64,000 nt of DNA from Arthrobacter sp. Edens01. GTDB lineage: Bacteria; Actinomycetota; Actinomycetes; Actinomycetales; Micrococcaceae. The position numbers and the translations under genes were made by a program. The stretch spans positions 248,398 to 312,397 of the forward strand of contig NZ_LKIU01000006.1 of the NCBI RefSeq assembly GCF_001307035.1, in the 5' to 3' direction. The notes under the pieces were generated by a model. It had not been told where the DNA came from, did no database searches, and worked only from the letters and a program-made list of their open reading frames with translations. Each line of letters starts with the position of its first letter. The stretch's first letter is position 1. Below, piece by piece: positions 1 through 64,000 of the stretch.

Positions 1-96
1 CAAACCAGCCGTAACTGGCCTCTCGCGTAAGTTGGGCAGTGGGCGCATCAGCCAATCGTCTGCCGGATCACACGAATCTTTGGCATGCTTGGATTT

Positions 97-1728
97 ATGT
101 CTAACCGAGCCGGAACACCCGCCCAGCCATCCGACCTTGTCGACCTCACCGCGCTTCTGGACGCCTATTACGACGTCGCGCCCGACACCGCTGATCCCGG
201 CCAGCGTGTGGCCTTCGGGACTTCCGGACACCGCGGCAGCTCCCTGAAGGGCTCTTTCAATGAGCCCCACATCGCCGCCATCACGCAGGCGATCGTCGAA
301 TACCGGACAGGCGCCGGCATCACCGGACCGCTGTTTATGGGCAAGGACACCCACGCTCTTTCAGAACCTGCGCAGAACACCGCCCTCGAAGTTCTCGCTG
401 GCAACGGGGTCAATGTCCTGATCGACTCCCGCACCGGTTTCACGCCGACCCCGGCGCTGAGCCATGCCATCCTCACGCACAACGCGACCCGCACCGACCA
501 GGCTGACGGAATCGTGATCACCCCGTCCCACAACCCGCCTGCCGACGGCGGGTTCAAGTACAACCCGCCCTCCGGCGGACCTGCAGATTCGGAAACCACG
601 GCCTGGATCGCCAACCGGGCCAACGAACTGCTGGAGAACGGGCTGCGCGGCGTCCAGCGTATTCCGCTGGGTGAAGCACGGCTGGCGGAGTCCGTGGGCG
701 CCTATGACTTCCTGCAGCACTACGTGGGCGACCTCGGCTCAGTGCTGAACATGGATGCCATCAAGGCCTCCGGACTGCACATCGGGGCCGACCCCATGGG
801 CGGCGCATCCGTTGACTACTGGGGTGCAATCGGCGAGCAGTACGGCCTGAACCTGACCGTAGTGAATCCCAGCGTGGACCCCCAGTTCGGGTTTATGACC
901 CTGGACTGGGATGAGAAGATCCGCATGGACTGTTCCTCCCCCGACGCGATGGCATCTCTGATTGCCCAGGCCGGGCGGTACGACATCGCCACGGGCAACG
1001 ACGCCGATGCCGACCGCCACGGCATCATCACCCCCGACGCCGGGCTGATGAACCCGAACCATTACCTCGCTGCTGCCATTGAGTACCTGTACGCCAACCG
1101 CACCGGCTGGCGCGGTGACGCGATGGTCGGCAAGACACTGGTCTCCTCCTCCATGATTGACCGTGTCACATCCAGCCTGGACCGCCGGCTCATGGAGGTT
1201 CCCGTGGGCTTCAAGTGGTTCGTCCCGGGCCTGTTGTCCGGCGAAGTGGCCTTTGGCGGCGAGGAATCCGCGGGTGCGTCCTTCCTGCGGCTGGACGGCT
1301 CGGTGTGGACTACCGACAAGGACGGCATCCTGCTGGCCCTGCTGGCGTCCGAGATCACGGCCGTCACGCAGAAGACGCCTTCACAGCACTACCGGGAGCT
1401 TACCGGCCGCTTCGGAGACCCGGTCTACGCGCGGGTTGATGCCCCGGCCACGCGCGAACAGAAGGCTGTATTGTCCAAGCTCTCGCCGTCGGACGTCACC
1501 GCCACCACGCTGGCAGGCGAGGAAATCACCGCCCGGCTTACCGAAGCCCCGGGCAACGGCGCACCCGTGGGCGGGCTGAAGGTCACCACCGAGAACGCCT
1601 GGTTCGCGGCCCGTCCCTCCGGTACCGAAGACGTGTACAAGATCTACGCCGAATCCTTCAAGGGCGCCGAGCACCTCAGCGAAGTCCAGGCCGAGGCGAA
1701 GGCCATTGTGGACTCCGTAATCTCCTAG
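97..1728 (+). CDS. pgm: Phosphoglucomutase, alpha-D-glucose phosphate specific
   Basis: Interconverts glucose 1-phosphate and glucose 6-phosphate in the cytosol, linking glycogen, trehalose and cell-wall sugar nucleotides to glycolysis. The 543-residue protein has all four signatures of the alpha-phosphohexomutase superfamily: the phosphoserine loop TPSHNP (Ser about 144), the metal loop DADADR (about 302-308), the sugar loop GGEES (about 387-391) and the phosphate loop RPSGTE (about 506-511). The N-terminal [10 protein letters not shown] is typical of the bacterial Pgm branch, and the length is normal. I prefer ATG 97 (MSNRAG) over ATG 85 because it matches family N-termini as I remember them; neither has a clear ribosome site. 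It converges on the ALDH gene across a long hairpin. Confidence 0.95.
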
Positions 1729-1750
1729 CCCGTTCCTCCAACGACTTAAA

Positions 1751-1806
1751 CGAGATGACAGAAACTGCCCGTATGAGCGTTCATACGGGCAGTTTCTGTC
1801 ATCTCG
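1751..1806. terminator. Perfect 26-bp-arm hairpin between convergent genes
   Basis: Two 26-base arms (1751-1776 and 1781-1806) are exact reverse complements around a 4-base loop. The element fills the 81-bp gap between the pgm stop and the ALDH stop, so it can end transcription from both sides. There is no long T-run on either strand. The arm length and perfection exceed an ordinary intrinsic terminator, so it may instead be a copy of a dispersed palindromic repeat. Confidence 0.75.
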
Positions 1807-1809
1807 AAG

Positions 1810-3210
1810 TTAGAGAAGGCGGCGGAGGATCCGCGCCTTGAACCCGTTGTACGGCGGGTAGGCCACGCGCAGGGTGTCCAGCAGTGTTGACTTTGAGAAG
1901 ACCGGGCGTGCCTGGCTGAACGTGTCGAAGGACTGTTTGCCGTGATACGCGCCCATGCCGCTGGCACCCGCCCCGCCGAACGGCAGCTCCGGCACGGCCA
2001 GCTGCACAATTGCGGCGTTGTGGTTCACGCTTCCGGCACGGACGCCCTGCTCGAACTTCCGCTGCCGGGAGGCTGAGGACGTGAAGAGATAGGACGCCAG
2101 CGGCGCGGGGCGGGCGTTGATGATCTCCATTGCCTGGTCCAGGTCGCGGACGGTGACAACCGGAAGGATGGGCCCGAAGATCTCTTCCTGCATCACCGGA
2201 GCATCCAGGGAAACGCCGGTCAGCACTGTGGGCTCGAAATAGAGGTCCTCGCGGCTGGTACGTCCGCCCGACACTACGGTGCCGTCCGCCAGGTAGCCGG
2301 TGAGCCGGTCGAAGTGCCCCTCGTTGACGATCCGCCCGAAGTTGGCGCTGCGGGACGGATCCCGGCCCACAAACTCGCGGATCACCTTGCCGAGCGCCTT
2401 GAGGAGTTTGGGCGCTGCATCCTCGGTGACCAGCACATAGTCCGGCGCCACGCACGTCTGGCCTGCATTGATCAGCTTGCCGTAGGCCAGCCGGCGGGCA
2501 ATGGCGGTCAGGTTCCCGTCCAGTACGACGGCGGGAGACTTGCCTCCCAGCTCCAGCGTTACCGGGGTGAGGTGCTCGGCGGCGGCACGCATGACAATCT
2601 TGCCCACCCGCTCACCACCGGTGTAGAAGATGTGGTCGAACTGCTGGGCCAGCAGCGCCTGGGACGCTTCCTGGGCACCCTCAACCACCACCACGGCCTC
2701 CGGGTCCAGGTACTCGGGCAGGATCCGGGCGACGGCGGCAGAGGTGGCCGGCGCCAGCTCGCTGGGCTTGAGCACGGCCGCGTTTCCTGCGGCAAGCGCG
2801 CCGATCAGCGGGGCGAGGAGCAGCTGCACGGGATAGTTCCAGGGCGCGATAATCAGCACCACGCCCAGCGGCTGCGGTTCAATACGGGCCGACGCCGGCT
2901 GCAGGCCCAGCGGCACCGGCACCTTGGTGCTCCTGGTCCAGTCGGTCAGGTGTTTCAGCGCGTGGCCTGCTTCGGACCGGGTGATGGAGATTTCGGTGAG
3001 GTAGGCCTCCAGCGGGTTCTTGCCCAGGTCTTCTCGCAGGGCTGCGGCGAACTCCTTCTCCCGTTCGGAGAGCATCCGCATCAGGGACTTCAGCTGTTCT
3101 TTCCGCCATGCCAGGGGCCGGGTGCGCCCGCTTTCATAAACCTTGCGGACCGCGGCAACCTGTGCCGGAATACTGCCCGCCGGGGACGCTGTCCGGATAT
3201 CGGAGCTCAT
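1810..3210 (-). CDS. Aldehyde dehydrogenase, class 3-like
   Basis: NAD(P)-dependent oxidation of an aldehyde to a carboxylic acid. The 466-residue length and the sequence APWNYPVQL (about residues 120-128) place it in the short ALDH3/fatty-aldehyde branch. The catalytic Cys lies in GQTCVAP (about Cys253), the general base Glu in LELGGKSP (about Glu220), and a Rossmann GGERVGK sits about 25 residues before it. Its ATG overlaps the upstream SDR stop by four bases (ATGA), so the two are translationally coupled, which suggests an alcohol-to-aldehyde-to-acid pair. The substrate cannot be read from sequence; medium- or long-chain or aromatic aldehydes are typical of the family. Confidence 0.9.
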   Translation of the reverse strand: MSSDIRTASPAGSIPAQVAAVRKVYESGRTRPLAWRKEQLKSLMRMLSEREKEFAAALREDLGKNPLEAYLTEISITRSEAGHALKHLTDWTRSTKVPVPLGLQPASARIEPQPLGVVLIIAPWNYPVQLLLAPLIGALAAGNAAVLKPSELAPATSAAVARILPEYLDPEAVVVVEGAQEASQALLAQQFDHIFYTGGERVGKIVMRAAAEHLTPVTLELGGKSPAVVLDGNLTAIARRLAYGKLINAGQTCVAPDYVLVTEDAAPKLLKALGKVIREFVGRDPSRSANFGRIVNEGHFDRLTGYLADGTVVSGGRTSREDLYFEPTVLTGVSLDAPVMQEEIFGPILPVVTVRDLDQAMEIINARPAPLASYLFTSSASRQRKFEQGVRAGSVNHNAAIVQLAVPELPFGGAGASGMGAYHGKQSFDTFSQARPVFSKSTLLDTLRVAYPPYNGFKARILRRLL

Positions 3211-4076
3211 GCCCGGTTACCGCTTTCCTGTACAGGCTTCTCCGCTGCCTGGGCGGGACGCCCGGTGAAGTGGTCCATGGACTGGTAAACCTTGAAGACC
3301 TTTCCCGCCACAACGTCCCAGGCAGGCTGCGGCAGCAGGCCACGCAGCGCGCTGCCCAGCGGGACGGTCCAGGGCAGCTGGACCCGGGCCCTGCCTTCCA
3401 GCAGCGCCTTCCACGCCTTGTCCACGACGTATTCGGGTTCCATCAGCGGTGTCATCAGCGGACCGCGGGCACCTTCGAACATGCCGGTCTTGATGTAGCT
3501 GGGGATCAGGGTGGTGACCTGGACGTGGCCGTGCCCGGCTTCCTCCAGCTCCAGGCGAAGTGAATCGCTCCAGCCGATCACTGCCCATTTGGAGGCGGTG
3601 TAGACGCTCATCTTGGGTACAGACAGCGTCCCGGAGGCAGAGGCGACATTCAGGATCCGGGCCGGGGTGCGCCGCTCGATCATGCCGGGCAGGAACGCGC
3701 GGGTGATGTGCATCGGGGCCAGAGTATTCACGTCCATGACGGCGTCAATATCCGTTCCGGAGTGTTCCCAGAAGTACTTGCCGCGGACGATGCCGGCATT
3801 GTTGATCAGCACGTCCGGCGCACCGAGTTCCGCCAGTACGGCTTCGGCGTTTTCTGCCACTTCAGCCGCAGAGGAGACATCCAGCGTGTAGGGGCGGATC
3901 TCCGCGGATCCGAGACCGCGCAGCCGCTGCGCAGCAGCCTCCAGCGCCTCGGCATTCCGGTCCCACAGCACAACGGCCCGTGCGCCTTCGCGCACCGCCC
4001 GTTCGGCGTACAGGAGCCCCATGCCCATGGCCGCTCCGGTGATGAGTACTGTCCGTCCAGAAACTGAGATTCCCAC
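3207..4076 (-). CDS. SDR family NAD(P)-dependent oxidoreductase
   Basis: A 289-residue classical short-chain dehydrogenase. It shows the cofactor loop TGAAMGMG (about 13-20), NNAG (92-95), a catalytic serine near 146, and YTASK (Tyr159, Lys163). I chose GTG 4076, which begins MGISVSGRTVLITG, because the open frame upstream of it lies in the permease promoter region and has no SDR similarity. It sits upstream of, and four bases into, the aldehyde dehydrogenase, so it probably makes that enzyme's aldehyde substrate. The C-terminal 80 residues (IPSYIKTGMF onward) resemble SDRs acting on long-chain or lipid alcohols, but the substrate is unknown. Confidence 0.88.
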   Translation of the reverse strand: MGISVSGRTVLITGAAMGMGLLYAERAVREGARAVVLWDRNAEALEAAAQRLRGLGSAEIRPYTLDVSSAAEVAENAEAVLAELGAPDVLINNAGIVRGKYFWEHSGTDIDAVMDVNTLAPMHITRAFLPGMIERRTPARILNVASASGTLSVPKMSVYTASKWAVIGWSDSLRLELEEAGHGHVQVTTLIPSYIKTGMFEGARGPLMTPLMEPEYVVDKAWKALLEGRARVQLPWTVPLGSALRGLLPQPAWDVVAGKVFKVYQSMDHFTGRPAQAAEKPVQESGNRA

Positions 4077-4221
4077 GTATGATCCGTCCGTCACAGGCCG
4101 CCTTCGGCCCAACTGCTTTCCCGGTAAAATTCCAAGTGCGTGCAACATAGCGTGGCACAGTCGCCCCGCCGGTAACATTCTCCACGAATCAATCCCCCTT
4201 TGTCCTTTGGAAGGCACACGC

Positions 4222-5535
4222 ATGAGCAGGTTCGGCACAGACTGGAAAATCCACGGGAACGGCAGGACAGTCACTCCCGGCTCATACGTCGCACCGGATG
4301 AGCGGCTGAGCTGGCCGCGGACCATTGGCATCGGCGCCCAGCACGTCGTCGCGATGTTCGGCGCCACCTTCCTGGTTCCGCTGCTAACCGGTTTCCCGCC
4401 CGCCACCACGCTGTTCTTCTCCGGCGTCGGCACCATCCTCTTCCTGATCATCACTGCCGGAAAGGTGCCCAGCTACCTGGGCTCCTCCTTCGCCTTCATC
4501 GCGCCGATCAGCGCTGCAGTAAACCAGCACGGTCCGGGCGGAGCCCTCGGCGGCATCATCATGGCCGGTGCCACCCTGTTCCTGATCGGGCTCGCCGCAC
4601 AGCTGGCCGGAACCCGCTGGATCCAGGTCCTCATGCCGCCGACGGTCACCGGCGCAATCGTGGCGCTGATCGGGCTGAACCTGGCCCCCACCACACGCAC
4701 CAACTACGAAGCCGGCCCCATCACGGCCACGGTCACCGTCGTCGTGATCCTGCTGACCACTGTCCTGTTCAAGGGACTCATCGGCCGCCTTTCCATCCTG
4801 GTAGGCGTCCTGGCCGGTTACGTCGCCGCCATCATTCAGGGCGAAGTGGACTTCTCCACCATCAGTGACGCAGCCTGGTTCGGCCTGCCCCAGTTCACCG
4901 CCCCGACCTTCCACTTCAACGTCATTGGGCTGTTCGTGCCGGTTGTCCTGGTACTCGTGGCAGAGAACATCGGCCACGTGAAATCCGTGGCCGCCATGAC
5001 CGGGCGGGACCTGGATCCCTACACCGGCCGGGCGCTGATGGCTGACGGCGTGGCCACAATGCTGGCCGGCTCCGGCGGCGGCTCCGGAACCACCACGTAC
5101 GCCGAGAACATTGGCGTCATGGCGGCCTCCCGGGTGTACTCCACTGCCGCGTACTGGGTCGCCGGCATCACCGCGGTGCTGCTGAGCCTCTTCCCCAAGT
5201 TTGGTGCCATGATCGCCACCATTCCCCCGGGTGTGCTGGGTGGTGCCGGAGTGGTGCTGTACGGCATGATCGGCATCCTCGGCGTCCGGATCTGGGTGGA
5301 TAACCGGGTGAACTTCTCCAACCCGATCAACCTCTCCGTGGCCGGAGTTGCGCTGGTGGTTGGCATCGCGAACTACACCTGGAACGTTGGCGGCCTGACC
5401 TTCGAGGGCATCGCCCTGGGCACCGCTGCCACTCTGGTGATCTACCACGGCATGATGGCCATCGCCCGCTGGCGCGGCACCATGCCGGATGAACCCCAGG
5501 AAGACGTCGGCGCCACGCCGTCCAGCCTGGGCTAG
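4222..5535 (+). CDS. NCS2 family uracil/xanthine permease
   Basis: Proton-coupled uptake of a nucleobase, most likely uracil, across the cytoplasmic membrane. The 437-residue protein is almost entirely hydrophobic, with the 12-14 helices of the NCS2 fold. Diagnostic segments are GSSFAFIAP (substrate-facing helix 3), VAENIGHVKSV (helix 8 glutamate) and GSGGGSGTTTYAENIG (helix 10), which match the UraA branch better than xanthine or urate carriers. The start at ATG 4222 follows a GGAAGG ribosome site. It is divergent from the SDR/ALDH operon across 145 bp, where I see no riboswitch. No uracil metabolism gene is adjacent. Confidence 0.92.
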   Translation: MSRFGTDWKIHGNGRTVTPGSYVAPDERLSWPRTIGIGAQHVVAMFGATFLVPLLTGFPPATTLFFSGVGTILFLIITAGKVPSYLGSSFAFIAPISAAVNQHGPGGALGGIIMAGATLFLIGLAAQLAGTRWIQVLMPPTVTGAIVALIGLNLAPTTRTNYEAGPITATVTVVVILLTTVLFKGLIGRLSILVGVLAGYVAAIIQGEVDFSTISDAAWFGLPQFTAPTFHFNVIGLFVPVVLVLVAENIGHVKSVAAMTGRDLDPYTGRALMADGVATMLAGSGGGSGTTTYAENIGVMAASRVYSTAAYWVAGITAVLLSLFPKFGAMIATIPPGVLGGAGVVLYGMIGILGVRIWVDNRVNFSNPINLSVAGVALVVGIANYTWNVGGLTFEGIALGTAATLVIYHGMMAIARWRGTMPDEPQEDVGATPSSLG

Positions 5536-5539
5536 GAAC

Positions 5540-6649
5540 CTAGGCCCCTTCCAGGGCCGCCTGGGTGGCACGGGCAACGTAGAACGCTGCCCGTGCCATC
5601 GCATCCTCCGGGCTCTGGGCAAGGTCCAGGACGCTCACCGCTGCCTCAACCCCGTACTCAGCCAGGACCTTCGGGCCCAGCGTGATGGCCCCGGCCACCA
5701 GCACCACCGGAATACCCCGGTCAGCGGCCAACCGGGCTACCTCCAGGGGAGCCTTGCCGAAGCGTGACTGCTCGTCAATGGACCCTTCGCCGGAGAGAAC
5801 CAGGTCTGCCCGCGAAAGAGCCGGCTCCAGGCCCACCAGTGCGGCAATGAGCTCAAAACCGGGCTCGATTCCGGCATCGGTGAACGCCAGGAAGGCTGAG
5901 GGGAATCCGCCGGCGGCCCCTGCCCCGGGGATATCGACGTCGATGCCCGTTGCCTCTTGAAGCAGGCGCGCCCAGTTTGCCAGGGCTTCATCCAGCAGCA
6001 GCCGTGCCGAGGAATCCGCTCCCTTCTGTCCGCCGAAAACGTGGGCTGCACCGTTGTGCCCGGTGAGCGGGTTGGTCACGTCCGCGGCAATCCGGATCCG
6101 GGTGTCCTTGAGCCGGGGGTCCAGTCCGGATGCATCGACAGCTGCTGCCAGGGCCAGCCCGGCCCCGCCCGGGGGTACCGGCTCACCGGCAGCGTCGAGG
6201 ATCCGCAGCCCCAGCGCTGTCAGTGCCCCGGAGCCGCCGTCGGTCATTGCTGATCCGCCGATGCCCAGGATGATCTCGCGTGCTCCGGCGTCCAGCGCCG
6301 CCGTGATCAGCTGCCCGCTGCCAAAGCTCGACGCCGCCAGGGACGTCTGCACTGACGGTTCCACGAGCATCAGGCCGGAGGAGCGCGCGGTTTCCAGGAC
6401 CGCCGTCGTGCCGTCCATCGCCCAGACTGCGGTCACTTCGCGGCCCAACGGTCCGCGGACCCCGGTGGAGCGCTCGACGGCGCCCGCGGCGAGAGCCGCC
6501 TCCAAGGTTCCCTCGCCGCCGTCGGCCACCGGAATCCGGGTAACTTCGGCGTCGGGGTAGACCGCAAACACCCCCTGCGCCATGGCGGCAGCGGCTTCCT
6601 CAGCGGTGAGGCTGCCTTTGAACTTGTCCGGGGCTATGAGCACGCGCAT
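5540..6649 (-). CDS. Glycerate kinase (GarK/GlxK family)
   Basis: Phosphorylates glycerate with ATP, feeding it into lower glycolysis. The 369-residue protein opens with MRVLIAPDKFKGSLTA, the family signature that supplies the substrate-binding Asp and Lys, and has VADGGEGT (about 45-52), GGSAMTDGG (about 132-140) and SGEGSIDEQS (about 284-293). I chose ATG 6649 because an AGGATGGG ribosome site sits at proper spacing, whereas ATG 6658 has its purine run touching the codon. It converges on the permease with four bases between stops. No glyoxylate-pathway partner is nearby, so the source of glycerate is not shown by context. Confidence 0.93.
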   Translation of the reverse strand: MRVLIAPDKFKGSLTAEEAAAAMAQGVFAVYPDAEVTRIPVADGGEGTLEAALAAGAVERSTGVRGPLGREVTAVWAMDGTTAVLETARSSGLMLVEPSVQTSLAASSFGSGQLITAALDAGAREIILGIGGSAMTDGGSGALTALGLRILDAAGEPVPPGGAGLALAAAVDASGLDPRLKDTRIRIAADVTNPLTGHNGAAHVFGGQKGADSSARLLLDEALANWARLLQEATGIDVDIPGAGAAGGFPSAFLAFTDAGIEPGFELIAALVGLEPALSRADLVLSGEGSIDEQSRFGKAPLEVARLAADRGIPVVLVAGAITLGPKVLAEYGVEAAVSVLDLAQSPEDAMARAAFYVARATQAALEGA

Positions 6650-6688
6650 GGTTCCCATCCTGCCAGCCGCCGCCGGAGCAGGACAGTT

Positions 6689-7507
6689 CTACGCGCCGGC
6701 TCCCTGCGGCCAGGCTCCGCGGGCGGAGAGCACCGAAGCGAGCAGGTCCGCGCGGTCCGAGACCAGTCCGTCGACTCCCAGGTCCAGCAGTCCTTCCATC
6801 AGCGGGCGGGTGTTGATGGTCCAGACGTGCACCTCGATTCCGGCGGAATGGCAGCGCCGGACAAAAGCCGGCCGCACTACCGGCACCCCGCGGAAGCTCA
6901 CCGGAACCTGCACCGCCTGAAATCTTCCCAGCCGCGCAATCAGCCGTCCCAGACCCAGCGGTGAGAGGAGCAGCAGTGCAGCCGTTGAGAAGGATCCGGC
7001 AGAACTCGCGGCCGGGCTGGAGAGCCGGCGCAGGCAGTCCAGCCGGCGCCGGTCCGAGAAGGACGTCACGAGCACCCGGTCATGGGCCTGGTGCTTTTCG
7101 ATCAGGGCCGCCAGAGCCGCAGCTCCGGCGGCGTCCTTGATGTCCACGTTCAGGCGAACATCAGGCCAGCGGACCAGGACGTCCTCCAGCGTGGGGATCG
7201 GCTCGGTGCCGCCCACCCGGACTCCTGCCAGCTCGCGCAGGCTGTAGGCGCTCAGAGGTCCGGTGGAATCGGTAACCCGGTCAAGGGTCTCATCGTGGAA
7301 CACCATGAGGACGCCGTCGCTCGTGGTGCGGACATCCGTTTCCAGGTAGCCGAAGCCCAGGTCAACGGCGGCTTCGAAGGAGGCCATGGTGTTCTCCAGC
7401 CCGTCCGGGCTGAAACCGCGGTGGGAGAGGCCAATTGGCTCCGAAGCCCCTGACGGGTGCGCAGATGCAGGAGCGGGCGGCATGAAGTACGGCAGTTTCT
7501 GGCTCAC
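6689..7507 (-). CDS. Glycerophosphodiester phosphodiesterase family protein
   Basis: Hydrolyses glycerophosphodiesters to an alcohol and glycerol 3-phosphate. The 272-residue TIM-barrel protein keeps HRG (29-31), the metal ligands in LETDVR (about Glu56 and Asp58) and FHDETLDR (His71, Asp72), and the C-terminal VHVWTINT. No signal peptide is evident, so it is predicted to be cytosolic and UgpQ-like. Residues about 165-190 contain an unusual alanine/leucine-rich hydrophobic stretch that could contact membrane. It is divergent from the MprF-like lipid operon across 132 bp, which fits a role in recycling phospholipid head groups. Confidence 0.9.
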   Translation of the reverse strand: MSQKLPYFMPPAPASAHPSGASEPIGLSHRGFSPDGLENTMASFEAAVDLGFGYLETDVRTTSDGVLMVFHDETLDRVTDSTGPLSAYSLRELAGVRVGGTEPIPTLEDVLVRWPDVRLNVDIKDAAGAAALAALIEKHQAHDRVLVTSFSDRRRLDCLRRLSSPAASSAGSFSTAALLLLSPLGLGRLIARLGRFQAVQVPVSFRGVPVVRPAFVRRCHSAGIEVHVWTINTRPLMEGLLDLGVDGLVSDRADLLASVLSARGAWPQGAGA

Positions 7508-7639
7508 AGGGTGTACTTTATCTCCGGTTGCCGCCCGTCTTCGGCTTCTCCCCGGTCCGCCGGTGGGGTCCCGGAACTAGACTTGCTCCACCGAGGGCGG
7601 GGGCCTTCGGTGCCGCGCCGGCAAACCCTGGAGGTGCCC

Positions 7640-10198
7640 ATGGAGCACGGTTCCGCACGGCAGGCAGCAGGCCGTTACCTCCGCTGGCCCGTGGATGGCC
7701 TGCGCGGGACCATCACACGGTCTCCGGTCACTGTTTCTGTCCTTGTGCTGTTCTGGTTCCTGGGAATCCTGACGTCCTCCATCATCACAGGACCGGAGGG
7801 TGAGCTTCTCCCGTGGGTGAGCGTCTCGGTCACCACGCTGCCGCAGTATTGGCCTGCCCTGATCCTCTCGGCTCTGTGGGCCAACGGGCTGGCAGGCTAT
7901 CTCAGCGGTACCCTCCTGGCACTGGTGGTGGGGCTGCCGGCGGAACGCCTGCTGGGAAGCCGCCGGTTCCTTGCGGCCGCCCTTGGAACGCAGCTCGCCG
8001 GCGCCCTGCTGGCGATCGGCTTCACCGCGGTAACCCGCACGGTCTTCGACGCCTGGGGGCGGGAACTCAGCACAGATACCTTCGTGGGCCCGGTGGCGCT
8101 CTTCTGCGGCGTTGCCGGAGCGGCGTCGGCCGGGCTCGGAACACTCTGGCGGCGCAGGATCCGCCTGCTGCTCTACACCCTGCTGGTGGTGCTGGCACTC
8201 TTCTCGGGTTCCCTGCGGGACGTCATGGCACTGGGCAGCGCCGTCGTTGGCGGTCTGTGGGGTCCATATCTCTTCGGCAGGCGGCCGCGGCGCCCGCAGG
8301 GCTTCGTGTCCAGCCGCCGTGAGGCCCGGATTCTGGTGGCCCTCGCCGTGGCGGCCACTGCTGCAGGGCCGGTCATCGCTGCCCTGAACGTACGTGCCGT
8401 GGGGCCGCTGGCCATCCTCGCGTACTTGTTCACCAACGCGGAAACGCTGGACCCGGCGGCCCTGGCCAGCCTCTGCGCGGATTCCGCGCGGCAGGCTGAA
8501 TGCCGGGCCGCAAAGCTGGAACTGAGCGCCGGCCCGGCAGGATTCTTTCTCGCCGTGCTTCCCCAGGTGCTGCTGCTTGTTTTTGCCGTGGGCCTGCGCC
8601 GTGGCCGCCGGTTCGCGTGGATCAGCGCCCTGACCCTGCAGGGCCTCATGATTCTTGCAGCCGGCATCCGGATCATCCTGTTCCTGTCCGGTGAACTGGG
8701 CCCGGTGTTCGGATTCGGGGCCTCGGGCCAGCCGTTGCCCCTGGTCCTTCCCATGCTCCTGCCGCTGCTGGTCTTTGTGCTCCTGGCGGTAAGCGGACGC
8801 CGCCTTTTCCAGGTCAGTGCACCGCCGGGCACGTACCGAAGGCTCTTCCTGACCTGCTTCGCCGCAGCCGTGCTGCTGGCTGGGGCCTGGGTGGGAGGCG
8901 GACTGCTTCTGCGCAGCGGTTTCACGCCCGCTGCCACCCTGTCCAGCCTACTTGCGGACCTCCCGCTCCGGTTCCTCCCGGTCTCCGAACTCACGGTCGG
9001 CGCCCCGCAGCTGCTGCCCGCCTACGCGCCCGCAACCATCCTTTACGAGGGTGTGGGTGTGGTGTTCTGGATCCTCGTGTGCGTTCTGGTGCTGCGCTCC
9101 TTCAGCCTGCCCGCCTACGCGCCGTATACCGAAGCCAAGGAGCGCGCCAGGTCGCTGCTCAAGGCCACGGGCGGGAGCACCATGGCCTGGATGACTCTCT
9201 GGAGCGGGAATTCCTACTGGTTTTCACCCACCGGCAACTCCTACATTGCCTACCGGCTGGGTTCCGGCGTGGCCCTCACAGTGGGGGATCCGGTGGGCCC
9301 GCCCCAGGAACTGCAGCAAAGCGTGGACGGTTTCGCCGCCTACTGCGCTGATTCCGGGGTGACGGCCTGTTTCTACTCCGTGAACGCGGCAACCCGGGAG
9401 GCCACTGCGCGGTTGGGACATACCGATCTTCAGGTGGCCGAGGAGACGATCCTGCCGCTGGGGTCCCTGGTCTTCAAGGGCAAGCGGTTCCAGGATGTCC
9501 GCACGGCGTTCAACCGGGCTGGAAAGGCCGGGATCCGCGCCGAATGGACCACCTACAGCAAGGCCCCACTGTCCGTTCTGGACCAGATCAACGCGATTTC
9601 CGAGGAGTGGGTGGCAGACAAGCAAATGCCGGAAATGGGCTTTACGCTTGGCGGGCTTGAAGAGATCGACGACGACGGCGTGCGGCTGCTCCTGGCGGTG
9701 GACCAGGACCGCACCGTCCACGGGGTAACGTCCTGGCTCCCCATTTACCGGGACGGCAGGATTGTCGGCTGGACGCTGGACTTCATGCGCCGCCGGGGCC
9801 GCGGGTTCCCTGCTGCAATGGACTTCCTCATCGCCTCGGCAGCACTGTCCCTGCAGGACGAGGGATTCAGCCTGCTGAGCCTCTCCGGCGCCCCGCTGGC
9901 CAGAAGCGCGGCTTCGGCGGCCGGCAAGAGCGCGGAACCCGACGCCGCCGCCCCTCCTCCGGCTTTGGACTGGGTGATGAACCGGCTGGGCGCTGCGCTG
10001 GAACCGGTGTACGGCTTCCGGTCCCTGCTGGCCTACAAAGCCAAGTTCCAGCCGCAGTACGTTCCGCTGTACATGACCTACCTGGACGCCGCCACTCTTC
10101 CGGCCATTGCCAATGCGCTCACCCGCGCCTATCTTCCGCACGTGTCGGTGGGGCAGACGTTCACCATGGCTCGGAGGATCGTGGGCAGCCAGCGATGA
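7640..10198 (+). CDS. MprF-like phosphatidylglycerol aminoacyltransferase (DUF2156)
   Basis: Predicted to transfer an amino acid from aminoacyl-tRNA to phosphatidylglycerol, lowering surface negative charge. In the 852-residue protein the first about 540 residues form many membrane helices; the first part (helices around 30-210) resembles a rhomboid-type six-helix bundle. The last about 290 residues are a soluble DUF2156/LPG synthase domain, with WSGNSYWFSPTG (about 518-529), GDPVGPP and the basic segment FKGKRFQDVRTAFNRA. ATG 7640 follows a strong GGAGGTG site. No tRNA synthetase is fused, unlike mycobacterial LysX. The downstream esterase overlaps it by four bases. Whether lysine, alanine or another residue is used cannot be read. 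Confidence 0.85.
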   Translation: MEHGSARQAAGRYLRWPVDGLRGTITRSPVTVSVLVLFWFLGILTSSIITGPEGELLPWVSVSVTTLPQYWPALILSALWANGLAGYLSGTLLALVVGLPAERLLGSRRFLAAALGTQLAGALLAIGFTAVTRTVFDAWGRELSTDTFVGPVALFCGVAGAASAGLGTLWRRRIRLLLYTLLVVLALFSGSLRDVMALGSAVVGGLWGPYLFGRRPRRPQGFVSSRREARILVALAVAATAAGPVIAALNVRAVGPLAILAYLFTNAETLDPAALASLCADSARQAECRAAKLELSAGPAGFFLAVLPQVLLLVFAVGLRRGRRFAWISALTLQGLMILAAGIRIILFLSGELGPVFGFGASGQPLPLVLPMLLPLLVFVLLAVSGRRLFQVSAPPGTYRRLFLTCFAAAVLLAGAWVGGGLLLRSGFTPAATLSSLLADLPLRFLPVSELTVGAPQLLPAYAPATILYEGVGVVFWILVCVLVLRSFSLPAYAPYTEAKERARSLLKATGGSTMAWMTLWSGNSYWFSPTGNSYIAYRLGSGVALTVGDPVGPPQELQQSVDGFAAYCADSGVTACFYSVNAATREATARLGHTDLQVAEETILPLGSLVFKGKRFQDVRTAFNRAGKAGIRAEWTTYSKAPLSVLDQINAISEEWVADKQMPEMGFTLGGLEEIDDDGVRLLLAVDQDRTVHGVTSWLPIYRDGRIVGWTLDFMRRRGRGFPAAMDFLIASAALSLQDEGFSLLSLSGAPLARSAASAAGKSAEPDAAAPPPALDWVMNRLGAALEPVYGFRSLLAYKAKFQPQYVPLYMTYLDAATLPAIANALTRAYLPHVSVGQTFTMARRIVGSQR

Positions 10199-11496
10199 GC
10201 CTTTCCCTCACCACGGGGCCGGTACCGGCAGTGGTGTTCCTGCTGGGCCTGGCCGGCCTGTGCTGGCTGTGCTGGGGCACGCGGCGGTACCTGACCCGGC
10301 TGGTGCCACTGGCACTGATCGGCGCGGGAGCGGGCACCATCCTGCTGTTCCTTGCCGCAGAGGTGCTGCTGGAGTGGTGGAACGCCTCATTTCCGCGTTA
10401 CCTCTACCTATATTCCACAGCGGGAATATTGGCCCTCCTCCTGGTAGTTCCGCGATGGAGGGCCAGCCGGCGGGCACTGTCCCGGATCGTGACGGCCGCG
10501 GCAGCAGCAGCGGTGCTCCTCGCTGCCGTCTCCGGGGCGAACATGGCCTACTCGCAGTATCCAACCCTTGAATCCCTGGTAGTGAACCCGGGCGAATCCA
10601 GCGGCCCGCTGCCAACCCGCAGCCCCCCGGCAGGCCAGGACCCGCCGCAGCCTGCCACGGAGACGAACTGGACCCCGCCCGCGGACATGCCCGCGCAGGG
10701 AAAGGTGTATCAGACGCGGATCCCCGAATCCGGATCCGGATACCAGGCCGGATCGGGACTGGTCTATCTTCCGCCGGCTTATCTTGCCTCCCCGCCCGCA
10801 CAGAACCTGCCCGTAATCCTTGCGCTCCATGGGCAGCCGGGCTCTCCCGCCGACTGGTTCACCGGGGGCCAGCTCCAGTCCGTCATGGATGACTTCGCTG
10901 CCGGGCACAAAGGCCTTGCACCAGTCGTCGTTGTGCCTGATCTCTCCGGCGGCGCCAATGCCAACTGGTCCCTGTGCCTGGACTCCAGCCAGGGACGCGG
11001 TGCAACCTATCTCGCTGAGGATGTGCCGCGCTGGGTCCGGGAAAACCTGGCGGCTGGCCTCAGCAGCTCCCGGCAATGGGCGGCGGCAGGGTATTCCTAC
11101 GGCGGCACCTGCGCGCTGCAGCTGGCCGTGAACTTCCCGGATGCCTATCCAACGTTCGTGGATATTGCCGGGGAGAATGCGCCCACGGTTCCGGGCGGGA
11201 TCCAGTCCCTGCTCAGCACCTACTTCGGCGGGAACTCTGCGGCCTTCACCGCACAGAACGCCCTGGACGTCCTGAAAACCGGGTCCTTCCCGGACAGTGC
11301 CGGGATTGTGGTGGTCGGCAGGGATGACAGCACCTACGCGGACCAGGGACGCCAGGTGTATGAGGCGGCCAAGGCCGCCGGCATGGACGTCACGCTTCAG
11401 GAACTCCCCGGCGGACACTCCTGGGTGGTCTGGAAAGAGGGCCTGGCCGGCAACCTGAACTGGCTGAGCCGCCGGCTTGGCATACTGGACCAATGA
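10195..11496 (+). CDS. Membrane-anchored alpha/beta hydrolase (esterase D/antigen 85-like fold)
   Basis: The 433-residue protein has four N-terminal hydrophobic helices (about 10-120), a Pro-rich linker and an extracytoplasmic alpha/beta-hydrolase domain (about 175-430). The nucleophile elbow is GYSYGG (Ser301), an acid is likely in VVGRDDSTY (about 374-382) and the His is in GGHSW (His408); the LALHGQPGS segment supplies the oxyanion side. Start and stop codons overlap both neighbours by four bases, so it is co-translated with the MprF-like synthase and the PAP2 phosphatase. In other Gram-positives an esterase encoded beside the synthase removes the amino acid from aminoacyl-PG; that role here is inference. 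Confidence 0.82.
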   Translation: MSLSLTTGPVPAVVFLLGLAGLCWLCWGTRRYLTRLVPLALIGAGAGTILLFLAAEVLLEWWNASFPRYLYLYSTAGILALLLVVPRWRASRRALSRIVTAAAAAAVLLAAVSGANMAYSQYPTLESLVVNPGESSGPLPTRSPPAGQDPPQPATETNWTPPADMPAQGKVYQTRIPESGSGYQAGSGLVYLPPAYLASPPAQNLPVILALHGQPGSPADWFTGGQLQSVMDDFAAGHKGLAPVVVVPDLSGGANANWSLCLDSSQGRGATYLAEDVPRWVRENLAAGLSSSRQWAAAGYSYGGTCALQLAVNFPDAYPTFVDIAGENAPTVPGGIQSLLSTYFGGNSAAFTAQNALDVLKTGSFPDSAGIVVVGRDDSTYADQGRQVYEAAKAAGMDVTLQELPGGHSWVVWKEGLAGNLNWLSRRLGILDQ

Positions 11497-12227
11497 CCGA
11501 CGCCGTTTCCGCCCGGATGAAGCAGCGGCTGGCCGGCGCCATGGAGGTGCTGGGCCGTCATGGCCTGCTGCTCCTAACCCTCGCTGCGGGGCTGATCCCC
11601 GCACTGCTGCTGGCTCTGGCGGCCGGCGGCGTGTACGAGGCAGTCGTAGAAGAAGACGGCGTTGCGGGCCTGGACCAGCCGGTTCTCGACGCAGCCATTA
11701 CGCTGCGTTCTCCCGGCGTCGACACCGCAGTTACCTGGCTGACCAACCTTGGCGGGACCATCGGGCTCCCCGTGCTCGCCGCTGCCGCAGTTCTGGCGCT
11801 GTGCCGGTGGCAGCGGAGCTGGACGCCGCTGATTCTTACCGCGTCCGCCGCGGCCGGATCGCTGCTGCTCACGGTGGCCGGCAAGGCCCTGGTAGGCCGC
11901 TCACGGCCTCCGCTGTCCGACGCCGTGCCGCCCTACGAGCACTCGGCATCCTTTCCCAGCGGGCACTCCCTAAACTCCGTCGTGGTGATCGGAACGCTCG
12001 CCTACCTGCTGGTCCTGTACCTGAATACCCGCCGGAGCCGTTTCCTCACCGTCCTGGCGGGGGTGGTCTTTGTCCTGGCTATTGGCCTGAGCCGGGTCTA
12101 CCTGGGCCACCACTGGCTCACGGACGTGCTGGTGGCCTGGATCCTGGGGCTGGCTTGGCTGGCCATCCTGATAACGGTGCATCAGCTCCTGCACGCGCGG
12201 CGCCTCAGGAGCCTGCCCGCCGGCTAG
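11493..12227 (+). CDS. PAP2 family membrane phosphatase
   Basis: A 244-residue integral membrane phosphatase with the complete three-part PAP2 signature: KALVGRSRP (Lys131), PSGH (His158) and SRVYLGHHWLTD (about 200-211). Likely substrates are phosphatidic acid, phosphatidylglycerol phosphate or undecaprenyl pyrophosphate, with the active site facing outward. It is the third gene of the lipid operon (ATGA overlap with the esterase). An N-terminal 30-residue segment precedes the first helix, and six helices follow. Its stop codon overlaps the stop of the convergent HAD gene in the tetranucleotide CTAG. The context favours a phospholipid substrate over undecaprenyl pyrophosphate, but not decisively. 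Confidence 0.9.
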   Translation: MTDAVSARMKQRLAGAMEVLGRHGLLLLTLAAGLIPALLLALAAGGVYEAVVEEDGVAGLDQPVLDAAITLRSPGVDTAVTWLTNLGGTIGLPVLAAAAVLALCRWQRSWTPLILTASAAAGSLLLTVAGKALVGRSRPPLSDAVPPYEHSASFPSGHSLNSVVVIGTLAYLLVLYLNTRRSRFLTVLAGVVFVLAIGLSRVYLGHHWLTDVLVAWILGLAWLAILITVHQLLHARRLRSLPAG

Positions 12228-13033
12228 GGCTGCCTGCCGCGCAGCAGGTCTTCCAGGACCTGCGCCACGCCGTCCTCGGCGAAGGGCGGCGCCAGGTGCC
12301 CGGCTGCGGCACGGACCGCTGGGTGTCCTGAGGCCATGGCGTAGCCGCGGCCAGCCCAGCCGAGCATTCCCAGGTCGTTGGGCATGTCTCCGAAAGCAAC
12401 AACGTCGGCCGCTTCTATTCGCAGCGAGCGTGCGTACTCCGCCAGGGTCACCGATTTGTCCAGTCCCGAGGCAGACATTTCCAGCAGCGGAACGGACGGC
12501 GCGGAGTGCGTGGTGGAGACCAGGTGCGCCACTTCGGGCTTGACCTTGTCCAGGAACTCGTCCGGATGGACACCCTTCACGCGGGCCAGGAATTTCACCA
12601 CACGGGCGTCCCCGCCCAGTGAGTCCTTCAGCGGTTTGGGCGTGACGGCGCCAAGCATATCCGCGCCGGCGTCCTCTATGAATCCGGGCTCCAGATGGAA
12701 TCCCTCCTCCGTCTCAGCGGCGAAGTGCACGGCAGGGTAGAGACCACGGATGATGCCTGCAGCTTCGAACATCCCGTCAAGCTCAATAGGCCGGGACCAG
12801 AGGATTTCCCCGCTCTTGAGGTCGTAGAGGATCGCTCCGTTGGAGCAGATGACCGTGCCGGTATGGCCCATCTGCTCGCGCAGCGGATCCAGCCAGCGCG
12901 GCGGCCTGCCGGTGACAAACACGATGGCGATACCGGCGTCGGCACATTTGCGGAACGCATTAACGGTCCGGTCACTGATCCTGTTGTCCGGGCCCAGTAT
13001 GGTCCCGTCCAGGTCACTTGCTACCAGCCGCAT
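12224..13033 (-). CDS. HAD-superfamily hydrolase, Cof-type
   Basis: A 269-residue cytosolic phosphatase of the Cof/YidA (class IIB cap) branch. The nucleophile motif is SDLDGT (Asp7, Asp9), motif II is VFVTGRPP (about 38-45), the Lys comes from the ASGLDKSV segment and the last metal motif is VVAFGDMPNDLGML. The substrate is probably a sugar phosphate or flavin phosphate, but family members are promiscuous. It ends in a four-base convergent overlap with the PAP2 gene and is otherwise isolated; about 60 bp separate its start from the next minus-strand gene's stop. Confidence 0.9.
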   Translation of the reverse strand: MRLVASDLDGTILGPDNRISDRTVNAFRKCADAGIAIVFVTGRPPRWLDPLREQMGHTGTVICSNGAILYDLKSGEILWSRPIELDGMFEAAGIIRGLYPAVHFAAETEEGFHLEPGFIEDAGADMLGAVTPKPLKDSLGGDARVVKFLARVKGVHPDEFLDKVKPEVAHLVSTTHSAPSVPLLEMSASGLDKSVTLAEYARSLRIEAADVVAFGDMPNDLGMLGWAGRGYAMASGHPAVRAAAGHLAPPFAEDGVAQVLEDLLRGRQP

Positions 13034-13091
13034 ATCCGCCCTTCCGTCGGCCTCCAGCCTAGCCGGAATCGGGGGCGTGAAACCTCAGGCG

Positions 13092-13622
13092 CTAGGGTGC
13101 CGGCCGTTCGGCTGTGCCGATGATTACCCCGCGTGCCAGCGCGTGGCTGCGCAGTGCCATGGAAAGCACGCCGGGCCGGGCATCCTCGGCGACATCGAGG
13201 AACGGAATGTCCACCGCGTGGACCATGACGAAGTACCGGTGCTTCCCGTGTCCCACCGGTGGAGCTGCCCCGGTGTAGCCCGTTTCGCCAAGTTCGTTAA
13301 GCAGCTGCAGTGTGCCCTTGGGCATTCCTGACCTGGAGGCGTTTTCCGTCAGCGATGTCTCCCGCACCGGAATGTTTACGGCGGCCCAGTGCCAGAACAC
13401 CCCGGGTATGGGTGCGTCCGGGTCCACCATGGTGACGGCAAAGCTCTGGGTTGCTTCCGGCCAACCGGTCCAGCTCAGCTGCGGGGAGGCATCACGCCCG
13501 CCGGGAACGGCTCCGGTGGCGTATTGCGACGCTGCCAGCGGACCGCCGGCGGCAAAGTTGGCGCTGCTCACTTCAAGGGCGGGAACCTGGGGCAGGGATT
13601 CTGTGGGGTCGTACGCTTCCAC
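13092..13622 (-). CDS. YbhB/YbcL family Raf kinase inhibitor-like (PEBP) protein
   Basis: A 176-residue phosphatidylethanolamine-binding-fold protein. Family landmarks are QLSWTGWPEATQSFAVTMVDPDAP (a segment about 55-78 that includes the ligand-site DPDAP), the H in FWHW and the later GKHRYFVMVHA, where the GxHRY motif lines the anion pocket. I chose GTG 13622 (VEAYDPTES) because an AAGGAAG ribosome site precedes it; ATG 13640, six codons earlier, has its purines directly against the codon. Bacterial members have no established function; some affect protease or kinase signalling. It follows the PfkB kinase gene on the same strand with 46 bp between. Confidence 0.85.
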   Translation of the reverse strand: MEAYDPTESLPQVPALEVSSANFAAGGPLAASQYATGAVPGGRDASPQLSWTGWPEATQSFAVTMVDPDAPIPGVFWHWAAVNIPVRETSLTENASRSGMPKGTLQLLNELGETGYTGAAPPVGHGKHRYFVMVHAVDIPFLDVAEDARPGVLSMALRSHALARGVIIGTAERPAP

Positions 13623-13668
13623 GGGCACACTTCCTTTCATCTCCCGCCCCGGACGGGACGGGACGCTG

Positions 13669-14583
13669 CTAGAGCAGTTCACTCCGGTAGGGCGGATCGG
13701 CGCCAGGCCGGGAAACCGTAATGGCCGCAGCGCGGGCGGCATAGGCAAGGAGTGCCTCGAGGTCCCCGACGCCAATCCTGCGGAGCTCCGGACGGCGGGC
13801 AGCGCCGTCGTAATCCCGGTCCATCAGCCCGGCAATGAGTGCTGACATAAATGAATCACCGGCGCCCACCGAATCCGCCACGGTCACGGTCACTGCGGGT
13901 ACTTCGCAGGTTCCCGCGGCAGCCACTGCCCACGGGCCCTTGGACCCGCGGGTAACAACCACGACCGCGGGACCCATTTCGAGCCAGCGCCGCGCGGAGT
14001 CTTCCACCGGTTCGTCCGGGTAGAGCCAGGCCAGGTCCTCGTCCGATGCCTTGACCACGTCGGCGAGACGGACGAATTTCTCCGCCTGTTCGCGGGCATA
14101 GGACACATCGGTGATGATGGTGGGCCGGCAGTTCGGGTCAAAGGTGATGGTTGCCTGCGGGTGCGCGCGTTCAACTGCGGCGAGGACCTCATGCGCCCCC
14201 GGAGAGAGCATGGTGGCAATGGACCCGGTGTGCAGCAGCGTGGTGCCCTGCAGCAGCCGCGGCAGCGCGTCCGCCAAACCAGGCAGATCCCATTCCAGGT
14301 CGAAGGTGTACCGGGCGCCGCCGGCCGGATCGAGCACGGCCGTGGCCACGCTGGTGGGCCGGTCGTCGGCCGGCTGGGCGCTGAGGACGGAGTTGGATTT
14401 CAGGTGCTCGGCGATCAGCACCCCATAGGCATCGGTGCCGTACCGGCCAACGAACTGCACCGGCCGTCCAAGCCGGGCCACACCCACCGCTACGTTGAGC
14501 GGGCTGCCTCCCGGGTGGGACCGGCGGGGCGCGGTGTCGCTGACAACTTCGTCGATAAGGGCTTCGCCGATGACTGTGATCAC
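13669..14583 (-). CDS. PfkB family carbohydrate kinase (fructokinase-like)
   Basis: ATP-dependent sugar kinase of the ribokinase superfamily, 304 residues. The N-terminal GGSPLNVAVGVARLG (25-39) is the sugar-binding PfkB signature 1. DSVGAGDSFMSALIAG (about 237-252) is signature 2 with the catalytic Asp243. The GGSPLNVA form and overall length match bacterial fructokinases (ScrK type) more than ribokinase or 2-keto-3-deoxygluconate kinase. No sucrose or fructose transport gene is adjacent, so the substrate is an inference from similarity. The start is ATG 14583; a minus-strand esterase ends 33 bases upstream. Confidence 0.88.
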   Translation of the reverse strand: MITVIGEALIDEVVSDTAPRRSHPGGSPLNVAVGVARLGRPVQFVGRYGTDAYGVLIAEHLKSNSVLSAQPADDRPTSVATAVLDPAGGARYTFDLEWDLPGLADALPRLLQGTTLLHTGSIATMLSPGAHEVLAAVERAHPQATITFDPNCRPTIITDVSYAREQAEKFVRLADVVKASDEDLAWLYPDEPVEDSARRWLEMGPAVVVVTRGSKGPWAVAAAGTCEVPAVTVTVADSVGAGDSFMSALIAGLMDRDYDGAARRPELRRIGVGDLEALLAYAARAAAITVSRPGADPPYRSELL

Positions 14584-14616
14584 GCCCTCAACCTACCGAT
14601 TACGGACCGGGCGGCG

Positions 14617-15372
14617 CTACCCGGATGCTGTTTTGGCGGCATCTTCCAAGGCCTGGATGACCTCATCCCAGGCCTGTGTGCCCGGAGTGATCATCTCGAA
14701 ATGGTCGCCGGAGATCCGGCGGAGCTCGGCAGTTCCACCAGCTGCCTTCGCCGCCCGGACATAGGACTCGGACAGGTCAGCCGGCACGGTGGTGTCATCC
14801 CTGCCGTGCAGGACGAACACAGGTACCGGAGCCGGAACCCGCTGCACCGGATCCGCTGCCCGGTAACGTTCCGGCTCCGCGTTTGGCGCTGCGCCCAGGA
14901 AGTTTTCCACCGCCCCGTCACTGAGCCGCAATTCGTGGGCGAGCAGCAGGTCCAGCACCCCGGACTGGCTGACGACGGCGTCCAGCGGCACCCGCGGGGC
15001 GTCCCGGTTGGCTGCCCATACGGCCAGGTGCCCTCCGGCGGAATGCCCCAGTGCGATGACGGGACCCCGAATCCCTTCGGTGCCGGCAAACCCTGCCAGC
15101 TCTGCCAGGGCATCGATGCCGGCGGAAATGTCCTCAAAGGTCTCCGGCCAGCCGCCCCCGTTGCCGGCCCGGCGGTATTCCAGGTTCAAGGCTGCCCATC
15201 CCCGGCCGGACAGGTCCGCTGCCAGTGGCCGTCCCAGTTCAAGGGAGTAAAGCGAACGCCAGTAGCCGCCGTGGATGATGACTGCGGTTCCGCGCGGCGG
15301 CGTGCCGGGGGGCGGCAGGGTAAGTTCTCCGAACTGTTCCGGATGGCTGCCGTAGCTGAAGCGCTGGGGCAT
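14617..15372 (-). CDS. Alpha/beta hydrolase (kynurenine formamidase/esterase-like)
   Basis: A 251-residue cytosolic serine hydrolase. HGGYW (34-38) forms the oxyanion hole, as in arylformamidase and hormone-sensitive lipase relatives. The nucleophile elbow is GHSAGGH (Ser111), the acid is in LHGRDDTTVP and the His in SGDHFEM. The HGGYWR plus GHSAGGHLA combination is shared with bacterial kynurenine formamidase-like proteins, but no tryptophan-degradation gene is adjacent, so only esterase/amidase is claimed. I chose ATG 15372, with a GAGGA ribosome site six bases upstream, over the in-frame TTG at 15384. Confidence 0.85.
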   Translation of the reverse strand: MPQRFSYGSHPEQFGELTLPPPGTPPRGTAVIIHGGYWRSLYSLELGRPLAADLSGRGWAALNLEYRRAGNGGGWPETFEDISAGIDALAELAGFAGTEGIRGPVIALGHSAGGHLAVWAANRDAPRVPLDAVVSQSGVLDLLLAHELRLSDGAVENFLGAAPNAEPERYRAADPVQRVPAPVPVFVLHGRDDTTVPADLSESYVRAAKAAGGTAELRRISGDHFEMITPGTQAWDEVIQALEDAAKTASG

Positions 15373-15519
15373 GGAGGTCCTCAATCTTTCCTGCGGGCTG
15401 CCGCGGGCTGCACACCATGTGCCGCCCTCCGTCCTAATCTGGAGATGAGCCTAACCGCCGCCGGCCCAGCCGGTGTCCGCGGCGTGCCCTAGGCTGGCAG
15501 AAACTGCGAAAGGACAGAC

Positions 15520-16623
15520 GTGAGCACGTGGGACACCCTGGATGACCGGCTTCGCCCGGTGGTCCAGGCCAGCACGGATGAGTATGCCCGGGTCCGCCCG
15601 GCCCTTGAATCCGTGACGGCGGAGATGGAAGCAAGCCTGCGGGCCGTGTTCACGGACAGCTCCGTGAAACCGCTGTTCATCGCTTCCCGGACCAAGTCGG
15701 TGGAGTCCTTCCGGGACAAGGCATCACGGACACTGCCGCCGGAAAACCCGGACGAGGTGCCCACCCTGCTTTTCCCCGATCCGCTGCGGAACCTCACCGA
15801 TTTGGTGGGCGTGCGTGTCATCATGACGCTGCCGCACGAGGTGGATGAGGCAGCGAACCTCATCAAGCGCCAGCGGGCCGAGTTCGACTGCCGCGGCGAC
15901 CGGGAGAAAGACATTGGTTCGATTGAGTCCGGGACCTACGGGTACTCCAGCCGGCACCTGATCCTGCGCACAATCCAGAATGAAACGGTGCGGGAATTCC
16001 ACCGTTTGCTGGAGCCGTCGCAGAAGCCCAATGGCAGCTATCTGTTCGAAGTGCAGATACGCACCGTTCTGGCGCACGCCTGGTCGGAGATTGAGCACGA
16101 CATCCGCTTTAAGGCCGGCGACCCCCGGGCCTGGAGCCCGTACTTCGACCGGCAGTTCATCGCCACGGCGGCCATGCTGGAAACCGTTGAGAACGAGTTC
16201 GCGGAGCTCCATGAGCGCTACGAAACGGTGACGGGCTTCTGGGATGAGGAGGGGGAAGGCTCCGCTCCGCTGACACCAAACCGGATCAGGCACGTCTGGA
16301 TGACCCTGCTGCCCCACGTCAACCGCAAGGCCGGGGACGACTGGGGATGGGCCGCTGAGCTGCTGGCGGCGCATGGGCTGAAGACCACCATGGACCTGGC
16401 CGGGCTGCTGCAGGCTGACGCTATCACCGAGGTCCGTGCCGCCCTGGACCACCGCTACTCTCCGGGGCCCGACCGGCTGCTTGACGATCTCCTGCTGTGG
16501 CGGTTCGGCAAAGCCCATATTGACCTGACTGCGGAACCTGAGGATGCGCCGTCCAAGCCGCGGCGTGAATCCCTTGGCCGGCGCTACCGGCAGATGCAGC
16601 TCTACCGGGCGCGGGAAAACTAG
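15520..16623 (+). CDS. Stand-alone RelA/SpoT-domain (p)ppGpp synthetase-like protein
   Basis: Predicted small alarmone synthetase that transfers pyrophosphate from ATP to a guanosine nucleotide. In 367 residues the synthetase domain spans about 45-235, with the ATP-binding basic motif SRTKSVESFRDK (about 56-67), the G-loop-region DLVGVRVI, YGYSSRHL (the usual Y-x-S-x-H site) and EVQIRT followed by HAWSEIEHD. There is no HD hydrolase, TGS or ACT domain, so it is not the long RSH enzyme. A C-terminal region of about 130 mostly helical residues is not part of the catalytic core. The start is GTG 15520 after an AAAGGAC site. It is monocistronic with no obvious antitoxin partner. Confidence 0.85.
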   Translation: MSTWDTLDDRLRPVVQASTDEYARVRPALESVTAEMEASLRAVFTDSSVKPLFIASRTKSVESFRDKASRTLPPENPDEVPTLLFPDPLRNLTDLVGVRVIMTLPHEVDEAANLIKRQRAEFDCRGDREKDIGSIESGTYGYSSRHLILRTIQNETVREFHRLLEPSQKPNGSYLFEVQIRTVLAHAWSEIEHDIRFKAGDPRAWSPYFDRQFIATAAMLETVENEFAELHERYETVTGFWDEEGEGSAPLTPNRIRHVWMTLLPHVNRKAGDDWGWAAELLAAHGLKTTMDLAGLLQADAITEVRAALDHRYSPGPDRLLDDLLLWRFGKAHIDLTAEPEDAPSKPRRESLGRRYRQMQLYRAREN

Positions 16624-16641
16624 GGACGGACGCCTGCTGGG

Positions 16642-17637
16642 CTAAGCCGAGGCCCGGCGGACGAGGGTTACCGGCGGCAGGTTCTGTTCCGGGTCCCCGG
16701 TTATCCCGCCGAAGCTGCCAGGTTCCACCAGTGACTCCGTAGCCAGCTGGGCGAACAGCACGCCGATGCGGCGGGCATGCACGCTGACCGTAGTCAGGGG
16801 AGGCACAGCCAGCCGGGCCAGCGGAATATCTTCCGCTCCGATGACGGCCAGGTCTGCCGGTGCGGACAGGTTCAGCGCGGACAATCCCGCCAGCAGGGCG
16901 AACGCGTATTCGTCGTCGAAGGCGCAGGCTGCCGTCACCGGCTCGGCCGTGCGGACCCACCGGCCAATGATCCCCGAAGCCTGCTCCGGATCAAGATCGA
17001 TCCGCTCCACGGCAGGCGGCAGCAGCCCGTGCCGGTCACACGCCTCCTCGATGGCTGCCAGGCGCGCCTCGGCCCGCCATTGATAACCGGAAGCGGCGGG
17101 CAGGGCGACGCCGATTCGCCGGTGTCCCGCAGCAGCCAGGTGCTGCACCTGCAGGGCGCCGATCCCAAGATCGGGTCCCAGCGGGTCGGCATGGTCCTGT
17201 TGCAGTGACGCCATGGGCACACCGGTGGCCTCCAGGGCGTCCAGATCCTTCTCCTGCAGCGGAGTGGCGAGGATCAATGCCGCCGGAACCAGGGAACGCA
17301 CCAGCGGTGCAGCAGCACCCCCGTCCGGCAGGCGGTGCGCGATCAGGCGCAGACCGGCCTGTTCCACCTGGTCCGACGCCCCGTCCAGCACCATGGCCAG
17401 TGCCCGGCCCAGCGGTTCGGGCGGCAGCAGCATCAAGACCAGATCGCTGCGCCCCCGCCGCAGGGTGCGTGCAGCGTTCGACGGCGCGTACCCCAGTTCC
17501 TGCGCGGCAGCCAGGACACGCGCCCGGGTAGCGGCCGAGATGCTCTGGCCGGGGCGCCCGTTAAGCACGTAGCTCACGGTGGCCCGGGACACCCCTGCAG
17601 CCCGCGCCACATCAGCGGACGTCACCCGAGATGCCAT
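16642..17637 (-). CDS. LacI family transcriptional regulator
   Basis: A 331-residue repressor. The N-terminal helix-turn-helix (about 5-25, VTSADVARAAGVSRATVSYVL) and the LacI-type hinge region SNAARTLRRGRS (about 53-64) are clear; a periplasmic-binding-protein-like effector domain fills the rest. It is divergent from the SDR/ADH pair, with 156 bp between containing a centrally symmetric operator candidate at 17730-17741, so it most likely controls that pair and itself. The effector is unknown, probably a sugar or a sugar-derived metabolite. Its stop lies 18 bases from the stop of the convergent alarmone synthetase gene. Confidence 0.93.
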   Translation of the reverse strand: MASRVTSADVARAAGVSRATVSYVLNGRPGQSISAATRARVLAAAQELGYAPSNAARTLRRGRSDLVLMLLPPEPLGRALAMVLDGASDQVEQAGLRLIAHRLPDGGAAAPLVRSLVPAALILATPLQEKDLDALEATGVPMASLQQDHADPLGPDLGIGALQVQHLAAAGHRRIGVALPAASGYQWRAEARLAAIEEACDRHGLLPPAVERIDLDPEQASGIIGRWVRTAEPVTAACAFDDEYAFALLAGLSALNLSAPADLAVIGAEDIPLARLAVPPLTTVSVHARRIGVLFAQLATESLVEPGSFGGITGDPEQNLPPVTLVRRASA

Positions 17638-17716
17638 AAGTGCGCCTTGCCTTCCGTTCCGTCCATGCGGGCTGGCCTGCCCTGCGACAGGAGCCCGAAT
17701 TTGAGCTAATCTGACC

Positions 17717-17741
17717 TTACACGCGCTACTTACACGTGTAA
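17717..17741. promoter_or_regulatory. Candidate LacI-family operator
   Basis: TTACACGTGTAA (17730-17741) is a perfect 12-bp palindrome with the central CG usual for LacI-type operators. The same left half, TTACACG, recurs 13 bases upstream at 17717, giving a tandem arrangement. It lies between the divergent LacI regulator and the SDR gene, about 50-75 bp before the SDR start. Assignment rests on symmetry and position only. Confidence 0.6.
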
Positions 17742-17793
17742 CCCAAGAGCGGCTGCACCCCGGCCGCCTCCGCTCCTGAAAGGACTACCGTCT

Positions 17794-18792
17794 ATGTCCA
17801 ATGCACCCCTGACAGCCCGCAACACGATCCAGGAGTGGCTGGACCACCCCGTGGGCGGACCTGTACTTCGCGGTTTCCTTGCCCAGACAGGAAGCGACGA
17901 AGCTTCCCTCGGCCCTGCACTCGGACTCAAGCTCCAGCAGCTCGTTGACCTCAGCCAGGGACAGATGCCGCAGGCCGCGGTTGATGAAATGGTCAAGGCT
18001 GCCAACGGCGGAGTGATGCCGGAGCTCGAAGAGACAGTGCTTCCCACCGTTCCGGGCCGCTTTGAGAACAAGACCGTCATCGTCACGGGTGCCGGCTCCG
18101 GCATCGGCCGAGCCACGGCCGCCCGCATCGCCCGCGAAGGCGGCCGCGTCATTGCCGTTGATATCGCCGAAACAAAGATCAATGAACTGGCCGAAGAACT
18201 CGGCGACGCCATTGTTCCGGTGGCCGCCGACCTCACGGATCTGGCAGCTGTGGACCGGATCATCGCCGCCGCCGGCGGACAGATCGACGGCCTGGCGAAC
18301 GTCGCCGGAATCAATGACGACTTCAGCCCGCTGCACGAGGTGTCCGACGCCATGTGGCAGAAGGTCTTCGCGGTGAACGTGGACGGTCTGGTCCGCCTGA
18401 CCCGCGCCGTACTGCCGGGCATGCTTGAGGCACACAAGGGCGCGATCGTGAACGTCACCTCCGAGGCGGGCCTGCGCGGCTCCGCTTCCGGCGTGGCCTA
18501 CACGGCGTCCAAGCACGCCGTTGTGGGCATCACCAAGAGCGCCGCGTTTATGTATGCCAAGGAAGGCATACGTGTAAATGCCGTTGCTCCGGGCGGCGTC
18601 GCCACCGGCATCCCCATGGGCGGCAAGGTCTCCGAGTACGGCGAAGCACGCCTGACCCCCGCCCGCGTGATGATCCCCGGCCTGGCTTCGGCCGAGGACC
18701 TGGCTGCGTCCATCACGTTCCTGCTCAGCGATGACTCCGTGAACATCAACGGTGCCATCATGCCGTCCGACGGCGGCTGGTCCGCAGGCTAA
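17794..18792 (+). CDS. SDR oxidoreductase with an N-terminal helical extension
   Basis: A 332-residue protein made of two parts. Residues about 90-332 form a complete classical SDR: TGAGSGIG (98-105), NVAG, catalytic Ser223, YTASK (Tyr236, Lys240) and a C-terminal DGGWSAG typical of FabG-like enzymes. Residues 1-85 are an extra alpha-helical segment (IQEWLDHPVGGPVLRGFL, then QMPQAAVDEMVKAANGG) that SDRs normally lack. The pattern reminds me of the small helical tail of actinobacterial GH3 beta-glucosidases, a comparison from memory that needs a profile search. It lies downstream of the LacI operator and upstream of a zinc-type dehydrogenase, suggesting sugar or polyol oxidation. Confidence 0.88.
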   Translation: MSNAPLTARNTIQEWLDHPVGGPVLRGFLAQTGSDEASLGPALGLKLQQLVDLSQGQMPQAAVDEMVKAANGGVMPELEETVLPTVPGRFENKTVIVTGAGSGIGRATAARIAREGGRVIAVDIAETKINELAEELGDAIVPVAADLTDLAAVDRIIAAAGGQIDGLANVAGINDDFSPLHEVSDAMWQKVFAVNVDGLVRLTRAVLPGMLEAHKGAIVNVTSEAGLRGSASGVAYTASKHAVVGITKSAAFMYAKEGIRVNAVAPGGVATGIPMGGKVSEYGEARLTPARVMIPGLASAEDLAASITFLLSDDSVNINGAIMPSDGGWSAG

Positions 18793-18813
18793 ACAGCACC
18801 AGACACTACGACG

Positions 18814-18848
18814 GCGGCCGGCTTCCTTCGATATAGGGAGCCGGCCGC
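18814..18848. terminator. GC-rich hairpin between SDR and ADH genes
   Basis: The arms 18814-18827 and 18835-18848 pair over 14 bases with one G-T wobble, loop of seven. No T-run follows, so it may be a processing or attenuation stem rather than a terminator. Its left flank ACGACGGCGGCCGGC recurs in the hairpin after the ADH gene. Confidence 0.55.
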
Positions 18849-18907
18849 TGCGCTCCACCCGCTGCCGGGCGGCAGCGGGCACCTAGCCGATCTACCAGGG
18901 AGAGACC

Positions 18908-19924
18908 ATGAAATCCGTTTACGTGACCGGCCCGGGCACCAATGAGTGGGTGGAGGTGGACCGCCCCACCGCCGGCCCCCGCGATGTGCTGCTGAAGATG
19001 AAGGCCTGTGGTATCTGCGGCTCCGACGCGATGTACAGCCACATGGGCGGCATTCCACCCCGCCAGGGTGCCACCCCGCTCGGGCATGAACCCGCCGCCG
19101 AAGTCGCCGAAGTCGGAGCTGAGGTGGATGGCTTCGCGGTGGGCGACCACGTTGTCATTGACACCATGGCCTTCACCGACGGGCTCCTGGGCAGCGGCGG
19201 TGCGCAGGGCGGGCTGTCCGAATATGTCCTGGTCCGGGACGCAGTACCCGGCCGCCAGCTGCGGGTCATTCCCCAGGAGATTCCGTGGGAGGTTGCCGCC
19301 CTGAACGAGCCCATGGCCGTTGCCTACCACGCAGTGAACCGCACCAACCCCAAGGCGGGCGACAAGGTGGTGATCTTCGGTGCAGGCCCCATCGGACTCG
19401 GCGCGGTCCTGGGTTACCGCCGGCGCGGCGTCTCCCACATCGTCGTCGTCGACATCATTCCCTCCCGCCTGGAGAAGGCACTCGAGGTTGGCGCGGATGC
19501 CGTGATCAACTCAGCCGAGGAGGACGTGGCCGCGCGGCTCGTCGAGCTGCACGGCGACGGCGCCACCATGATGGTCCGAGGCACCCGCTCCGGAACCGAC
19601 ATCTTCCTTGACGCAGCAGGGGCGCCCGTGGTCCCCCAGACCGTGGCCGGCGTCGCGAAGTCCGGTGCGGTGCTCGGCATCGTGGCGGTCCACAAGAAGC
19701 CCGTCGAGCTGGACTTCGGCTCCATCCTGACCACCGAGCTGACGATCGTCTTCGCGATGGGCTACCCGACGGAGATCTTCGAGGTCACCGACGACATCAT
19801 CGAGAACTGGCGGAAGTACGCGCTGATCATCAGCGATGTACTGCCCTTCGACCGCGCGCTCGAGGCCCTGGAGCTGGCGCAGACCCCCGGGGCCGCTGAC
19901 AAGGTCGTCGTCCGTTTCGACTGA
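18908..19924 (+). CDS. Zinc-binding alcohol/threonine dehydrogenase family protein
   Basis: A 338-residue medium-chain dehydrogenase. The catalytic zinc site is present, with Cys37 in CGICGSD and His60-Glu61 in LGHEPAAEV, and the NAD-binding loop is GAGPIGLG (about 158-165). The four-cysteine structural zinc loop usual near residues 90-110 is absent; that stretch (TMAFTDGLLGSGGAQGG) has no cysteine. This resembles sorbitol/threonine-type dehydrogenases that dispense with the second metal. An AGGGAGAG ribosome site precedes ATG 18908. It follows the LacI-regulated SDR by 115 bp and is probably in the same regulon, acting on a polyol or hydroxy acid. Confidence 0.88.
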   Translation: MKSVYVTGPGTNEWVEVDRPTAGPRDVLLKMKACGICGSDAMYSHMGGIPPRQGATPLGHEPAAEVAEVGAEVDGFAVGDHVVIDTMAFTDGLLGSGGAQGGLSEYVLVRDAVPGRQLRVIPQEIPWEVAALNEPMAVAYHAVNRTNPKAGDKVVIFGAGPIGLGAVLGYRRRGVSHIVVVDIIPSRLEKALEVGADAVINSAEEDVAARLVELHGDGATMMVRGTRSGTDIFLDAAGAPVVPQTVAGVAKSGAVLGIVAVHKKPVELDFGSILTTELTIVFAMGYPTEIFEVTDDIIENWRKYALIISDVLPFDRALEALELAQTPGAADKVVVRFD

Positions 19925-19943
19925 GTCCCGTTCGAAGGACATT

Positions 19944-19992
19944 ACGACGGCGGCCGGCCCCCTTCTTAGCGAAAGGGGCCGGCCGCCGTCGT
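19944..19992. terminator. Bidirectional GC-rich terminator hairpin
   Basis: Long, nearly perfect inverted repeat of about 20-base arms (one bulged C) between the convergent ADH and START-fold genes. Like the stem before the ADH gene it begins with ACGACGGCGGCCGGC. Confidence 0.75.
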
Positions 19993-20005
19993 CGTGCGAG
20001 AAGGG

Positions 20006-20473
20006 TTAGGAACCCGACACCGCAGCAGCGAGCTTGTTGAGCGAGCCTTCGAGCTCTTCCTTGCTGACCATCGGGAAGGAGACCTTCTTGAGGGTTTCCT
20101 TGTCCGTGACCCTGCTCCAGTCATAGGTCAGGGTCACTTCGGTTGAATCCGGGCCCATGGACGCCAGCTCCCACATCCACTCCCAGCCTGCAGGCTCGGT
20201 GCCTGCGACGGCGGTCTGCCAAGCCAGGAGCTTGTTGTGGTCGAAGCCGGTGACGTGGTTGTCCGTCTTGTAGTCGCCCATCTTGGAGTTGTTCATGTTC
20301 ATGGTGAACACATCGCCGACTTTGGCGATGCGGTCGGTCTTCTCATCCGAAACCACCATTCCCGAACCGTCCAGCTCATGGTGGCGCTCGGGGTTGGAGA
20401 GCAGGTGGAAGATGTCCCCTGCCGGTGCGTCAATGACGCGGGATACGGAAATGGTCGACTGTTCGTTGGACAT
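20006..20473 (-). CDS. SRPBCC (START-fold) family protein
   Basis: A 155-residue single-domain helix-grip protein of the polyketide cyclase/dehydrase-lipid transport type. The N-terminal ISVSRVIDAPAGDIFHLLSNPERHHELDGSG is the usual beta-strand and pocket-opening region (about 7-38), and the C-terminal helix ends in LNKLAAAVSGS. It binds a hydrophobic ligand; no catalytic residue can be assigned. ATG 20473 follows an AAGGAG site. Its terminal hairpin is shared with the convergent ADH gene. A second SRPBCC gene at 45.1 kb is not closely similar. Confidence 0.85.
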   Translation of the reverse strand: MSNEQSTISVSRVIDAPAGDIFHLLSNPERHHELDGSGMVVSDEKTDRIAKVGDVFTMNMNNSKMGDYKTDNHVTGFDHNKLLAWQTAVAGTEPAGWEWMWELASMGPDSTEVTLTYDWSRVTDKETLKKVSFPMVSKEELEGSLNKLAAAVSGS

Positions 20474-20531
20474 AGTTCTCCTTCGTGTAGACGGATCATG
20501 CCATCCCGGCGGGCGGTAGCCCGCGGGAAAC

Positions 20532-23009
20532 CTAGTCTTGCGTGGAGCGCTGGGCCTCTTCGAGTGTCCAGCCGCTGATGTAGGGCGGGTCCTGGCCCTC
20601 ATCGCGGGTGTACTGCCTGCACCGCTGGCGCTCGTCCTGCAGCCACTGCCGGAAGCCGGCCTGGGTGGACCCCAGCGACGGTACGCGGTCAAGGACGTCG
20701 ATGGCCAGCTGGAACCGGTCAATCTGGTTCAGCATCGCCATGTCGAACGGCGTGGTGGTGGTGCCTTCCTCCTTGTAGCCGCGCACGTGCAGGTTGCCGT
20801 GGTTCGTCCGGCGGTACGTGAGCCGGTGGATCAGCCAGGGATAGCCGTGATAGGCGAAAATGACCGGCCGGTCCTTGGTGAAGAGGGTGTCGAAGTCCCG
20901 GTCAGAGAGCCCGTGCGGATGCTCCGTGGAGTCCTGCAGCCGCATCAGGTCCACCACGTTCACTACCCGGATCCGCAGCTCGGGAAGCTGGTTCTTCAGC
21001 AGGGCCGCGGCCGCGATGGTCTCCAGGGTGGGGACGTCTCCGGCACAGCCCAGCACGACGTCGGGATCCGGCTTGGCACCCGGGGACTCGTCTTCGCTGC
21101 CTGCGAAGTCCCACACCCCAATCCCCCGTTTCACGTGCAACTTCGCCTGTTCGGGGTCCAGCCACACCGGAGCAGGCTGCTTGCCGGAGACCACCACGTT
21201 CACCCGGTCCCGGGTCCCAAGGATGTGCTGCGTGACCGCCAGCAGGGTGTTGGCGTCCGGCGGCAGGTACACCCGGATCACGTCCGCCTTCTTGTTCACC
21301 ACGTGGTCGATGAAACCCGGGTCCTGGTGGGAGAACCCATTGTGGTCCTGCTGCCAGACGTGGCTCGAGAGCAGGTAGTTCAGCGAGGCGATGGGCTGCC
21401 GCCAGGACAGCTCGCGGCTGACCTTCAGCCACTTGGCGTGCTGGTTGAACATTGAATCGACAATGTGGACGAAGGCCTCATAACAGTTGAAGACTCCGTG
21501 CCGGCCGGTCAGCAGATAGCCTTCCAACCAGCCTTCACAGAGGTGCTCGCTGAGCACCTCCACCACGCGCCCGCTCCGGGCCAGATGCTCATCCACGGCC
21601 TCAATGCGCTGCTGCCACACCTTGTCCGTGACGCCGTAGACCTCCTGCAGCCGGTTCGACGCCGTTTCGTCCGGCCCGAAAATCCGGAAGTTCTCCGGGT
21701 TCAGCCGGATGATCTCCGCCAGGTACCTGCCAAGGTTGAGCATGGGGCTGACCCGCTCACTGCCCGGTTCCCCGATGTCGACGGCGAAGTCCGCGTAGGC
21801 GGGCAGGCGCAGGTCCTGCAGCAGGCGGCCGCCGTTGGCGTACGGGGTGGCACTCATCCGCAGGTTCCCGGCTGGAGCCAGGGCCGCGATCTCCCCGCGC
21901 AGCCTCCCCTCGGCGTCGAACAGTTCCTCCGGCTGGTAGGACTGCAGCCATTCCTGGAGCTGCGCGAGGTGTTCGGGGTTGTCGTGAACTTCGGACAGCG
22001 GCACCTGGTGTGCCCGCCAGGTTCCCTCCACCGGCTTGCCGTCCACGCTGCGGGGGCCGGTCCAGCCCTTCGGGGAGCGGAAAACGATCATGGGCCAGCG
22101 TGGAGCCTGCGGATCGCTCTCGGCCGGCCGCGGCGCATCGGCAGGTGCCGCGGACTTTTCGCCGGTGCGGTAGGGCTCCTGGATGGCATGGATTTCGGCC
22201 AGACAGGTGCTCAGGGCCGCGGCGAAGTCCTCGTGCGCGGCCATCACAGCGTCCGGATCTGAAACGGTCACGAAGTGCGGACGGTAGCCGTAGCCCTCCA
22301 GGAGCTTCACCAGCTGGGATTCGGGCATCCGGGACAGCACGGTCGGGTTGGCGATTTTGTAGCCGTTCAGGTGCAGGATTGGCAGCACGGCGCCGTCGGC
22401 GGCCGGATCGAGGAAGCTGTTGGAATGCCAGCTGGCGGCCAGCGGACCGGTTTCAGCTTCGCCGTCACCAATAACGGTGGCAGCAACCAGGTCCGGGTTG
22501 TCGAACACCGCTCCGTAGGCGTGGGCCAGGGAGTAGCCCAGCTCCCCTCCCTCGTGGATGGAGCCGGGTGTTTCCGGAGCCGCATGGCTGGGGACTCCTC
22601 CGGGATAGGAGAACTGCTTGAAGAGTGCGGCCAGACCGTCCTCGTCTTCGCCGATATGGCTGTAGATCTCCGAATAGGTGCCTTCCAGCCAGGAGTTGGC
22701 CACGTTGGCAGGTCCGCCGTGGCCCGGCCCGGTGATGAACAGGAACTGCTGCCCCGTGTCATTGATCAGCCGGTTGAGGTGGGCGTAAATGAAGTTCAGT
22801 CCCGGGGTGGTCCCCCAGTGTCCCAGCAGGCGGGCCTTCACATCGCCGGCCTCCAGCGGCCGGCGCAGCAGCGGATTGTCGCGCAGGTAGATCTGGCCCG
22901 CGGACAGATAGTTCGCCGCCCGCCACCAAGCGTCCACCGCCTGGAGTTGATCTTCCGGGGGCAGGGCCGTCCCGGGCAGCCGCTCTTCAGGGGTTCGGGT
23001 GTCGGTCAT
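20532..23009 (-). CDS. xfp: Phosphoketolase (xylulose 5-phosphate/fructose 6-phosphate)
   Basis: Thiamine-diphosphate enzyme that cleaves xylulose 5-phosphate (and often fructose 6-phosphate) with phosphate to acetyl phosphate and a shorter sugar phosphate. The 825-residue length is normal. Landmarks are [18 protein letters not shown] (about 63-80), GPGHGGPA (about 93-100), [12 protein letters not shown] (about 149-160), the ThDP/Mg loop [11 protein letters not shown] (about 181-191), and in the C-terminal half [13 protein letters not shown]. Stop codon 20532 lies 58 bases from the start of the downstream START-fold gene. No acetate kinase or phosphotransacetylase lies beside it in this window. 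Confidence 0.95.
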
Positions 23010-23047
23010 CGCTCTGCGTTCCTCCCGGTTGGGGATGGTGGACGGTC

Positions 23048-25639
23048 TCAGGGTTGCGCTGGAATTTCCGGTACGACGTCGGAGGGCCGTTTGTCGGGCC
23101 GCAGCCCGCGCCAGACGGGGTGGCGGAGCTTGCCGGTTCCGGTCCGTTCGGCGTAGGTCACTTCACCCACCAGGACCGGGCGGACCCAGCGGGCGTCGGA
23201 TGCATCGGCACGCGGCACGTCGTCCAGCGGCGGGGTTTTGCGTGCCAGTTTCTTCAGGCGGGAGCCCACCAGGGCAAGGTCTTTTTCGCTCAGGCCGGAC
23301 CCCACCCGGCCGATGTACTGCAGTTCGGTCCCGTCCGGGATGGCGACCAGGAGTGAACCGACCTTGTTCGCCCGGTTTCCCTGGCCGGGGCGCCAGCCCA
23401 CAATGACTACTTCCTGGGTGAACTGGTTCTTCAGCTTGATCCAGCTCCGGGACCTGGTGCCGGCTGAATAGTCCGCCGACCGGCGTTTGGCCACGACGCC
23501 TTCCAGTCCCAGCTCCTTGCTGGCCTCAACGGCGGCGTCCATATCCAGGTCCAGGGCGGGTGGAACCTGGATGTGTCCGCCGGCGTCGCTGGGTTCAACA
23601 GCCTGTTCGAGGATTTCGCGGCGCTGTTCGTAGCCGAGGTCCAGCAGGGAGTTTCCATCCAGCCACAGCAGATCAAAGACCATGAACTGCACGGGTGTCT
23701 TGGCCGCGGCAGCTTCCGCGTCCCGGGCCCGGGTGAGGTGCATCCGGGGCTGGAGCAGTCCGAAGTCGGGGCGCCCGGCCTTGTTCAACGCGACGATTTC
23801 GCCGTCCAGCACTGCACGCTCGCCGTTCAGCGCACCGCCGAGTTCCTGCAGTTCGGGGTAGGCCACCGTCATGTCATTGCCGTTGCGGCTGATCAGCCGG
23901 GTTCCCTCCGGTGTCACCTCGGCGATGGCGCGCACGCCGTCCCATTTCATCTCGAACGCCCACTCGGCGTCGTCATTGATGTCAGCCCGGGAACCGAGGG
24001 TTGCCAGCATCGGCTTTAGCGACGGCATGCCGGAGTCCCTGATGTCCTTCTTCAGCGCCGAACCGTCCGGAAGCGGCAGCGGTTCCGGACGGGATTTGGC
24101 GGCGGTCTGGGCTACTTGGACGGGACTCTCCTTTTCTTTGGGCTTGGCGGCATTCTTCGCGGCAGGTTTCGCAGATTCTCCGGCTTCCTGTCTGGCCGGC
24201 TGCTCCTTCATGAGGTGCAGCAGCCAGTTGTTCTTGCCGTCCTGCCCCCCGGTGTGGATAAAGGCGAAGCGGCGCACTGCCGAACCGTCGCGGGCCAGGC
24301 CGCCGTCTGGCTGGCCGTGCACGGTGACGATCACTTCCTTGTCCGGCCGCCACTTTTCGGTCTCATACGCGCCGTGGTCCCAGATGGTCACCTCGCCGGC
24401 ACCGTATTCCCCTTTGGGAATACTTCCCTCGAAGCCCCCGTAGTCCAGCGGGTGGTCCTCGGTCTGCACGGCGAGGTTGTTCTTGTCCGGCGTGGTGGGA
24501 GGGCCTTTGGGTACCGCCCAGGACACCAGGACGCCGTCGCGCTCCAGCCGGAAGTCCCAGTGCAGGCGCCGGGCGTGGTGTTCCTGGATGACAAAGCTGT
24601 TCCCGTCCCCTTCCACCGCTTTGGGCGCTTCGTCCGGGACCGGCTCGGGAGTCTTCGCCGCATCGCGCATGCTGCGGTACTTGTGCAGTTTGTCCGTTTC
24701 GGCTGCCGATTCAATCACCTCGGCGTCGGCTTCCCCTCCGTGCATACCGGCCAGCGGATCCCCGATGTCCTCCACGCGGTCCAGTACCTGCTCATAGTCG
24801 AGCTGGGCGAGGTCCGGGTCCTCCAGCTCCTCCCAGGTCCGCGGGGCGGCGACCATTGGATGGAACCGTCCGCGGAGCGAGTACGGGCAGATGGTCGTCT
24901 TGTTGGCGTTGTTCTGGCTCCAGTCCACCAGGACCTTTCCCCTGCGCAGCGACTTCTTCATGTCGCTGACCACCAGGTCCGGATGGTCGGCCTCCAGGGC
25001 GCGGGCCAGCTCGTGGGCGACGGCGCTGACCTCATCCGAGGTCTGCCCTCCGTCCAGTGCAGCGTAGAGGTGGATGCCCTTGGAACCGCTGGTGACCGGC
25101 CGGGCGTCCAGTCCCATGTCCGTGAGGATGCTGCGCGCCTGCCGGGCAACTTCAGCACAGTCCGCAAGCGTGGCGCCCTCCCCGGGGTCCAGGTCCAGGA
25201 CCAGCCGGTCCGGGTTCTGCCGCACCCCGCGGGGGCCGAATTGCCACTGCGGTACGTGGATCTCAAGGGCGGCGAGCTGGGCAAGCCAGGTCAGCGTGGC
25301 GAGGTCGTTTACCAGCGGGTAGACGTTGTTGTGGTCCTTGTGCTCAATCGTGTACCGCTTGACCCAGCTGGGTGCGGAATCGTCAATGTTCTTCTGGAAG
25401 AAAACCTGGCCGGGGTCTTTGGGAGTGCCCACTCCGTTGACCCACCGCTTGCGGGTAGCGGGGCGGTTGCGGGCGTAGGGAATCAGGGTTGGGGCAATGG
25501 CTGCGTAGTAGTGCAGCACGTCGGCCTTGGTGGTTCCGGTTTCGGGGTACAGCACCTTGTCCAGCGAGGTCAGGCGCAGCCGGTGTCCGTCCACATTGAC
25601 CGTTTCCCGCTGCTTCGGGGCCGTTCCCGTTGTCGCCAT
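23048..25639 (-). CDS. ligD: Multifunctional NHEJ DNA ligase LigD (Pol-PE-Lig)
   Basis: ATP-dependent ligase that fills, trims and seals double-strand breaks with Ku. The 863 residues are in mycobacterial domain order. The primase-polymerase part (about 15-300) has the DLDPGEG catalytic acids. The 3'-phosphoesterase (about 345-470) has [13 protein letters not shown] (from about 354) and [13 protein letters not shown] Lys/Pro/Glu-rich linker (about 480-530) precedes the ligase (about 545-863), with nucleotidyl lysine Lys565 in MKWDGVRA and the later motif EGVVAKRR. The ORF could extend upstream, but [18 protein letters not shown] at ATG 25639, with an AGAGGG site, is the natural start. Its Ku partner is at 38.1 kb, on the opposite strand. 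Confidence 0.95.
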
Positions 25640-25771
25640 GCCCTCTAGTCTTACCGGGATTGGGCAGCAATTTCCAGTAGAAATCAGCATGCTTACAAAA
25701 TGTCTGAGTGTTTTTGCGAGGGTTGGCGCAACTGCCCCCGGAGCGGGCCCCCGGGTGTGTATGTTGGGGAA

Positions 25772-27259
25772 ATGACGGACACTCAGCGGGTCTTGGTCAC
25801 CGGAGCGACGGGCTATATCGGCGGTCGGCTGGTTCCGCTTCTCCTGGCGGACGGCCACACGGTGAGGGTGCTGGTCCGCTCTCCCGAGAAGCTCAATGAC
25901 GTCCCCTGGCATGACGACGTCGAAATTGTGCAGGGCGACCTTTCCGATGCCGAATCTGTGGAAGGGGCCTTCCAGGACGTGGACACGGTGTACTTCCTGG
26001 TGCATTCAATGGCCTCCGGAAAGGGCTTCGCGGCCCAGGAGGAGAACATCGCCAACATCGTGGCGGATGCTGCCGAGAAGGCCGGCGTCCAGCGCATCGT
26101 GTATCTGGGCGGGCTGCATCCAAATGAAGGCGAGCTCTCCCCGCACATGGCCTCGCGGACGGCCGTCGGCGAGATCCTGCTGAACGGGCCCGTCCCGGCG
26201 GTGGTGTTCCAGGCCGGAGTGGTGATCGGCTCCGGTTCCGCGTCGTTCGAAATGATCCGGCACCTGACCGAAACGCTTCCGGTCATGCCGGCGCCCAGCT
26301 GGGTGCGCCGGCGAATTGAACCGATAGCCATCCGGGATGTTCTGCATTACCTTGTCCGTGCCACGGATCTGCCAAAGGACCTTAACCGCACCTTCGACAT
26401 TGGCTCCGGAGAAGTCCTGGAATACGCGGACATCATGAACGGCTACGCCGAGGTGGCCGGCCTGCCCCGGCGGCGGATCTATGCCCTTCCGATTCCCGCT
26501 CCCAAACTGGCAGGACTCTGGGTTGCCCTGGTGACGCCGATTCCGCTTTCAATGTCCCGGCCGCTGGTCGAATCGCTCCAGCACGACGCCGTGGCCAAGG
26601 AACGGGACATCAACGACTACATTGCCGCCCCCGACGGCGGCCTGACCAACTACCACGACGCCGTTACCCGGGCCCTCGGCAAAGAGGCGCGGAACGAGGT
26701 TGAAACCACGTGGGCCAGCGCGTCGAGCGCGGCCGATCTGGCCTCCGAGCCGCTGCCATCCGATCCGAACTGGGCCGGACAAACCGTTTACGTGGACCAG
26801 CGGCGGCGCGGCTCCGACGTTGACCCGGCACACGTCTGGCAGGTCATCGAGGGCATCGGCGGAAAGAACGGCTGGTATTCACTGCCCATGGCCTGGGCCA
26901 TCCGCGGTGTCCTGGACAAGACAGTGGGCGGTGCAGGGCTGACCCGCGGGCGGCGGAACCCTGCCACTCTGCTCACCGGCGACGTCGTTGACTGGTGGCG
27001 CGTAGAGTTCCTGGAACGCGGGACGCTGCTTCGGCTGCGGGCCGAGATGCGTGTCCCCGGCAAAGCCTGGCTTGAACTCCGGGTGGATCCCGACGGCGAC
27101 GGCAGTGTGTACAGCCAGCGCGCCATTTACTTCCCGCGGGGGCTGCTGGGACGGCTGTACTGGTGGCTGATCTATCCGTTCCACGGGCTGATTTTCCCGT
27201 CCATGGCCAAAAACATCACCCGGCAGGCCGCGCGGATGGCGGAACTTGACGCTGTGTGA
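25772..27259 (+). CDS. NmrA-like NAD(P)-binding protein with DUF2867 domain
   Basis: A 495-residue two-domain protein. Residues 1-290 form an atypical SDR/NmrA Rossmann fold with VTGATGYIGGRLVP (about 8-21) and YFLVHSMASGKGF, lacking a convincing YxxxK site. Residues about 330-490 match the DUF2867 region (DPAHVWQVIEGIGGKNGWYS and later YFPRGLLGRLYWWLIYP). This fusion is widespread in actinobacteria, usually annotated as a nucleoside-diphosphate-sugar epimerase-like protein, with no proven reaction. ATG 25772 begins MTDTQRVLV; the purines GGGGA are close to it. It is divergent from ligD across 132 bp. Confidence 0.85.
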   Translation: MTDTQRVLVTGATGYIGGRLVPLLLADGHTVRVLVRSPEKLNDVPWHDDVEIVQGDLSDAESVEGAFQDVDTVYFLVHSMASGKGFAAQEENIANIVADAAEKAGVQRIVYLGGLHPNEGELSPHMASRTAVGEILLNGPVPAVVFQAGVVIGSGSASFEMIRHLTETLPVMPAPSWVRRRIEPIAIRDVLHYLVRATDLPKDLNRTFDIGSGEVLEYADIMNGYAEVAGLPRRRIYALPIPAPKLAGLWVALVTPIPLSMSRPLVESLQHDAVAKERDINDYIAAPDGGLTNYHDAVTRALGKEARNEVETTWASASSAADLASEPLPSDPNWAGQTVYVDQRRRGSDVDPAHVWQVIEGIGGKNGWYSLPMAWAIRGVLDKTVGGAGLTRGRRNPATLLTGDVVDWWRVEFLERGTLLRLRAEMRVPGKAWLELRVDPDGDGSVYSQRAIYFPRGLLGRLYWWLIYPFHGLIFPSMAKNITRQAARMAELDAV

Positions 27260-27277
27260 ACCCCCGGGCTGACCATT

Positions 27278-27304
27278 CTGCCGGCACGTTCGGCAGCAGT
27301 TTTA
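27278..27304 (+). terminator. Short intrinsic terminator after the NmrA/DUF2867 gene
   Basis: CTGCCG (27278-27283) pairs with CGGCAG (27291-27296), followed by a short TTTT run. The stem is only six bases, so this is a modest candidate. Confidence 0.45.
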
Positions 27305-27345
27305 AAAGCTGATTGGCGGGCCGCAGTATCCCCGGGCTAGATTCA

Positions 27346-29619
27346 ATGCAGTCCCGACCATCCTGCGAAAGCGATGCATTGCCCGCGCCTAGGTCTCTCC
27401 CCGTGTCCCGCCGTGCCCGGGAGCATGCCCGGGCACAGCACCGGCCGGGTGCCTTCCGGCATGACATCGAGGGACTGCGTGCGCTGGCGGTCCTGGCAGT
27501 CCTGGCCCACCACCTGCTGGCCTGGCCCGCGGGCGGCTACGCCGGCGTCGACATCTTCTTTGTTATTTCCGGTTTCCTGATAACCACCATCCTGGTTCGG
27601 GAGATCACCTCGCCGCAGAAACTGTCCCTGCCGGACTTTTACCGCCGGCGCGTGCGCAGGCTGGTTCCCGCCGCCGCAGCAGTCCTGTCTGCGACTTCGG
27701 CGGCGGCCTTCATCATTTTTGGGCCCGGCCGTGCGGTGACGATCCTGGAAGACGCCGTCTGGTCCTTCTTCTTCCTGGGCAACTGGCGCTTCGCGGCGTC
27801 CGGAACCGACTACCTGAACGCCGGCACGGCGGTGTCTCCGCTGCAGCACTTCTGGTCCCTGGGAGTTGAAGAACAGTTTTACCTTTTCTGGCCGTGGATC
27901 CTGCTGACCGGCATTGCGGTCACCGCAGCCCTGCGCTGCACCGACCGTGGGATGCGGGTCCTGCTGCTGCTGTTCATCGGCGCCTTCTGCGCTGCCAGTT
28001 TCGCCTTCGCAGTCTGGGAGACGCTTAACCGCCCCACAACCGCCTACTTTTCGACGTTCTCGCGCGCCTGGGAGCTTGGCGCCGGGGCAATGCTGGCCGT
28101 GGCTGCTCCCTGGCTAAGCCGGATCCCGGCACTGGGGCGTGCCGTCGCCGGCTGGGCCGGCCTGGCCGGAATCGCAGCCTCCTTCGCGGTGCTCTCGGCA
28201 GACAGTCTCTTCCCCGGGCCGGCTGCCGCACTCCCCGTGGTCTCGGCGCTGCTGGTGCTGGCCGCTGGAACAGGGGCCCGTGGACGAAGCCACAACCGTG
28301 CCATGTGGCCCCTCACCAATCCGGGCAGCCGCTACATCGGACGTATTTCCTACTCGCTGTACCTGTGGCATTTCCCCGTCATCGTGTTCGCCGACGCTCT
28401 CTTCCCGGACGCCTCACCGCTGCCCGTTCTGGCACTGACCGTTTTGCTGTCGGTTCTTTCATTTCACTGGGTTGAAAATCCGGTCCGGCATTCACGATGG
28501 CTGCAGCCGCGCTACGCATACCGGGAACGTGGCCGGCGGTACCGGCGTCCGGCAATGGAACCCAGGCCTGCCCGGCTCGCAGGCCTGGCGGCAACCGGCG
28601 GCTTCCTTTCCGCGGCCCTGATCGCCGTCGCACTCCAGACCACCCTGCACACAGCTGATACCCCTGCCGCAGCGGATCCGCCCGCTCTTGACGCGCGCGC
28701 ACCTTCCGCCGGGGCAGTCACGGATGGTCCCGGACCTGACCCGCTGATTGCACATACTGCTGCGCTTCGGACCGCACTCGGAAGCAGTACGTGGCCGGAT
28801 CTCGATCCGGACCCCGGCGCCTTCACGGAAGGCGGCCGCAATGCCAAACCAGCCGAATGGATCCAGGACGGCTGCCTGGGCGGCAACGAAGCGCTGGATC
28901 CAAATCCGGTGGCCAACGCCGGTCACTGTGTCTACGGGGGCCCGAAGGCAGACCGGGACCTGGTCCTGTACGGCGACTCCGTGGCCATGGGATACCTCCC
29001 CGCCCTCCGGGCAGCGCTGTCCGCCGATGAATGGCGGATTCATGTCTTTACGGCTGCCGGATGTGCGCCGGCGGATGTCCCGCAGGTACGGATCGGAGGC
29101 GAACCGTACCCCGAGTGCACTGAGTTCCGGGACTGGGCGGTCCAGCGCATCGGAGAGCTTGCTCCGGACCTGCTGGTGGTTTCGTCTTTCCGGTATGACC
29201 CGGCCCTGGCCAGCCGCGCCACCGGTGAAGCCGCTGATGCCGAGTGGAGCGCCGGTACACAGCTGATCCATCAGAGGCTGGCGGGAAAGGCAGCGCGCAC
29301 AGTTGTACTCAGCGCACCTCCGGAGGCAAAGGACCCGGCCCAGTGCGTCACCCGTTTCAGCTCCCCCGGTGACTGCGAAAGCGCTTTGCCGGACAATCAT
29401 CAGCTCCGCGCAGACATTGAATCCTCCGCGGCAGCCGCCGGGAACCCGGAGGCGGAATGGGTGGATACCACTGCGTGGTTCTGTGTAGAGGGAGGCTGCC
29501 CTGCCTTTGCAGGCAGCACCACACTGTATGCCGATGCCTACCACCTCAGCGCCGCGGGGTCCCGCCTGCTTGCCCCGCTGGTCGCTTCAGTGCTGGAAAA
29601 AGACGGGGTGGCCGGTTAG
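27346..29619 (+). CDS. OafA/YrhL-type acyltransferase with SGNH domain
   Basis: A 757-residue membrane O-acyltransferase. The N-terminal acyltransferase-3 domain (about 35-400) begins RHDIEGLRALAVLAVLAHH, whose His is the usual catalytic residue, and has about ten helices, GVDIFFVISGF and SLGVEEQFYLFWP. The extracytoplasmic C-terminal SGNH domain (about 470-757) has YGDSVAMGYLP (Ser545) and DAYHLSAAGS near the end. Such proteins acetylate wall polymers or surface glycans. Start ATG 27346 has no good ribosome site; GTG 27403 is a possible alternative that would remove 19 residues. No wall-polymer genes surround it, so the acceptor is unknown. Confidence 0.88.
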   Translation: MQSRPSCESDALPAPRSLPVSRRAREHARAQHRPGAFRHDIEGLRALAVLAVLAHHLLAWPAGGYAGVDIFFVISGFLITTILVREITSPQKLSLPDFYRRRVRRLVPAAAAVLSATSAAAFIIFGPGRAVTILEDAVWSFFFLGNWRFAASGTDYLNAGTAVSPLQHFWSLGVEEQFYLFWPWILLTGIAVTAALRCTDRGMRVLLLLFIGAFCAASFAFAVWETLNRPTTAYFSTFSRAWELGAGAMLAVAAPWLSRIPALGRAVAGWAGLAGIAASFAVLSADSLFPGPAAALPVVSALLVLAAGTGARGRSHNRAMWPLTNPGSRYIGRISYSLYLWHFPVIVFADALFPDASPLPVLALTVLLSVLSFHWVENPVRHSRWLQPRYAYRERGRRYRRPAMEPRPARLAGLAATGGFLSAALIAVALQTTLHTADTPAAADPPALDARAPSAGAVTDGPGPDPLIAHTAALRTALGSSTWPDLDPDPGAFTEGGRNAKPAEWIQDGCLGGNEALDPNPVANAGHCVYGGPKADRDLVLYGDSVAMGYLPALRAALSADEWRIHVFTAAGCAPADVPQVRIGGEPYPECTEFRDWAVQRIGELAPDLLVVSSFRYDPALASRATGEAADAEWSAGTQLIHQRLAGKAARTVVLSAPPEAKDPAQCVTRFSSPGDCESALPDNHQLRADIESSAAAAGNPEAEWVDTTAWFCVEGGCPAFAGSTTLYADAYHLSAAGSRLLAPLVASVLEKDGVAG

Positions 29620-29680
29620 CCGGACAGCCCAGCTAACGTAGGATGACTTCAGTCAAAGAGAGACGTAGGGGACGGACAGA

Positions 29681-30919
29681 GTGCAGGAAAAGAGCAGCCG
29701 CAAGCGGCGTTTTGCCCTGGCCGCAGCGGCGGGGGTATTGCTGATCGGTGGTGCGGCCGGTGTCGCGGCGGCAACCGGAGTCTTCGACACAGAAGCACCC
29801 GGCGCCCAGCAGTCCACCACTCCCACGCAGTCCCCGACGCCCAGCGAGCCGGCTGTTCCGGTAGCTTTCACGGCGGAACCCGCAGATAACGCCGCTGAGG
29901 TAAATCCTGCGTCGACGCCGGTTCTCAAGGTGCAGAACGGCACTATCGAGTCCGTCAGCCTTGCACCGAAGTCGGGCGGCGGAGACGTCGCCGGTGAGCT
30001 CTCCGCCAACGATTCCGAGTGGACGGCCTCCGAGCCGCTGGAGTTCAACACGGAGTACACGTTCGCCTTCACGCTGGCGGACACCAACGGCAATACCACC
30101 AAGGGCTCGCAGACTTTCCACACAGTCACGCCGCCAAACGAGGCCAACGCCTTTATGGCGCCCATGGACAAGTCAGTGGTCGGTGTTGGCCACCCGATCG
30201 AAATCAACTTCAGCGAGCCGGTCCTCAACAAGCCGGCGGTTGAAGCTGCCATCACGGTCACCAGCACCAGTGCCCAGACGGGTGCGTTCTACTGGATCTC
30301 GGACACCAAGGCCCGCTACCGCCCTGAGACATTCTGGGAGCCAAACAGCACCGTCACCGTGGACATGAAGCTCTTCGGCGTGGACTTCGGCAACTCCATG
30401 ATCGGCAACTTCAATGAGACACGCACCTTCCAGGTGCATAACAGCAGGGTCGCCGTCGTCGACAACCTCACCAAGACCATGCAGGTGTTCATCGACGGAC
30501 AGCTCACCCGTTCCTTCCCCATAACCCTGGGTGACGCGGAATGGCCTTCCCCGAGTGGCTACCAGGTTGTCATGAGCCAGCACGAAACCCTGCCGTTCCG
30601 GGCAGAGAGCATCGGCTTGAAGCCCGGAGACCCGGCCTATTACGAGCCCTTCGACGCCTCATGGGCCAGCAGGCTGACCAACAGCGGAGTGTTCGTCCAT
30701 CAGGCCCTGCCCGGCGCACTGGGAGCTTTGGGCGTCATCAACGTTTCGCACGGCTGCATAGGCATGTCCCCGGAAGGGGCCAAGTACTTTTACGACACGT
30801 TCGAGCCCGGTGATCTGGTGCAGGTACTGAACACCGAAGTGGGGCCGGCCGCTGTCTGGGACGGTTACGGAGACTGGAACATGCCCTGGGCAGAATATTC
30901 AACCCAGCCCAAGGCCTAA
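29681..30919 (+). CDS. L,D-transpeptidase with Ig-like domains
   Basis: Forms 3-3 cross-links in peptidoglycan outside the membrane. The 412-residue protein has an N-terminal basic stretch and one hydrophobic segment (about 10-32) acting as signal or anchor, a Thr/Pro-rich linker, two Ig-like domains (about 60-260) and a YkuD catalytic domain (about 265-395) with SHGCIGMSP (nucleophile Cys359). The arrangement matches mycobacterial LdtMt2-type enzymes. GTG 29681 follows a GGGGACGG site. It is the last plus-strand gene before a convergent pair of small membrane proteins. Confidence 0.92.
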   Translation: MQEKSSRKRRFALAAAAGVLLIGGAAGVAAATGVFDTEAPGAQQSTTPTQSPTPSEPAVPVAFTAEPADNAAEVNPASTPVLKVQNGTIESVSLAPKSGGGDVAGELSANDSEWTASEPLEFNTEYTFAFTLADTNGNTTKGSQTFHTVTPPNEANAFMAPMDKSVVGVGHPIEINFSEPVLNKPAVEAAITVTSTSAQTGAFYWISDTKARYRPETFWEPNSTVTVDMKLFGVDFGNSMIGNFNETRTFQVHNSRVAVVDNLTKTMQVFIDGQLTRSFPITLGDAEWPSPSGYQVVMSQHETLPFRAESIGLKPGDPAYYEPFDASWASRLTNSGVFVHQALPGALGALGVINVSHGCIGMSPEGAKYFYDTFEPGDLVQVLNTEVGPAAVWDGYGDWNMPWAEYSTQPKA

Positions 30920-30923
30920 ACCC

Positions 30924-31145
30924 CTAGGACCGACGCCGCCCGAACACGAAGTAGCTGATCGGGCCAATGAAGTTCACGGCGCAGGCGGCGCTCCAGGCGG
31001 CTTTCGGTCCGCGGATTTCGCTGCCCGGCCGGCGCCAGATGTCAACGAGTGCGGCGCCGGCGAGCAGGAACTGCACGCTGGAGAGGATGCCCAGGCCCTT
31101 CTTCTGGCCTGCTGTCAGGTCATTGAGGGTCTTTTTCTTGGCCAT
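30924..31145 (-). CDS. Small PLDc_N-like membrane protein
   Basis: A 73-residue protein with two hydrophobic helices (about 20-36 and 50-67). The second carries AAWSAACAVNFIGPISYFVFGR, which resembles the PLDc_N domain (the cardiolipin synthase/phospholipase D N-terminal helix) common in small actinobacterial membrane proteins. There is no catalytic domain. The stop is five bases from the L,D-transpeptidase stop. It precedes no partner of known function, and its role is unknown. Confidence 0.7.
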   Translation of the reverse strand: MAKKKTLNDLTAGQKKGLGILSSVQFLLAGAALVDIWRRPGSEIRGPKAAWSAACAVNFIGPISYFVFGRRRS

Positions 31146-31183
31146 GAGTGCTCCTAGGTGTGGTGCGGCGGTTGGACCGGTAA

Positions 31184-31621
31184 CTATTTACCCATCCGCA
31201 GCCGGAAGGTCTGCATCTGCTCGATGAAGACCTGGACGACTAGCGTCAGTATCCCCAGCATAATCATGTTCGGGGCGACCCATCTCAGCTTTTGGGTCCA
31301 GGGCTCAACCGGGTACCCGCTCCAGTTCGGCTGCGTGAGCTCCGGGTCCTGGGGGAAGATCGCGTCGGCAAACATAAAGAAAATACCCAGGACTACCAGC
31401 GCAGCTGCCAGGCTCCACGCCGCGAGCCGGTACTTGCGCTGCCGCTGTTCGAGTTCAGACCAGGGCGGCTGGGTGATACCCAGCTGCTGTGGCTCGGGCG
31501 AGTCACTGATCTCCATAATGGCCGGTGCTTCATCAGCACCCCGGGAGAGCTGCATTTCGCCGCCTCCGCGCTGGTAAGCCGGATCGTACCTCGGATCAAT
31601 CTCGCCCTGCCTGCCAGCCAC
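31184..31621 (-). CDS. Hypothetical two-helix membrane protein
   Basis: 145 residues. An acidic, Gln-rich N-terminal cytosolic part (about 1-60, including PPWSELEQRQRKYRLAAW) is followed by two membrane helices (about 63-85 and 113-133) separated by a short loop with a Trp-Pro-rich segment, and a basic tail. I do not recognise a family. GTG 31621 is preferred because a GGGGGAG ribosome site lies at good spacing; an in-frame TTG at 31654 would add 11 residues. It lies 38 bp upstream of the PLDc_N-like gene on the same strand and may be co-transcribed with it. Confidence 0.65.
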   Translation of the reverse strand: MAGRQGEIDPRYDPAYQRGGGEMQLSRGADEAPAIMEISDSPEPQQLGITQPPWSELEQRQRKYRLAAWSLAAALVVLGIFFMFADAIFPQDPELTQPNWSGYPVEPWTQKLRWVAPNMIMLGILTLVVQVFIEQMQTFRLRMGK

Positions 31622-31685
31622 AACTGCTCCCCCTTCACTGGGCCGCCCTCCCAATAGGGCGCGCCTTCCGGTGGAGTTACTGTAA

Positions 31686-31719
31686 CGGACCCGGCCCTGC
31701 GCTCACAGGGCCGGGTCCG
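31686..31719 (-). terminator. Perfect 14-bp hairpin terminator
   Basis: The arms 31686-31699 and 31706-31719 are exact complements (CGGACCCGGCCCTG type), six-base loop. It lies directly downstream of the minus-strand alpha/beta hydrolase stop, separating it from the next minus-strand gene. Confidence 0.75.
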
Positions 31720-31731
31720 CTGCAGTTCCTG

Positions 31732-32616
<885 letters not shown>

Positions 32617-32634
32617 CTAGTATCGACTGCAGCT

Positions 32635-32684
32635 GAGAATGGTCGTTCTCCGCTGGATTCCCAGCGTAGGGAACGATCGTTCTC
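32635..32684. promoter_or_regulatory. Two tandem TetR-type operator palindromes
   Basis: GAGAATGGTCGTTCTC (32635-32650) and GGGAACGATCGTTCTC (32669-32684) share one 16-bp pattern with a perfect core, GAACGATCGTTC, in the second. Their start-to-start distance is 34 bp. They lie between the divergent hydrolase and TetR genes, 20 bp from the TetR start, so they fit autoregulation plus control of the hydrolase. Confidence 0.72.
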
Positions 32685-32704
32685 ATCGCAAGTACAATGC
32701 TGTT

Positions 32705-33274
32705 ATGACTCTTGCTGATGAACGCGGACATGTGATTGAAGTTGCCGACCGGCTCTTCTACGAGCGTGGCATCCAAGCCGTCGGCATGGCTGAACTTCGG
32801 CGCGAGGTGGGGCTGCCGCTGAAGAAGCTCTATACCCTGTTTCCCTCTAAGCAGGCCATCCTATTCGCAGTCCTTGACCGGCGCCACAGCACCTGGACCG
32901 AGCAGCTGCAGCACCGGATAGACGCCGCACCCCAGCCCCGGGAGAAACTGCTGGCTGTCTACGACTACCTCTCCGACTGGTTCACCGAGGACTCGTTCCG
33001 GGGGTGCGCCTTCATCAATGCCTTTGGGGAACTGGGCAGCCAGTCCCCCGACGTTGCAGAGCGCACCCGCGCCCACAAGGAGTCCTTCCAGCAGGTGCTG
33101 GGTGAACTGGTGGCTGCTGCCGGGGGCAGCCCGGCACTGGCTCCACAGCTGGCACTGCTTGCCGAGGGCGCACAGACGACGGCGGCCATCTCCCGTTCTG
33201 CGGAACCGGCACGCCAGGCCCGTGAGGCGGCAGAGATCCTCATTGACGCCCAGCTGGAGCGGGCTGCCACGTAG
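32705..33274 (+). CDS. TetR/AcrR family transcriptional regulator
   Basis: A 189-residue regulator. The N-terminal helix-turn-helix (about 5-50) contains ADRLFYERGIQAVGMAELRREVGLPLKKLYTLFPSK-type residues (positions about 13-48), and the rest is an all-helical ligand domain with GCAFINAFGELG (about 101-112), a conserved stretch in one TetR_C group that often controls a neighbouring oxidoreductase or hydrolase. Start ATG 32705 has only a weak ribosome site. It is divergent from the haloperoxidase-like hydrolase over tandem 16-bp palindromes and probably represses it and itself. The inducer is unknown. Confidence 0.9.
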   Translation: MTLADERGHVIEVADRLFYERGIQAVGMAELRREVGLPLKKLYTLFPSKQAILFAVLDRRHSTWTEQLQHRIDAAPQPREKLLAVYDYLSDWFTEDSFRGCAFINAFGELGSQSPDVAERTRAHKESFQQVLGELVAAAGGSPALAPQLALLAEGAQTTAAISRSAEPARQAREAAEILIDAQLERAAT

Positions 33275-33324
33275 TCCGCACCCGGCAAGTACCCAGGCCG
33301 GAGCTTCCCCGAAGTCCCTGCAGC

Positions 33325-33834
33325 CTAGTTGTCGCCGTTCGGGACACCGAGGCGCACCAGGACATTCTCATGGATCAGTTCGGAGTCCTCTCCGAGTTCC
33401 GCTCCGTCCATATACCCGTCAACCACGAGTGACGCTTGGCCCGCACGCCCGTCCAGGGTGGTCCCCGGGGAAGTTCCCGACAGTACAAAACCCTGGGTGA
33501 GGGGACCGCTGCGGCAGAAGGCAGAATAGCTTTCGCCTGGTCCTTCCCGCACAACTACGAGGCAATAGTCCGTGCTGTTCCGGGAAACATAGTAGCGGCC
33601 GGTACCGCTGGTGGTCAGGTACCGGACCTCCTCACGGCCCGTATCCAGTTCCACCCAGTCAGGCAGCACATCCTGCTCGCCCGGTTCGGTCTCGAACACT
33701 GCGAAGGGCGGGTCCGGGACTTTGTCAGCCCGCTGGGCAGAGCAGCCGACAAGCAGCATTCCCGCTGCCGCCAGAGCGGCTGCAGACACCAGCCCGCGGT
33801 GGAAAGACGGGACGGTTGATTGATGCCGCACCAC
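33325..33834 (-). CDS. Hypothetical lipoprotein
   Basis: 169 residues with a type II signal peptide: basic N-terminus, hydrophobic core (about 14-29) and the lipobox LLVGC ending at about Cys31. The mature part is acidic, with two further cysteines (STDYCLVV and SAFCRSG) that could form a disulfide. I do not recognise a domain. GTG 33834 has a GGAGG ribosome site six bases upstream. It stands between the TetR gene (convergent) and the LysE exporter gene (same strand, 85 bp upstream). Confidence 0.75.
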   Translation of the reverse strand: MVRHQSTVPSFHRGLVSAAALAAAGMLLVGCSAQRADKVPDPPFAVFETEPGEQDVLPDWVELDTGREEVRYLTTSGTGRYYVSRNSTDYCLVVVREGPGESYSAFCRSGPLTQGFVLSGTSPGTTLDGRAGQASLVVDGYMDGAELGEDSELIHENVLVRLGVPNGDN

Positions 33835-33919
33835 GGGCTGCCTCCATACAGGGTCAGGGGAAGAGGATTACGGCGGACAATATCAGCCATAAGTCCCGGC
33901 GGGACGCGAAACCTGCAGG

Positions 33920-34540
33920 TTACAGGGATCCGGTTACGAGGGAGACGGCCAGCACGATCATAAAGACTGCAATCGCGAGGTCCAGGATCTGCCATGCCCG
34001 GGGCCGTGCGAACACTGGCGCCAGCAGTCGGGCGCCGAAGCCGAGCGCACTGAACCAGACTGCGCTGGCGGCAACTCCGCCCACCGCGAAGATCCACCGG
34101 CCATCAGGACCGTGGGTGGCCGCGAGCGAACCAAGCAGCACCACCGTATCCAGATACACGTGCGGGTTCAGCCAGGTGAGGCTAAGACAGGTTATGAGCG
34201 CCGCGGCCAGGGTTCCCCGCCCTGCGTCTGCGGCCCGGAGGGACTGCGGCCTCAACGCCCTTCGCAGGGAAAGAAATGCATACGCCAGCAGGAAAGCAGC
34301 ACCGGCCCAGCGGATCACATCCAGCGCCAGCGGTGCACTCTGGGTCAGCCGTCCAACTCCGGCTGTTCCCGCCAGGATCAGGACTGCATCACTGAGGATG
34401 CAGACGGCCACCACGGCAGGCAGATGCTCGCGACGGAGTCCCTGCCGCAGGACAAAAGCGTTCTGGGCACCGATGGCGATTATCAGGGCCAGTCCGCTGA
34501 CAAAGCCGGTAAGAAGCGGGGTAAGGATGTCGGTGCTCAT
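33920..34540 (-). CDS. LysE/ArgO family amino-acid exporter
   Basis: Exports basic amino acids (lysine and/or arginine). The 206-residue, six-helix protein begins with the family signature GFVSGLALIIAIGAQNAFVLRQG (about 12-34), and has TWLNPHVYLDTVVLLG (about 121-136), where the N-P pair is conserved. It is divergent from a LysR-type regulator of the LysG/ArgP group across 71 bp, the classical lysE-lysG arrangement, in which the regulator activates export when intracellular lysine or arginine rises. Confidence 0.93.
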   Translation of the reverse strand: MSTDILTPLLTGFVSGLALIIAIGAQNAFVLRQGLRREHLPAVVAVCILSDAVLILAGTAGVGRLTQSAPLALDVIRWAGAAFLLAYAFLSLRRALRPQSLRAADAGRGTLAAALITCLSLTWLNPHVYLDTVVLLGSLAATHGPDGRWIFAVGGVAASAVWFSALGFGARLLAPVFARPRAWQILDLAIAVFMIVLAVSLVTGSL

Positions 34541-34611
34541 GATCCAAAGTTAGGCACAGACGATTGTGAGGTCTAGCTAATCTTTCTACAGGTTCTTTAG
34601 AATTCCTTAAT

Positions 34612-35493
34612 ATGAACTTCAATGCGGACCAGCTTCGTGCCCTTGGGGCAGTTCTTGACCACGGCAGCTTTGAAGCGGCAGGTGCAGCGCTGCACCTGAC
34701 AACGTCGGCGGTAAGCCAGCGGGTGAAAGCGCTTGAAGCCCGGACCGGGTGTGTCCTCCTCCGCCGGACGCGGCCGGTCACGGCCACTGAGCCGGGGGCT
34801 GTACTGCTGCGGCTGGCACGGCAGATCGCAGCACTGGAGGACGACGCCGTCGAACGCCTTGGCCTGGACAGTGCGGCTGGACGTCCCGCCGTGCAGCTCG
34901 TGATCAACGCCGATTCCCTCTCCACCTGGGTGCTGCCGGCCCTGGCGCGGCTGGATGGCATCAGCTTTGAACTGGCATTGGAAGACCAGGATTATTCGGC
35001 GGAAAGCCTAAGGAACGGAACAGCCATGGGCGCTGTGACGTCCAGTCCCGAACCCGTGCAGGGATGTTCGGTCACACCGCTGGGAACCATGCGCTACCGT
35101 CCTGCGGCCAGTGAAACCTTTGCACGCAGGTGGTTCCCACAGGGTTGGAACGCGGCCTCAGCCGCCCAGGCACCCATGGTGGTATTCAACCGCAGGGACA
35201 CACTTCAGGAACGTTTCCTGGGGGAGAATTTCGGACCGGGCATAGACCCGCCGCGGCACTATGTGCCGGCTTCCTGGGACTTCCTTCAGGCGGTGCGGCA
35301 CGGCCTTGGCTGGGGCATGCTGCCGGATCTGCAGTCCCGGGACCTGCTCGCGGACGGATCCCTGGTACTCCTGGACCGCGAAAGGCACATTGACGTTCAA
35401 CTGTTTTGGCAGCAGTGGAGGGTGGACCTGCCGGCGCTGGCCCGCGTGGCGGAAGCACTCAGCGGAGCCGCGGGCGACGGCCTTCTTTACTAG
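34612..35493 (+). CDS. LysR-type regulator, LysG/ArgP group
   Basis: A 293-residue activator. The N-terminal winged helix-turn-helix (about 3-60) has QLRALGAVLDHGSFEAAGAALHLT-type residues from about 6 and SAVSQRVKALEARTG (about 32-46), with the substrate-binding domain behind it. Its divergent position to a LysE exporter and the ArgP-like N-terminus (FNADQLRAL) identify it as the exporter's activator responding to basic amino acids. Its stop overlaps the stop of the convergent flavin reductase gene in CTAG (35490-35493). Confidence 0.92.
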   Translation: MNFNADQLRALGAVLDHGSFEAAGAALHLTTSAVSQRVKALEARTGCVLLRRTRPVTATEPGAVLLRLARQIAALEDDAVERLGLDSAAGRPAVQLVINADSLSTWVLPALARLDGISFELALEDQDYSAESLRNGTAMGAVTSSPEPVQGCSVTPLGTMRYRPAASETFARRWFPQGWNAASAAQAPMVVFNRRDTLQERFLGENFGPGIDPPRHYVPASWDFLQAVRHGLGWGMLPDLQSRDLLADGSLVLLDRERHIDVQLFWQQWRVDLPALARVAEALSGAAGDGLLY

Positions 35494-36008
35494 GGCAGTT
35501 CGAGTGCCGAGTGCGATCCGAGCCGGTGGTACGTCCGGTCGTGGTAAACCAGCGGTTCGGCTGCGGGGCCGGCATGGATCTCGAGGACGGCTGCAGCCAT
35601 CAGGGTGGAGCTGCCGGCCTGCGTGCGGGAGAGGATCCGGCAGACCAGTGCCCGCGGCACACCGCCAAGCAGCGGCTCACCGCCCGGGAGCGTGCTCCAG
35701 TCAAGGTCGGGGCCAAACCGCTCCGACCCGCGGGCCGCGAAGAGGGCAGCAAGCCCGGCATTTCCGGACCCCAGCAAATGGACCACGATCGTGTCCGAGG
35801 CGGCAATCACGCCTGCAGACCCCTGCGTTGATGCGAGGGAGAACGCCAGGATGGGGGGAACGGCAGAAACCGAGCTCACCGAGGATGCAGTCAGGCCCAC
35901 CGGGCCTTCCGGGCCGGAAGCGGTAATGATTGCCACGCCCGCCGGGTGGCCCCGAAACGCATCCTTGAACTCATCCACCACAGGATTCCTCGCAGCCGTT
36001 GAAGTCAT
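35490..36008 (-). CDS. Flavin reductase domain protein, SoxR-controlled
   Basis: A 172-residue FMN-binding split-barrel protein of the HpaC-like flavin reductase family. FKDAFRGHPAGVAIITASG (about 13-31) and GLTASSVSSVSAVPPILAFSL (a segment about 37-57) are typical of the flavin-binding half, and HLLGSGNAGLA follows. It reduces free flavin with NAD(P)H, or serves a two-component oxygenase. ATG 36008 lies only six bases from the predicted -10 of a promoter containing a SoxR box, so the mRNA may be leaderless; an in-frame TTG at 36032 would overlap the box itself. soxR is immediately upstream on the same strand. Confidence 0.85.
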   Translation of the reverse strand: MTSTAARNPVVDEFKDAFRGHPAGVAIITASGPEGPVGLTASSVSSVSAVPPILAFSLASTQGSAGVIAASDTIVVHLLGSGNAGLAALFAARGSERFGPDLDWSTLPGGEPLLGGVPRALVCRILSRTQAGSSTLMAAAVLEIHAGPAAEPLVYHDRTYHRLGSHSALELP

Positions 36009-36014
36009 ATCTCC

Positions 36015-36045
36015 ACGGTAGAACCTCAACAATAGTTGAGGTCAA
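36015..36045 (-). promoter_or_regulatory. SoxR-type promoter with SoxR box
   Basis: CCTCAACAATAGTTGAGG (36024-36041) is a perfect 18-bp palindrome with the CCTCAA/TTGAGG ends known for SoxR sites. On the minus strand it sits between TTGACC (36045-36040) and TACCGT (36020-36015), a 19-bp spacer as in MerR-family promoters. The flavin reductase ATG begins six bases after the -10, and the -35 adjoins the soxR stop. Confidence 0.85.
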
Positions 36046-36046
36046 A

Positions 36047-36505
36047 TCAGGAGTCAGGCTCCAGCAGCCGCGCACCGCGGTAATCCCGGCCGGAGGCATC
36101 GTCCGGGTTCACAAACCCGCACTCAGCAAGGGACAGACAGCCGCAGCCAATGCACCCGCCCAGCCGGTCACGCAGGGCTTCGAGCTGGCCGATCCTCTCA
36201 TCCAGTTCCTTCCGCCAGGCTGCACTCAGCCGCTGCCAGTCCGCCTGGTCCGGGACCCCGTCCTCCGGGAGTTCGGCGAAGACGGATGCTATGTGCGAAA
36301 GCGGAATTCCGGCGCGCTGGGCTGCGCGGATGACGGCGACGCGGCGCAGGACCGAGCGGTCAAAGCGGCGCTGGTTGCCGCCGGTGCGGCGGCTCCGAAT
36401 CAGTCCCTGCCGCTCATAGAAGTGCAGGGCGGAGACAGCTACGCCGCTCCGCTGGGAAACCTGTCCCACCGTGAGTTCTTCAAGAGCCCTGGGTTGACCA
36501 TCCAT
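36047..36505 (-). CDS. soxR: Redox-sensitive transcriptional activator SoxR
   Basis: MerR-family sensor, 152 residues. The N-terminal MerR helix-turn-helix (about 11-80) has TVGQVSQRSGVAVSALHFYE. The [2Fe-2S] motif is CIGCGCLSLAEC (Cys118, 121, 123, 129; C-x2-C-x-C-x5-C). Oxidation of the cluster by redox-cycling compounds or superoxide converts it to an activator. Its likely target is the flavin reductase gene 39 bp downstream, whose promoter has a perfect SoxR box; there is no soxS, as is usual outside enterobacteria. The tail after the cluster is about 20 residues. Confidence 0.95.
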   Translation of the reverse strand: MDGQPRALEELTVGQVSQRSGVAVSALHFYERQGLIRSRRTGGNQRRFDRSVLRRVAVIRAAQRAGIPLSHIASVFAELPEDGVPDQADWQRLSAAWRKELDERIGQLEALRDRLGGCIGCGCLSLAECGFVNPDDASGRDYRGARLLEPDS

Positions 36506-36546
36506 TGGAGCTGCTTGCCGCCTGTCCGTCTGAGGACCGGCTGTCC

Positions 36547-37938
36547 TTAGCCGGCCGGTATGTCCATTAAACCAACCGGCGGTACGGCATGGCCGAAACG
36601 AAAGAGGTTCTGCGGATCCCAGCTCGCCTTGGCCGATTTCAGCACTTCATAGGCGGCAGGTTCCCAGGCACGTGCACGGTCCTGTTCATCACCCGCCGGC
36701 CCGTGGAAATTGATAAGGCTTCCGGCGGCGTAAGGTTCAAGCGCGACGGCGAGCCGCGCCAGTGCTGACTCCACCTGGTCGGGTGCGGGCAGGCCGGGAA
36801 CCCCCAGGACGAAAAGGTGGAACGCCGCACTCCGGCCGGAGACGGTGTCAGGGAAAGGTGGTTCCTGGGCCAGTGCGCCGCCCATGAGGCGCAGCTCCAG
36901 CATGACAACCGGAGTCCCCGACCCGGGTCCGATCTGCCGCAGGAGTTCCGCCGCGGCATCTTCATCCAGATCCGCCAGGATCATGCCGCGTTCCATGGAC
37001 GGGGCCGGATCGGCCGGGTCGCCGTGCACTGCATCCACACCGAGGTAATCCATTGGTCCGGCCGTGTCGCTGACCGCAGGGAGGGAACGCATGGGTCCGA
37101 GCAGCTGGTCACCCCACTCCTCATCGCCAAAGAGTCCGAAGCGCAGAATCACCGGCGCGGTTCCGCGGATTTCCGGCGGCAGGAACGGAACGTCCGGCAT
37201 GTGCATGAAGGCCAGGGATGCCGAAGCTTCGTTGGGCAGGCCGGGCGCCCAGGAACGGAATGCGTCCAGGACATCTCCTGCGGCTTCTTCGGGATAAACC
37301 AGCTGTCCGCCGTAGAAGTCTCCCAGCGGCACGGCTGCCATCCGCAGCGCCGTGACTATGCCGTAGTTGCCTTTGCCTCCCCGCAGAGCTGTGAAGAGCT
37401 GCGGCTCGGTTTCTGCATCCACGTAGCGAAGTGTTCCGTCAGGGGTAACCACGTCGAAGCTGCGGACGTGGTCCGAGGCGAATCCCAGGGCCCGGCCCAT
37501 CAGCGGCAGACCGCCGCCCACTGTGTAACCAACCACCCCCACCCGCGTGCTCGACCCGTGGGGTGCAGTGAGGCCCCGGGAAACCAGCTCCCTAAGCGCG
37601 GTGTCCCAGCGGACTCCTGCACCCACACTGAAGGTTCCCGATTCGGGATCCACGTGCAGGTCCTGGAGACGGGAGGTATTCACCAGCAGGCCTTCGTCCA
37701 TGGGTGCGGCTGCGTTGTGCCCGGTAGCCTGCACAGCTACTGGAATACTGCGGTGGGCAGCCCAGACAACCGCGGACCGCACGTCTTCGGCGTCGACGGC
37801 ACCCAGCACGGCGTCCGGATGGTGAACCTGGGCAAGGTTGAATGCAGCGGTGTCTTCCGCGTAAGTGCCTTCTCCGGGCAGGGACACGATGCCTCGGACG
37901 GCACCTTTCAGAGATTCCAGGTCTGGTTGTTGGATCAT
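36547..37938 (-). CDS. FAD-binding oxidoreductase (BBE/6-hydroxynicotine oxidase-like)
   Basis: A 463-residue flavoprotein of the PCMH/VAO fold. The FAD domain (about 35-200) contains VAVQATGHNAAAP (about 67-79), where the His is the usual 8-alpha attachment residue, GAGVRWDTALREL and GYTVGGGLPLMGRALGFASD (about 136-155). The second cysteine tether of bicovalent BBE enzymes is missing. The C-terminus has NLFRFGHAVPP, a typical BBE ending. The substrate is unknown; relatives oxidise alkaloids, sugars or phenolics. ATG 37938 has a GGGAG site. It is upstream of soxR by 41 bp on the same strand and may read into it. Confidence 0.87.
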   Translation of the reverse strand: MIQQPDLESLKGAVRGIVSLPGEGTYAEDTAAFNLAQVHHPDAVLGAVDAEDVRSAVVWAAHRSIPVAVQATGHNAAAPMDEGLLVNTSRLQDLHVDPESGTFSVGAGVRWDTALRELVSRGLTAPHGSSTRVGVVGYTVGGGLPLMGRALGFASDHVRSFDVVTPDGTLRYVDAETEPQLFTALRGGKGNYGIVTALRMAAVPLGDFYGGQLVYPEEAAGDVLDAFRSWAPGLPNEASASLAFMHMPDVPFLPPEIRGTAPVILRFGLFGDEEWGDQLLGPMRSLPAVSDTAGPMDYLGVDAVHGDPADPAPSMERGMILADLDEDAAAELLRQIGPGSGTPVVMLELRLMGGALAQEPPFPDTVSGRSAAFHLFVLGVPGLPAPDQVESALARLAVALEPYAAGSLINFHGPAGDEQDRARAWEPAAYEVLKSAKASWDPQNLFRFGHAVPPVGLMDIPAG

Positions 37939-38112
37939 GGGCGCTCCCGGGATAGTCAGTTGAAACCGGCCCGAGCACCGGAGAATTGTTCACAGGGTAG
38001 GCAGGAGGTCCGGCTGCCCTCAAGGCCCTCGGGAAAGACGGCCGTTCGTGCCGCCGCACCCTCCCAAACCAAAGTCTGGAGATTCACAGCCTGCTTGGTG
38101 TTCACTTGGTAC

Positions 38113-38979
38113 ATGAGAGCCATCTGGAAAGGTGCCATCGCGTTTGGGCTGGTCAACGTGCCGGTCAAGGTGTATTCCGCTACGGAAGACCATGACGTCA
38201 GCCTGCATCAGGTTCACGAGAAAGACGGCGGGCGGATCCGGTATCAGCGCCGCTGCGAGATCTGCGGCGAGGTAGTTGAGTACAAGAACATCGCCAAGGC
38301 ATATGACGACGGCGAGCAGACAGTTGTCCTGACCGATGAGGACCTGGCTTCCCTGCCGGTGGAGAAGAGCCGCGAGATCGAAGTGGTGGAGTTCGTTCCG
38401 AGCGACCAGGTGGACCCGATCCTGTTTGACCGCACCTACTATTTGGAGCCGGACTCCAAGTCCACCAAGTCCTATGTGCTGCTGCGGCGGACCCTTGAAG
38501 ACACGGACCGCACTGCGATTGTGCAGTTCTCCCTGCGGCAGAAAAGCCGGCTTGGTGCGCTGCGGGTCCGCGGAGACGTCCTGACCCTGCAGACCCTCCT
38601 CTGGGAGGACGAGGTCAGGGAAGCAGCCTTTCCGTCCCTGGAGGAGAGTGTCCGCATTTCCGCCAAGGAGCTGGAGATGTCTTCGGCGCTGGTTGATTCC
38701 TTCAGCTCCGATTTTGATCCCTCGGAGTTCACTGATGAATACCAGGAACAGCTTCGCACCCTGATCGAGGCGAAGCTTGAAAAGGGCGAGGCACTGGACA
38801 CCCAGGAAACCTTCGGTGAGGATTCCGAGGAGGAAGGCGGCAAGGTCCTGGACCTGATGGAAGCCCTGCGCCGCAGCGTCGAGAAAAACCGGGGCAGGAA
38901 ATCCGCTCCTGCCAAGGACAAGGAAGAAAAGAAACCGGCGGCGAAATCTTCCGGCCGCAAATCCAGGAAAGGCGCGTAG
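38113..38979 (+). CDS. ku: Ku protein, non-homologous end joining
   Basis: Homodimeric ring that binds DNA ends and recruits LigD. The 288-residue protein starts MRAIWKGAIAFGLVNVPVK, the nearly invariant bacterial Ku N-terminus; the open frame extends far upstream antisense to the oxidase gene, which is why that start is chosen. The core (about 1-250) includes YQRRCEICGEVVEYKNIAKAYD-type residues near 44-65. A Lys-rich tail (about 255-288, KDKEEKKPAAKSSGRKSRKG) should aid DNA binding and threading. The LigD gene lies 12 kb away on the opposite strand rather than next door. Confidence 0.96.
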   Translation: MRAIWKGAIAFGLVNVPVKVYSATEDHDVSLHQVHEKDGGRIRYQRRCEICGEVVEYKNIAKAYDDGEQTVVLTDEDLASLPVEKSREIEVVEFVPSDQVDPILFDRTYYLEPDSKSTKSYVLLRRTLEDTDRTAIVQFSLRQKSRLGALRVRGDVLTLQTLLWEDEVREAAFPSLEESVRISAKELEMSSALVDSFSSDFDPSEFTDEYQEQLRTLIEAKLEKGEALDTQETFGEDSEEEGGKVLDLMEALRRSVEKNRGRKSAPAKDKEEKKPAAKSSGRKSRKGA

Positions 38980-38982
38980 ACG

Positions 38983-39237
38983 ATGGGTGTTACCAGCTAC
39001 TTCCGTGACCGTCGGGGCAAGCAGACGGTAGTGCTGCCGCCAAACCTTCCGCTGCTGGCCTGGGCCGGGTTTGGTGCGGCCTCAGCCATGGCGCTGACTC
39101 CGCGCTACCAGGACCTGATGCGCCGGGCCAGCCAGGGGGCGATGATGTGGTGGGCAGCCGGTGAGACGTTCCGCGGCCGGAGTCCATTCCGCCGCACGCT
39201 CGGTGCAGCAACTCTCATGCGGTCGCTGACCCGCTAG
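38983..39237 (+). CDS. Small hypothetical protein
   Basis: 84 residues, starting three bases after the ku stop and probably co-transcribed with it. There is a basic N-terminus (YFRDRRGKQ), one hydrophobic segment (about 17-40, LPLLAWAGFGAASAMAL) that may cross or touch the membrane, then an Arg-rich C-terminal half. I recognise no family. Codon use resembles the neighbours. Its position suggests a real gene, but its function is unknown. Confidence 0.6.
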   Translation: MGVTSYFRDRRGKQTVVLPPNLPLLAWAGFGAASAMALTPRYQDLMRRASQGAMMWWAAGETFRGRSPFRRTLGAATLMRSLTR

Positions 39238-39246
39238 GGCCGGACG

Positions 39247-39486
39247 CTACTGCCGGTATCCCTCGACTTCTCCGACGGGCCGAACTTCGGCTTCATCCGG
39301 GTCCTCGCCGGCGTCCATGCGCGCCCGCCGCTGCCGGAGCAGGTCCCAGCACTGGTCCAGCTGTTCAGCGACGCTGCGCAGCTGTTCTGCGTGGGCCTCT
39401 GCGTTATCTGACGGACCGGTGTCGCGGAGCTTTTGCTCCTGTTCCACAAGCCGCTGAATCTGTTCGTGAATCTGCTCGGAGTCCAT
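39247..39486 (-). CDS. DUF2630 family protein
   Basis: 79 residues, strongly helical and charged, with the conserved core LDQCWDLLRQRRARMDAG (about 43-60) and the ending VRPVGEVEGYRQ. This matches my recollection of the DUF2630 family, a short soluble coiled-coil-like protein of actinobacteria with no known role. It converges on the 84-residue gene and lies 45 bp upstream of the convergent-side glycosyltransferase stop; no operon link is apparent. Confidence 0.75.
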   Translation of the reverse strand: MDSEQIHEQIQRLVEQEQKLRDTGPSDNAEAHAEQLRSVAEQLDQCWDLLRQRRARMDAGEDPDEAEVRPVGEVEGYRQ

Positions 39487-39531
39487 GACCCAACGCTAGC
39501 CAGCCTGCGGCCCGCACACCACAGCGGAGCC

Positions 39532-40218
39532 TTAGTTCAACAGCGTCTGAAGGTAGCTGGAGAACCCGTCCGGGGCGCGCCCGTCCCGCCGGCCGGAGGT
39601 CACGGCGCGAATCCAGTCGGTGGCAACCCAGGACAGCCCGGCTGCTTTGATCCGTTCAACGAGCTCCACGTCCTCGTGTGAAACACCGGGCAGGAAACCG
39701 CCCCCGGCTCTGTAGGCCCGGGCGGAGAACCCCAGGTTGGCCCCGTGAATGTAAGGGTGTCCCTCCGCCAGGACATGCCGGTCCTGCCAGAGCGCCAAAT
39801 GCCCGGACCGAAGATCACGGGCGTCGGGCACCACCGTGCCCAGGACAAGTCCGTACCCGGCCTCCGCCAGTTCGGTCTGGGTCCGGAGCCAGTTCCCGGG
39901 CACCACAGTGTCGGCATCCGTGTTCGCAATCCACTCCGCATTCAATTCCAGTGCGTATGCCACGCCCTCTGCACGCGCTGAACCGACGTTCCCGGCAGAG
40001 GTTTCAAGCAGATGGAGTTCCAGGCCCAGTTCTGCGGCCGTTCCGGCTGCGGCAGCTGTTGAACCATCAGTGCAGGAATCCAGCACCAGCACCACACTGA
40101 CATGCGTACCGGTCTCTTCGACGATCGCGGCAGCAGCCGCCACGGACACAAGGCAGCGCGGAAGAAGCTGTTCTTCGTCCCGGGCGGGAATGACGACGCC
40201 AAGGCGGGCAGGGGTCAA
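39532..40218 (-). CDS. Glycosyltransferase family 2
   Basis: A 228-residue GT-A-fold enzyme: VVIPARDEEQLLPRCLVSV (about 8-26), VLDSCTDGS (about 45-53), and the metal motif NTDADTVVP (about 97-105), with the acceptor-side GVSHEDVELVERI (about 178-190), where ED is the usual base. It has no membrane helix. It starts with TTG 40218 overlapping the upstream deacetylase/methyltransferase stop by four bases (TTGA), so it is co-translated as the last gene of the coupled cluster. Donor and acceptor are unknown. EDVEL-type GT2 proteins often build mycofactocin-like or oligosaccharide conjugates, but no specific match is claimed. Confidence 0.87.
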   Translation of the reverse strand: MTPARLGVVIPARDEEQLLPRCLVSVAAAAAIVEETGTHVSVVLVLDSCTDGSTAAAAGTAAELGLELHLLETSAGNVGSARAEGVAYALELNAEWIANTDADTVVPGNWLRTQTELAEAGYGLVLGTVVPDARDLRSGHLALWQDRHVLAEGHPYIHGANLGFSARAYRAGGGFLPGVSHEDVELVERIKAAGLSWVATDWIRAVTSGRRDGRAPDGFSSYLQTLLN

Positions 40219-41561
40219 CGAATGCCCTCACGGCGGGCCACCGACTGTGCCGGCGGATGCACGAGGACATCGATCCGAAAGTCCTCTTCAACATGCTCGG
40301 AAAGGAGCTCCAGACCGCTGTGCTCACGGAAGGCGTTGTGAACGTCGTCCCCGGTCAGAGGCCAGCCCTCATTGGGGTGCCGCCAGTGGCAGAGCAGCAG
40401 GACACCGTCCGGAGACAATGTTTCGGAGGCCCGCTGTACGGCAGCCTGCAGCTGGCCCGGTGCCAGGAAATATCCAATTTCGGAGATCAGCACCAGGTCG
40501 AATTCTCCGTCCGGCCAGTCGGCGGGAATGCTACCTTCCACCAGCTCGACGCCGGTGACCCCGTTCAGCCGCTCAGCCGCAAGTTCAAGTGCCCTGCGGC
40601 TGAGGTCCATGGCCACCACAGAATCCGACCGGCGTGCCAGTTCGCCGGTGAGTACGCCGATCGAGCACCCCGGTTCAAAGATCCTGGCGAAGCGGTCCCT
40701 GGGCAGCATGGCAAGCGTAAGGGCACGCTTGCGGTGTTCGTAGAAGCTGCCTTCGAAGTTCCAGGGATCGGCAGAACGGGCATAGAGCTCCTGGAAAACC
40801 TCCCGGGGGCTCAGCGGCACAGTGACAGTGAAAGCCTCGAACGGACGCTCGAAATGTGCCAGTACCTCGGCGGCGAGCAGGACTTCATCTCCGGGTTGAT
40901 CCGAAAGAGGGCGCACCTGGCTGTGGTGTGCTGCCATGGCCCGGCGCTTGGCGTCCGCGGCAGAGGGGCCCAGCTCCGCAACGCGGAGCGTCCCGGGGAT
41001 GTCTTCCGGCGTTCCCCAGTGCCACAGCCAGATGGGATATTCCAGCAGGGGTATACGTGCCGCAGCGGCGAAGCCGGCAGCGGTTTCACCGGCGGTGTCG
41101 TGGTCGGTGTGCCCGTCGTTCCGCCATGGTGCGGCCAGCCAAAGGCCGGTGGTGTCGTCTCCGGCAATTTCCTGCAGCGCGCCCTGCAGCTCATCCCGGT
41201 GAGCTGCCAGTTCGCCGTCGGGCAGGCCCAGGAGGTGGAGGCGGGCCTGCGGCGCAACAACCGCCACAGCCTCCCGGACTTCTCTTTCCCGAACCTCCGC
41301 CAGCTGCCGGGGTGTGTGGGTCACCGAATCCGGATGTGATGCTTCTCCAGCGGTTGCCACAATCACGTCAATGCTGGTTCCGCCGGCGGCCAGGGCTGCC
41401 ATCAGGCCCCCTGCACCCAGGGTCTCGTCGTCGGGGTGTGCAGCCAGCAACACGAGCCGGGCAGGCTTGTCCGGCAGAACACTGTCCAGGGCCGGAACAC
41501 CTTCCAGTGCCGCAAGCCATACTGCCTCGTCCTGCGTGGTGTCGCGGTGGGTAAAACTCAC
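40215..41561 (-). CDS. PIG-L deacetylase fused to SAM-dependent methyltransferase
   Basis: A 448-residue fusion. Residues about 30-230 form a PIG-L/LmbE zinc deacetylase with LLAAHPDDETLGAGG (about 37-51) and the third ligand in GHTDHDT (about 149-155); these enzymes deacetylate N-acetylglucosaminyl conjugates. Residues about 255-420 form a class I methyltransferase of the NodS-like type, with DPWNFEGSFYEHRKR (about 269-283) and the SAM loop IFEPGCSIGVLTGEL (about 295-309). The second of two adjacent GTG codons (41561) overlaps the preceding stop as GTGA. The context suggests deacetylation then N-methylation of an amino sugar, followed by glycosyl transfer. Confidence 0.87.
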   Translation of the reverse strand: MSFTHRDTTQDEAVWLAALEGVPALDSVLPDKPARLVLLAAHPDDETLGAGGLMAALAAGGTSIDVIVATAGEASHPDSVTHTPRQLAEVREREVREAVAVVAPQARLHLLGLPDGELAAHRDELQGALQEIAGDDTTGLWLAAPWRNDGHTDHDTAGETAAGFAAAARIPLLEYPIWLWHWGTPEDIPGTLRVAELGPSAADAKRRAMAAHHSQVRPLSDQPGDEVLLAAEVLAHFERPFEAFTVTVPLSPREVFQELYARSADPWNFEGSFYEHRKRALTLAMLPRDRFARIFEPGCSIGVLTGELARRSDSVVAMDLSRRALELAAERLNGVTGVELVEGSIPADWPDGEFDLVLISEIGYFLAPGQLQAAVQRASETLSPDGVLLLCHWRHPNEGWPLTGDDVHNAFREHSGLELLSEHVEEDFRIDVLVHPPAQSVARREGIR

Positions 41562-42631
41562 CACGGCATTGCACCCCGCCCCAGGAGCATCTCCCCCAGT
41601 GCGGCCGCATCCCGCTCGGCGTGGTGCTGGCGGACGTATACCTGCAGGTCCGCGACCCGCCTGGCATGCTCTTCCTCACTTGTAAGCGGTCCCGGGCCCA
41701 GGCCGTGGGCCGCTGCTTCGAGTACTTTCTCGACGGTGGAAGCCACAACTCCGCGCACGCGCTGGGCCAGGACGGCTCCGTTCCCGCCTCCGGCACGTCC
41801 ATCGTCAATGTCCGAGGCTGCTGATGCCAGCACACTGGCTGCCGCCTGCAGGGAAAGGTCGGCTTCGCCAAGAAGCATGTGGGCTATCTGGTCGGGGGTG
41901 CGTTGCCTGCTCGCCTCAAAGAGACGCCTGGCAAGGGCAACTGCACCGCCAAACCAGCACGCCGCAACGCCGATTCCGCCCCATGCGAAGCCGTCCCGCT
42001 GCAAATACCAGTTGTCCGCGCCCAACGGAAAAGCGGGTACTTCACGAAAACCCACGGCCGAGCTGTCCACGGCCGCCAGTCCACGGCTGACCCATGTTCC
42101 GCCGCTCAGTTCGATTCCCGGATGACGAAGGTCCACGGCGAACGCGCGCCGGTTCCCGGGCGTTGTGTGGGCCGTGACAACGGCATAGTCAAGCTGGTCC
42201 GCCAGCGAACACCACGGCTTCCGCCCGGACAGCTGCCAGGCGCCGTCGTGCTCCTCTGCGCGCAGCTCCTGTCCGGGTGCCTCCGCGGCGTATACGCCCC
42301 ACGTTCCGGAGGCGAAATCGATTCCGCCGGGTGGACCTGCGTGACCCGCCGGCAGCTCGCCGGCCTGGGCCAGAATTGCACGGGCATCGAGGTGGGGCTC
42401 TACTACGCGTGCGGCAGTAAGGTCAGCGGCTCCAAGGGTAGCGAGCAGCTCCAACAGCCCCAGGGTCCTTCCGGACCCGGGCAGTTCAGCGGCGTCGGCT
42501 GCCGGTTTCAGCAGCAGCAGCGACGTGACTGCCGAGCCATTCGTGTCCGCGGCCATGGCCATGAGGTCTGACAGGGCATCCCTGTGCGGATAAGGGCCGG
42601 TGCCGGAAGCCAGCAGTACCGGGCGGTTCAC
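41558..42631 (-). CDS. Acyl-CoA dehydrogenase-like flavoprotein
   Basis: A 357-residue, compact member of the acyl-CoA dehydrogenase fold. The N-terminal helical part is followed by the beta-domain segment LSGRKPWCSLADQLDYAVV (about 131-149), which resembles the FAD-contacting region, and the C-terminal four-helix bundle has RTPDQIAHMLLGEADLSLQAA. The usual catalytic Glu cannot be placed with confidence, so it may be an oxidase or monooxygenase-like relative (DszC/HsaA type). GTG 42631 overlaps the stop of a 23-codon upstream ORF and has no ribosome site of its own. Its stop overlaps the PIG-L fusion start. Confidence 0.78.
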   Translation of the reverse strand: MNRPVLLASGTGPYPHRDALSDLMAMAADTNGSAVTSLLLLKPAADAAELPGSGRTLGLLELLATLGAADLTAARVVEPHLDARAILAQAGELPAGHAGPPGGIDFASGTWGVYAAEAPGQELRAEEHDGAWQLSGRKPWCSLADQLDYAVVTAHTTPGNRRAFAVDLRHPGIELSGGTWVSRGLAAVDSSAVGFREVPAFPLGADNWYLQRDGFAWGGIGVAACWFGGAVALARRLFEASRQRTPDQIAHMLLGEADLSLQAAASVLASAASDIDDGRAGGGNGAVLAQRVRGVVASTVEKVLEAAAHGLGPGPLTSEEEHARRVADLQVYVRQHHAERDAAALGEMLLGRGAMPW

Positions 42632-42699
42632 GATGCAGCACCGGAAGGCTTCGGGACGGGCGAAGCCAAAGAGGTCAGTTGGTCTCGGCGGAACGACAC
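42628..42699 (-). CDS. Putative 23-residue leader ORF coupled to the acyl-CoA dehydrogenase-like gene
   Basis: GTG 42699 is preceded at seven to eight bases by AAGGAGG, the strongest ribosome site in this neighbourhood, and opens 23 codons ending in TGA (42630-42628) that overlaps the next start codon as GTGA. The peptide begins MSFRRDQLTSLASPVP. The downstream gene has no ribosome site, so this ORF would bring ribosomes to it. I know of no family. Alternatively a frameshift separates a longer N-terminus of the dehydrogenase-like protein. Confidence 0.45.
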   Translation of the reverse strand: MSFRRDQLTSLASPVPKPSGAAS

Positions 42700-42711
42700 T
42701 GGCCGCACCTC

Positions 42712-42732
42712 CTTCCTAAGGATGCTTCCTAA
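42712..42732 (-). repeat. Direct repeat overlapping a ribosome site
   Basis: On the minus strand TTAGGAAG occurs twice (42732-42725 and 42719-42712), 13 bases apart. The second copy runs into the AAGGAGG ribosome site of the leader ORF, so a protein or RNA fold recognising the repeat could affect initiation. Confidence 0.45.
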
Positions 42733-42796
42733 ATTACAGCCTCGGCAGCCCCGGCAGTGAATTGCGGGCAACTGTTTCTTCCGTGCCGGACACGGC

Positions 42797-42828
42797 AAAG
42801 GCACGGCCCCGGGCGGGGCCGTGCCTTT
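42797..42828 (-). terminator. Perfect 14-bp hairpin terminator
   Basis: The arms 42797-42810 and 42815-42828 (AAAGGCACGGCCCC type) are exact complements around a 4-base loop. It lies 15 bp after the stop of the minus-strand DUF4383 gene, separating it from the glycoconjugate cluster. Confidence 0.8.
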
Positions 42829-42842
42829 GGATGCAGCCAGTT

Positions 42843-43346
42843 CTAGTTGGGGATGCTCCCCTCCCCGGGTGATCCCCGGCTCGGGCCGCGGCTGGAATCC
42901 GTTGAACGGTCCTTGCCAAGGACGAGTCCAAGAACGATCATCGCGACTGCAAGGATCAGATGCAGCCAGTTGTCAGCCCAGTTGAATGGCACAAAGTTGC
43001 CTGCTCCATTCAGGGGAACAATCAGGCCGTAGATGAACAGGAGTGCATACAGAACGCCAACACCCAGCAGATATGTGCGGGCTGACGAGTTTGTCCTGGC
43101 CATCCACAACCCTGCAAATCCCAGCAGCATATGGACTGCGTTGTGCAGGATGGAGACCTGGAAGAGGCCCAAGAGCGTGGCCTCAGACGTGTAGCCGGCG
43201 AAGAGAAGAGCTTCGTAATTGGTGGTAATGCCCGGTATGAACCCGAGGACGCCAATAGCCAGGAAGATAATGCCGAAAACCAGTGCGGCTATTTGGGCGC
43301 TGGTCCGGTGAGAGGAAAGTCCTCGGCTGCTGCTTGCATATGACAT
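42843..43346 (-). CDS. DUF4383 family membrane protein
   Basis: A 167-residue protein with four membrane helices (about 17-37, 58-80, 86-106 and 118-140), including HNAVHMLLGFAGLWMAR (about 68-84), the conserved histidine segment of DUF4383, and NWLHLILAVAMIVLG. Function unknown; members are common beside stress genes in actinobacteria. ATG 43346 follows AAGGAG at seven bases; a longer in-frame reading upstream would run through the promoter region. It is divergent from the FAD/Rieske oxidoreductase across 200 bp. Confidence 0.82.
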   Translation of the reverse strand: MSYASSSRGLSSHRTSAQIAALVFGIIFLAIGVLGFIPGITTNYEALLFAGYTSEATLLGLFQVSILHNAVHMLLGFAGLWMARTNSSARTYLLGVGVLYALLFIYGLIVPLNGAGNFVPFNWADNWLHLILAVAMIVLGLVLGKDRSTDSSRGPSRGSPGEGSIPN

Positions 43347-43546
43347 GGCCAACTCCTTATCTCCGGGGAGAATCACGGACTCCGGCCATACGGAGGCCTT
43401 AAACCTACGGTTAAACTGTGGCACAGTCATCCCAACATGGGAAGCATGCTTATCAACCAGCGGCCGGGGACTCCCAAGACGTAAAAGCCCTTGACGTCCG
43501 CCACTCCAGCCTGTGGGCTGAAGGCCGGCTCCGCGGAAGGACAAAC

Positions 43547-45022
43547 ATGGAATCGCTTTGGCTAGACACCTCACCCGCCATCCCAGCAGACCCCTTCGCT
43601 CCCGGGACGGTCTATGACACCGTCGTTGTGGGTGCCGGCCTTACGGGCCTCACGACCGCCGTCATGCTCGCACGCCGCGGACAGCGGGTAGCGGTGCTTG
43701 AAGCGCGGCGGACCGGTGCGGTCACCACAGGAAACACCACGGCCAAGATCAGCCTGCTGCAGGGCAGCGTGGTTTCCGAAGTTGCCCGGCACCACGACAC
43801 CGGGACGGCGGCCGCGTACGTCGCAGCCAACCGCCGCGGACAGGAATGGCTCCTGGGCTTCTGTGACGCCTCCGGGGTGGGCTACGAGATCCGGGATGCC
43901 TGGACTTACGCCGCGACCGAGCAGGGTGCGGCCGCAGTGGCACAGGAACGGGATGCCTGCCGCGCAGCGGGGCTTCCCGTGGAGAGCACAACCGAGACGG
44001 AACTGCCTTTCCCGGTTCAGGCTGCGCTCAGGCTGCCGGGACAGGCCCAGTTCCACCCGCTGGAAGCCCTTGCTGCCCTGGCATCCGAGCTGAAATCGCT
44101 TTCCGGAACACTTGTTGAAGGGGTCCGGGTGACTGAGGTGCACCATACAGACGCCGGTGTGCGGGTTGTTACCCGTCCGGGTGACGTCCTTGCGGCACAG
44201 GTTGTACTGGCCACGGGCATTCCCATCCTGGACCGCGGCGGATACTTCGCCGTCGTGAAGCCCCAGCGCTCCTACGCATCAGCGTTTCCGGTCACAGGCG
44301 ACGTTCCGGAAGGAATGTACCTCTCGGTCGATTCGCCGTCCCGGTCGCTGCGGACAGTGACGGCAGGGGGCACCAAATACCTCCTGGCAGGCGGCAACGG
44401 CCACCCCGTGGGACGGGAACCGCACACTCGGGACAAGGTTAACGGCCTGCATGAGTGGACCCGGGAACACTTCGCGGTGGACGCCGCCCGGTATGACTGG
44501 TCGGCCCAGGATTACCAGCCGGCATCGGCCGTCCCCTACGTGGGTGAACTGCCGGTGCTGGGGAAGAACATCTACGCCGCTACCGGTTTCAACAAGTGGG
44601 GAATGACCAACGGCGTCGCTGCCGCAATTACCCTGGCCGCCAGGATCCTGGGTGAACCTGATCCGGGGAAGGACCTGTACAAGACCAGGGTCAGCGTTCC
44701 CGATGCGGTGACCACAGTGCAGAACAACGCAGAAGTTGGACTGCAGATGATCAGCGGCTGGGCGCAGGGAATTGCCCGAACCACAGAAGCGGATCCGCCG
44801 GAGGGACTCGGAGTGGTGGTCCGGGAAAGCGGGTCGCCGGTTGCCGTCTGTACCGTTAACGGGGTGACCACACGGCGTTCGGCAATCTGCCCCCACCTCC
44901 ACGGCGTCCTGTCCTGGAACGACGCCGAAGCGTCCTGGGACTGCCCGCTGCACGGTTCACGTTTCAGCGCTGACGGCGAAGTGCTGGAGGGGCCCGCAGT
45001 GAAGGGTCTGGATCCGGCTTAA
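43547..45022 (+). CDS. FAD-dependent oxidoreductase with C-terminal Rieske domain
   Basis: A 491-residue fusion. Residues about 20-390 are a DAO-type FAD oxidoreductase with the dinucleotide motif VVVGAGLTGLTTAVMLARRG (about 26-45), TTAKISLLQGS and, near the C-terminus of that part, ATGFNKWGMTNG. Residues about 410-491 form a Rieske [2Fe-2S] domain with CPHLHG (Cys, His) and CPLHGS (Cys, His) ligand pairs. It probably passes electrons from the iron-sulfur centre to an unknown substrate or quinone in the cytosol. ATG 43547 has a GGAAGG site. It ends in a strong hairpin and lies within the stress group. Confidence 0.9.
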   Translation: MESLWLDTSPAIPADPFAPGTVYDTVVVGAGLTGLTTAVMLARRGQRVAVLEARRTGAVTTGNTTAKISLLQGSVVSEVARHHDTGTAAAYVAANRRGQEWLLGFCDASGVGYEIRDAWTYAATEQGAAAVAQERDACRAAGLPVESTTETELPFPVQAALRLPGQAQFHPLEALAALASELKSLSGTLVEGVRVTEVHHTDAGVRVVTRPGDVLAAQVVLATGIPILDRGGYFAVVKPQRSYASAFPVTGDVPEGMYLSVDSPSRSLRTVTAGGTKYLLAGGNGHPVGREPHTRDKVNGLHEWTREHFAVDAARYDWSAQDYQPASAVPYVGELPVLGKNIYAATGFNKWGMTNGVAAAITLAARILGEPDPGKDLYKTRVSVPDAVTTVQNNAEVGLQMISGWAQGIARTTEADPPEGLGVVVRESGSPVAVCTVNGVTTRRSAICPHLHGVLSWNDAEASWDCPLHGSRFSADGEVLEGPAVKGLDPA

Positions 45023-45032
45023 CCCGCCGCCA

Positions 45033-45084
45033 ACACAAAGCCCGGTGTCCCTCCCGTTTCGGGGAGGGGCACCGGGCTTTGTGT
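45033..45084. terminator. Long bidirectional terminator hairpin
   Basis: About 24-base arms with one G-U-type mismatch (ACACAAAGCCCGGTG type) between the convergent FAD/Rieske and START-fold genes. The loop is four bases. Confidence 0.82.
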
Positions 45085-45104
45085 CCTGGTCGGAAGGAAG
45101 GGCC

Positions 45105-45656
45105 CTAAACGGCTGCCCGCGGCCCGCCCGACTCGGGATCATCAAGTGAGGGATCGGCTGTTGGGGCAGCCTTCAGTCCAGGGCCGCCGGTGGCTGCTGT
45201 TGGGGCAGCGTCCACGTTGCCGCGCCAGGATCCAGTCTCAGAACCCCTTGACTCAATGAATTCCTTGAACCGCTTAAGGTCGCCCTTCACACGGTGATCG
45301 TCAGCACCGACTACGGCACCGACCTTTTCAGCAAATGTCTCCGGATCCCAGTCGATCTGTACGGTCACGCGTGTCTCGGTGTCGCTGAGACGGTGGAACG
45401 TAACGACTCCTGCCTGGGATTTGCCGTCGGTGCTCTTCCAGGCAACCCGCTCGTCCGGGTGCTGCTCGGTGACCTTGGTGTCGAAGGTGCGCTCAACGCC
45501 CCCAATCTTGGTGACCCAGCGTGACTCGGTGTCGGAAGTCTGCGTTACCGACTCGACGCCCTTCATGAAGTGGGGGAAGGACTCGAACTGCGTCCACTGG
45601 TTGTAGGCAGTGGTGACGGGTACTGCAACGTCAATTGATTCTTCTACGGTGCTCAT
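45105..45656 (-). CDS. SRPBCC family protein (CoxG/cyclase-like)
   Basis: A 183-residue protein. Residues 1-140 form a START/Bet v1 fold with VEESIDVAVPVTTAYNQWTQFESFPHFMKGV (an N-terminal segment about 4-34), WVTKIGGVERTFDTKV and DLKRFKEFIESRG as the closing helix. A low-complexity Ala/Pro/Gly/Asp tail of about 40 residues follows. The QWTQFESFPHFM form is common in small stress-induced proteins of actinobacteria, but the ligand is unknown. It is divergent from dps across 210 bp, and its partner placement suggests shared stress regulation. Confidence 0.85.
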   Translation of the reverse strand: MSTVEESIDVAVPVTTAYNQWTQFESFPHFMKGVESVTQTSDTESRWVTKIGGVERTFDTKVTEQHPDERVAWKSTDGKSQAGVVTFHRLSDTETRVTVQIDWDPETFAEKVGAVVGADDHRVKGDLKRFKEFIESRGSETGSWRGNVDAAPTAATGGPGLKAAPTADPSLDDPESGGPRAAV

Positions 45657-45775
45657 ACTGTCCCTTCGGTCGCGGATTGCGCTGTTCCTGACGGAACGAA
45701 CCTCCGTTAGTAAGGGGGCTTAGTCCCCTTGGCCCTCCCACGGTAACGAAGTGGACAACAGATCACAAGCTGAAG

Positions 45776-45785
45776 GTAAGCTTAC
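45776..45785. promoter_or_regulatory. Palindrome upstream of dps
   Basis: GTAAGCTTAC is a perfect 10-bp palindrome about 80 bp before the Dps start. It could be part of an operator or a promoter element for Dps or the divergent START-fold gene. It does not fit the odd-length DtxR/IdeR consensus, and no regulator can be assigned. Confidence 0.35.
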
Positions 45786-45866
45786 TTATATCCGAGTTCC
45801 CGCGGCGGTCCTTAGCCGGTCATCCAACGGTTCTCGCAGTCTTGGTTCGTCAACACAGGAGGAACA

Positions 45867-46364
45867 ATGAAGGCATCACAGCAACTCACCACCAACCTGC
45901 AGGCCGTGCTGGTCGATCTGATCGAACTCCACCTTCAGGGCAAGCAGGCGCACTGGAACGTGGTGGGGAAGAACTTCCGGGATCTGCACCTTCAGCTTGA
46001 CGAGATCATTGATGATGCACGGCTCTTCGCCGACGAGCTGGCCGAACGCATGCGCGCCCTGGAGGCTGTTCCGGACGGACGCAGCACAGCCGTAGCGGAG
46101 GGCACCTCCCTGCCCCCGTTCCCGGCCGGACTCGTGGACACAAAGGACACGGTGACCCTGGTGGTCTCACTGCTGCGCGGGACTGTACAGACCATGCGCG
46201 ACGTCCACGATCAGGTGGATGAGGAAGACCCGACCACGGCGGACATCCTGCACGGATTCATCGGCAAGCTGGAACAGTACGCCTGGATGGTGGATGCAGA
46301 GAACCTGCAGCCAACCGCCAAGGTGGTCACCCCGGAAGGCGCCGAAACGGCAGCCACGACCTAA
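45867..46364 (+). CDS. dps: Dps family ferritin-like DNA-binding protein
   Basis: Dodecameric mini-ferritin that stores iron using peroxide and condenses DNA in starvation. The 165-residue protein has the ferroxidase signature HWNVVGKNFRDLHLQLDE (about 29-46) with D and E in the following helix (DDARLFADELAERM). The four-helix bundle is complete, with YAWMVDAE near the end. An acidic tail lacks the Lys-rich N-terminus of E. coli Dps, so DNA binding may be weak. A GGAGGA site precedes the ATG. The gene lies at the end of the stress group and converges on the GntR-type regulator. Confidence 0.94.
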   Translation: MKASQQLTTNLQAVLVDLIELHLQGKQAHWNVVGKNFRDLHLQLDEIIDDARLFADELAERMRALEAVPDGRSTAVAEGTSLPPFPAGLVDTKDTVTLVVSLLRGTVQTMRDVHDQVDEEDPTTADILHGFIGKLEQYAWMVDAENLQPTAKVVTPEGAETAATT

Positions 46365-46368
46365 GCGG

Positions 46369-47088
46369 TTACTCCTGGCCCAGGATGGCTTCTTCAACCT
46401 CCACCAGGAGGCCTGCCATCCGGGCCCGGGCCCCGGCCGAATCCCTGTCCGCCACAGCCGCAGCAACAGCCTCGTGTCCATCCAGTGCCTCAGGCCTGGG
46501 CCTGGCCGGCATCAGGTTCTCCCGGGTCCTGCCGGAAAGCACCTCGGCAACTACCTCGCTAAGTGCCGTAAACATTTCGTTCCCGCTGGCCTGCAGCAGC
46601 AGGGTATGGAAGGCGATGTCGGCGGCCAGGAAAGCCTCCGAATCGGCGGCGCTCTCCCTCATTTGACGGGCAAGGTCCACCAGAGACTCCCGCTGCTCCG
46701 GCGTAGCCTTCCGGGCAGCCCCGGCAGCAGCCAGGGGCTCGACGGCGATTCTGAGCTCAGTGAGGGACCTGAACTGGGTTTTCCGGCCCGGGCCGGACAG
46801 CCGCCAGCGGATAATCCTCGGATCGTAGACGTTCCAGTAGACGGGGTCCTGGACCACAATGCCGATGCGGCGTTTTGAGTACACAAGGTTCATGGCTTCC
46901 AGGATTTGCATGCAGTCCCTCACAACCGTGCGTGAGACTGCGAACCGCTCCTGGAGACCGTCCAGGGTCAGCCGGGTTCCAGGCCCGCACGTCCCGGTGG
47001 CAATCTCCCGGCCCAGGACTTCGATGATCCGGCTGTTCATCACTTCTGCGGCAGGGCGGTCCTGCTCAATGACTGTATGGTCCTGCAA
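46369..47088 (-). CDS. FadR/GntR-type regulator, probable gluconate repressor
   Basis: A 239-residue regulator with an N-terminal winged helix (about 15-80, including LDGLQERFAVSRTVVRDCMQILEAMN-type residues from about 42) and a C-terminal FCD domain (about 100-230) with LRIAVEPLAAAGAARKA and DIAFHTLLLQASGN, where His may bind metal. It is divergent from gluconokinase across 147 bp that holds a FadR-type half-site pair, so repression of gluconate use with gluconate or its phosphate as inducer is likely. TTG 47088 has an AAGGA site. Confidence 0.88.
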   Translation of the reverse strand: MQDHTVIEQDRPAAEVMNSRIIEVLGREIATGTCGPGTRLTLDGLQERFAVSRTVVRDCMQILEAMNLVYSKRRIGIVVQDPVYWNVYDPRIIRWRLSGPGRKTQFRSLTELRIAVEPLAAAGAARKATPEQRESLVDLARQMRESAADSEAFLAADIAFHTLLLQASGNEMFTALSEVVAEVLSGRTRENLMPARPRPEALDGHEAVAAAVADRDSAGARARMAGLLVEVEEAILGQE

Positions 47089-47163
47089 GGCGTCCTTTAC
47101 GTTCCGTCGGGGGCATCACCGCTGCATCAAGCGTAGTCCGCAGCCCGAACCACAGCCAGCCTA

Positions 47164-47173
47164 TGGTGATACC
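47164..47173. promoter_or_regulatory. Candidate FadR/GntR-type operator
   Basis: TGGTGATACC fits the TGGTnnnACC pattern of FCD-domain GntR regulators and lies between the divergent regulator and gluconokinase genes, 63 bp before the kinase start. It is short and only a positional candidate. Confidence 0.4.
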
Positions 47174-47235
47174 TTTATTCTCCGGCGAAGTGCCAGCACT
47201 CCTTCGTCAGACAACGGCGTCAAGAGGAGCAGTAC

Positions 47236-47751
47236 GTGAGCCATGTGCCCCGCCACCTAGTTATTATGGGCGCTGCCGGATCCGGCAAAACCACCGTCGC
47301 CACTACCCTTTCAGAACACCTTGGCTGGATAGCTGCCGAAGCTGAGAAATTTCATCCTACGGCCAATATTGAGCGGATGACCGCAGGAACCCCGCTCTGC
47401 GACGATGACCGGTGGCCCTGGCTCGAGGCGATCCGCAGCTGGATGACCACGCAGGCACTCAACGGCCGGTCCACGGTCATCGCCTGCTCTGCACTCAAGC
47501 GAAGCTACCGGGATTTGCTTTCCGGCGCAGAAGGCCGGGTGCAGTTCGTACATTTGGACGGGGCACCGGATGTACTCGCCGAACGAATGGCTTCCCGCCG
47601 GGGCCACTTCATGCCCCTCTCCCTTCTCCCCTCCCAGCTCGCAGACCTGGAACCGCTGGCCCGGGACGAAGACGGGCTGACCGTCGATTCCCTGGGCGCC
47701 CCGGCGCAAATCTCCGCCCGGATCATGCAGGACCTCCTAACGGACCCCTAG
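47236..47751 (+). CDS. gntK: Gluconokinase, GntK type
   Basis: Phosphorylates D-gluconate to 6-phosphogluconate for the pentose phosphate pathway. The 171-residue P-loop protein has GAAGSGKTT (12-20), the gluconate-type EAEKFHPTANIERMTAG (about 35-51), PLCDDDRWPWL (about 53-63) and SALKRSYRDLL (about 85-95). Start is GTG 47236 after an AGGAGCAG site. It is divergent from its presumed GntR-type repressor; no gluconate permease is next to it in this window. Confidence 0.93.
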   Translation: MSHVPRHLVIMGAAGSGKTTVATTLSEHLGWIAAEAEKFHPTANIERMTAGTPLCDDDRWPWLEAIRSWMTTQALNGRSTVIACSALKRSYRDLLSGAEGRVQFVHLDGAPDVLAERMASRRGHFMPLSLLPSQLADLEPLARDEDGLTVDSLGAPAQISARIMQDLLTDP

Positions 47752-47852
47752 CTCCGGGAACCTCCGCACGCTGATGTCAGAGGCAGCTGGGAGAATGGAT
47801 GCATACCGGGCAACCGGATTATTTGGACTGCCCGGAAGGAAAGCAACACACC

Positions 47853-48623
47853 ATGATGGGTGGCCATCACGCCGCGAGCGGCGCAGCGGCATGGGTAGCC
47901 GTAGCCTCAACTGCCCCCTATGCACTGGGCATCTACCCGGTGAGTCCTCTCGGCGTCGTAAGCGGTGCCCTGCTCACGGCCGGAGCAGCCCTTCTTCCGG
48001 ATCTGGACCACCACAGCGGGACCATTGCCCATTCCCTTCCCCCGCTGACCCGGATCCTGGCCAAAATCACTGAACAGATCAGCGGAGGGCACCGGCGCGG
48101 TACACACTCCCTGCTTGGACTTGCGGTGTTCGTTGCAGTAGCGGGTGCACTGGGAGAACTTACCGCCGAGGTCCCGGGCTTTGGGACCGTTGAGGTTGGT
48201 GCGGGACTACTATCCGTGCTGCTCATGGGGTTCGCGCTGAAAGCACTCAAGATTGCCGGCGGGGCGGGCCGCAGCTGGCTGCTGGCCATCCTGCTCTCGG
48301 TGTTTATTGCGCTCTATGCGCCGGAAAATAACGGCTGGCTGCCCCTGGCGGTGGGGCTGGGCGTTGCAGTCCACATTGTCGGTGACCTGCTCACCCATCA
48401 GGGCGTCATGATTCTTTGGCCGCTGCGCATAAAGCGTCCGCGGAAGATTGCATCCATGCCGCTGCTGGCCAAGTTTTGGAAGACCAGCGGCTGCCTGTCA
48501 CTGCCCATCATTGGCCGTGCCGGTTCCTGGCGGGAGTGGGCAATCATGGTCCCCGTGTCGGTCTACGCCGTGTACGGGGTGATCGAAGGCAGTTTTAATG
48601 CCCTCCGGGACTGGCTGACCTAG
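47853..48623 (+). CDS. Metal-dependent membrane hydrolase, DUF457/YdjM family
   Basis: A 256-residue inner-membrane protein. Early GGHHAASGA (about 3-11) and LLPDLDHHSGTIAHSL (about 49-64) give the conserved His/Asp cluster of the YdjM/DUF457 family; later THSLLG and GDLLTHQGVMILWP add ligands, typical of a metal site in or near the membrane. It has about six hydrophobic helices. The family is annotated as metal-dependent hydrolase, substrate unknown. I prefer ATG 47853, after AGGAAAG, over ATG 47799; a second ATG is adjacent at 47856. It follows gntK by 101 bp on the same strand. Confidence 0.83.
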   Translation: MMGGHHAASGAAAWVAVASTAPYALGIYPVSPLGVVSGALLTAGAALLPDLDHHSGTIAHSLPPLTRILAKITEQISGGHRRGTHSLLGLAVFVAVAGALGELTAEVPGFGTVEVGAGLLSVLLMGFALKALKIAGGAGRSWLLAILLSVFIALYAPENNGWLPLAVGLGVAVHIVGDLLTHQGVMILWPLRIKRPRKIASMPLLAKFWKTSGCLSLPIIGRAGSWREWAIMVPVSVYAVYGVIEGSFNALRDWLT

Positions 48624-48637
48624 TACCGCCAGGAGTT

Positions 48638-49408
48638 CTAGCCACGGCCTTTGCCGGGACGGCGGCGGGCGGGCTTACCGCCCGGTTTGCCGGGCTTGCT
48701 GTGCGGAGCTTTGCCCCTCACCGGCTTTCCGCTTTTCCTGCCTCCCGAAGGCTTTGAACCTTCCCGGTCTCCGGATACCGGAGTGCCGCGTGTTTTCCTG
48801 GCCGGTTCGCCCTTCGCGGAGGGCTGCCGGGAGCTGTTGGCTGTACGCCCGCGGACTATGCCGATGAACTCTTCCACGTCGGGGTCTGTGGTGTCCTGGA
48901 GCCACGCCACCGCAATCCTGGTCCCCTCCACGCCGTGCACCGGGCGGGTCAGGACATCCCGGCGTGAATGGGCCCGGGCCACGGACATCGGCAGGATGAA
49001 CAGCCCTGCCCCGGATGCAACGACTTCCAGTGCCGTTGCCGGGGTCCCAAGTTCCGCGGCATCCATAAGGTTTTCGCCCGCGAGATCGGCGAATTCAACC
49101 TCTTCGAAAGCCGCCAGGGGATGGTCCTTGGGCGCGGCGACAACAGGCTGTTCCCGGTACAGCGGGATCGCGTGCAGGTCCCCCGGACGCTCATAGCCGT
49201 CCTCGGGAATACGGATGAAAACCAGGTCCGCGGAACCGTTTCGCAGCTCCTCAAGCGCTTGTTCCTGCTCAGCCTGAACGGCTTGGACCTCCCTGCCGCG
49301 GCGCTCAGTCCAGCGGGACACCCACTTACCCGGCGTGACGCCGGGGACGTAGGAAATCCTCAGCGGAGGAACTGCGGAATGGGCCGGCTGCGGGGACTCG
49401 GAGGACAC
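48638..49408 (-). CDS. LysR substrate-binding-only protein with basic tail
   Basis: A 256-residue protein whose residues about 14-180 match a LysR effector-binding domain (LRISYVPGVTPGKWVSRW, then LVFIRIPEDGYER and VVAAPKDHPLAAFEEVEFADLAGENLM-type sequence). The usual N-terminal helix-turn-helix is entirely missing and the short N-terminus is not long enough to hold one. The last about 65 residues are Lys, Arg, Gly and Pro rich (GKPVRGKAPHSKPGKPGGKP), likely disordered and nucleic-acid binding. It is divergent from the DUF5997 gene with 52 bp between. I recall this pair as recurrent in actinobacteria. GTG 49408 start. Confidence 0.85.
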   Translation of the reverse strand: MSSESPQPAHSAVPPLRISYVPGVTPGKWVSRWTERRGREVQAVQAEQEQALEELRNGSADLVFIRIPEDGYERPGDLHAIPLYREQPVVAAPKDHPLAAFEEVEFADLAGENLMDAAELGTPATALEVVASGAGLFILPMSVARAHSRRDVLTRPVHGVEGTRIAVAWLQDTTDPDVEEFIGIVRGRTANSSRQPSAKGEPARKTRGTPVSGDREGSKPSGGRKSGKPVRGKAPHSKPGKPGGKPARRRPGKGRG

Positions 49409-49460
49409 CTGTTCACACTAGCCCACCACACCTTGCGGGGGCTGCGGATACCCTTGAACT

Positions 49461-49847
49461 ATGACCCCCGAAAAATCTTCCCAGTCCATGAAGCCTGCAA
49501 CGGCTGCCAAGAAGCTGGGCATCTACCTTCCTGCGGCTCCCCAGGAGTTCCAGGACAACCCGGTTACCCGTGCCCAGCTGGACGAGATGCAGTCCACGCC
49601 GCCTGAATGGCTCTCCGAGCTTCGCCGCAACGGCCCCCACCCGCGGCCGGTGGTGGCCCAGAAACTGAACATCTCAATTGGCGGTCTCTCCCGCGGCGGT
49701 ATCACCGAGGCGCTGACCACCGCACAGATCAACGAACTGCTGGCTTCTCCGCCGGAGTGGCTGGTGGCTGAACGGGCCAGCTTCGCTGCTGTCCGTGCCG
49801 AGAACCAGCGGGTCAAGCAGGAAAACGCCAAGAAGTCCCGCAGCTGA
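49461..49847 (+). CDS. DUF5997 family protein
   Basis: 128 residues, soluble and basic at the C-terminus. KPATAAKKLGIYLPAAPQEFQ (positions about 11-31) and the two matching segments TPPEWLSELRRNGPHPRPVVAQKL (about 46-69) and SPPEWLVAERASF (about 95-107) show an internal repeat around PPEWL. This fits the DUF5997 family as I remember it; function unknown. It is divergent from the HTH-less LysR-like gene, suggesting joint control or a physical partnership. Confidence 0.78.
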   Translation: MTPEKSSQSMKPATAAKKLGIYLPAAPQEFQDNPVTRAQLDEMQSTPPEWLSELRRNGPHPRPVVAQKLNISIGGLSRGGITEALTTAQINELLASPPEWLVAERASFAAVRAENQRVKQENAKKSRS

Positions 49848-49852
49848 CACTG

Positions 49853-49888
49853 CTGCCGCGCTGCACCCGTTTGGGTGCCGGCGCGGCA
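49853..49888 (+). terminator. Imperfect hairpin after the DUF5997 gene
   Basis: TGCCGCGC-rich arms pair across a GTTT loop with one bulged base. It lies six bases after the gene and has no T-run. Confidence 0.45.
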
Positions 49889-49912
49889 CCGGTCCTTGAC
49901 CGGCATAAAAAA

Positions 49913-49941
49913 AATCACCCCGGCTAACCGCCGGGGTGATT
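49913..49941 (-). terminator. Intrinsic terminator of the tRNA-Leu gene
   Basis: AATCACCCCGGC (49913-49924) pairs perfectly with 49930-49941 over a 5-base loop. On the minus strand the stem is followed by a run of eight T (49914-49907), a canonical intrinsic terminator placed just after the tRNA. Confidence 0.9.
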
Positions 49942-49951
49942 CTCTATAGTG

Positions 49952-50034
49952 TGCGCGAGGGGGGATTTGAACCCCCACGCCCTTTCGGACACTGGCACCT
50001 GAAGCCAGCGCGTCTGCCGTTCCGCCACTCGCGC
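49952..50034 (-). tRNA. tRNA-Leu (anticodon CAG)
   Basis: An 83-base tRNA without encoded CCA. On the minus strand the acceptor arms GCGCGAG and CTCGCGC pair over seven bases, the anticodon loop reads TTCAGGT with anticodon CAG, the long variable arm is characteristic of leucine tRNAs, and the T-loop is GGGGGTTCAAATCCCCC. The discriminator base is A. It serves the CUG codon, the commonest leucine codon here. Confidence 0.95.
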
Positions 50035-50453
50035 AAAGTGATTTCCCTCAGCCTCGGACGCTCATTTGCTCACACCTTGATGTGAGATTCACATCCCGAT
50101 TCCTCGGGAACAGCAGAATCAAGCATACCGGCATTTCCCCGAAACACCTAAACGGGCTCTGTGAGGCTCCTGAAACGGCGGACCCGCAGGTCCGCCGAGG
50201 GGTGTTCTCCCTTGCCAACAGGCGGGGAATCCGGGTCCCCCGGGCGGCTCCGGAACGCTTCGCCTGCAGAAACGGGGCGCACAGATTGGTAAGGGGACAC
50301 CGTTAGGGTGTTAAGACAATTGCGAGCGGACCCCAGTAGTATCGGAATGGATAACCCGCGCCCTGCCCCCTGATCGGCCTGCTGGCCGCCCGCTGGCACC
50401 GCGCGGACTCAAGGCAAGCCAGGGAAGTTCTAGGAACAGGGAAGGAGGCGGAG
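50035..50453. other. Intergenic region between tRNA-Leu and fhaA
   Basis: 419 bp with no convincing gene. It must hold the minus-strand tRNA promoter and the plus-strand promoter of the kinase-division operon. CGGCGGACC (50176-50184) and GGTCCGCCG (50189-50197) form a perfect nine-base stem with a 4-base loop of unknown role. The 3' end carries a strong GGAAGGAGG ribosome site for fhaA. Confidence 0.6.
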
Positions 50454-51182
50454 ATGGGCCTACTCGACAACGTTGAACGCGGCATTGAACGAATGGTCCG
50501 CGGTGCCTTTTCCAGCGGATCTTCCGGCCGTGTCGAACCCCTCGAACTGGCAATAGCGCTCCGCCGCGAACTGGATGAGAAGTCCATGACGCTGGGGCAG
50601 GGCCGCACCCTGGCCCCGAATGTCTTCACCGCACGCCTTTCCGACGACGATTTCGCCCGCGCCCAGGAATGGGGCGCCCCTCTTGCGGAAGAACTGTGCG
50701 ACGTTGTCATCAAGCACGCACGCAGCCAGTCCTACACACTGCAGGGTGCAGTCCGGGTCTCCTTCACCCGTGATTCATCGCTGAAACCGGGTTCCCTGGA
50801 AATTGATTCAGCAACCGAGAAGTCCCATGCCGCGGCGACACGGCCCCCTCAGCCGCCTGCACCGCGCCAGAGTCCCACCCGCATGCAGCCCGTGCTGGAC
50901 ATTGACGGACAGCGCTATTCGCTGAACGCGTCCTCAGTTGTGCTTGGCCGCTCCTCCGAAGCGGACATCCTGGTGGACGACACGGGTGTTTCCCGCCGCC
51001 ATCTGGAAATCCGTACCGACGGTGGAACCGTCCGTGCCATCGACCTTGGTTCAACCAACGGCAGCTACGTCAACGGCCAGAAAGTCCAGGGGGAAACCAT
51101 CCTTACTGACGGCTCCACAATTGCCATGGGCAGGACGCGCATTGTGTTCCGTCTGCTTCCAGTTCGTTCCGGGGGGCGCTGA
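50454..51182 (+). CDS. fhaA: FhaA: DUF3662 and FHA domain protein
   Basis: A 242-residue cytosolic signalling adaptor. Residues 1-115 form the DUF3662/FhaA N-terminal domain (MGLLDNVERGIERMVRGAF and VEPLELAIALRRELDEK). A Pro-rich linker follows, then an FHA domain (about 148-236) with LGRSSEADILVDDTGVSRRH (about 163-182) and DLGSTNGSYVNG (about 195-206). It binds phosphothreonine on kinase targets; in mycobacteria FhaA tempers lipid II flippase activity through MviN. First gene of the plus-strand operon, overlapping fhaB by one base. Confidence 0.93.
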   Translation: MGLLDNVERGIERMVRGAFSSGSSGRVEPLELAIALRRELDEKSMTLGQGRTLAPNVFTARLSDDDFARAQEWGAPLAEELCDVVIKHARSQSYTLQGAVRVSFTRDSSLKPGSLEIDSATEKSHAAATRPPQPPAPRQSPTRMQPVLDIDGQRYSLNASSVVLGRSSEADILVDDTGVSRRHLEIRTDGGTVRAIDLGSTNGSYVNGQKVQGETILTDGSTIAMGRTRIVFRLLPVRSGGR

Positions 51183-51667
51183 TGGACGGTTCACTGACGC
51201 TGACCCTGCTCCGTTACGGTTTCCTCATCCTGCTTTGGGTCATGGTGCTCGGAGTAGTAGGGGCTATCCGGCGGGACCTTGTCCTCGGTGCGCGCAACCG
51301 CACCGGTACTCCCACAGCCAGGCAGGTGCGGAAAAACCCGGAACTTGAACGTGTTGCTGCGCCGCCTGCAAAGGTCCAGGCCCGGGAAATGGTTGTGACG
51401 GAAGGCCCGCTGCGCGGAACCACGCTGGAGCTGGCATCCAGCCCCATCCTGCTTGGACGTGCACAGGAAGCCACCCTCGTCCTCGAGGACGACTACGCCT
51501 CCGGCCGGCACGCACGGCTCTTCCCTCAGGGAAGCCGCTGGTTTATTGAGGACCTCGGTTCCACGAACGGCACTTTCCTTGGCGGTTCCCAGCTCACCCG
51601 CGCCCAGCCCGTTGACCCCGGGGTTCCGATCCGCATCGGTAAAACAGTCATTGAATTGAGGCCATAG
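51182..51667 (+). CDS. fhaB: FhaB/FipA: membrane-anchored FHA protein
   Basis: A 161-residue protein with one membrane helix (about 9-28) followed by a basic juxtamembrane segment and an FHA domain (about 80-150) containing LGRAQEATLVLEDDYASGRHARLF-type residues and DLGSTNGTFLGG (about 124-135). In mycobacteria its homologue FipA links FtsZ and FtsQ and is phosphorylated by PknA. The ATG overlaps the fhaA stop by one base; the phosphatase gene starts two bases after its stop. Confidence 0.93.
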   Translation: MDGSLTLTLLRYGFLILLWVMVLGVVGAIRRDLVLGARNRTGTPTARQVRKNPELERVAAPPAKVQAREMVVTEGPLRGTTLELASSPILLGRAQEATLVLEDDYASGRHARLFPQGSRWFIEDLGSTNGTFLGGSQLTRAQPVDPGVPIRIGKTVIELRP

Positions 51668-51669
51668 CA

Positions 51670-53217
51670 GTGGCCCTGGTCCTTCGGTACGCTGCCCGCT
51701 CCGACGTAGGTATGGTTCGTTTCAAGAACGACGACTCTGCCTATGTGGGGCGCTATCTTGCCGTTGTCGCAGACGGAATGGGTGGTCATGCAGGGGGCAA
51801 CGTGGCCTCCGCTTCCACTGTTCTGGACCTGGTCCACCTCGACCGCCCTGATCTTGACGACGTGGCCGTCACCGTCCTTGCTGATGAAATCCAGGCCGCA
51901 AATTCACTGCTCTCGGAGCTTGTCACCACGTCCCCGGATCTGTCCGGCATGGGCACGACGGTCACGGCCATGCTGCTTCAGGGCGACCGCCTGGCTTTGG
52001 CACATATTGGCGATTCCCGCGCCTACCGGCTCAAGGACGGCGTTTTTGAGCAGATAAGTGTGGATCACACCTTCGTTCAGCGGCTCATCGACGAGGGCCG
52101 TCTGCGGCCCGAAGACGCGGAAGTCCATCCCCATAAGAATGTGCTGATGCGCGTGCTGGGTGATGTGGACGCCAGTCCGGAACTTGATCTGGCTACCTTT
52201 GAGGTGGAACCGGGCGAGAAGTGGCTGCTGTGCTCAGACGGGCTCAATGCAGTCCTGCGGGACAGCGACATCGAGACCGTGCTGCGGGATTCCACGGATC
52301 TGGGCGCCGCCGTCGACACCCTCGTGGAACTAACCCTGGCGGGCGGGTCGCCGGACAACGTGACGGTGGCGATTATCGAGGTCGTTGAAGAGGCTGAAGC
52401 CCCCGCCCCGGCACCTGTCCGGGAACCTGCACCAGTCACGGCAGGGACCGCTGCCGTCAAGGCTGAGGGCGCTGCCGCCCGGCCACTGCCGGATCAAGCC
52501 GATACAACTGATGAACCGCATGCAGACGGCGAAGGCACCGGCACCGACGGCGAGGAGGCGAGAGAGGCAGACAGCCCCGCCCGCGCCGAACTCATCCGCA
52601 GGGATCTGGAGTCGAGGCCCCATGTGCTGGTCGGCGCCGCTTCGCTTGCCACCGAAACCGGACAGATTCCAATTGTCACCAAACGTTCGGCAGAACGGCG
52701 CGCGGCACGCCTGCTTATGCACAAGGCGGACGACGCTGGCAGCCCGGACGCGCCCGAGGATGCACCTGTTGAGCCGCGCAGGCGCCGCCGCTGGATCCTG
52801 CTGGTAGTCCTGGGAGTGATTGCCGCCCTGCTGGCCGCCGTCCTCTGGGTCGGTTACGCCTGGACGCAGACGCGCTACTACGTGGGATCGGCGGACAACC
52901 GGGTGGCCATTTACAACGGTGTGTCCCAAACCATCGGTCCGATCAAGCTTTCCCAGGTTGCGGAGACCACGAACATCCCGGTTGACAGCCTCCCCGAGTA
53001 CTGGCGCAGCCGTGTCAACGACACCGTTCCGGCCAGGGACCTCGTGCACGCCGAGCAGATTGTTGACCAGCTCCGCGGAACCGCGAAGGCGATCCTTTGC
53101 CCTCAGCCGGCAGATCCTGTTCCCTCGCCATCTCCTTCCGTACTCGCTGAGGCACTCGATGCTGCCACCACCACCGAAGCACTTCCTCCCATAGACGCCT
53201 GCGGAGGGCAGCAGTGA
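51670..53217 (+). CDS. pstP: PP2C-type Ser/Thr phosphatase PstP
   Basis: A 515-residue transmembrane phosphatase reversing the neighbouring kinases. The catalytic domain (about 1-240) has RSDVGMVRFKNDDSAY, the metal-binding VVADGMGGHAGG (about 34-45), GTTVTAMLL, HIGDSRAYRL and SPDNVTVAI (about 226-234). A long Ala/Glu-rich cytosolic linker (about 245-370, longer than in mycobacteria) precedes a membrane helix (about 376-398) and an extracytoplasmic domain of about 115 residues. GTG 51670 start; its stop overlaps the rodA start region. Confidence 0.94.
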   Translation: MALVLRYAARSDVGMVRFKNDDSAYVGRYLAVVADGMGGHAGGNVASASTVLDLVHLDRPDLDDVAVTVLADEIQAANSLLSELVTTSPDLSGMGTTVTAMLLQGDRLALAHIGDSRAYRLKDGVFEQISVDHTFVQRLIDEGRLRPEDAEVHPHKNVLMRVLGDVDASPELDLATFEVEPGEKWLLCSDGLNAVLRDSDIETVLRDSTDLGAAVDTLVELTLAGGSPDNVTVAIIEVVEEAEAPAPAPVREPAPVTAGTAAVKAEGAAARPLPDQADTTDEPHADGEGTGTDGEEAREADSPARAELIRRDLESRPHVLVGAASLATETGQIPIVTKRSAERRAARLLMHKADDAGSPDAPEDAPVEPRRRRRWILLVVLGVIAALLAAVLWVGYAWTQTRYYVGSADNRVAIYNGVSQTIGPIKLSQVAETTNIPVDSLPEYWRSRVNDTVPARDLVHAEQIVDQLRGTAKAILCPQPADPVPSPSPSVLAEALDAATTTEALPPIDACGGQQ

Positions 53218-54629
53218 TGTCAGAACTCGCAGCTCCGGCCAAACCGCGCCGCAACATCGAAGCCGTCCTGCTGGTGCTTGCCCTGGGCGTGGGCGTCGGC
53301 GCCAACATGCTCGTGGGCATCGATGAGGACCGTGCCTTCGATTCCGATTTTTGGGTCCAGGGCGGGACCCTCGTGGCCCTGGTACTGGCTTTCCACTTTG
53401 TGCTGCGCTTCCGCGCCAAATATGCCGACCCGGTAATACTTCCGGTCGTGACGGCCCTGAACGGCATCGGACTGGCAATGATCCACTGTCTGGACATTGC
53501 CGAGGGGACCACGGCAGCGGACCGCCAGCTGCTCTGGAGCACACTGGCCGTGGCAGTCGCCATTGGCGTTCTGTTCCTCATCAAGGACCACCGGATCCTG
53601 CGCCGCTACACCTATATCTCGCTGATCGTGAGCGCCGTCCTCCTCCTGCTTCCCCTGACGCCGCTTGGGCTGACCATTAACGGCGCCCGGATCTGGATCA
53701 GTGTTGGGGGCGGCACCTTCCAGCCCGGTGAAATCGCCAAGATCACCCTGGCCATATTCTTTGCGGGGTATCTGTCCACCAACCGCGACCTGATTCTGCT
53801 GGCAGGACGCAAGGTGGGTCCGCTGCAGTTTCCCCGCTTCAAGGACATGGGTCCCATGATGGCTGCGTGGGCCGTCAGCATCGGGGTCCTGGTATTCCAG
53901 CGCGATCTCGGTTCTTCCATCCTCTTCTTCGGCCTCTTTATGGCCATGATCTACGTGGCAACCAGCCGGGTGAGCTGGGTCCTGATCGGCCTCGGGCTAA
54001 TCGGTGCAGGCGGATTTGTGGCAACTCAGCTGTTCAGCCACGTTGCCCTGCGCATCGACGGCTGGCTAAACGCGTTCGACCCCGAAGTGATCGAACGTTC
54101 CCCGGGCGGAAGTTACCAGGTGGTGCAGGGTCTCTTTGGCCTCGCCAGCGGCGGCATGACCGGCACCGGCCTGGGGCAGGGACGCCCGGACATGGTCACG
54201 TATGCCAATTCGGACATGATTATTGCTGCGCTCGGCGAGGAGCTGGGCCTGATCGGAATCTTCGCAATCGTTCTTATGTACGTGCTGCTCGTTTCCCGCG
54301 GCTTCCGCGCGGCGCTGGGCACCCGGGACGGCTTCGGGAAGCTCCTGGCGTGCGGCCTCTCCTTCACCATCGCACTGCAGTGCTTCGTTGTGATTGGCGG
54401 TGTCACCCGCCTCATCCCGCTGACCGGCCTGACAACACCGTTTATGTCTGCCGGCGGTTCGTCACTGCTGGCCAACTGGATCATTGTGGCGCTGCTGCTG
54501 CTGATCTCCGACGCTGCCCGGCGCCCTGCTGCGACTGGACTTCTCACTGATATGGAACCTGCACTGGCCTCTCCCGCCGCTGGACGGGGACCGGGACGCA
54601 AAGGACGGAATGAGGTGACAGGAGTATGA
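53217..54629 (+). CDS. rodA: FtsW/RodA/SpoVE family lipid II polymerase
   Basis: SEDS glycosyltransferase for elongation, 470 residues with about 12 membrane helices. Signature segments are LGLTINGARIWISVGGGTFQPGEIAKI (a region about 147-173 containing the catalytic-side Gln-Pro-Glu), DLGSSILFFGLFMAMIY (about 226-242), and the C-terminal PLTGLTTPFMSAGGSSLLANW. It partners the class B PBP encoded next, four bases overlapping. I prefer ATG 53217, correctly spaced from GGAGGG, over the adjacent GTG 53214. Confidence 0.94.
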   Translation: MSELAAPAKPRRNIEAVLLVLALGVGVGANMLVGIDEDRAFDSDFWVQGGTLVALVLAFHFVLRFRAKYADPVILPVVTALNGIGLAMIHCLDIAEGTTAADRQLLWSTLAVAVAIGVLFLIKDHRILRRYTYISLIVSAVLLLLPLTPLGLTINGARIWISVGGGTFQPGEIAKITLAIFFAGYLSTNRDLILLAGRKVGPLQFPRFKDMGPMMAAWAVSIGVLVFQRDLGSSILFFGLFMAMIYVATSRVSWVLIGLGLIGAGGFVATQLFSHVALRIDGWLNAFDPEVIERSPGGSYQVVQGLFGLASGGMTGTGLGQGRPDMVTYANSDMIIAALGEELGLIGIFAIVLMYVLLVSRGFRAALGTRDGFGKLLACGLSFTIALQCFVVIGGVTRLIPLTGLTTPFMSAGGSSLLANWIIVALLLLISDAARRPAATGLLTDMEPALASPAAGRGPGRKGRNEVTGV

Positions 54630-56068
54630 ACCAGGCAATCCGCAACAGCTGGATCGTGGCCCTCGCCATGTTCCTCGCGATTCTGGGCTCGCTGACCTAC
54701 GTACAGTTCTTTGCAGCGGACGAACTCAACAAGAACCCGATCAACAGCCGGCAGCTCTACCAGGACTTCGGACAGAACCGCGGGTCCATCCTGGTGGACG
54801 GCGTTCCGATCGCAGAGTCCGTTCCTTCGAACGACCAGTTCAACTTCCAGCGGGTCTACAACAACCCCGAGGTGTATTCAGCGCTGACCGGTTACTTCTC
54901 CCTGGTACACGGCAGCAGCCAGCTGGAACAGGCCATGAATGACGAGCTGGCCGGCAACAGTGACCAGCAGTTCTTTGACCGGGTTGTACAGCTGCTTTCC
55001 GGTTCCCAGGCGGAGGGCGCCTCGGTGGAACTGACGATTGACCCACAGCTGCAGCAGATGGCCTACGACCTCATCCCTGACGGCCAGCGCGGTTCGATTG
55101 TGATGATGGATCCCAAGACCGGTGACATCCTGGCCATGGTTTCCAAACCGGCTTATGACACCAACCTGCTCGCCGGCCATGACACCGAAGAGGTAAATGC
55201 CAATATGGATGCGCTGCTCAGCGTTCCAGGCCTTTCCCCCTATCTGAACCCTGCCACGCAGTCCCTGCTGGCTCCCGGTTCCACCTTCAAGCTCATCGAC
55301 GCCGCAGCTGCCCTGGAGACCGGCAAGTTCAACGCCGAGTCCGTGATCCCAAATCCTGCTGCCCTGCCGCTGCCCGGGACCAACATTTCCCTGCCCAACT
55401 ACACCAACGGTGCCTGTGCAAGCCGCACGGAGGCGGACATCCAGTTCGCACTGGAACAGTCCTGCAACACGGTATTCGCGCAGATCGCCTGGGAGGTGGG
55501 ACAGGATGCCCTCTCGGAGCAGGCTTCGAAGTTCGGCTTCGGTGAGTCCTTCAGCATTCCGACTCCCGTCACCGCGAGCCAGTTCCCCGAGACCGAAGAC
55601 CAGGCCGAGCTTGCTCTCTCCTCCATTGGCCAGGGAAGCGTCACGGCGACTCCGCTGCAGGTGGCAATGATTTCAGCTGCCATAGCCAACAACGGCGTGC
55701 AGATGACTCCTAACCTCATCAAGACAGTCCGGGCTCCCGACCTCTCGGTGCTGAACGAGCCCGAGCCCACCGTGCTGAACGATTCGATCAGCCCCGGCAC
55801 TGCCGCCCAGCTGACCGACTGGATGGTCAGCGTAGTAGACAACGGCACCGCCTCCGCAGCCAGGATCCCCGGGGTGAAGGTTGCAGGCAAGACCGGCACG
55901 GCGGAAGTCCAGGACCGCGGCGACAACGCCTGGTTCACCGGGTTCGCCCCAGCCGATGACCCGGAGGTAGTCATTTCCATCGTGATGGAAAATGTTGACC
56001 TGGCCACCGGATCCCAATTGACCACTCCAAGCGCGCAAAAACTCCTAGAGGCGGTGTTGAATAAGTGA
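54626..56068 (+). CDS. pbpA: Class B penicillin-binding protein PbpA
   Basis: D,D-transpeptidase acting with RodA, 480 residues. One N-terminal membrane helix (about 8-28) anchors an extracytoplasmic dimerisation region and a transpeptidase domain with APGSTFK (catalytic Ser219, Lys222), SCN (Ser279, Asn281) and AGKTGTAE (Lys422). The short N-terminal domain is typical of actinobacterial PbpA. The start ATG overlaps rodA by four bases, and the following kinase begins inside its stop (GTGA). Confidence 0.94.
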
Positions 56069-57843
56069 GGCCTACTTCGGGAATCACCTTAGGCGGCAGG
56101 TTCCAGCTGACCGATCGTATAGCCATCGGCGGTATGGGCGAGGTCTGGAAAGCACGGGACCTTGTCCTGGGCCGGATCGTTGCCATCAAGATCCTCAAGG
56201 AGGAGTACACCGGCGACCCGGGCTTCCTGAACCGTTTCCGCGCTGAGGCACGCCACACCGCACTGTTGAACCACGAAGGCATCGCCAACGTGTTCGACTA
56301 CGGCGAGGAGGAGGGTTCCGCCTATCTGGTGATGGAGCTCGTCCCCGGCCAGCCGCTCTCCACCATCATCGAGCGCGAGAAGGTCCTTTCCCCGGACCGC
56401 ACCCTCTCGATCATTGGACAGACGGCCACTGCTCTGGCAGTCGCGCACCGGCAGGGACTGGTGCACCGGGACGTCAAGCCCGGCAACCTGCTGATCATGC
56501 CGGACGGGCGGGTAAAGATCACCGACTTCGGCATTGCGCGCCTTGCCGACCAGGTCCCGCTCACCGCCACCGGCCAGGTCATGGGTACGGCACAGTACCT
56601 CGCCCCCGAGCAGGCCACCGGCCAGCAGGCGACCGGTTCGAGCGACATTTATGCCCTTGGAGTCATCGGCTACGAACTGCTTGCCGGTACCCGCCCGTTC
56701 TCGGGCGAATCCCAGATCGCCATTGCGCTGGCACAGGTCAACGACACTCCGCCTCCGCTGCCGGAGTCGATACCGGCTCCGGTACGGGCGCTGATCATGT
56801 CCATGCTTGCCAAGGATCCGGCAGACCGTCCGGCCGACGCCGAGGCCCTTGCCCGCGCTGTTGCGGCCATCCGCCGCGGCGACATCAGCGCTGCTCAGCA
56901 GGCTGTACCCGGCATGCTGCTTTTCGGTTCCGGAGGCACAGCGGCAACCAGCACGGTCACCGCACCGGTGCCCATGCCCGGCGACACGTCTGCAACGCGC
57001 GTCGTGGACACCTCTCCCTCAACCTCGGCCCTGCCCATGGCCAACGCGGGTGAGCAGACCGGTGCCCTGGCAGCGTCACGTGAGTGGACCGATGAAGACG
57101 TAGACAGCGACGGCGACGGCTACGGAAATGACGGCTACGGAAATGACGATGCGGACCAGCCGAAGCGCAAGAAGTGGCTGATCCCGCTGATCGTTATCCT
57201 GGCTCTGGTCCTGGCGGGCATCATCGCCATGATCGTAGTGAACCTGAACTCCGACCCCGCCGGAGACAGCAAGCCGACGACGTCGCCGTCCGCCTCGGTC
57301 TCGAGCAGCCCTACCCGCAGCAGCGCCTCGCCGACGTCGAATTCCCCGTCTCCGACAACTTCAGAGCCCAGCCCGTCTACCGAGGCTCCTGAAATCACGA
57401 TCAACGCTGCCCAGTACCAGGGCCGGAACGTAAACGAAGTGTCCCAGGAGCTCAGCAGCCTTGGGCTGGCGGTCAGCCGCAACCCGGTGCCGTCAGACCA
57501 GCCCGAGGGCACTGTCCTGGACGTTAACCCGGTTGGCCCGCTCTCCCGGGGTGACGCAATCGCAATTACCTACTCCAGCGGCCCTGAACTCGTCACCGTC
57601 CCCGGTGGACTCATGGACACCCAGGCATCCGCAGCGAGCCAGTCGATTGTAGCCGCGGGGCTCGTTCCCAACCGGGTGGAGCAGCCCGGCAGCCAGCCTG
57701 CGGGCACTGTTATCAGCGTGAACCCCCGTGAGGGCAGCTCTGTTCCGCGCGGTTCCACGGTGACCATTGTCATTTCCTCCGGCCCCGCCCCCTCCGCGTC
57801 GACACCTGCCGCCGGAGAAACCACGAATCCTGACGGACCGTAA
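56065..57843 (+). CDS. pknA: PknA-like Ser/Thr kinase with extracellular PASTA domains
   Basis: A 592-residue transmembrane kinase. The kinase domain (about 10-275) has Lys42, [19 protein letters not shown] and the APEQATG segment. An acidic linker contains [17 protein letters not shown] (about 346-362), with a duplicated DGYGN made by a 15-bp DNA repeat. A membrane helix (about 372-394) follows, then a Ser/Pro/Thr-rich linker and two PASTA domains (about 445-575). Mycobacterial PknA lacks PASTA domains, so the name follows gene order. GTG 56065 start, GTGA overlap with pbpA. Confidence 0.9.
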
Positions 57844-57848
57844 CCACC

Positions 57849-59744
57849 ATGAGTTCGGACTTCCTAAAGGGACACCCAACGCTGAACACCGACCGGATCC
57901 TTGACGGCCGGTATGAAGTGGGTGAGCTTATCGGCCGCGGAGGCATGGCCGATGTTTACCTGGGCCGCGATTCGAGGCTCGGCCGGGCCGTCGCCATCAA
58001 GGTGCTGCGCCCTGACTTGGCGCGCGATCCGCTGTTCCAGTCGCGGTTCCGCAGGGAAGCCCAGGCCGTCGCCGGCCTGAACCACTCCGCAATCGTCTCT
58101 GTCTATGACACCGGCGACCAGGCCCCGGCCAGCGGCTCCCCTGACGAAGTACGGCTTCCTTTCATCGTTATGGAGTACGTATCCGGACGGACTCTTCGGG
58201 ACCTCATCAAGTCCGGTGACGTCACCGTTGACGAGGCTGTCGATTACACCCTGGGAGTCCTGGCTGCCCTGGAGTACAGCCACCGTTCCGGCATTGTGCA
58301 CCGGGACATCAAGCCAGCCAACGTGATGGTGACCCACGACGGCCACGTGAAGGTCATGGACTTCGGCATTGCACGCGCAATTGCAGACTCCGCGGCCACC
58401 ATGACACAAACCCAGGCAGTTATCGGAACGGCGCAGTACCTCTCACCCGAGCAGGCCCGCGGCGAAACCGTTGACGCCCGCAGCGACCTCTACTCAGCGG
58501 CGTGCCTGCTGTTCGAGATGCTCGCCGGGCGGCCCCCGTTCATCGGGGACAGCCCGGTCTCGGTTGCCTACCAGCACGTGCGGGAGGCACCCCCCAAAGC
58601 GAGCAGCTTCAACCCCGAGGTGACCCCCGCCCTTGATTCTGTGCTCGGGCATGCCCTCACCAAGGACCGTAATGAGCGGTACCAGAATGCGCACGCCTTC
58701 CGCGAGGCCCTCCTGGCGGCACGCGCCGGCACGGTAGACCCGCATCCAACGGCCGCCACACAGGCTGTCCCTCGCCAGTCCGTGCGCTCTGAGCCCGTTC
58801 CCTCCGATGAGCCGCGCACCCGCGCCATGGCACGTGTGCTCGAAGGCGGCCCTCTCACAAGCATCTCCGCCAGCGATTTGGACGAAGAAGAGGATAATTC
58901 AATCCTTCCTCCGTCCAGCCGTGCGGACGGGAATCCAGAGCGCAGCGGACGCCGCAGGGCCTGGATCATCACCCTGTTCGCGGCTATTGCGCTGATTCTG
59001 GCCGGCGGCAGCATTTACGCCTACAACCTCGTGAACCAGCCGCCTCCGCCGCCCGCGGTGGCAAGCATCCCGGACGTGGAGAACATGTCCCAGACTGACG
59101 CGATCAATGCGTTGCTTGCCGAAGGATTCAGGGCGCCGGTGACCGAACCCCAGTACAGCGACACAGTTGAGCCGGGCCTGGCCATCGGCACTGAGCCGGA
59201 GGCTGGCAGCACAGTGGAGCTCGACAGCGACATAACCCTCCTGATCTCCCAGGGCCCGTCTGCAGTACAGATCCCGGATACGCTGCCCGGGATGAGCGAG
59301 GCCCAGGCACGCGACACACTCCGCCTGCTTGGCCTGCAGGGAGGGGACACGGCCACGGCCAATAGTCCCACCGTCCCGGAAGGCAGGGTTATCGAGACCA
59401 AACCTGGTGTTGGTACTTCCGTCCAGACGGGAAGCACCGTGGATTTGGTGCTGTCCACCGGCAAGGTCACGGTCCCGAACCTCGTGGACACCAACGTGGA
59501 AGAAGCAAAGGCCTACCTCGCCGATCCCGCCTACGGGCTGGGGGTAGAGGTGGAAGAAGTCGAGAACAGTGTGGTTGAGCCGGGTACCGTGACTGGCCAG
59601 AGTGCGCCCGCCGGAAGCGACGTGCCGCAGGGAAGCACCATCACACTGACGGTGGCCAAGGCTCCTGAGCCCTCGCCGTCGGCCTCGCCCAGCTCCTCCG
59701 CATCACCATCGGCACCGGGAAACCGCAGGGGAGGCAACGGCTGA
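57849..59744 (+). CDS. pknB: Ser/Thr kinase PknB with PASTA domains
   Basis: A 631-residue receptor-type kinase that senses lipid II or muropeptides and phosphorylates cell-wall proteins. The kinase domain (about 22-285) contains IGRGGMADVYLGRD (about 28-41), Lys51, HRDIKPANV (from His151; Asp153), DFG (171-173) and the activation loop with TMTQTQAVIGTAQYLSPEQ (about 184-202), the usual autophosphorylation threonines. A membrane helix (about 372-394) is followed by at least three PASTA repeats (about 405-605) and a Ser/Pro tail. Five bases separate it from pknA. The ribosome site is weak, perhaps relying on coupling. Confidence 0.95.
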   Translation: MSSDFLKGHPTLNTDRILDGRYEVGELIGRGGMADVYLGRDSRLGRAVAIKVLRPDLARDPLFQSRFRREAQAVAGLNHSAIVSVYDTGDQAPASGSPDEVRLPFIVMEYVSGRTLRDLIKSGDVTVDEAVDYTLGVLAALEYSHRSGIVHRDIKPANVMVTHDGHVKVMDFGIARAIADSAATMTQTQAVIGTAQYLSPEQARGETVDARSDLYSAACLLFEMLAGRPPFIGDSPVSVAYQHVREAPPKASSFNPEVTPALDSVLGHALTKDRNERYQNAHAFREALLAARAGTVDPHPTAATQAVPRQSVRSEPVPSDEPRTRAMARVLEGGPLTSISASDLDEEEDNSILPPSSRADGNPERSGRRRAWIITLFAAIALILAGGSIYAYNLVNQPPPPPAVASIPDVENMSQTDAINALLAEGFRAPVTEPQYSDTVEPGLAIGTEPEAGSTVELDSDITLLISQGPSAVQIPDTLPGMSEAQARDTLRLLGLQGGDTATANSPTVPEGRVIETKPGVGTSVQTGSTVDLVLSTGKVTVPNLVDTNVEEAKAYLADPAYGLGVEVEEVENSVVEPGTVTGQSAPAGSDVPQGSTITLTVAKAPEPSPSASPSSSASPSAPGNRRGGNG

Positions 59745-59774
59745 CCGTTCCGGCCGGCTCTTGACTGCGGTTCC

Positions 59775-60419
59775 TCAGCCTGCGGAACTGATCAGCGGGC
59801 TCAGCGTTGAAGCGTGCGCTGCGGCCCCGGTGAGTCCCAGGGTTTCCAGCCAGTTCCCCAGCATCTGGTAGCCACCCTCCGTGAGTACCGATTCCGGATG
59901 GAACTGGACGCCGGACAGGGGAGCGGTGCGGTGGCGCAGTCCCATGATGATGCCGCTTTGCGTCCTGGCCGTCACTTCCAGCTCTTCCGGTACTGATTCC
60001 GCCACCGCTGCGAGGGAGTGGTAGCGGGTAGCAGTCAGGGGGCTGGAGAGTCCTGCAAACACGTCAGTTCCCTCGTGCTGAATCTGGGAAGTCTTGCCGT
60101 GCATAAGTTCCGGTGCGTGCGTGACCGTACCGCCAAATGCTTCGGCCAGAGCCTGATGACCAAGGCAGATGCCAAGCATGGGCTTGTTATTGGTACTGCA
60201 CCAGCGGATCAAGTCGATGCAGATACCCGCCTCTGCCGGGGCCCCGGGTCCGGGGGACACAAGGACACCGTCGTGCTCGGCAGCCATTTCCCGGGCCTGG
60301 TCGGCACTGAGGTCGTCATTGCGGATAACGGTTGTCTCAGCGCCCAGTTCCTGGAGGTACCCCACCAGGGTGTAGACAAAGCTGTCGTAGTTGTCGACCA
60401 CAAGGATGCGGGTACTCAT
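59775..60419 (-). CDS. pabA: Class I glutamine amidotransferase, PabA/TrpG type
   Basis: Glutaminase subunit for aminodeoxychorismate or anthranilate synthase. The 214-residue protein has VVDNYDSFVYTLVGYL (about 7-22), SPGPGAPAEAG (about 55-65), the nucleophile in GICLGHQ (Cys85) and FHPESVLTEGG (His and Glu, about 173-183). No pabB or trpE is nearby; this orphan location beside the pknB operon is common in actinobacteria, where the gene may serve folate synthesis. The start codon overlaps the stop of a 59-residue membrane protein gene by four bases. Confidence 0.88.
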   Translation of the reverse strand: MSTRILVVDNYDSFVYTLVGYLQELGAETTVIRNDDLSADQAREMAAEHDGVLVSPGPGAPAEAGICIDLIRWCSTNNKPMLGICLGHQALAEAFGGTVTHAPELMHGKTSQIQHEGTDVFAGLSSPLTATRYHSLAAVAESVPEELEVTARTQSGIIMGLRHRTAPLSGVQFHPESVLTEGGYQMLGNWLETLGLTGAAAHASTLSPLISSAG

Positions 60420-60595
60420 TGCGTTTCAGAACCGCCAATCGTTGAATCCGTGAGGGGTGCCAGGAAACTGAATTCCGAGAACCAGGGGAAGACGTACATC
60501 ATCAGGACCAGCACCACTCCGGCTGCCAGCACGAGAGCCGTAAGAATACGAACCCACAGGGGCCCCGGAAGATGCCGGAAGATCCAAGCGTACAT
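60416..60595 (-). CDS. 59-residue membrane protein between sortase and PabA genes
   Basis: A small, uninterrupted ORF (ATG 60595 to TGA 60416) reading MYAWIFRHLPGPLWVRIL and then a single membrane helix (about 16-38, LTALVLAAGVVLVLMMYVF), ending in an acidic/polar tail. Its stop overlaps the pabA start as ATGA and its start follows the sortase stop closely, so the three genes are one coupled unit. I recognise no domain; conserved aromatic PLWVRI suggests a real family. Likely function unknown, probably a membrane accessory of the sortase or kinase region. Confidence 0.75.
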   Translation of the reverse strand: MYAWIFRHLPGPLWVRILTALVLAAGVVLVLMMYVFPWFSEFSFLAPLTDSTIGGSETQ

Positions 60596-60596
60596 T

Positions 60597-61409
60597 TTAT
60601 CCCTGTCCTGCAGAGTTACGGCTGACGACTGCGGCTATCTCTTCGGGCGGTCCAGCTGATGCCGGCTGCCACGAGTCCAAAACTGCGTAGGAGATGAAGC
60701 GCTCCTCCGAACCAAACCGCGGATTGCAGGTGGTCAGCGTCAGGATGCGTTCTTCAGGCGCTATACCCGGCTGCGTGGGCACGGGGGCCAGTACGTCCAC
60801 CCGGTCCGGCAGGACAATCTGGCTGTTGCGGAACACGTAGGTGTAGTAGCCCTGGGCGGTCTGCACATAGATCCGGTCTCCGGGCACGAGGGTGTCGACG
60901 GCGTCCAGCACCTGCCCGTGGGTCTGGCGGTGTCCGGCCAGGGCAAAGTTGCCAACCTCTCCCGGCATTGCTGTTTCGGGGTAGTGGCCCAGCCCCAGTG
61001 TGTCCAGGACCTCGGTGCCCACGCCCTGTGTGACAGGACGGGCATGCTCGGCGCCAAACCGGGGAATATAGATTGCGGCAAAGGTAGTTCCGTCGGTTTC
61101 CGGGGCTGGAAGCACCGCAGGGTCACCGTATGATTCGGGAAGCGGGATGGCCGGTGCTGCGGGGGCGGGCTCAAACCCGGCAAACAGCTCCTCCATGGCT
61201 GCTTCCTGGTTCCGGTCAGCTTCGATGTTGGTCCACCAGAGTTCCCAGACGACGAACAGCACCAGAACCAGGCCAAGGGTAATCAGCAGTTCGCCCATCA
61301 CCTGTACGGCCATGGCGCCTTTGCCCCGTCTGCGCCGGGGAACGCGTGGCTTGCCGGATGGCGGCTCCGCAGCCTCAACTCCCCCGATTTTGTTAGCGGT
61401 ACTCTCCAC
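60597..61409 (-). CDS. srtE: Class E sortase
   Basis: A cysteine transpeptidase that anchors surface proteins to peptidoglycan. The 270-residue protein has a basic cytosolic N-terminus, one membrane helix (about 38-58) and an extracytoplasmic sortase domain (about 105-250). The catalytic triad is His160 (AGHRQTHG), Cys228 (LTLTTC) and Arg237 (NPRFGSEER). The NPRFGSEERFI form is typical of actinobacterial class E enzymes, which prefer LAxTG signals. I saw no candidate substrate gene in this window. GTG 61409 start; coupled downstream to the 59-residue protein and pabA. Confidence 0.93.
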   Translation of the reverse strand: MESTANKIGGVEAAEPPSGKPRVPRRRRGKGAMAVQVMGELLITLGLVLVLFVVWELWWTNIEADRNQEAAMEELFAGFEPAPAAPAIPLPESYGDPAVLPAPETDGTTFAAIYIPRFGAEHARPVTQGVGTEVLDTLGLGHYPETAMPGEVGNFALAGHRQTHGQVLDAVDTLVPGDRIYVQTAQGYYTYVFRNSQIVLPDRVDVLAPVPTQPGIAPEERILTLTTCNPRFGSEERFISYAVLDSWQPASAGPPEEIAAVVSRNSAGQG

Positions 61410-61623
61410 CCGGTTCCGGTCCTCTCAATGGCTGGCCGCGCATCCGGGCACGCCCGGTCTGCTCATTCGCTACGATTGGATGAGAGGGACCTTACACAAC
61501 CGCCCGGCCCACCGCAGATACCCCGTCAGGATATAGCCAGCGGACCAGCCCAGGCGAGCTGTGCGGGGAACCCGCAGACCATAACCGTGCCGGCGTCCAG
61601 AGCCGGTTCCGCTAGGAGGATCC

Positions 61624-61881
61624 GTGCCAGAGTCCAAGTCCCGCAAGAAGCCCCCGGCAGCGACAGGAGCAGTGCCCGCCAAGGCGAAGTCCGAGCCGAA
61701 GCCGAACCCGGTCTGGTACAAGCCCGTCATGTTCGGCCTGATGATCATCGGCCTCATCTGGATCATCGTTTTCTACATCTCTGAAGGTGTTTACCCCGTC
61801 CCCGCCCTCGGGGCCGGAAACATCCTCGTGGGCTTCGGGGTCGCCATTGTGGGATTCCTGATGACCACGCGTTGGCGCTAG
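61624..61881 (+). CDS. crgA: Cell division protein CrgA
   Basis: An 85-residue membrane protein with two helices (about 34-56 and 65-82) after a basic, Lys/Pro/Ser-rich cytosolic N-terminus. KPNPVWYKPVMFGLMIIGLIWIIVFY (an N-terminal helix region about 25-50) and YPVPALGAGNILVGFG (about 56-71) match CrgA, which recruits or stabilises FtsI and inhibits FtsZ ring formation. GTG 61624 follows a strong AGGAGGAT site. It is divergent from the sortase gene across 214 bp. Confidence 0.93.
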   Translation: MPESKSRKKPPAATGAVPAKAKSEPKPNPVWYKPVMFGLMIIGLIWIIVFYISEGVYPVPALGAGNILVGFGVAIVGFLMTTRWR

Positions 61882-61901
61882 CCGACTACCGAGTCTCTTC
61901 G

Positions 61902-61939
61902 ACTCCCGGGTTGCCATGGCAGCCCGGGAGTTCTTTTTT
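61902..61939 (+). terminator. Intrinsic terminator of crgA
   Basis: ACTCCCGGGTTGCC-type arms (61902-61915 and 61917-61930) pair almost perfectly and are followed by TTCTTTTTT, a canonical rho-independent terminator 20 bases after the crgA stop. Confidence 0.9.
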
Positions 61940-62029
61940 GACCGGGGACGGGCGCACCGCCGGCTGTACCCAGACCGTCGCTGCGCGGCTGACCTCGGCA
62001 GACCGCGGACGCAGCAGTTTTTAACAGGG

Positions 62030-62501
62030 TTACCCACAGGGGTACAGGTTCTCCACACATAGTTATCCACAGGGGTGGATAACTATGTGTGTGATCTTGC
62101 AGATAGAGACACCGTGCACCTCAGTGCCGTCCCTGCCTTATCCACAGCAGCAGGTGGAAAAGCTGGGGATAAAGCGTGCTCCGTGCACAGGGGTTTATAC
62201 CCACCTTGTGCAGATAGTTATCCACAACGGTGGATAACTCTGTGGCTAGTGCGGGCCTTTTTGGCGCCAGCGCGGGGATGCGAGTTATCCACAGCTGTGG
62301 AATTACATGTGTGTAACTCATACACAGCACTGGATAACTCTGTCGAAGAGTTACCCACCGGCTGTGCACAACTTCTCAGCAGGCCTGTGGATAACATCCG
62401 CGGTCTGCCCTGTCCCTCTATCCGGCGACCGTGCAGAACACCCCCAGGATCCGAGTTACACCACTGTAAGTTATTAACAATGTGGGTATCTCTGTGGATA
62501 A
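62030..62501. other. DnaA-box cluster (origin-like or DnaA titration site)
   Basis: Six perfect copies of TTATCCACA: plus orientation at 62063-62071, 62138-62146, 62218-62226 and 62285-62293; minus orientation (TGTGGATAA) at 62386-62394 and 62493-62501. One-mismatch copies lie at 62030-62038, 62074-62082 and 62229-62237. The plus copies are all left of about 62300 and the minus copies all right of it. No dnaA or dnaN gene is in the window, so this is a box cluster rather than a proven origin. A slightly AT-rich stretch (TTATTAAC) lies near 62470. Confidence 0.85.
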
Positions 62502-62784
62502 CTGGGGGCGACCCTGTGGATGGACTGGTTGCCGCACAGCTGTGACCCGACTGCGGCGCTGCAGCATTTTTCCTCAGCGGAAGGAGAGCGCGGTCCGGCG
62601 GGGTTGTCCGCAGGAGCCGGCGTGTGTGTGGCCACGCACAGGAGAACGCCAAATAGGGCACGCCGCACGGCCGCCGGGAGCTGGACTAACTCCCGGCCGG
62701 GACGCGGGGAAAGAGTGCGGGGTAAGGTGGGAGCCGGCGCAAGGGACCGGACAAGCCGGCTGCTGGAGCCCGCCCGGAAGGCGT

Positions 62785-63633
62785 CTAAGGCTGGAAGCTG
62801 GGCGCCCAGACGAAGCTGAGAACCGCGAGCACCACTGTAATGAGGGCAAGTCCGCCGAACTGGAAGAGGGAACGACGCGGGCCCTTCGGTGCGTAGGCCA
62901 GGACGGCGCCGCAGGCTGCACCGGTTACCAGGCCGCCCAGGTGGGCCTGCCAGGAGATGCTGGGGTAGACAAAGCCAAGCACCAGGTTGATGCCGATTAG
63001 GATCAGCAGGGCTTTCACCTCACCGCCACGCTGCCGCTGGATGACGAAGAGGGCACCAAAGAGTCCGAAGATGGCTCCGGACGCACCAACTACTGCCTGC
63101 AGGCCCGGGGCAAGCATAAGCACGCCGATCGAACCGCCGAGTGCGGAGATCAGGTAAAGCAGGGTAAACCGCAGCCTGCCAAGCAGCGGTTCAAGCGACC
63201 TGCCCAGCAGCCACAGGGCATAGAGGTTAAAGGCGATGTGGAAGATGAAGCCGGGGGAGTGCAGGAAGGCGGCAGTGAGCATGCGCCACGGTTCGACTTG
63301 TGCGTAAACCGGGGCGAACCAGAACAGCTCCGTAAAGCCGGGAACAATCCATTGCAGGGCGTAGGCCACACCGCACAGGACCATGAGCGTAATGGTCACA
63401 ACGGGTTTTCCGGCACGAACCGCGCCCCCGTATTGGGTCCGGTACGCCGGGGACTGGCGGCGGCTTTCCTGAAAACAGTCAACACACTGGATGCCCACCG
63501 GTGCCGTGTGCTGGCACTCAGGACAGGCGGCACGGCCGCACCGCTGACACCTTATGTAGCTGACCCGGTCGGGGTGCCGGGGGCAGACAGGCACATCGTG
63601 GGCAGGTGTTCCGGCAGGTACTCCATAGGACAT
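62785..63633 (-). CDS. Rhomboid family intramembrane serine protease
   Basis: A 282-residue six-helix protease. The catalytic pair is Ser185 in GASGAIFG and His231 in AHLGGL. The N-terminus has a zinc-ribbon-like cluster (Cys17, Cys29, Cys32, Cys37, Cys40, then Cys50 and Cys53 in the following residues: CPRH, CQRCGRAACPEC, CVDC), a feature of actinobacterial rhomboids encoded near the kinase-division locus. It cleaves membrane proteins within helices; its substrate is unknown. ATG 63633. The cyclophilin gene lies upstream on the same strand. Confidence 0.92.
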   Translation of the reverse strand: MSYGVPAGTPAHDVPVCPRHPDRVSYIRCQRCGRAACPECQHTAPVGIQCVDCFQESRRQSPAYRTQYGGAVRAGKPVVTITLMVLCGVAYALQWIVPGFTELFWFAPVYAQVEPWRMLTAAFLHSPGFIFHIAFNLYALWLLGRSLEPLLGRLRFTLLYLISALGGSIGVLMLAPGLQAVVGASGAIFGLFGALFVIQRQRGGEVKALLILIGINLVLGFVYPSISWQAHLGGLVTGAACGAVLAYAPKGPRRSLFQFGGLALITVVLAVLSFVWAPSFQP

Positions 63634-63707
63634 GGTGTGTGTGCTCCAGGAAGTTCTAAAGAGGGATACCCCGGCCGGCGGTACCGGCCGGGGTTCCGGC
63701 GAAGCGG

Positions 63708-64000
63708 CTAGAGCTGCTCGACGGTGATGCTGTTGATAACAACATCTTCGGTCGGCTTGTCCCGCATATCGGTGGGAACGGCGTTGAGCGCGTCCACGAT
63801 TGCCTTGGACTCGTCATCGGCAACTTCACCGAAGATGGTGTGCTTGCCCTGCAGCCAGGTGGTGGGAACAGAGGTGATGAAGAACTGCGAGCCGTTGGTG
63901 CCCCGGCCCATCTGGATGCCCGCGTTCGCCATTGCCAGCTTGTACGGAGTGGCAAAGTCCAGGTCCGGGCTGATCTCGTCGTCGAACTGGTAACCCGGTC
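63708..64000 (-). CDS. Peptidyl-prolyl cis-trans isomerase, cyclophilin type (partial)
   Basis: The 3' part of a cyclophilin gene cut by the window edge; about 97 codons are visible. The reading frame continues through [14 protein letters not shown] and then [26 protein letters not shown] and the C-terminal [11 protein letters not shown]. The QFFI and HTIFGEV segments are the classic PpiA/PpiB active-site and cyclosporin-binding regions. It catalyses proline isomerisation and is a standard neighbour of the rhomboid gene in actinobacteria. Its start is outside the window. Confidence 0.93.

What the first reader, a model, noticed from the sequence alone, without database searches (positions are those of the whole stretch)
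62030..62501. Dense DnaA-box cluster between crgA and the rhomboid gene
Six perfect TTATCCACA boxes and three one-mismatch copies fall in about 470 bp of GC-rich DNA, where none would be expected by chance. They split into four plus-oriented boxes on the left and two minus-oriented boxes on the right, so the arrangement has polarity. No dnaA or dnaN gene is present, yet the pknB block usually lies near the origin. The region could be a DnaA titration or hydrolysis site, an auxiliary origin, a DnaA-controlled promoter for crgA or the rhomboid, or a displaced oriC.
Basis: partly seen in the sequence, partly recalled or inferred. Interest (0 to 1): 0.75.

Follow-up and report, generated by a model that had tools for sequence, protein, structure and literature searches.

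The report
DnaA-binding control site beside crgA
Between two converging genes near the replication origin of this Arthrobacter-like bacterium lies a dense cluster of DnaA-box sequences that is conserved across actinobacteria and usually carries a motif for the cell-division regulator McdR, which suggests (but does not yet show) a switch tying DNA replication to cell division.

Summary
The cluster is real: 6 perfect and 5 one-mismatch TTATCCACA in 472 bp; the genome has 28 perfect boxes in 3.64 Mb. dnaA lies 14.5 kb to the right and the dnaA-dnaN gap keeps a conserved oriC-like core, so a displaced oriC is unlikely. crgA and the rhomboid gene converge on the gap, so it is not their promoter.

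The element is old. Boxes occur in all 75 resolved crgA-rhomboid gaps of 80 related loci and within 600 bp of crgA in 44 of 48 genomes of 18 families. The corresponding mycobacterial gap (Rv0010c-Rv0011c) is one of five strong DnaA sites (PMC7738170).

New here: a palindrome in the cluster matches the published McdR motif AATnACAnnnnTGTnATT (PMC9040748), with at most 2 mismatches in 33 of 48 genomes against 0 of 48 upstream of crgA. A McdR orthologue is in 50 of 50 genomes. Streptomyces-like genomes keep boxes but not the motif.

Best reading: an origin-proximal DnaA sink, probably gated by McdR. DnaA binding here, sink function and McdR control are inferred.

The parts
61624..61881 (+). crgA (CrgA, PF06781), left neighbour, ends at the element
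   Evidence: Pfam E=4e-31
61901..61932 (+). terminator-like hairpin after crgA (14 pairs, then T run)
   Evidence: pattern match, (2 found, 0.9 expected in shuffles)
62030..62501 (.). DnaA-box cluster: 6 perfect + 5 one-mismatch TTATCCACA
62063..62082 (.). inverted box pair, TTATCCACA (+) and a one-mismatch (-) copy, 2-bp spacer
62138..62146 (+). perfect DnaA box
62164..62172 (-). one-mismatch DnaA box
62218..62237 (.). second inverted box pair (perfect + and one-mismatch -), 2-bp spacer
62285..62293 (+). perfect DnaA box, 7 bp left of the first McdR-type motif
62301..62318 (.). McdR-type palindrome AATTACATGTGTGTAACT (1 mismatch to AATnACAnnnnTGTnATT)
   Evidence: motif from PMC9040748
62386..62394 (-). 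perfect DnaA box
62454..62471 (.). second McdR-type palindrome AGTTACACCACTGTAAGT (2 mismatches)
62471..62479 (+). TTATTAACA, a string also present in the conserved core of the dnaA-dnaN gap (6 of 7 genomes aligned)
62493..62501 (-). perfect DnaA box
62785..63633 (-). rhomboid-family protease gene, right neighbour, convergent with crgA
   Evidence: PF01694 E=8e-31

Best explanation
It is the Micrococcaceae version, with extra boxes, of an old actinobacterial chromosomal control locus lying about 15 kb from oriC. DnaA binds the boxes. Because the locus sits next to oriC it doubles right after initiation and draws DnaA away (or changes its state), damping re-initiation. A palindrome inside the cluster is an operator for McdR, the MerR-type regulator that also represses whiB, a cell-division regulator gene. 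McdR bound there would change how much DnaA the locus holds, so that initiation and division are set by one protein. SHOWN here: the cluster, its conservation, the motif and its nearness to boxes, and the presence of a McdR orthologue. SHOWN by others in mycobacteria: DnaA binds the corresponding gap; McdR binds this motif at other promoters; mcdR overexpression raises ori-proximal copy number. INFERRED: DnaA binding in this organism, the sink function, McdR binding at this locus, and the direction of its effect.
For: Box density in 75 resolved gaps is 4.64 per kb against 0.09 per kb left of crgA. Boxes (TTRTCCACA, at most 1 mismatch) lie within 600 bp 3' of crgA in 44 of 48 genomes, two or more in 37; the reversed motif gives 8 and 0. 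Of the 4 misses, G022 has the element beyond an inserted glycosylase gene, G119 has it beside its rhomboid gene, G168's contig ends 198 bp after crgA, and G102 truly lacks it. The genome also has box clusters in the dnaA-dnaN, dnaA-upstream and rplI-dnaB gaps, so four of the five mycobacterial DnaA sites have a counterpart. McdR motif near crgA: at most 1 mismatch in 28 of 48, at most 2 in 33; upstream 0 of 48 at 3 or fewer; shuffled-order control motifs 0 and 1 of 48. The motif is rare genome-wide: 4 sites in this genome at 1 mismatch or fewer, one of them here, one before whiB; reversed control 0. Motif and nearest box lie 0-23 bp apart in 34 of 34 cases. McdR orthologue in 50 of 50 genomes, one copy each, 71-100% identical. 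In this genome the motif is not in the other three DnaA clusters (best 4, 5, 4 mismatches). Reviews say the S. coelicolor cluster near oriC represses untimely initiation (PMC4585315, PMC5742627, passages).
Against: No binding or function was measured in this organism. The 7 Streptomyces-like (f20) and 3 f18 genomes have boxes but no recognisable motif (4-6 mismatches), so McdR gating cannot be universal. In mycobacteria the dnaA and Rv0010c-Rv0011c mutants showed unchanged initiation rate (PMC7738170, discussion passage), which does not fit a simple strong sink. The same paper read the palindrome as two DnaA boxes, and another reports HigA2 binding there (PMC11205783, passages). The main-text passages of the McdR paper name three of its five DIP-seq peaks and none is this site. 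The 48 genomes were 30 best CrgA hits plus 20 picked by me, with uneven families.
Confidence: 0.6

Rival explanations
1. Plain DnaA sink or DnaA-inactivating site; the palindrome is itself a pair of weak DnaA contacts and McdR has no part.
For: PMC7738170 describes the mycobacterial palindrome as two DnaA-box-like sequences. Streptomyces-like genomes have boxes without the McdR motif.
Against: The same palindrome recurs before whiB (at most 3 mismatches in 27 of 30 genomes; downstream control 2 of 30), and whiB2 is not among the five strong mycobacterial DnaA sites. It equals the experimentally tested McdR motif.
Confidence: 0.25
2. Auxiliary or displaced replication origin.
For: Densest box cluster of the stretch examined; cumulative GC-skew minimum of C6:160-418 kb is within 4 kb of it; TTATTAACA shared with the oriC core.
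Against: dnaA-dnaN gap has a conserved GTTRTCCACAGTWTCCACAG core in 7 of 7 genomes. In the 7 genomes the skew minimum lies from 3.3 kb left to 63 kb right of crgA, and coding strands are C-rich at fourfold sites in every class, so converging genes alone can make a minimum. The cluster is no more AT-rich than the dnaA-dnaN gap (40-bp maximum 0.62-0.70 against 0.65-0.72). Some gaps are only 100-121 bp.
Confidence: 0.07
3. DARS-like site that recharges DnaA with ATP rather than removing it.
For: Inverted box pair plus a tandem box recalls the E. coli DARS core: the bioD-uvrB gap has + / - at 14 bp / - at 12 bp; the commonest class-wide spacings are tandem 12 and inverted 10-11.
Against: The inverted spacing differs (10-11 against 14); no nucleotide-state data.
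Confidence: 0.05
4. DnaA-controlled promoter of crgA or the rhomboid gene.
For: DnaA is a transcription factor elsewhere (general knowledge).
Against: Both genes end at the gap; convergent in 75 of 75; in mycobacteria neither neighbour's expression changed in dnaA mutants (PMC7738170 discussion passage).
Confidence: 0.03

Closest known systems
Rv0010c-Rv0011c DnaA site of mycobacteria (PMC7738170)
   Same: Gap 3' of crgA (Rv0011c = crgA is recalled), near oriC, box cluster with a palindrome; the gap in mycobacterium-like genomes (f7; CrgA matches M. tuberculosis CrgA) carries the same boxes and palindrome.
   Different: There 1-3 boxes (at most 1 mismatch) in the ten f7 genomes seen and no rhomboid next door in some; here 11 boxes and two palindromes. 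DnaA binding is measured there, not here. The paper saw no counterpart in other species.
Streptomyces DnaA-box cluster near oriC (Smulczyk-Krawczyszyn 2006, cited in PMC4585315 and PMC5742627)
   Same: Box cluster outside but close to oriC; Streptomyces-like genomes (6-7 SsgA copies) have 2-3 perfect boxes 3' of crgA.
   Different: The paper is not held; that its cluster is the crgA gap is my recollection of a cosmid name, not tested. No McdR motif there.
B. subtilis DnaA-box clusters and E. coli datA
   Same: Non-coding box clusters that restrain initiation (reviews).
   Different: Different genes and places; datA works with IHF and essential boxes of one direction (PMC5742627 passage). The present element has inverted pairs and a MerR-type motif.
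McdR regulon (PMC9040748)
   Same: Motif AATnACAnnnnTGTnATT, also before whiB.
   Different: Known McdR targets are promoters; this site is a non-promoter gap filled with DnaA boxes. The main text holds 0 mentions of dnaA, Rv0010c or crgA.

Membership tests
oriC-proximal DnaA-box cluster (non-oriC) | Dense DnaA boxes above chance outside the dnaA-dnaN gap, close to oriC | tested here: met
oriC-proximal DnaA-box cluster (non-oriC) | DnaA binds it | not testable with these tools
   Measured only at the corresponding mycobacterial gap (PMC7738170)
oriC-proximal DnaA-box cluster (non-oriC) | Restrains initiation | not testable with these tools
   Needs deletion and marker frequency
Counterpart of the Rv0010c-Rv0011c site | Same place (3' of crgA) and same parts in intermediate lineages | tested here: met
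   44 of 48 genomes, 17 of 18 families with at least one positive; motif at most 2 mismatches in 33 of 48
datA (E. coli) | Essential boxes of one direction plus an IHF site | tested here: not met
   Boxes in both directions; IHF site not looked for
DARS (E. coli) | Three-box core with fixed spacing, box I opposite to II and III | tested here: not met
   Inverted spacing 10-11 against 14 in the bioD-uvrB gap
oriC | Lies at dnaA-dnaN with the conserved core and an AT-rich stretch | tested here: not met
   Core is in the dnaA-dnaN gap, not here
oriC | GC-skew minimum at the site | tested here: inconclusive
McdR target | AATnACAnnnnTGTnATT motif | tested here: met
   1 and 2 mismatches at 62301-62318 and 62454-62471; no exact copy in the window element
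McdR target | McdR orthologue in the genome | tested here: met
   C5:1753687-1754085 (-), MerR_1, beside BFN and FHA genes
McdR target | McdR binds it | not testable with these tools
   -

The most novel reading that the evidence does not exclude
Across most actinobacterial families sampled, the DnaA sink next to oriC is gated by McdR through an operator built into it. McdR would play here the part that IHF plays at E. coli datA and DARS2, releasing DnaA for initiation while repressing whiB and so division. This would explain why mcdR overexpression raises ori-proximal copy number and filaments cells, and why the palindrome in the mycobacterial gap is recurrently mutated: the selected site would be a McdR operator rather than two weak DnaA boxes.
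Probability: 0.4. Interest if true: 0.88.

Novelty: new variant of a known kind. Interest (0 to 1): 0.75.

Why it matters
Actinobacteria are not known to me to have a defined counterpart of datA/DARS, and the mycobacterial authors wrote that the Rv0010c-Rv0011c site has no obvious correspondence in other species (PMC7738170). Its presence across 17 of 18 sampled families makes it an old part of the actinobacterial cell cycle. The McdR motif gives a concrete, testable link between replication initiation and WhiB-controlled division, and a second way to read the palindrome that is under selection in clinical strains.

Tried and rejected
GC skew: the minimum near crgA first looked like a displaced origin. 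Across 7 genomes it lies -3.3, +0.7, +7.7, +5.5, -2.3, +63.0 and +16.1 kb from the end of crgA, and fourfold-site skew is C-rich on the coding strand in every gene class; leading/lagging differences are small and the disputed genes (gyrA, gyrB, dnaN and others) differ by possible expression bias. Dropped as undecidable.

DARS membership: topology alike, spacing not. The E. coli gap was chosen from the recalled location of DARS1; the DARS2 and datA loci I fetched were not analysed further.

MtrA as the palindrome's ligand: its motif is a direct repeat (PMC6265350 passages). BldD, WhiA, CRP and parS were considered from memory only and set aside. HigA2 is a reported in vitro ligand in M. tuberculosis (PMC11205783 passages); whether it occurs in this genome was not tested.

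Rfam: only a meaningless mir-3149 match far below its cut-off on the inverted pair. H69/SCH69 searches in papers gave nothing. The palindrome in L050 (3 mismatches) is just a DnaA-box pair, and in long gaps control palindromes also reach 3 mismatches (7, 14 and 19 of 75), so only the 48 of 75 at 1 mismatch or fewer are distinctive there (controls 0). The 0 / 7-12 / 22-23 bp grouping of motif-box distances hints at helical phasing but the genomes are related; not claimed.

Literature limits: ten searches showed no paper placing McdR at this DnaA site; supplementary tables of PMC9040748 were not seen, and the 2022 Science paper on Rv1830/ResR (recalled) is not held. So the link may exist in print.

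Full report
OBSERVATION. The window holds 18 boxes at 1 mismatch or fewer against 4.16 expected from shuffles (largest 11), and 11 of the 18 are here. The genome, 3,639,179 bases in 10 contigs, holds 28 perfect boxes, 6 of them here. Two inverted pairs with a 2-bp spacer occur (62063/62074 and 62218/62229).

SURROUNDINGS. The window is G000:C6:248398-312397. dnaA is at C6:325436-326854 on the minus strand, 14.5 kb right of the cluster, followed by dnaN, gnd-like, recF, gyrB, gyrA (names other than dnaA are mine from the translations). crgA (+) and the rhomboid gene (-) both end at the gap. A terminator-like hairpin follows crgA at 61901-61932, and no sigma-70-type promoter-like site was found (such scans are weak). 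The gap is therefore not the promoter of either neighbour.

NOT oriC ON THIS EVIDENCE. The dnaA-dnaN gaps of 7 genomes (this one, five Arthrobacter/Pseudarthrobacter, one Leifsonia) align with a core GTTRTCCACAGTWTCCACAG, followed by TTATTAACA in 6 of 7. A Kocuria paper places a putative oriC at dnaA-dnaN (PMC12500396, passages). The GC-skew minimum in this contig is near crgA but scatters from -3.3 to +63 kb among the 7 genomes, and coding-strand bias can produce it. A second origin is not excluded.

CONSERVATION. Of 80 loci found with CrgA (mostly Micrococcaceae with some Microbacteriaceae), 75 had a resolved crgA-rhomboid gap: 75 of 75 hold a box, 72 hold three or more, 70 a perfect one, and the rhomboid is convergent in 75 of 75; density 4.64 against 0.09 per kb left of crgA. 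The 5 unresolved are L041, L042, L062, L071, L087. Gaps range from 100 bp to 7.7 kb. In the class sample, CrgA matched 156 of 158 genomes; I looked at 48 (30 best-scoring hits plus 20 chosen to cover families and complete contigs, 2 overlapping). Boxes (TTRTCCACA, 1 mismatch or fewer) occur within 600 bp 3' of crgA in 44 of 48, two or more in 37, a perfect one in 34; the reversed motif gives 8, 0 with two or more. The four misses were followed: G022 has the element farther off, beyond an inserted methyladenine glycosylase gene; G119 has it beside its rhomboid gene, away from the diverged CrgA hit; G168's contig ends after 198 bp; G102 has none in 6.5 kb.

WHAT IS KNOWN AT THIS PLACE. In PMC7738170 (abstract, section 9 and passages read) DnaA pull-down in M. 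tuberculosis DNA and ChIP-seq in M. [quoted passage not shown] Rv0011c is crgA (recalled); the f7 CrgA used here matches the solved M. tuberculosis CrgA. The authors found no correspondence of the Rv0010c-Rv0011c site in other species, and recurrent clinical mutations in a small palindrome there; mutants were longer, and they state initiation rate was unchanged. In the genome studied here the dnaA-dnaN gap, the dnaA upstream region and the rplI-dnaB gap also carry box clusters: 7, 4 and 6 boxes at 1 mismatch or fewer. The other six genomes have 4-7, 4-5 and 4-9 (in 9V and GA104 the rplI-dnaB stretch is 16 and 3 kb long). So four of the five mycobacterial sites have a counterpart.

THE PALINDROME. 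Reading the class alignments I saw a palindrome between the boxes and tested it before knowing any ligand. TTACACNNGTGTAA is matched with 3 mismatches or fewer in 37 of 48 downstream stretches, against 0 of 48 upstream, 1 for a control pattern and 4 after shuffling. Genome-wide at 1 mismatch or fewer it has 1-3 places in 11 of 12 genomes, reversed control 0; in 9 of 12 one place is at crgA. Other places proved to lie before whiB, where 27 of 30 genomes have it at 3 mismatches or fewer against 2 of 30 downstream. Later I found that this is the published motif of McdR (Rv1830, MerR family), AATnACAnnnnTGTnATT, shown by mutation at the whiB2 promoter (PMC9040748; abstract, sections 6 and 10 and passages read). 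That paper reports that mcdR overexpression causes filaments and raises ori-proximal copy number; its main text does not mention dnaA, Rv0010c or crgA. With the published motif: at most 1 mismatch in 28 of 48 and at most 2 in 33 downstream of crgA, in 14 of 18 families; upstream 0 of 48 at 3 or fewer; order-swapped controls 0 and 1. The 7 Streptomyces-like and 3 f18 genomes fail (4-6 mismatches). In this window it is at 62301-62318 (1 mismatch) and 62454-62471 (2). In the whole genome 4 places reach 1 mismatch or fewer: this one, whiB, a glutaredoxin gene and an ung/DUF3263 gap. It is not in the other three DnaA clusters. A McdR orthologue, beside an FHA (garA-like) gene and near the BFN domain match, is in this genome and in 50 of 50 searched, one copy each at 1e-15.

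MECHANISM. Most likely the locus is a DnaA sink near oriC, doubled soon after initiation; McdR bound at its centre changes DnaA occupancy. Reviews say that clusters near oriC in B. subtilis and S. coelicolor repress untimely initiation (the Streptomyces paper itself is not held). Against a simple sink stands the unchanged initiation rate in mycobacterial mutants. Against universal McdR gating stand the Streptomyces-like genomes. HigA2 is another reported ligand of the mycobacterial palindrome (PMC11205783, passages).

VERDICT. A member of a known kind of element (origin-proximal DnaA-box cluster), with two new points as far as my searches reach: class-wide synteny, and a built-in McdR-type operator.

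Noticed in passing
G000:C6:371825-372060 (L012): A second conserved DnaA-box cluster (3 perfect boxes) between rplI and dnaB, matching the mycobacterial DnaA site upstream of dnaB; box clusters in this gap in 7 of 7 genomes.
   Followed up: yes
G000:C5:1055396 (L273:2396): McdR-type motif AATGACATACTTGTAATA before a glutaredoxin-domain gene, perhaps nrdH; the identical sequence is listed in G001, G022 (reverse-complement pair) and G004. The neighbouring genes were not examined there.
   Followed up: partly
G000:C4:46726 (L272:2726): Exact McdR-type motif between a uracil-DNA-glycosylase gene and a DUF3263 gene.
   Followed up: partly
L214:4844 and L215:5151: In a mycobacterium-like genome the palindrome also occurs with a one-off DnaA-like box between an oxidoreductase and a carboxyltransferase gene, and before a membrane-protein gene that resembles SepX/Rv0996 (name recalled; no Pfam match).
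   Followed up: partly
G004 (GA104) about C1:2217970-2218352 and G005 (9V) about 10 kb from dnaA: An additional box group downstream of parB (6 boxes, 3 perfect, all minus, in GA104), not seen in the Arthrobacter genomes nearest to the window.
   Followed up: no
L024 (WNZI01000003.1): Contig titled Vibrio cholerae strain 35D carries an Arthrobacter-like crgA locus (72% CrgA identity); probably mislabelled.
   Followed up: no
L028-L092, Pseudarthrobacter and relatives: Gap grows to 1.4-7.7 kb with two or three separate box groups, up to 15 boxes (L036), so the element seems to have been multiplied in this branch.
   Followed up: partly
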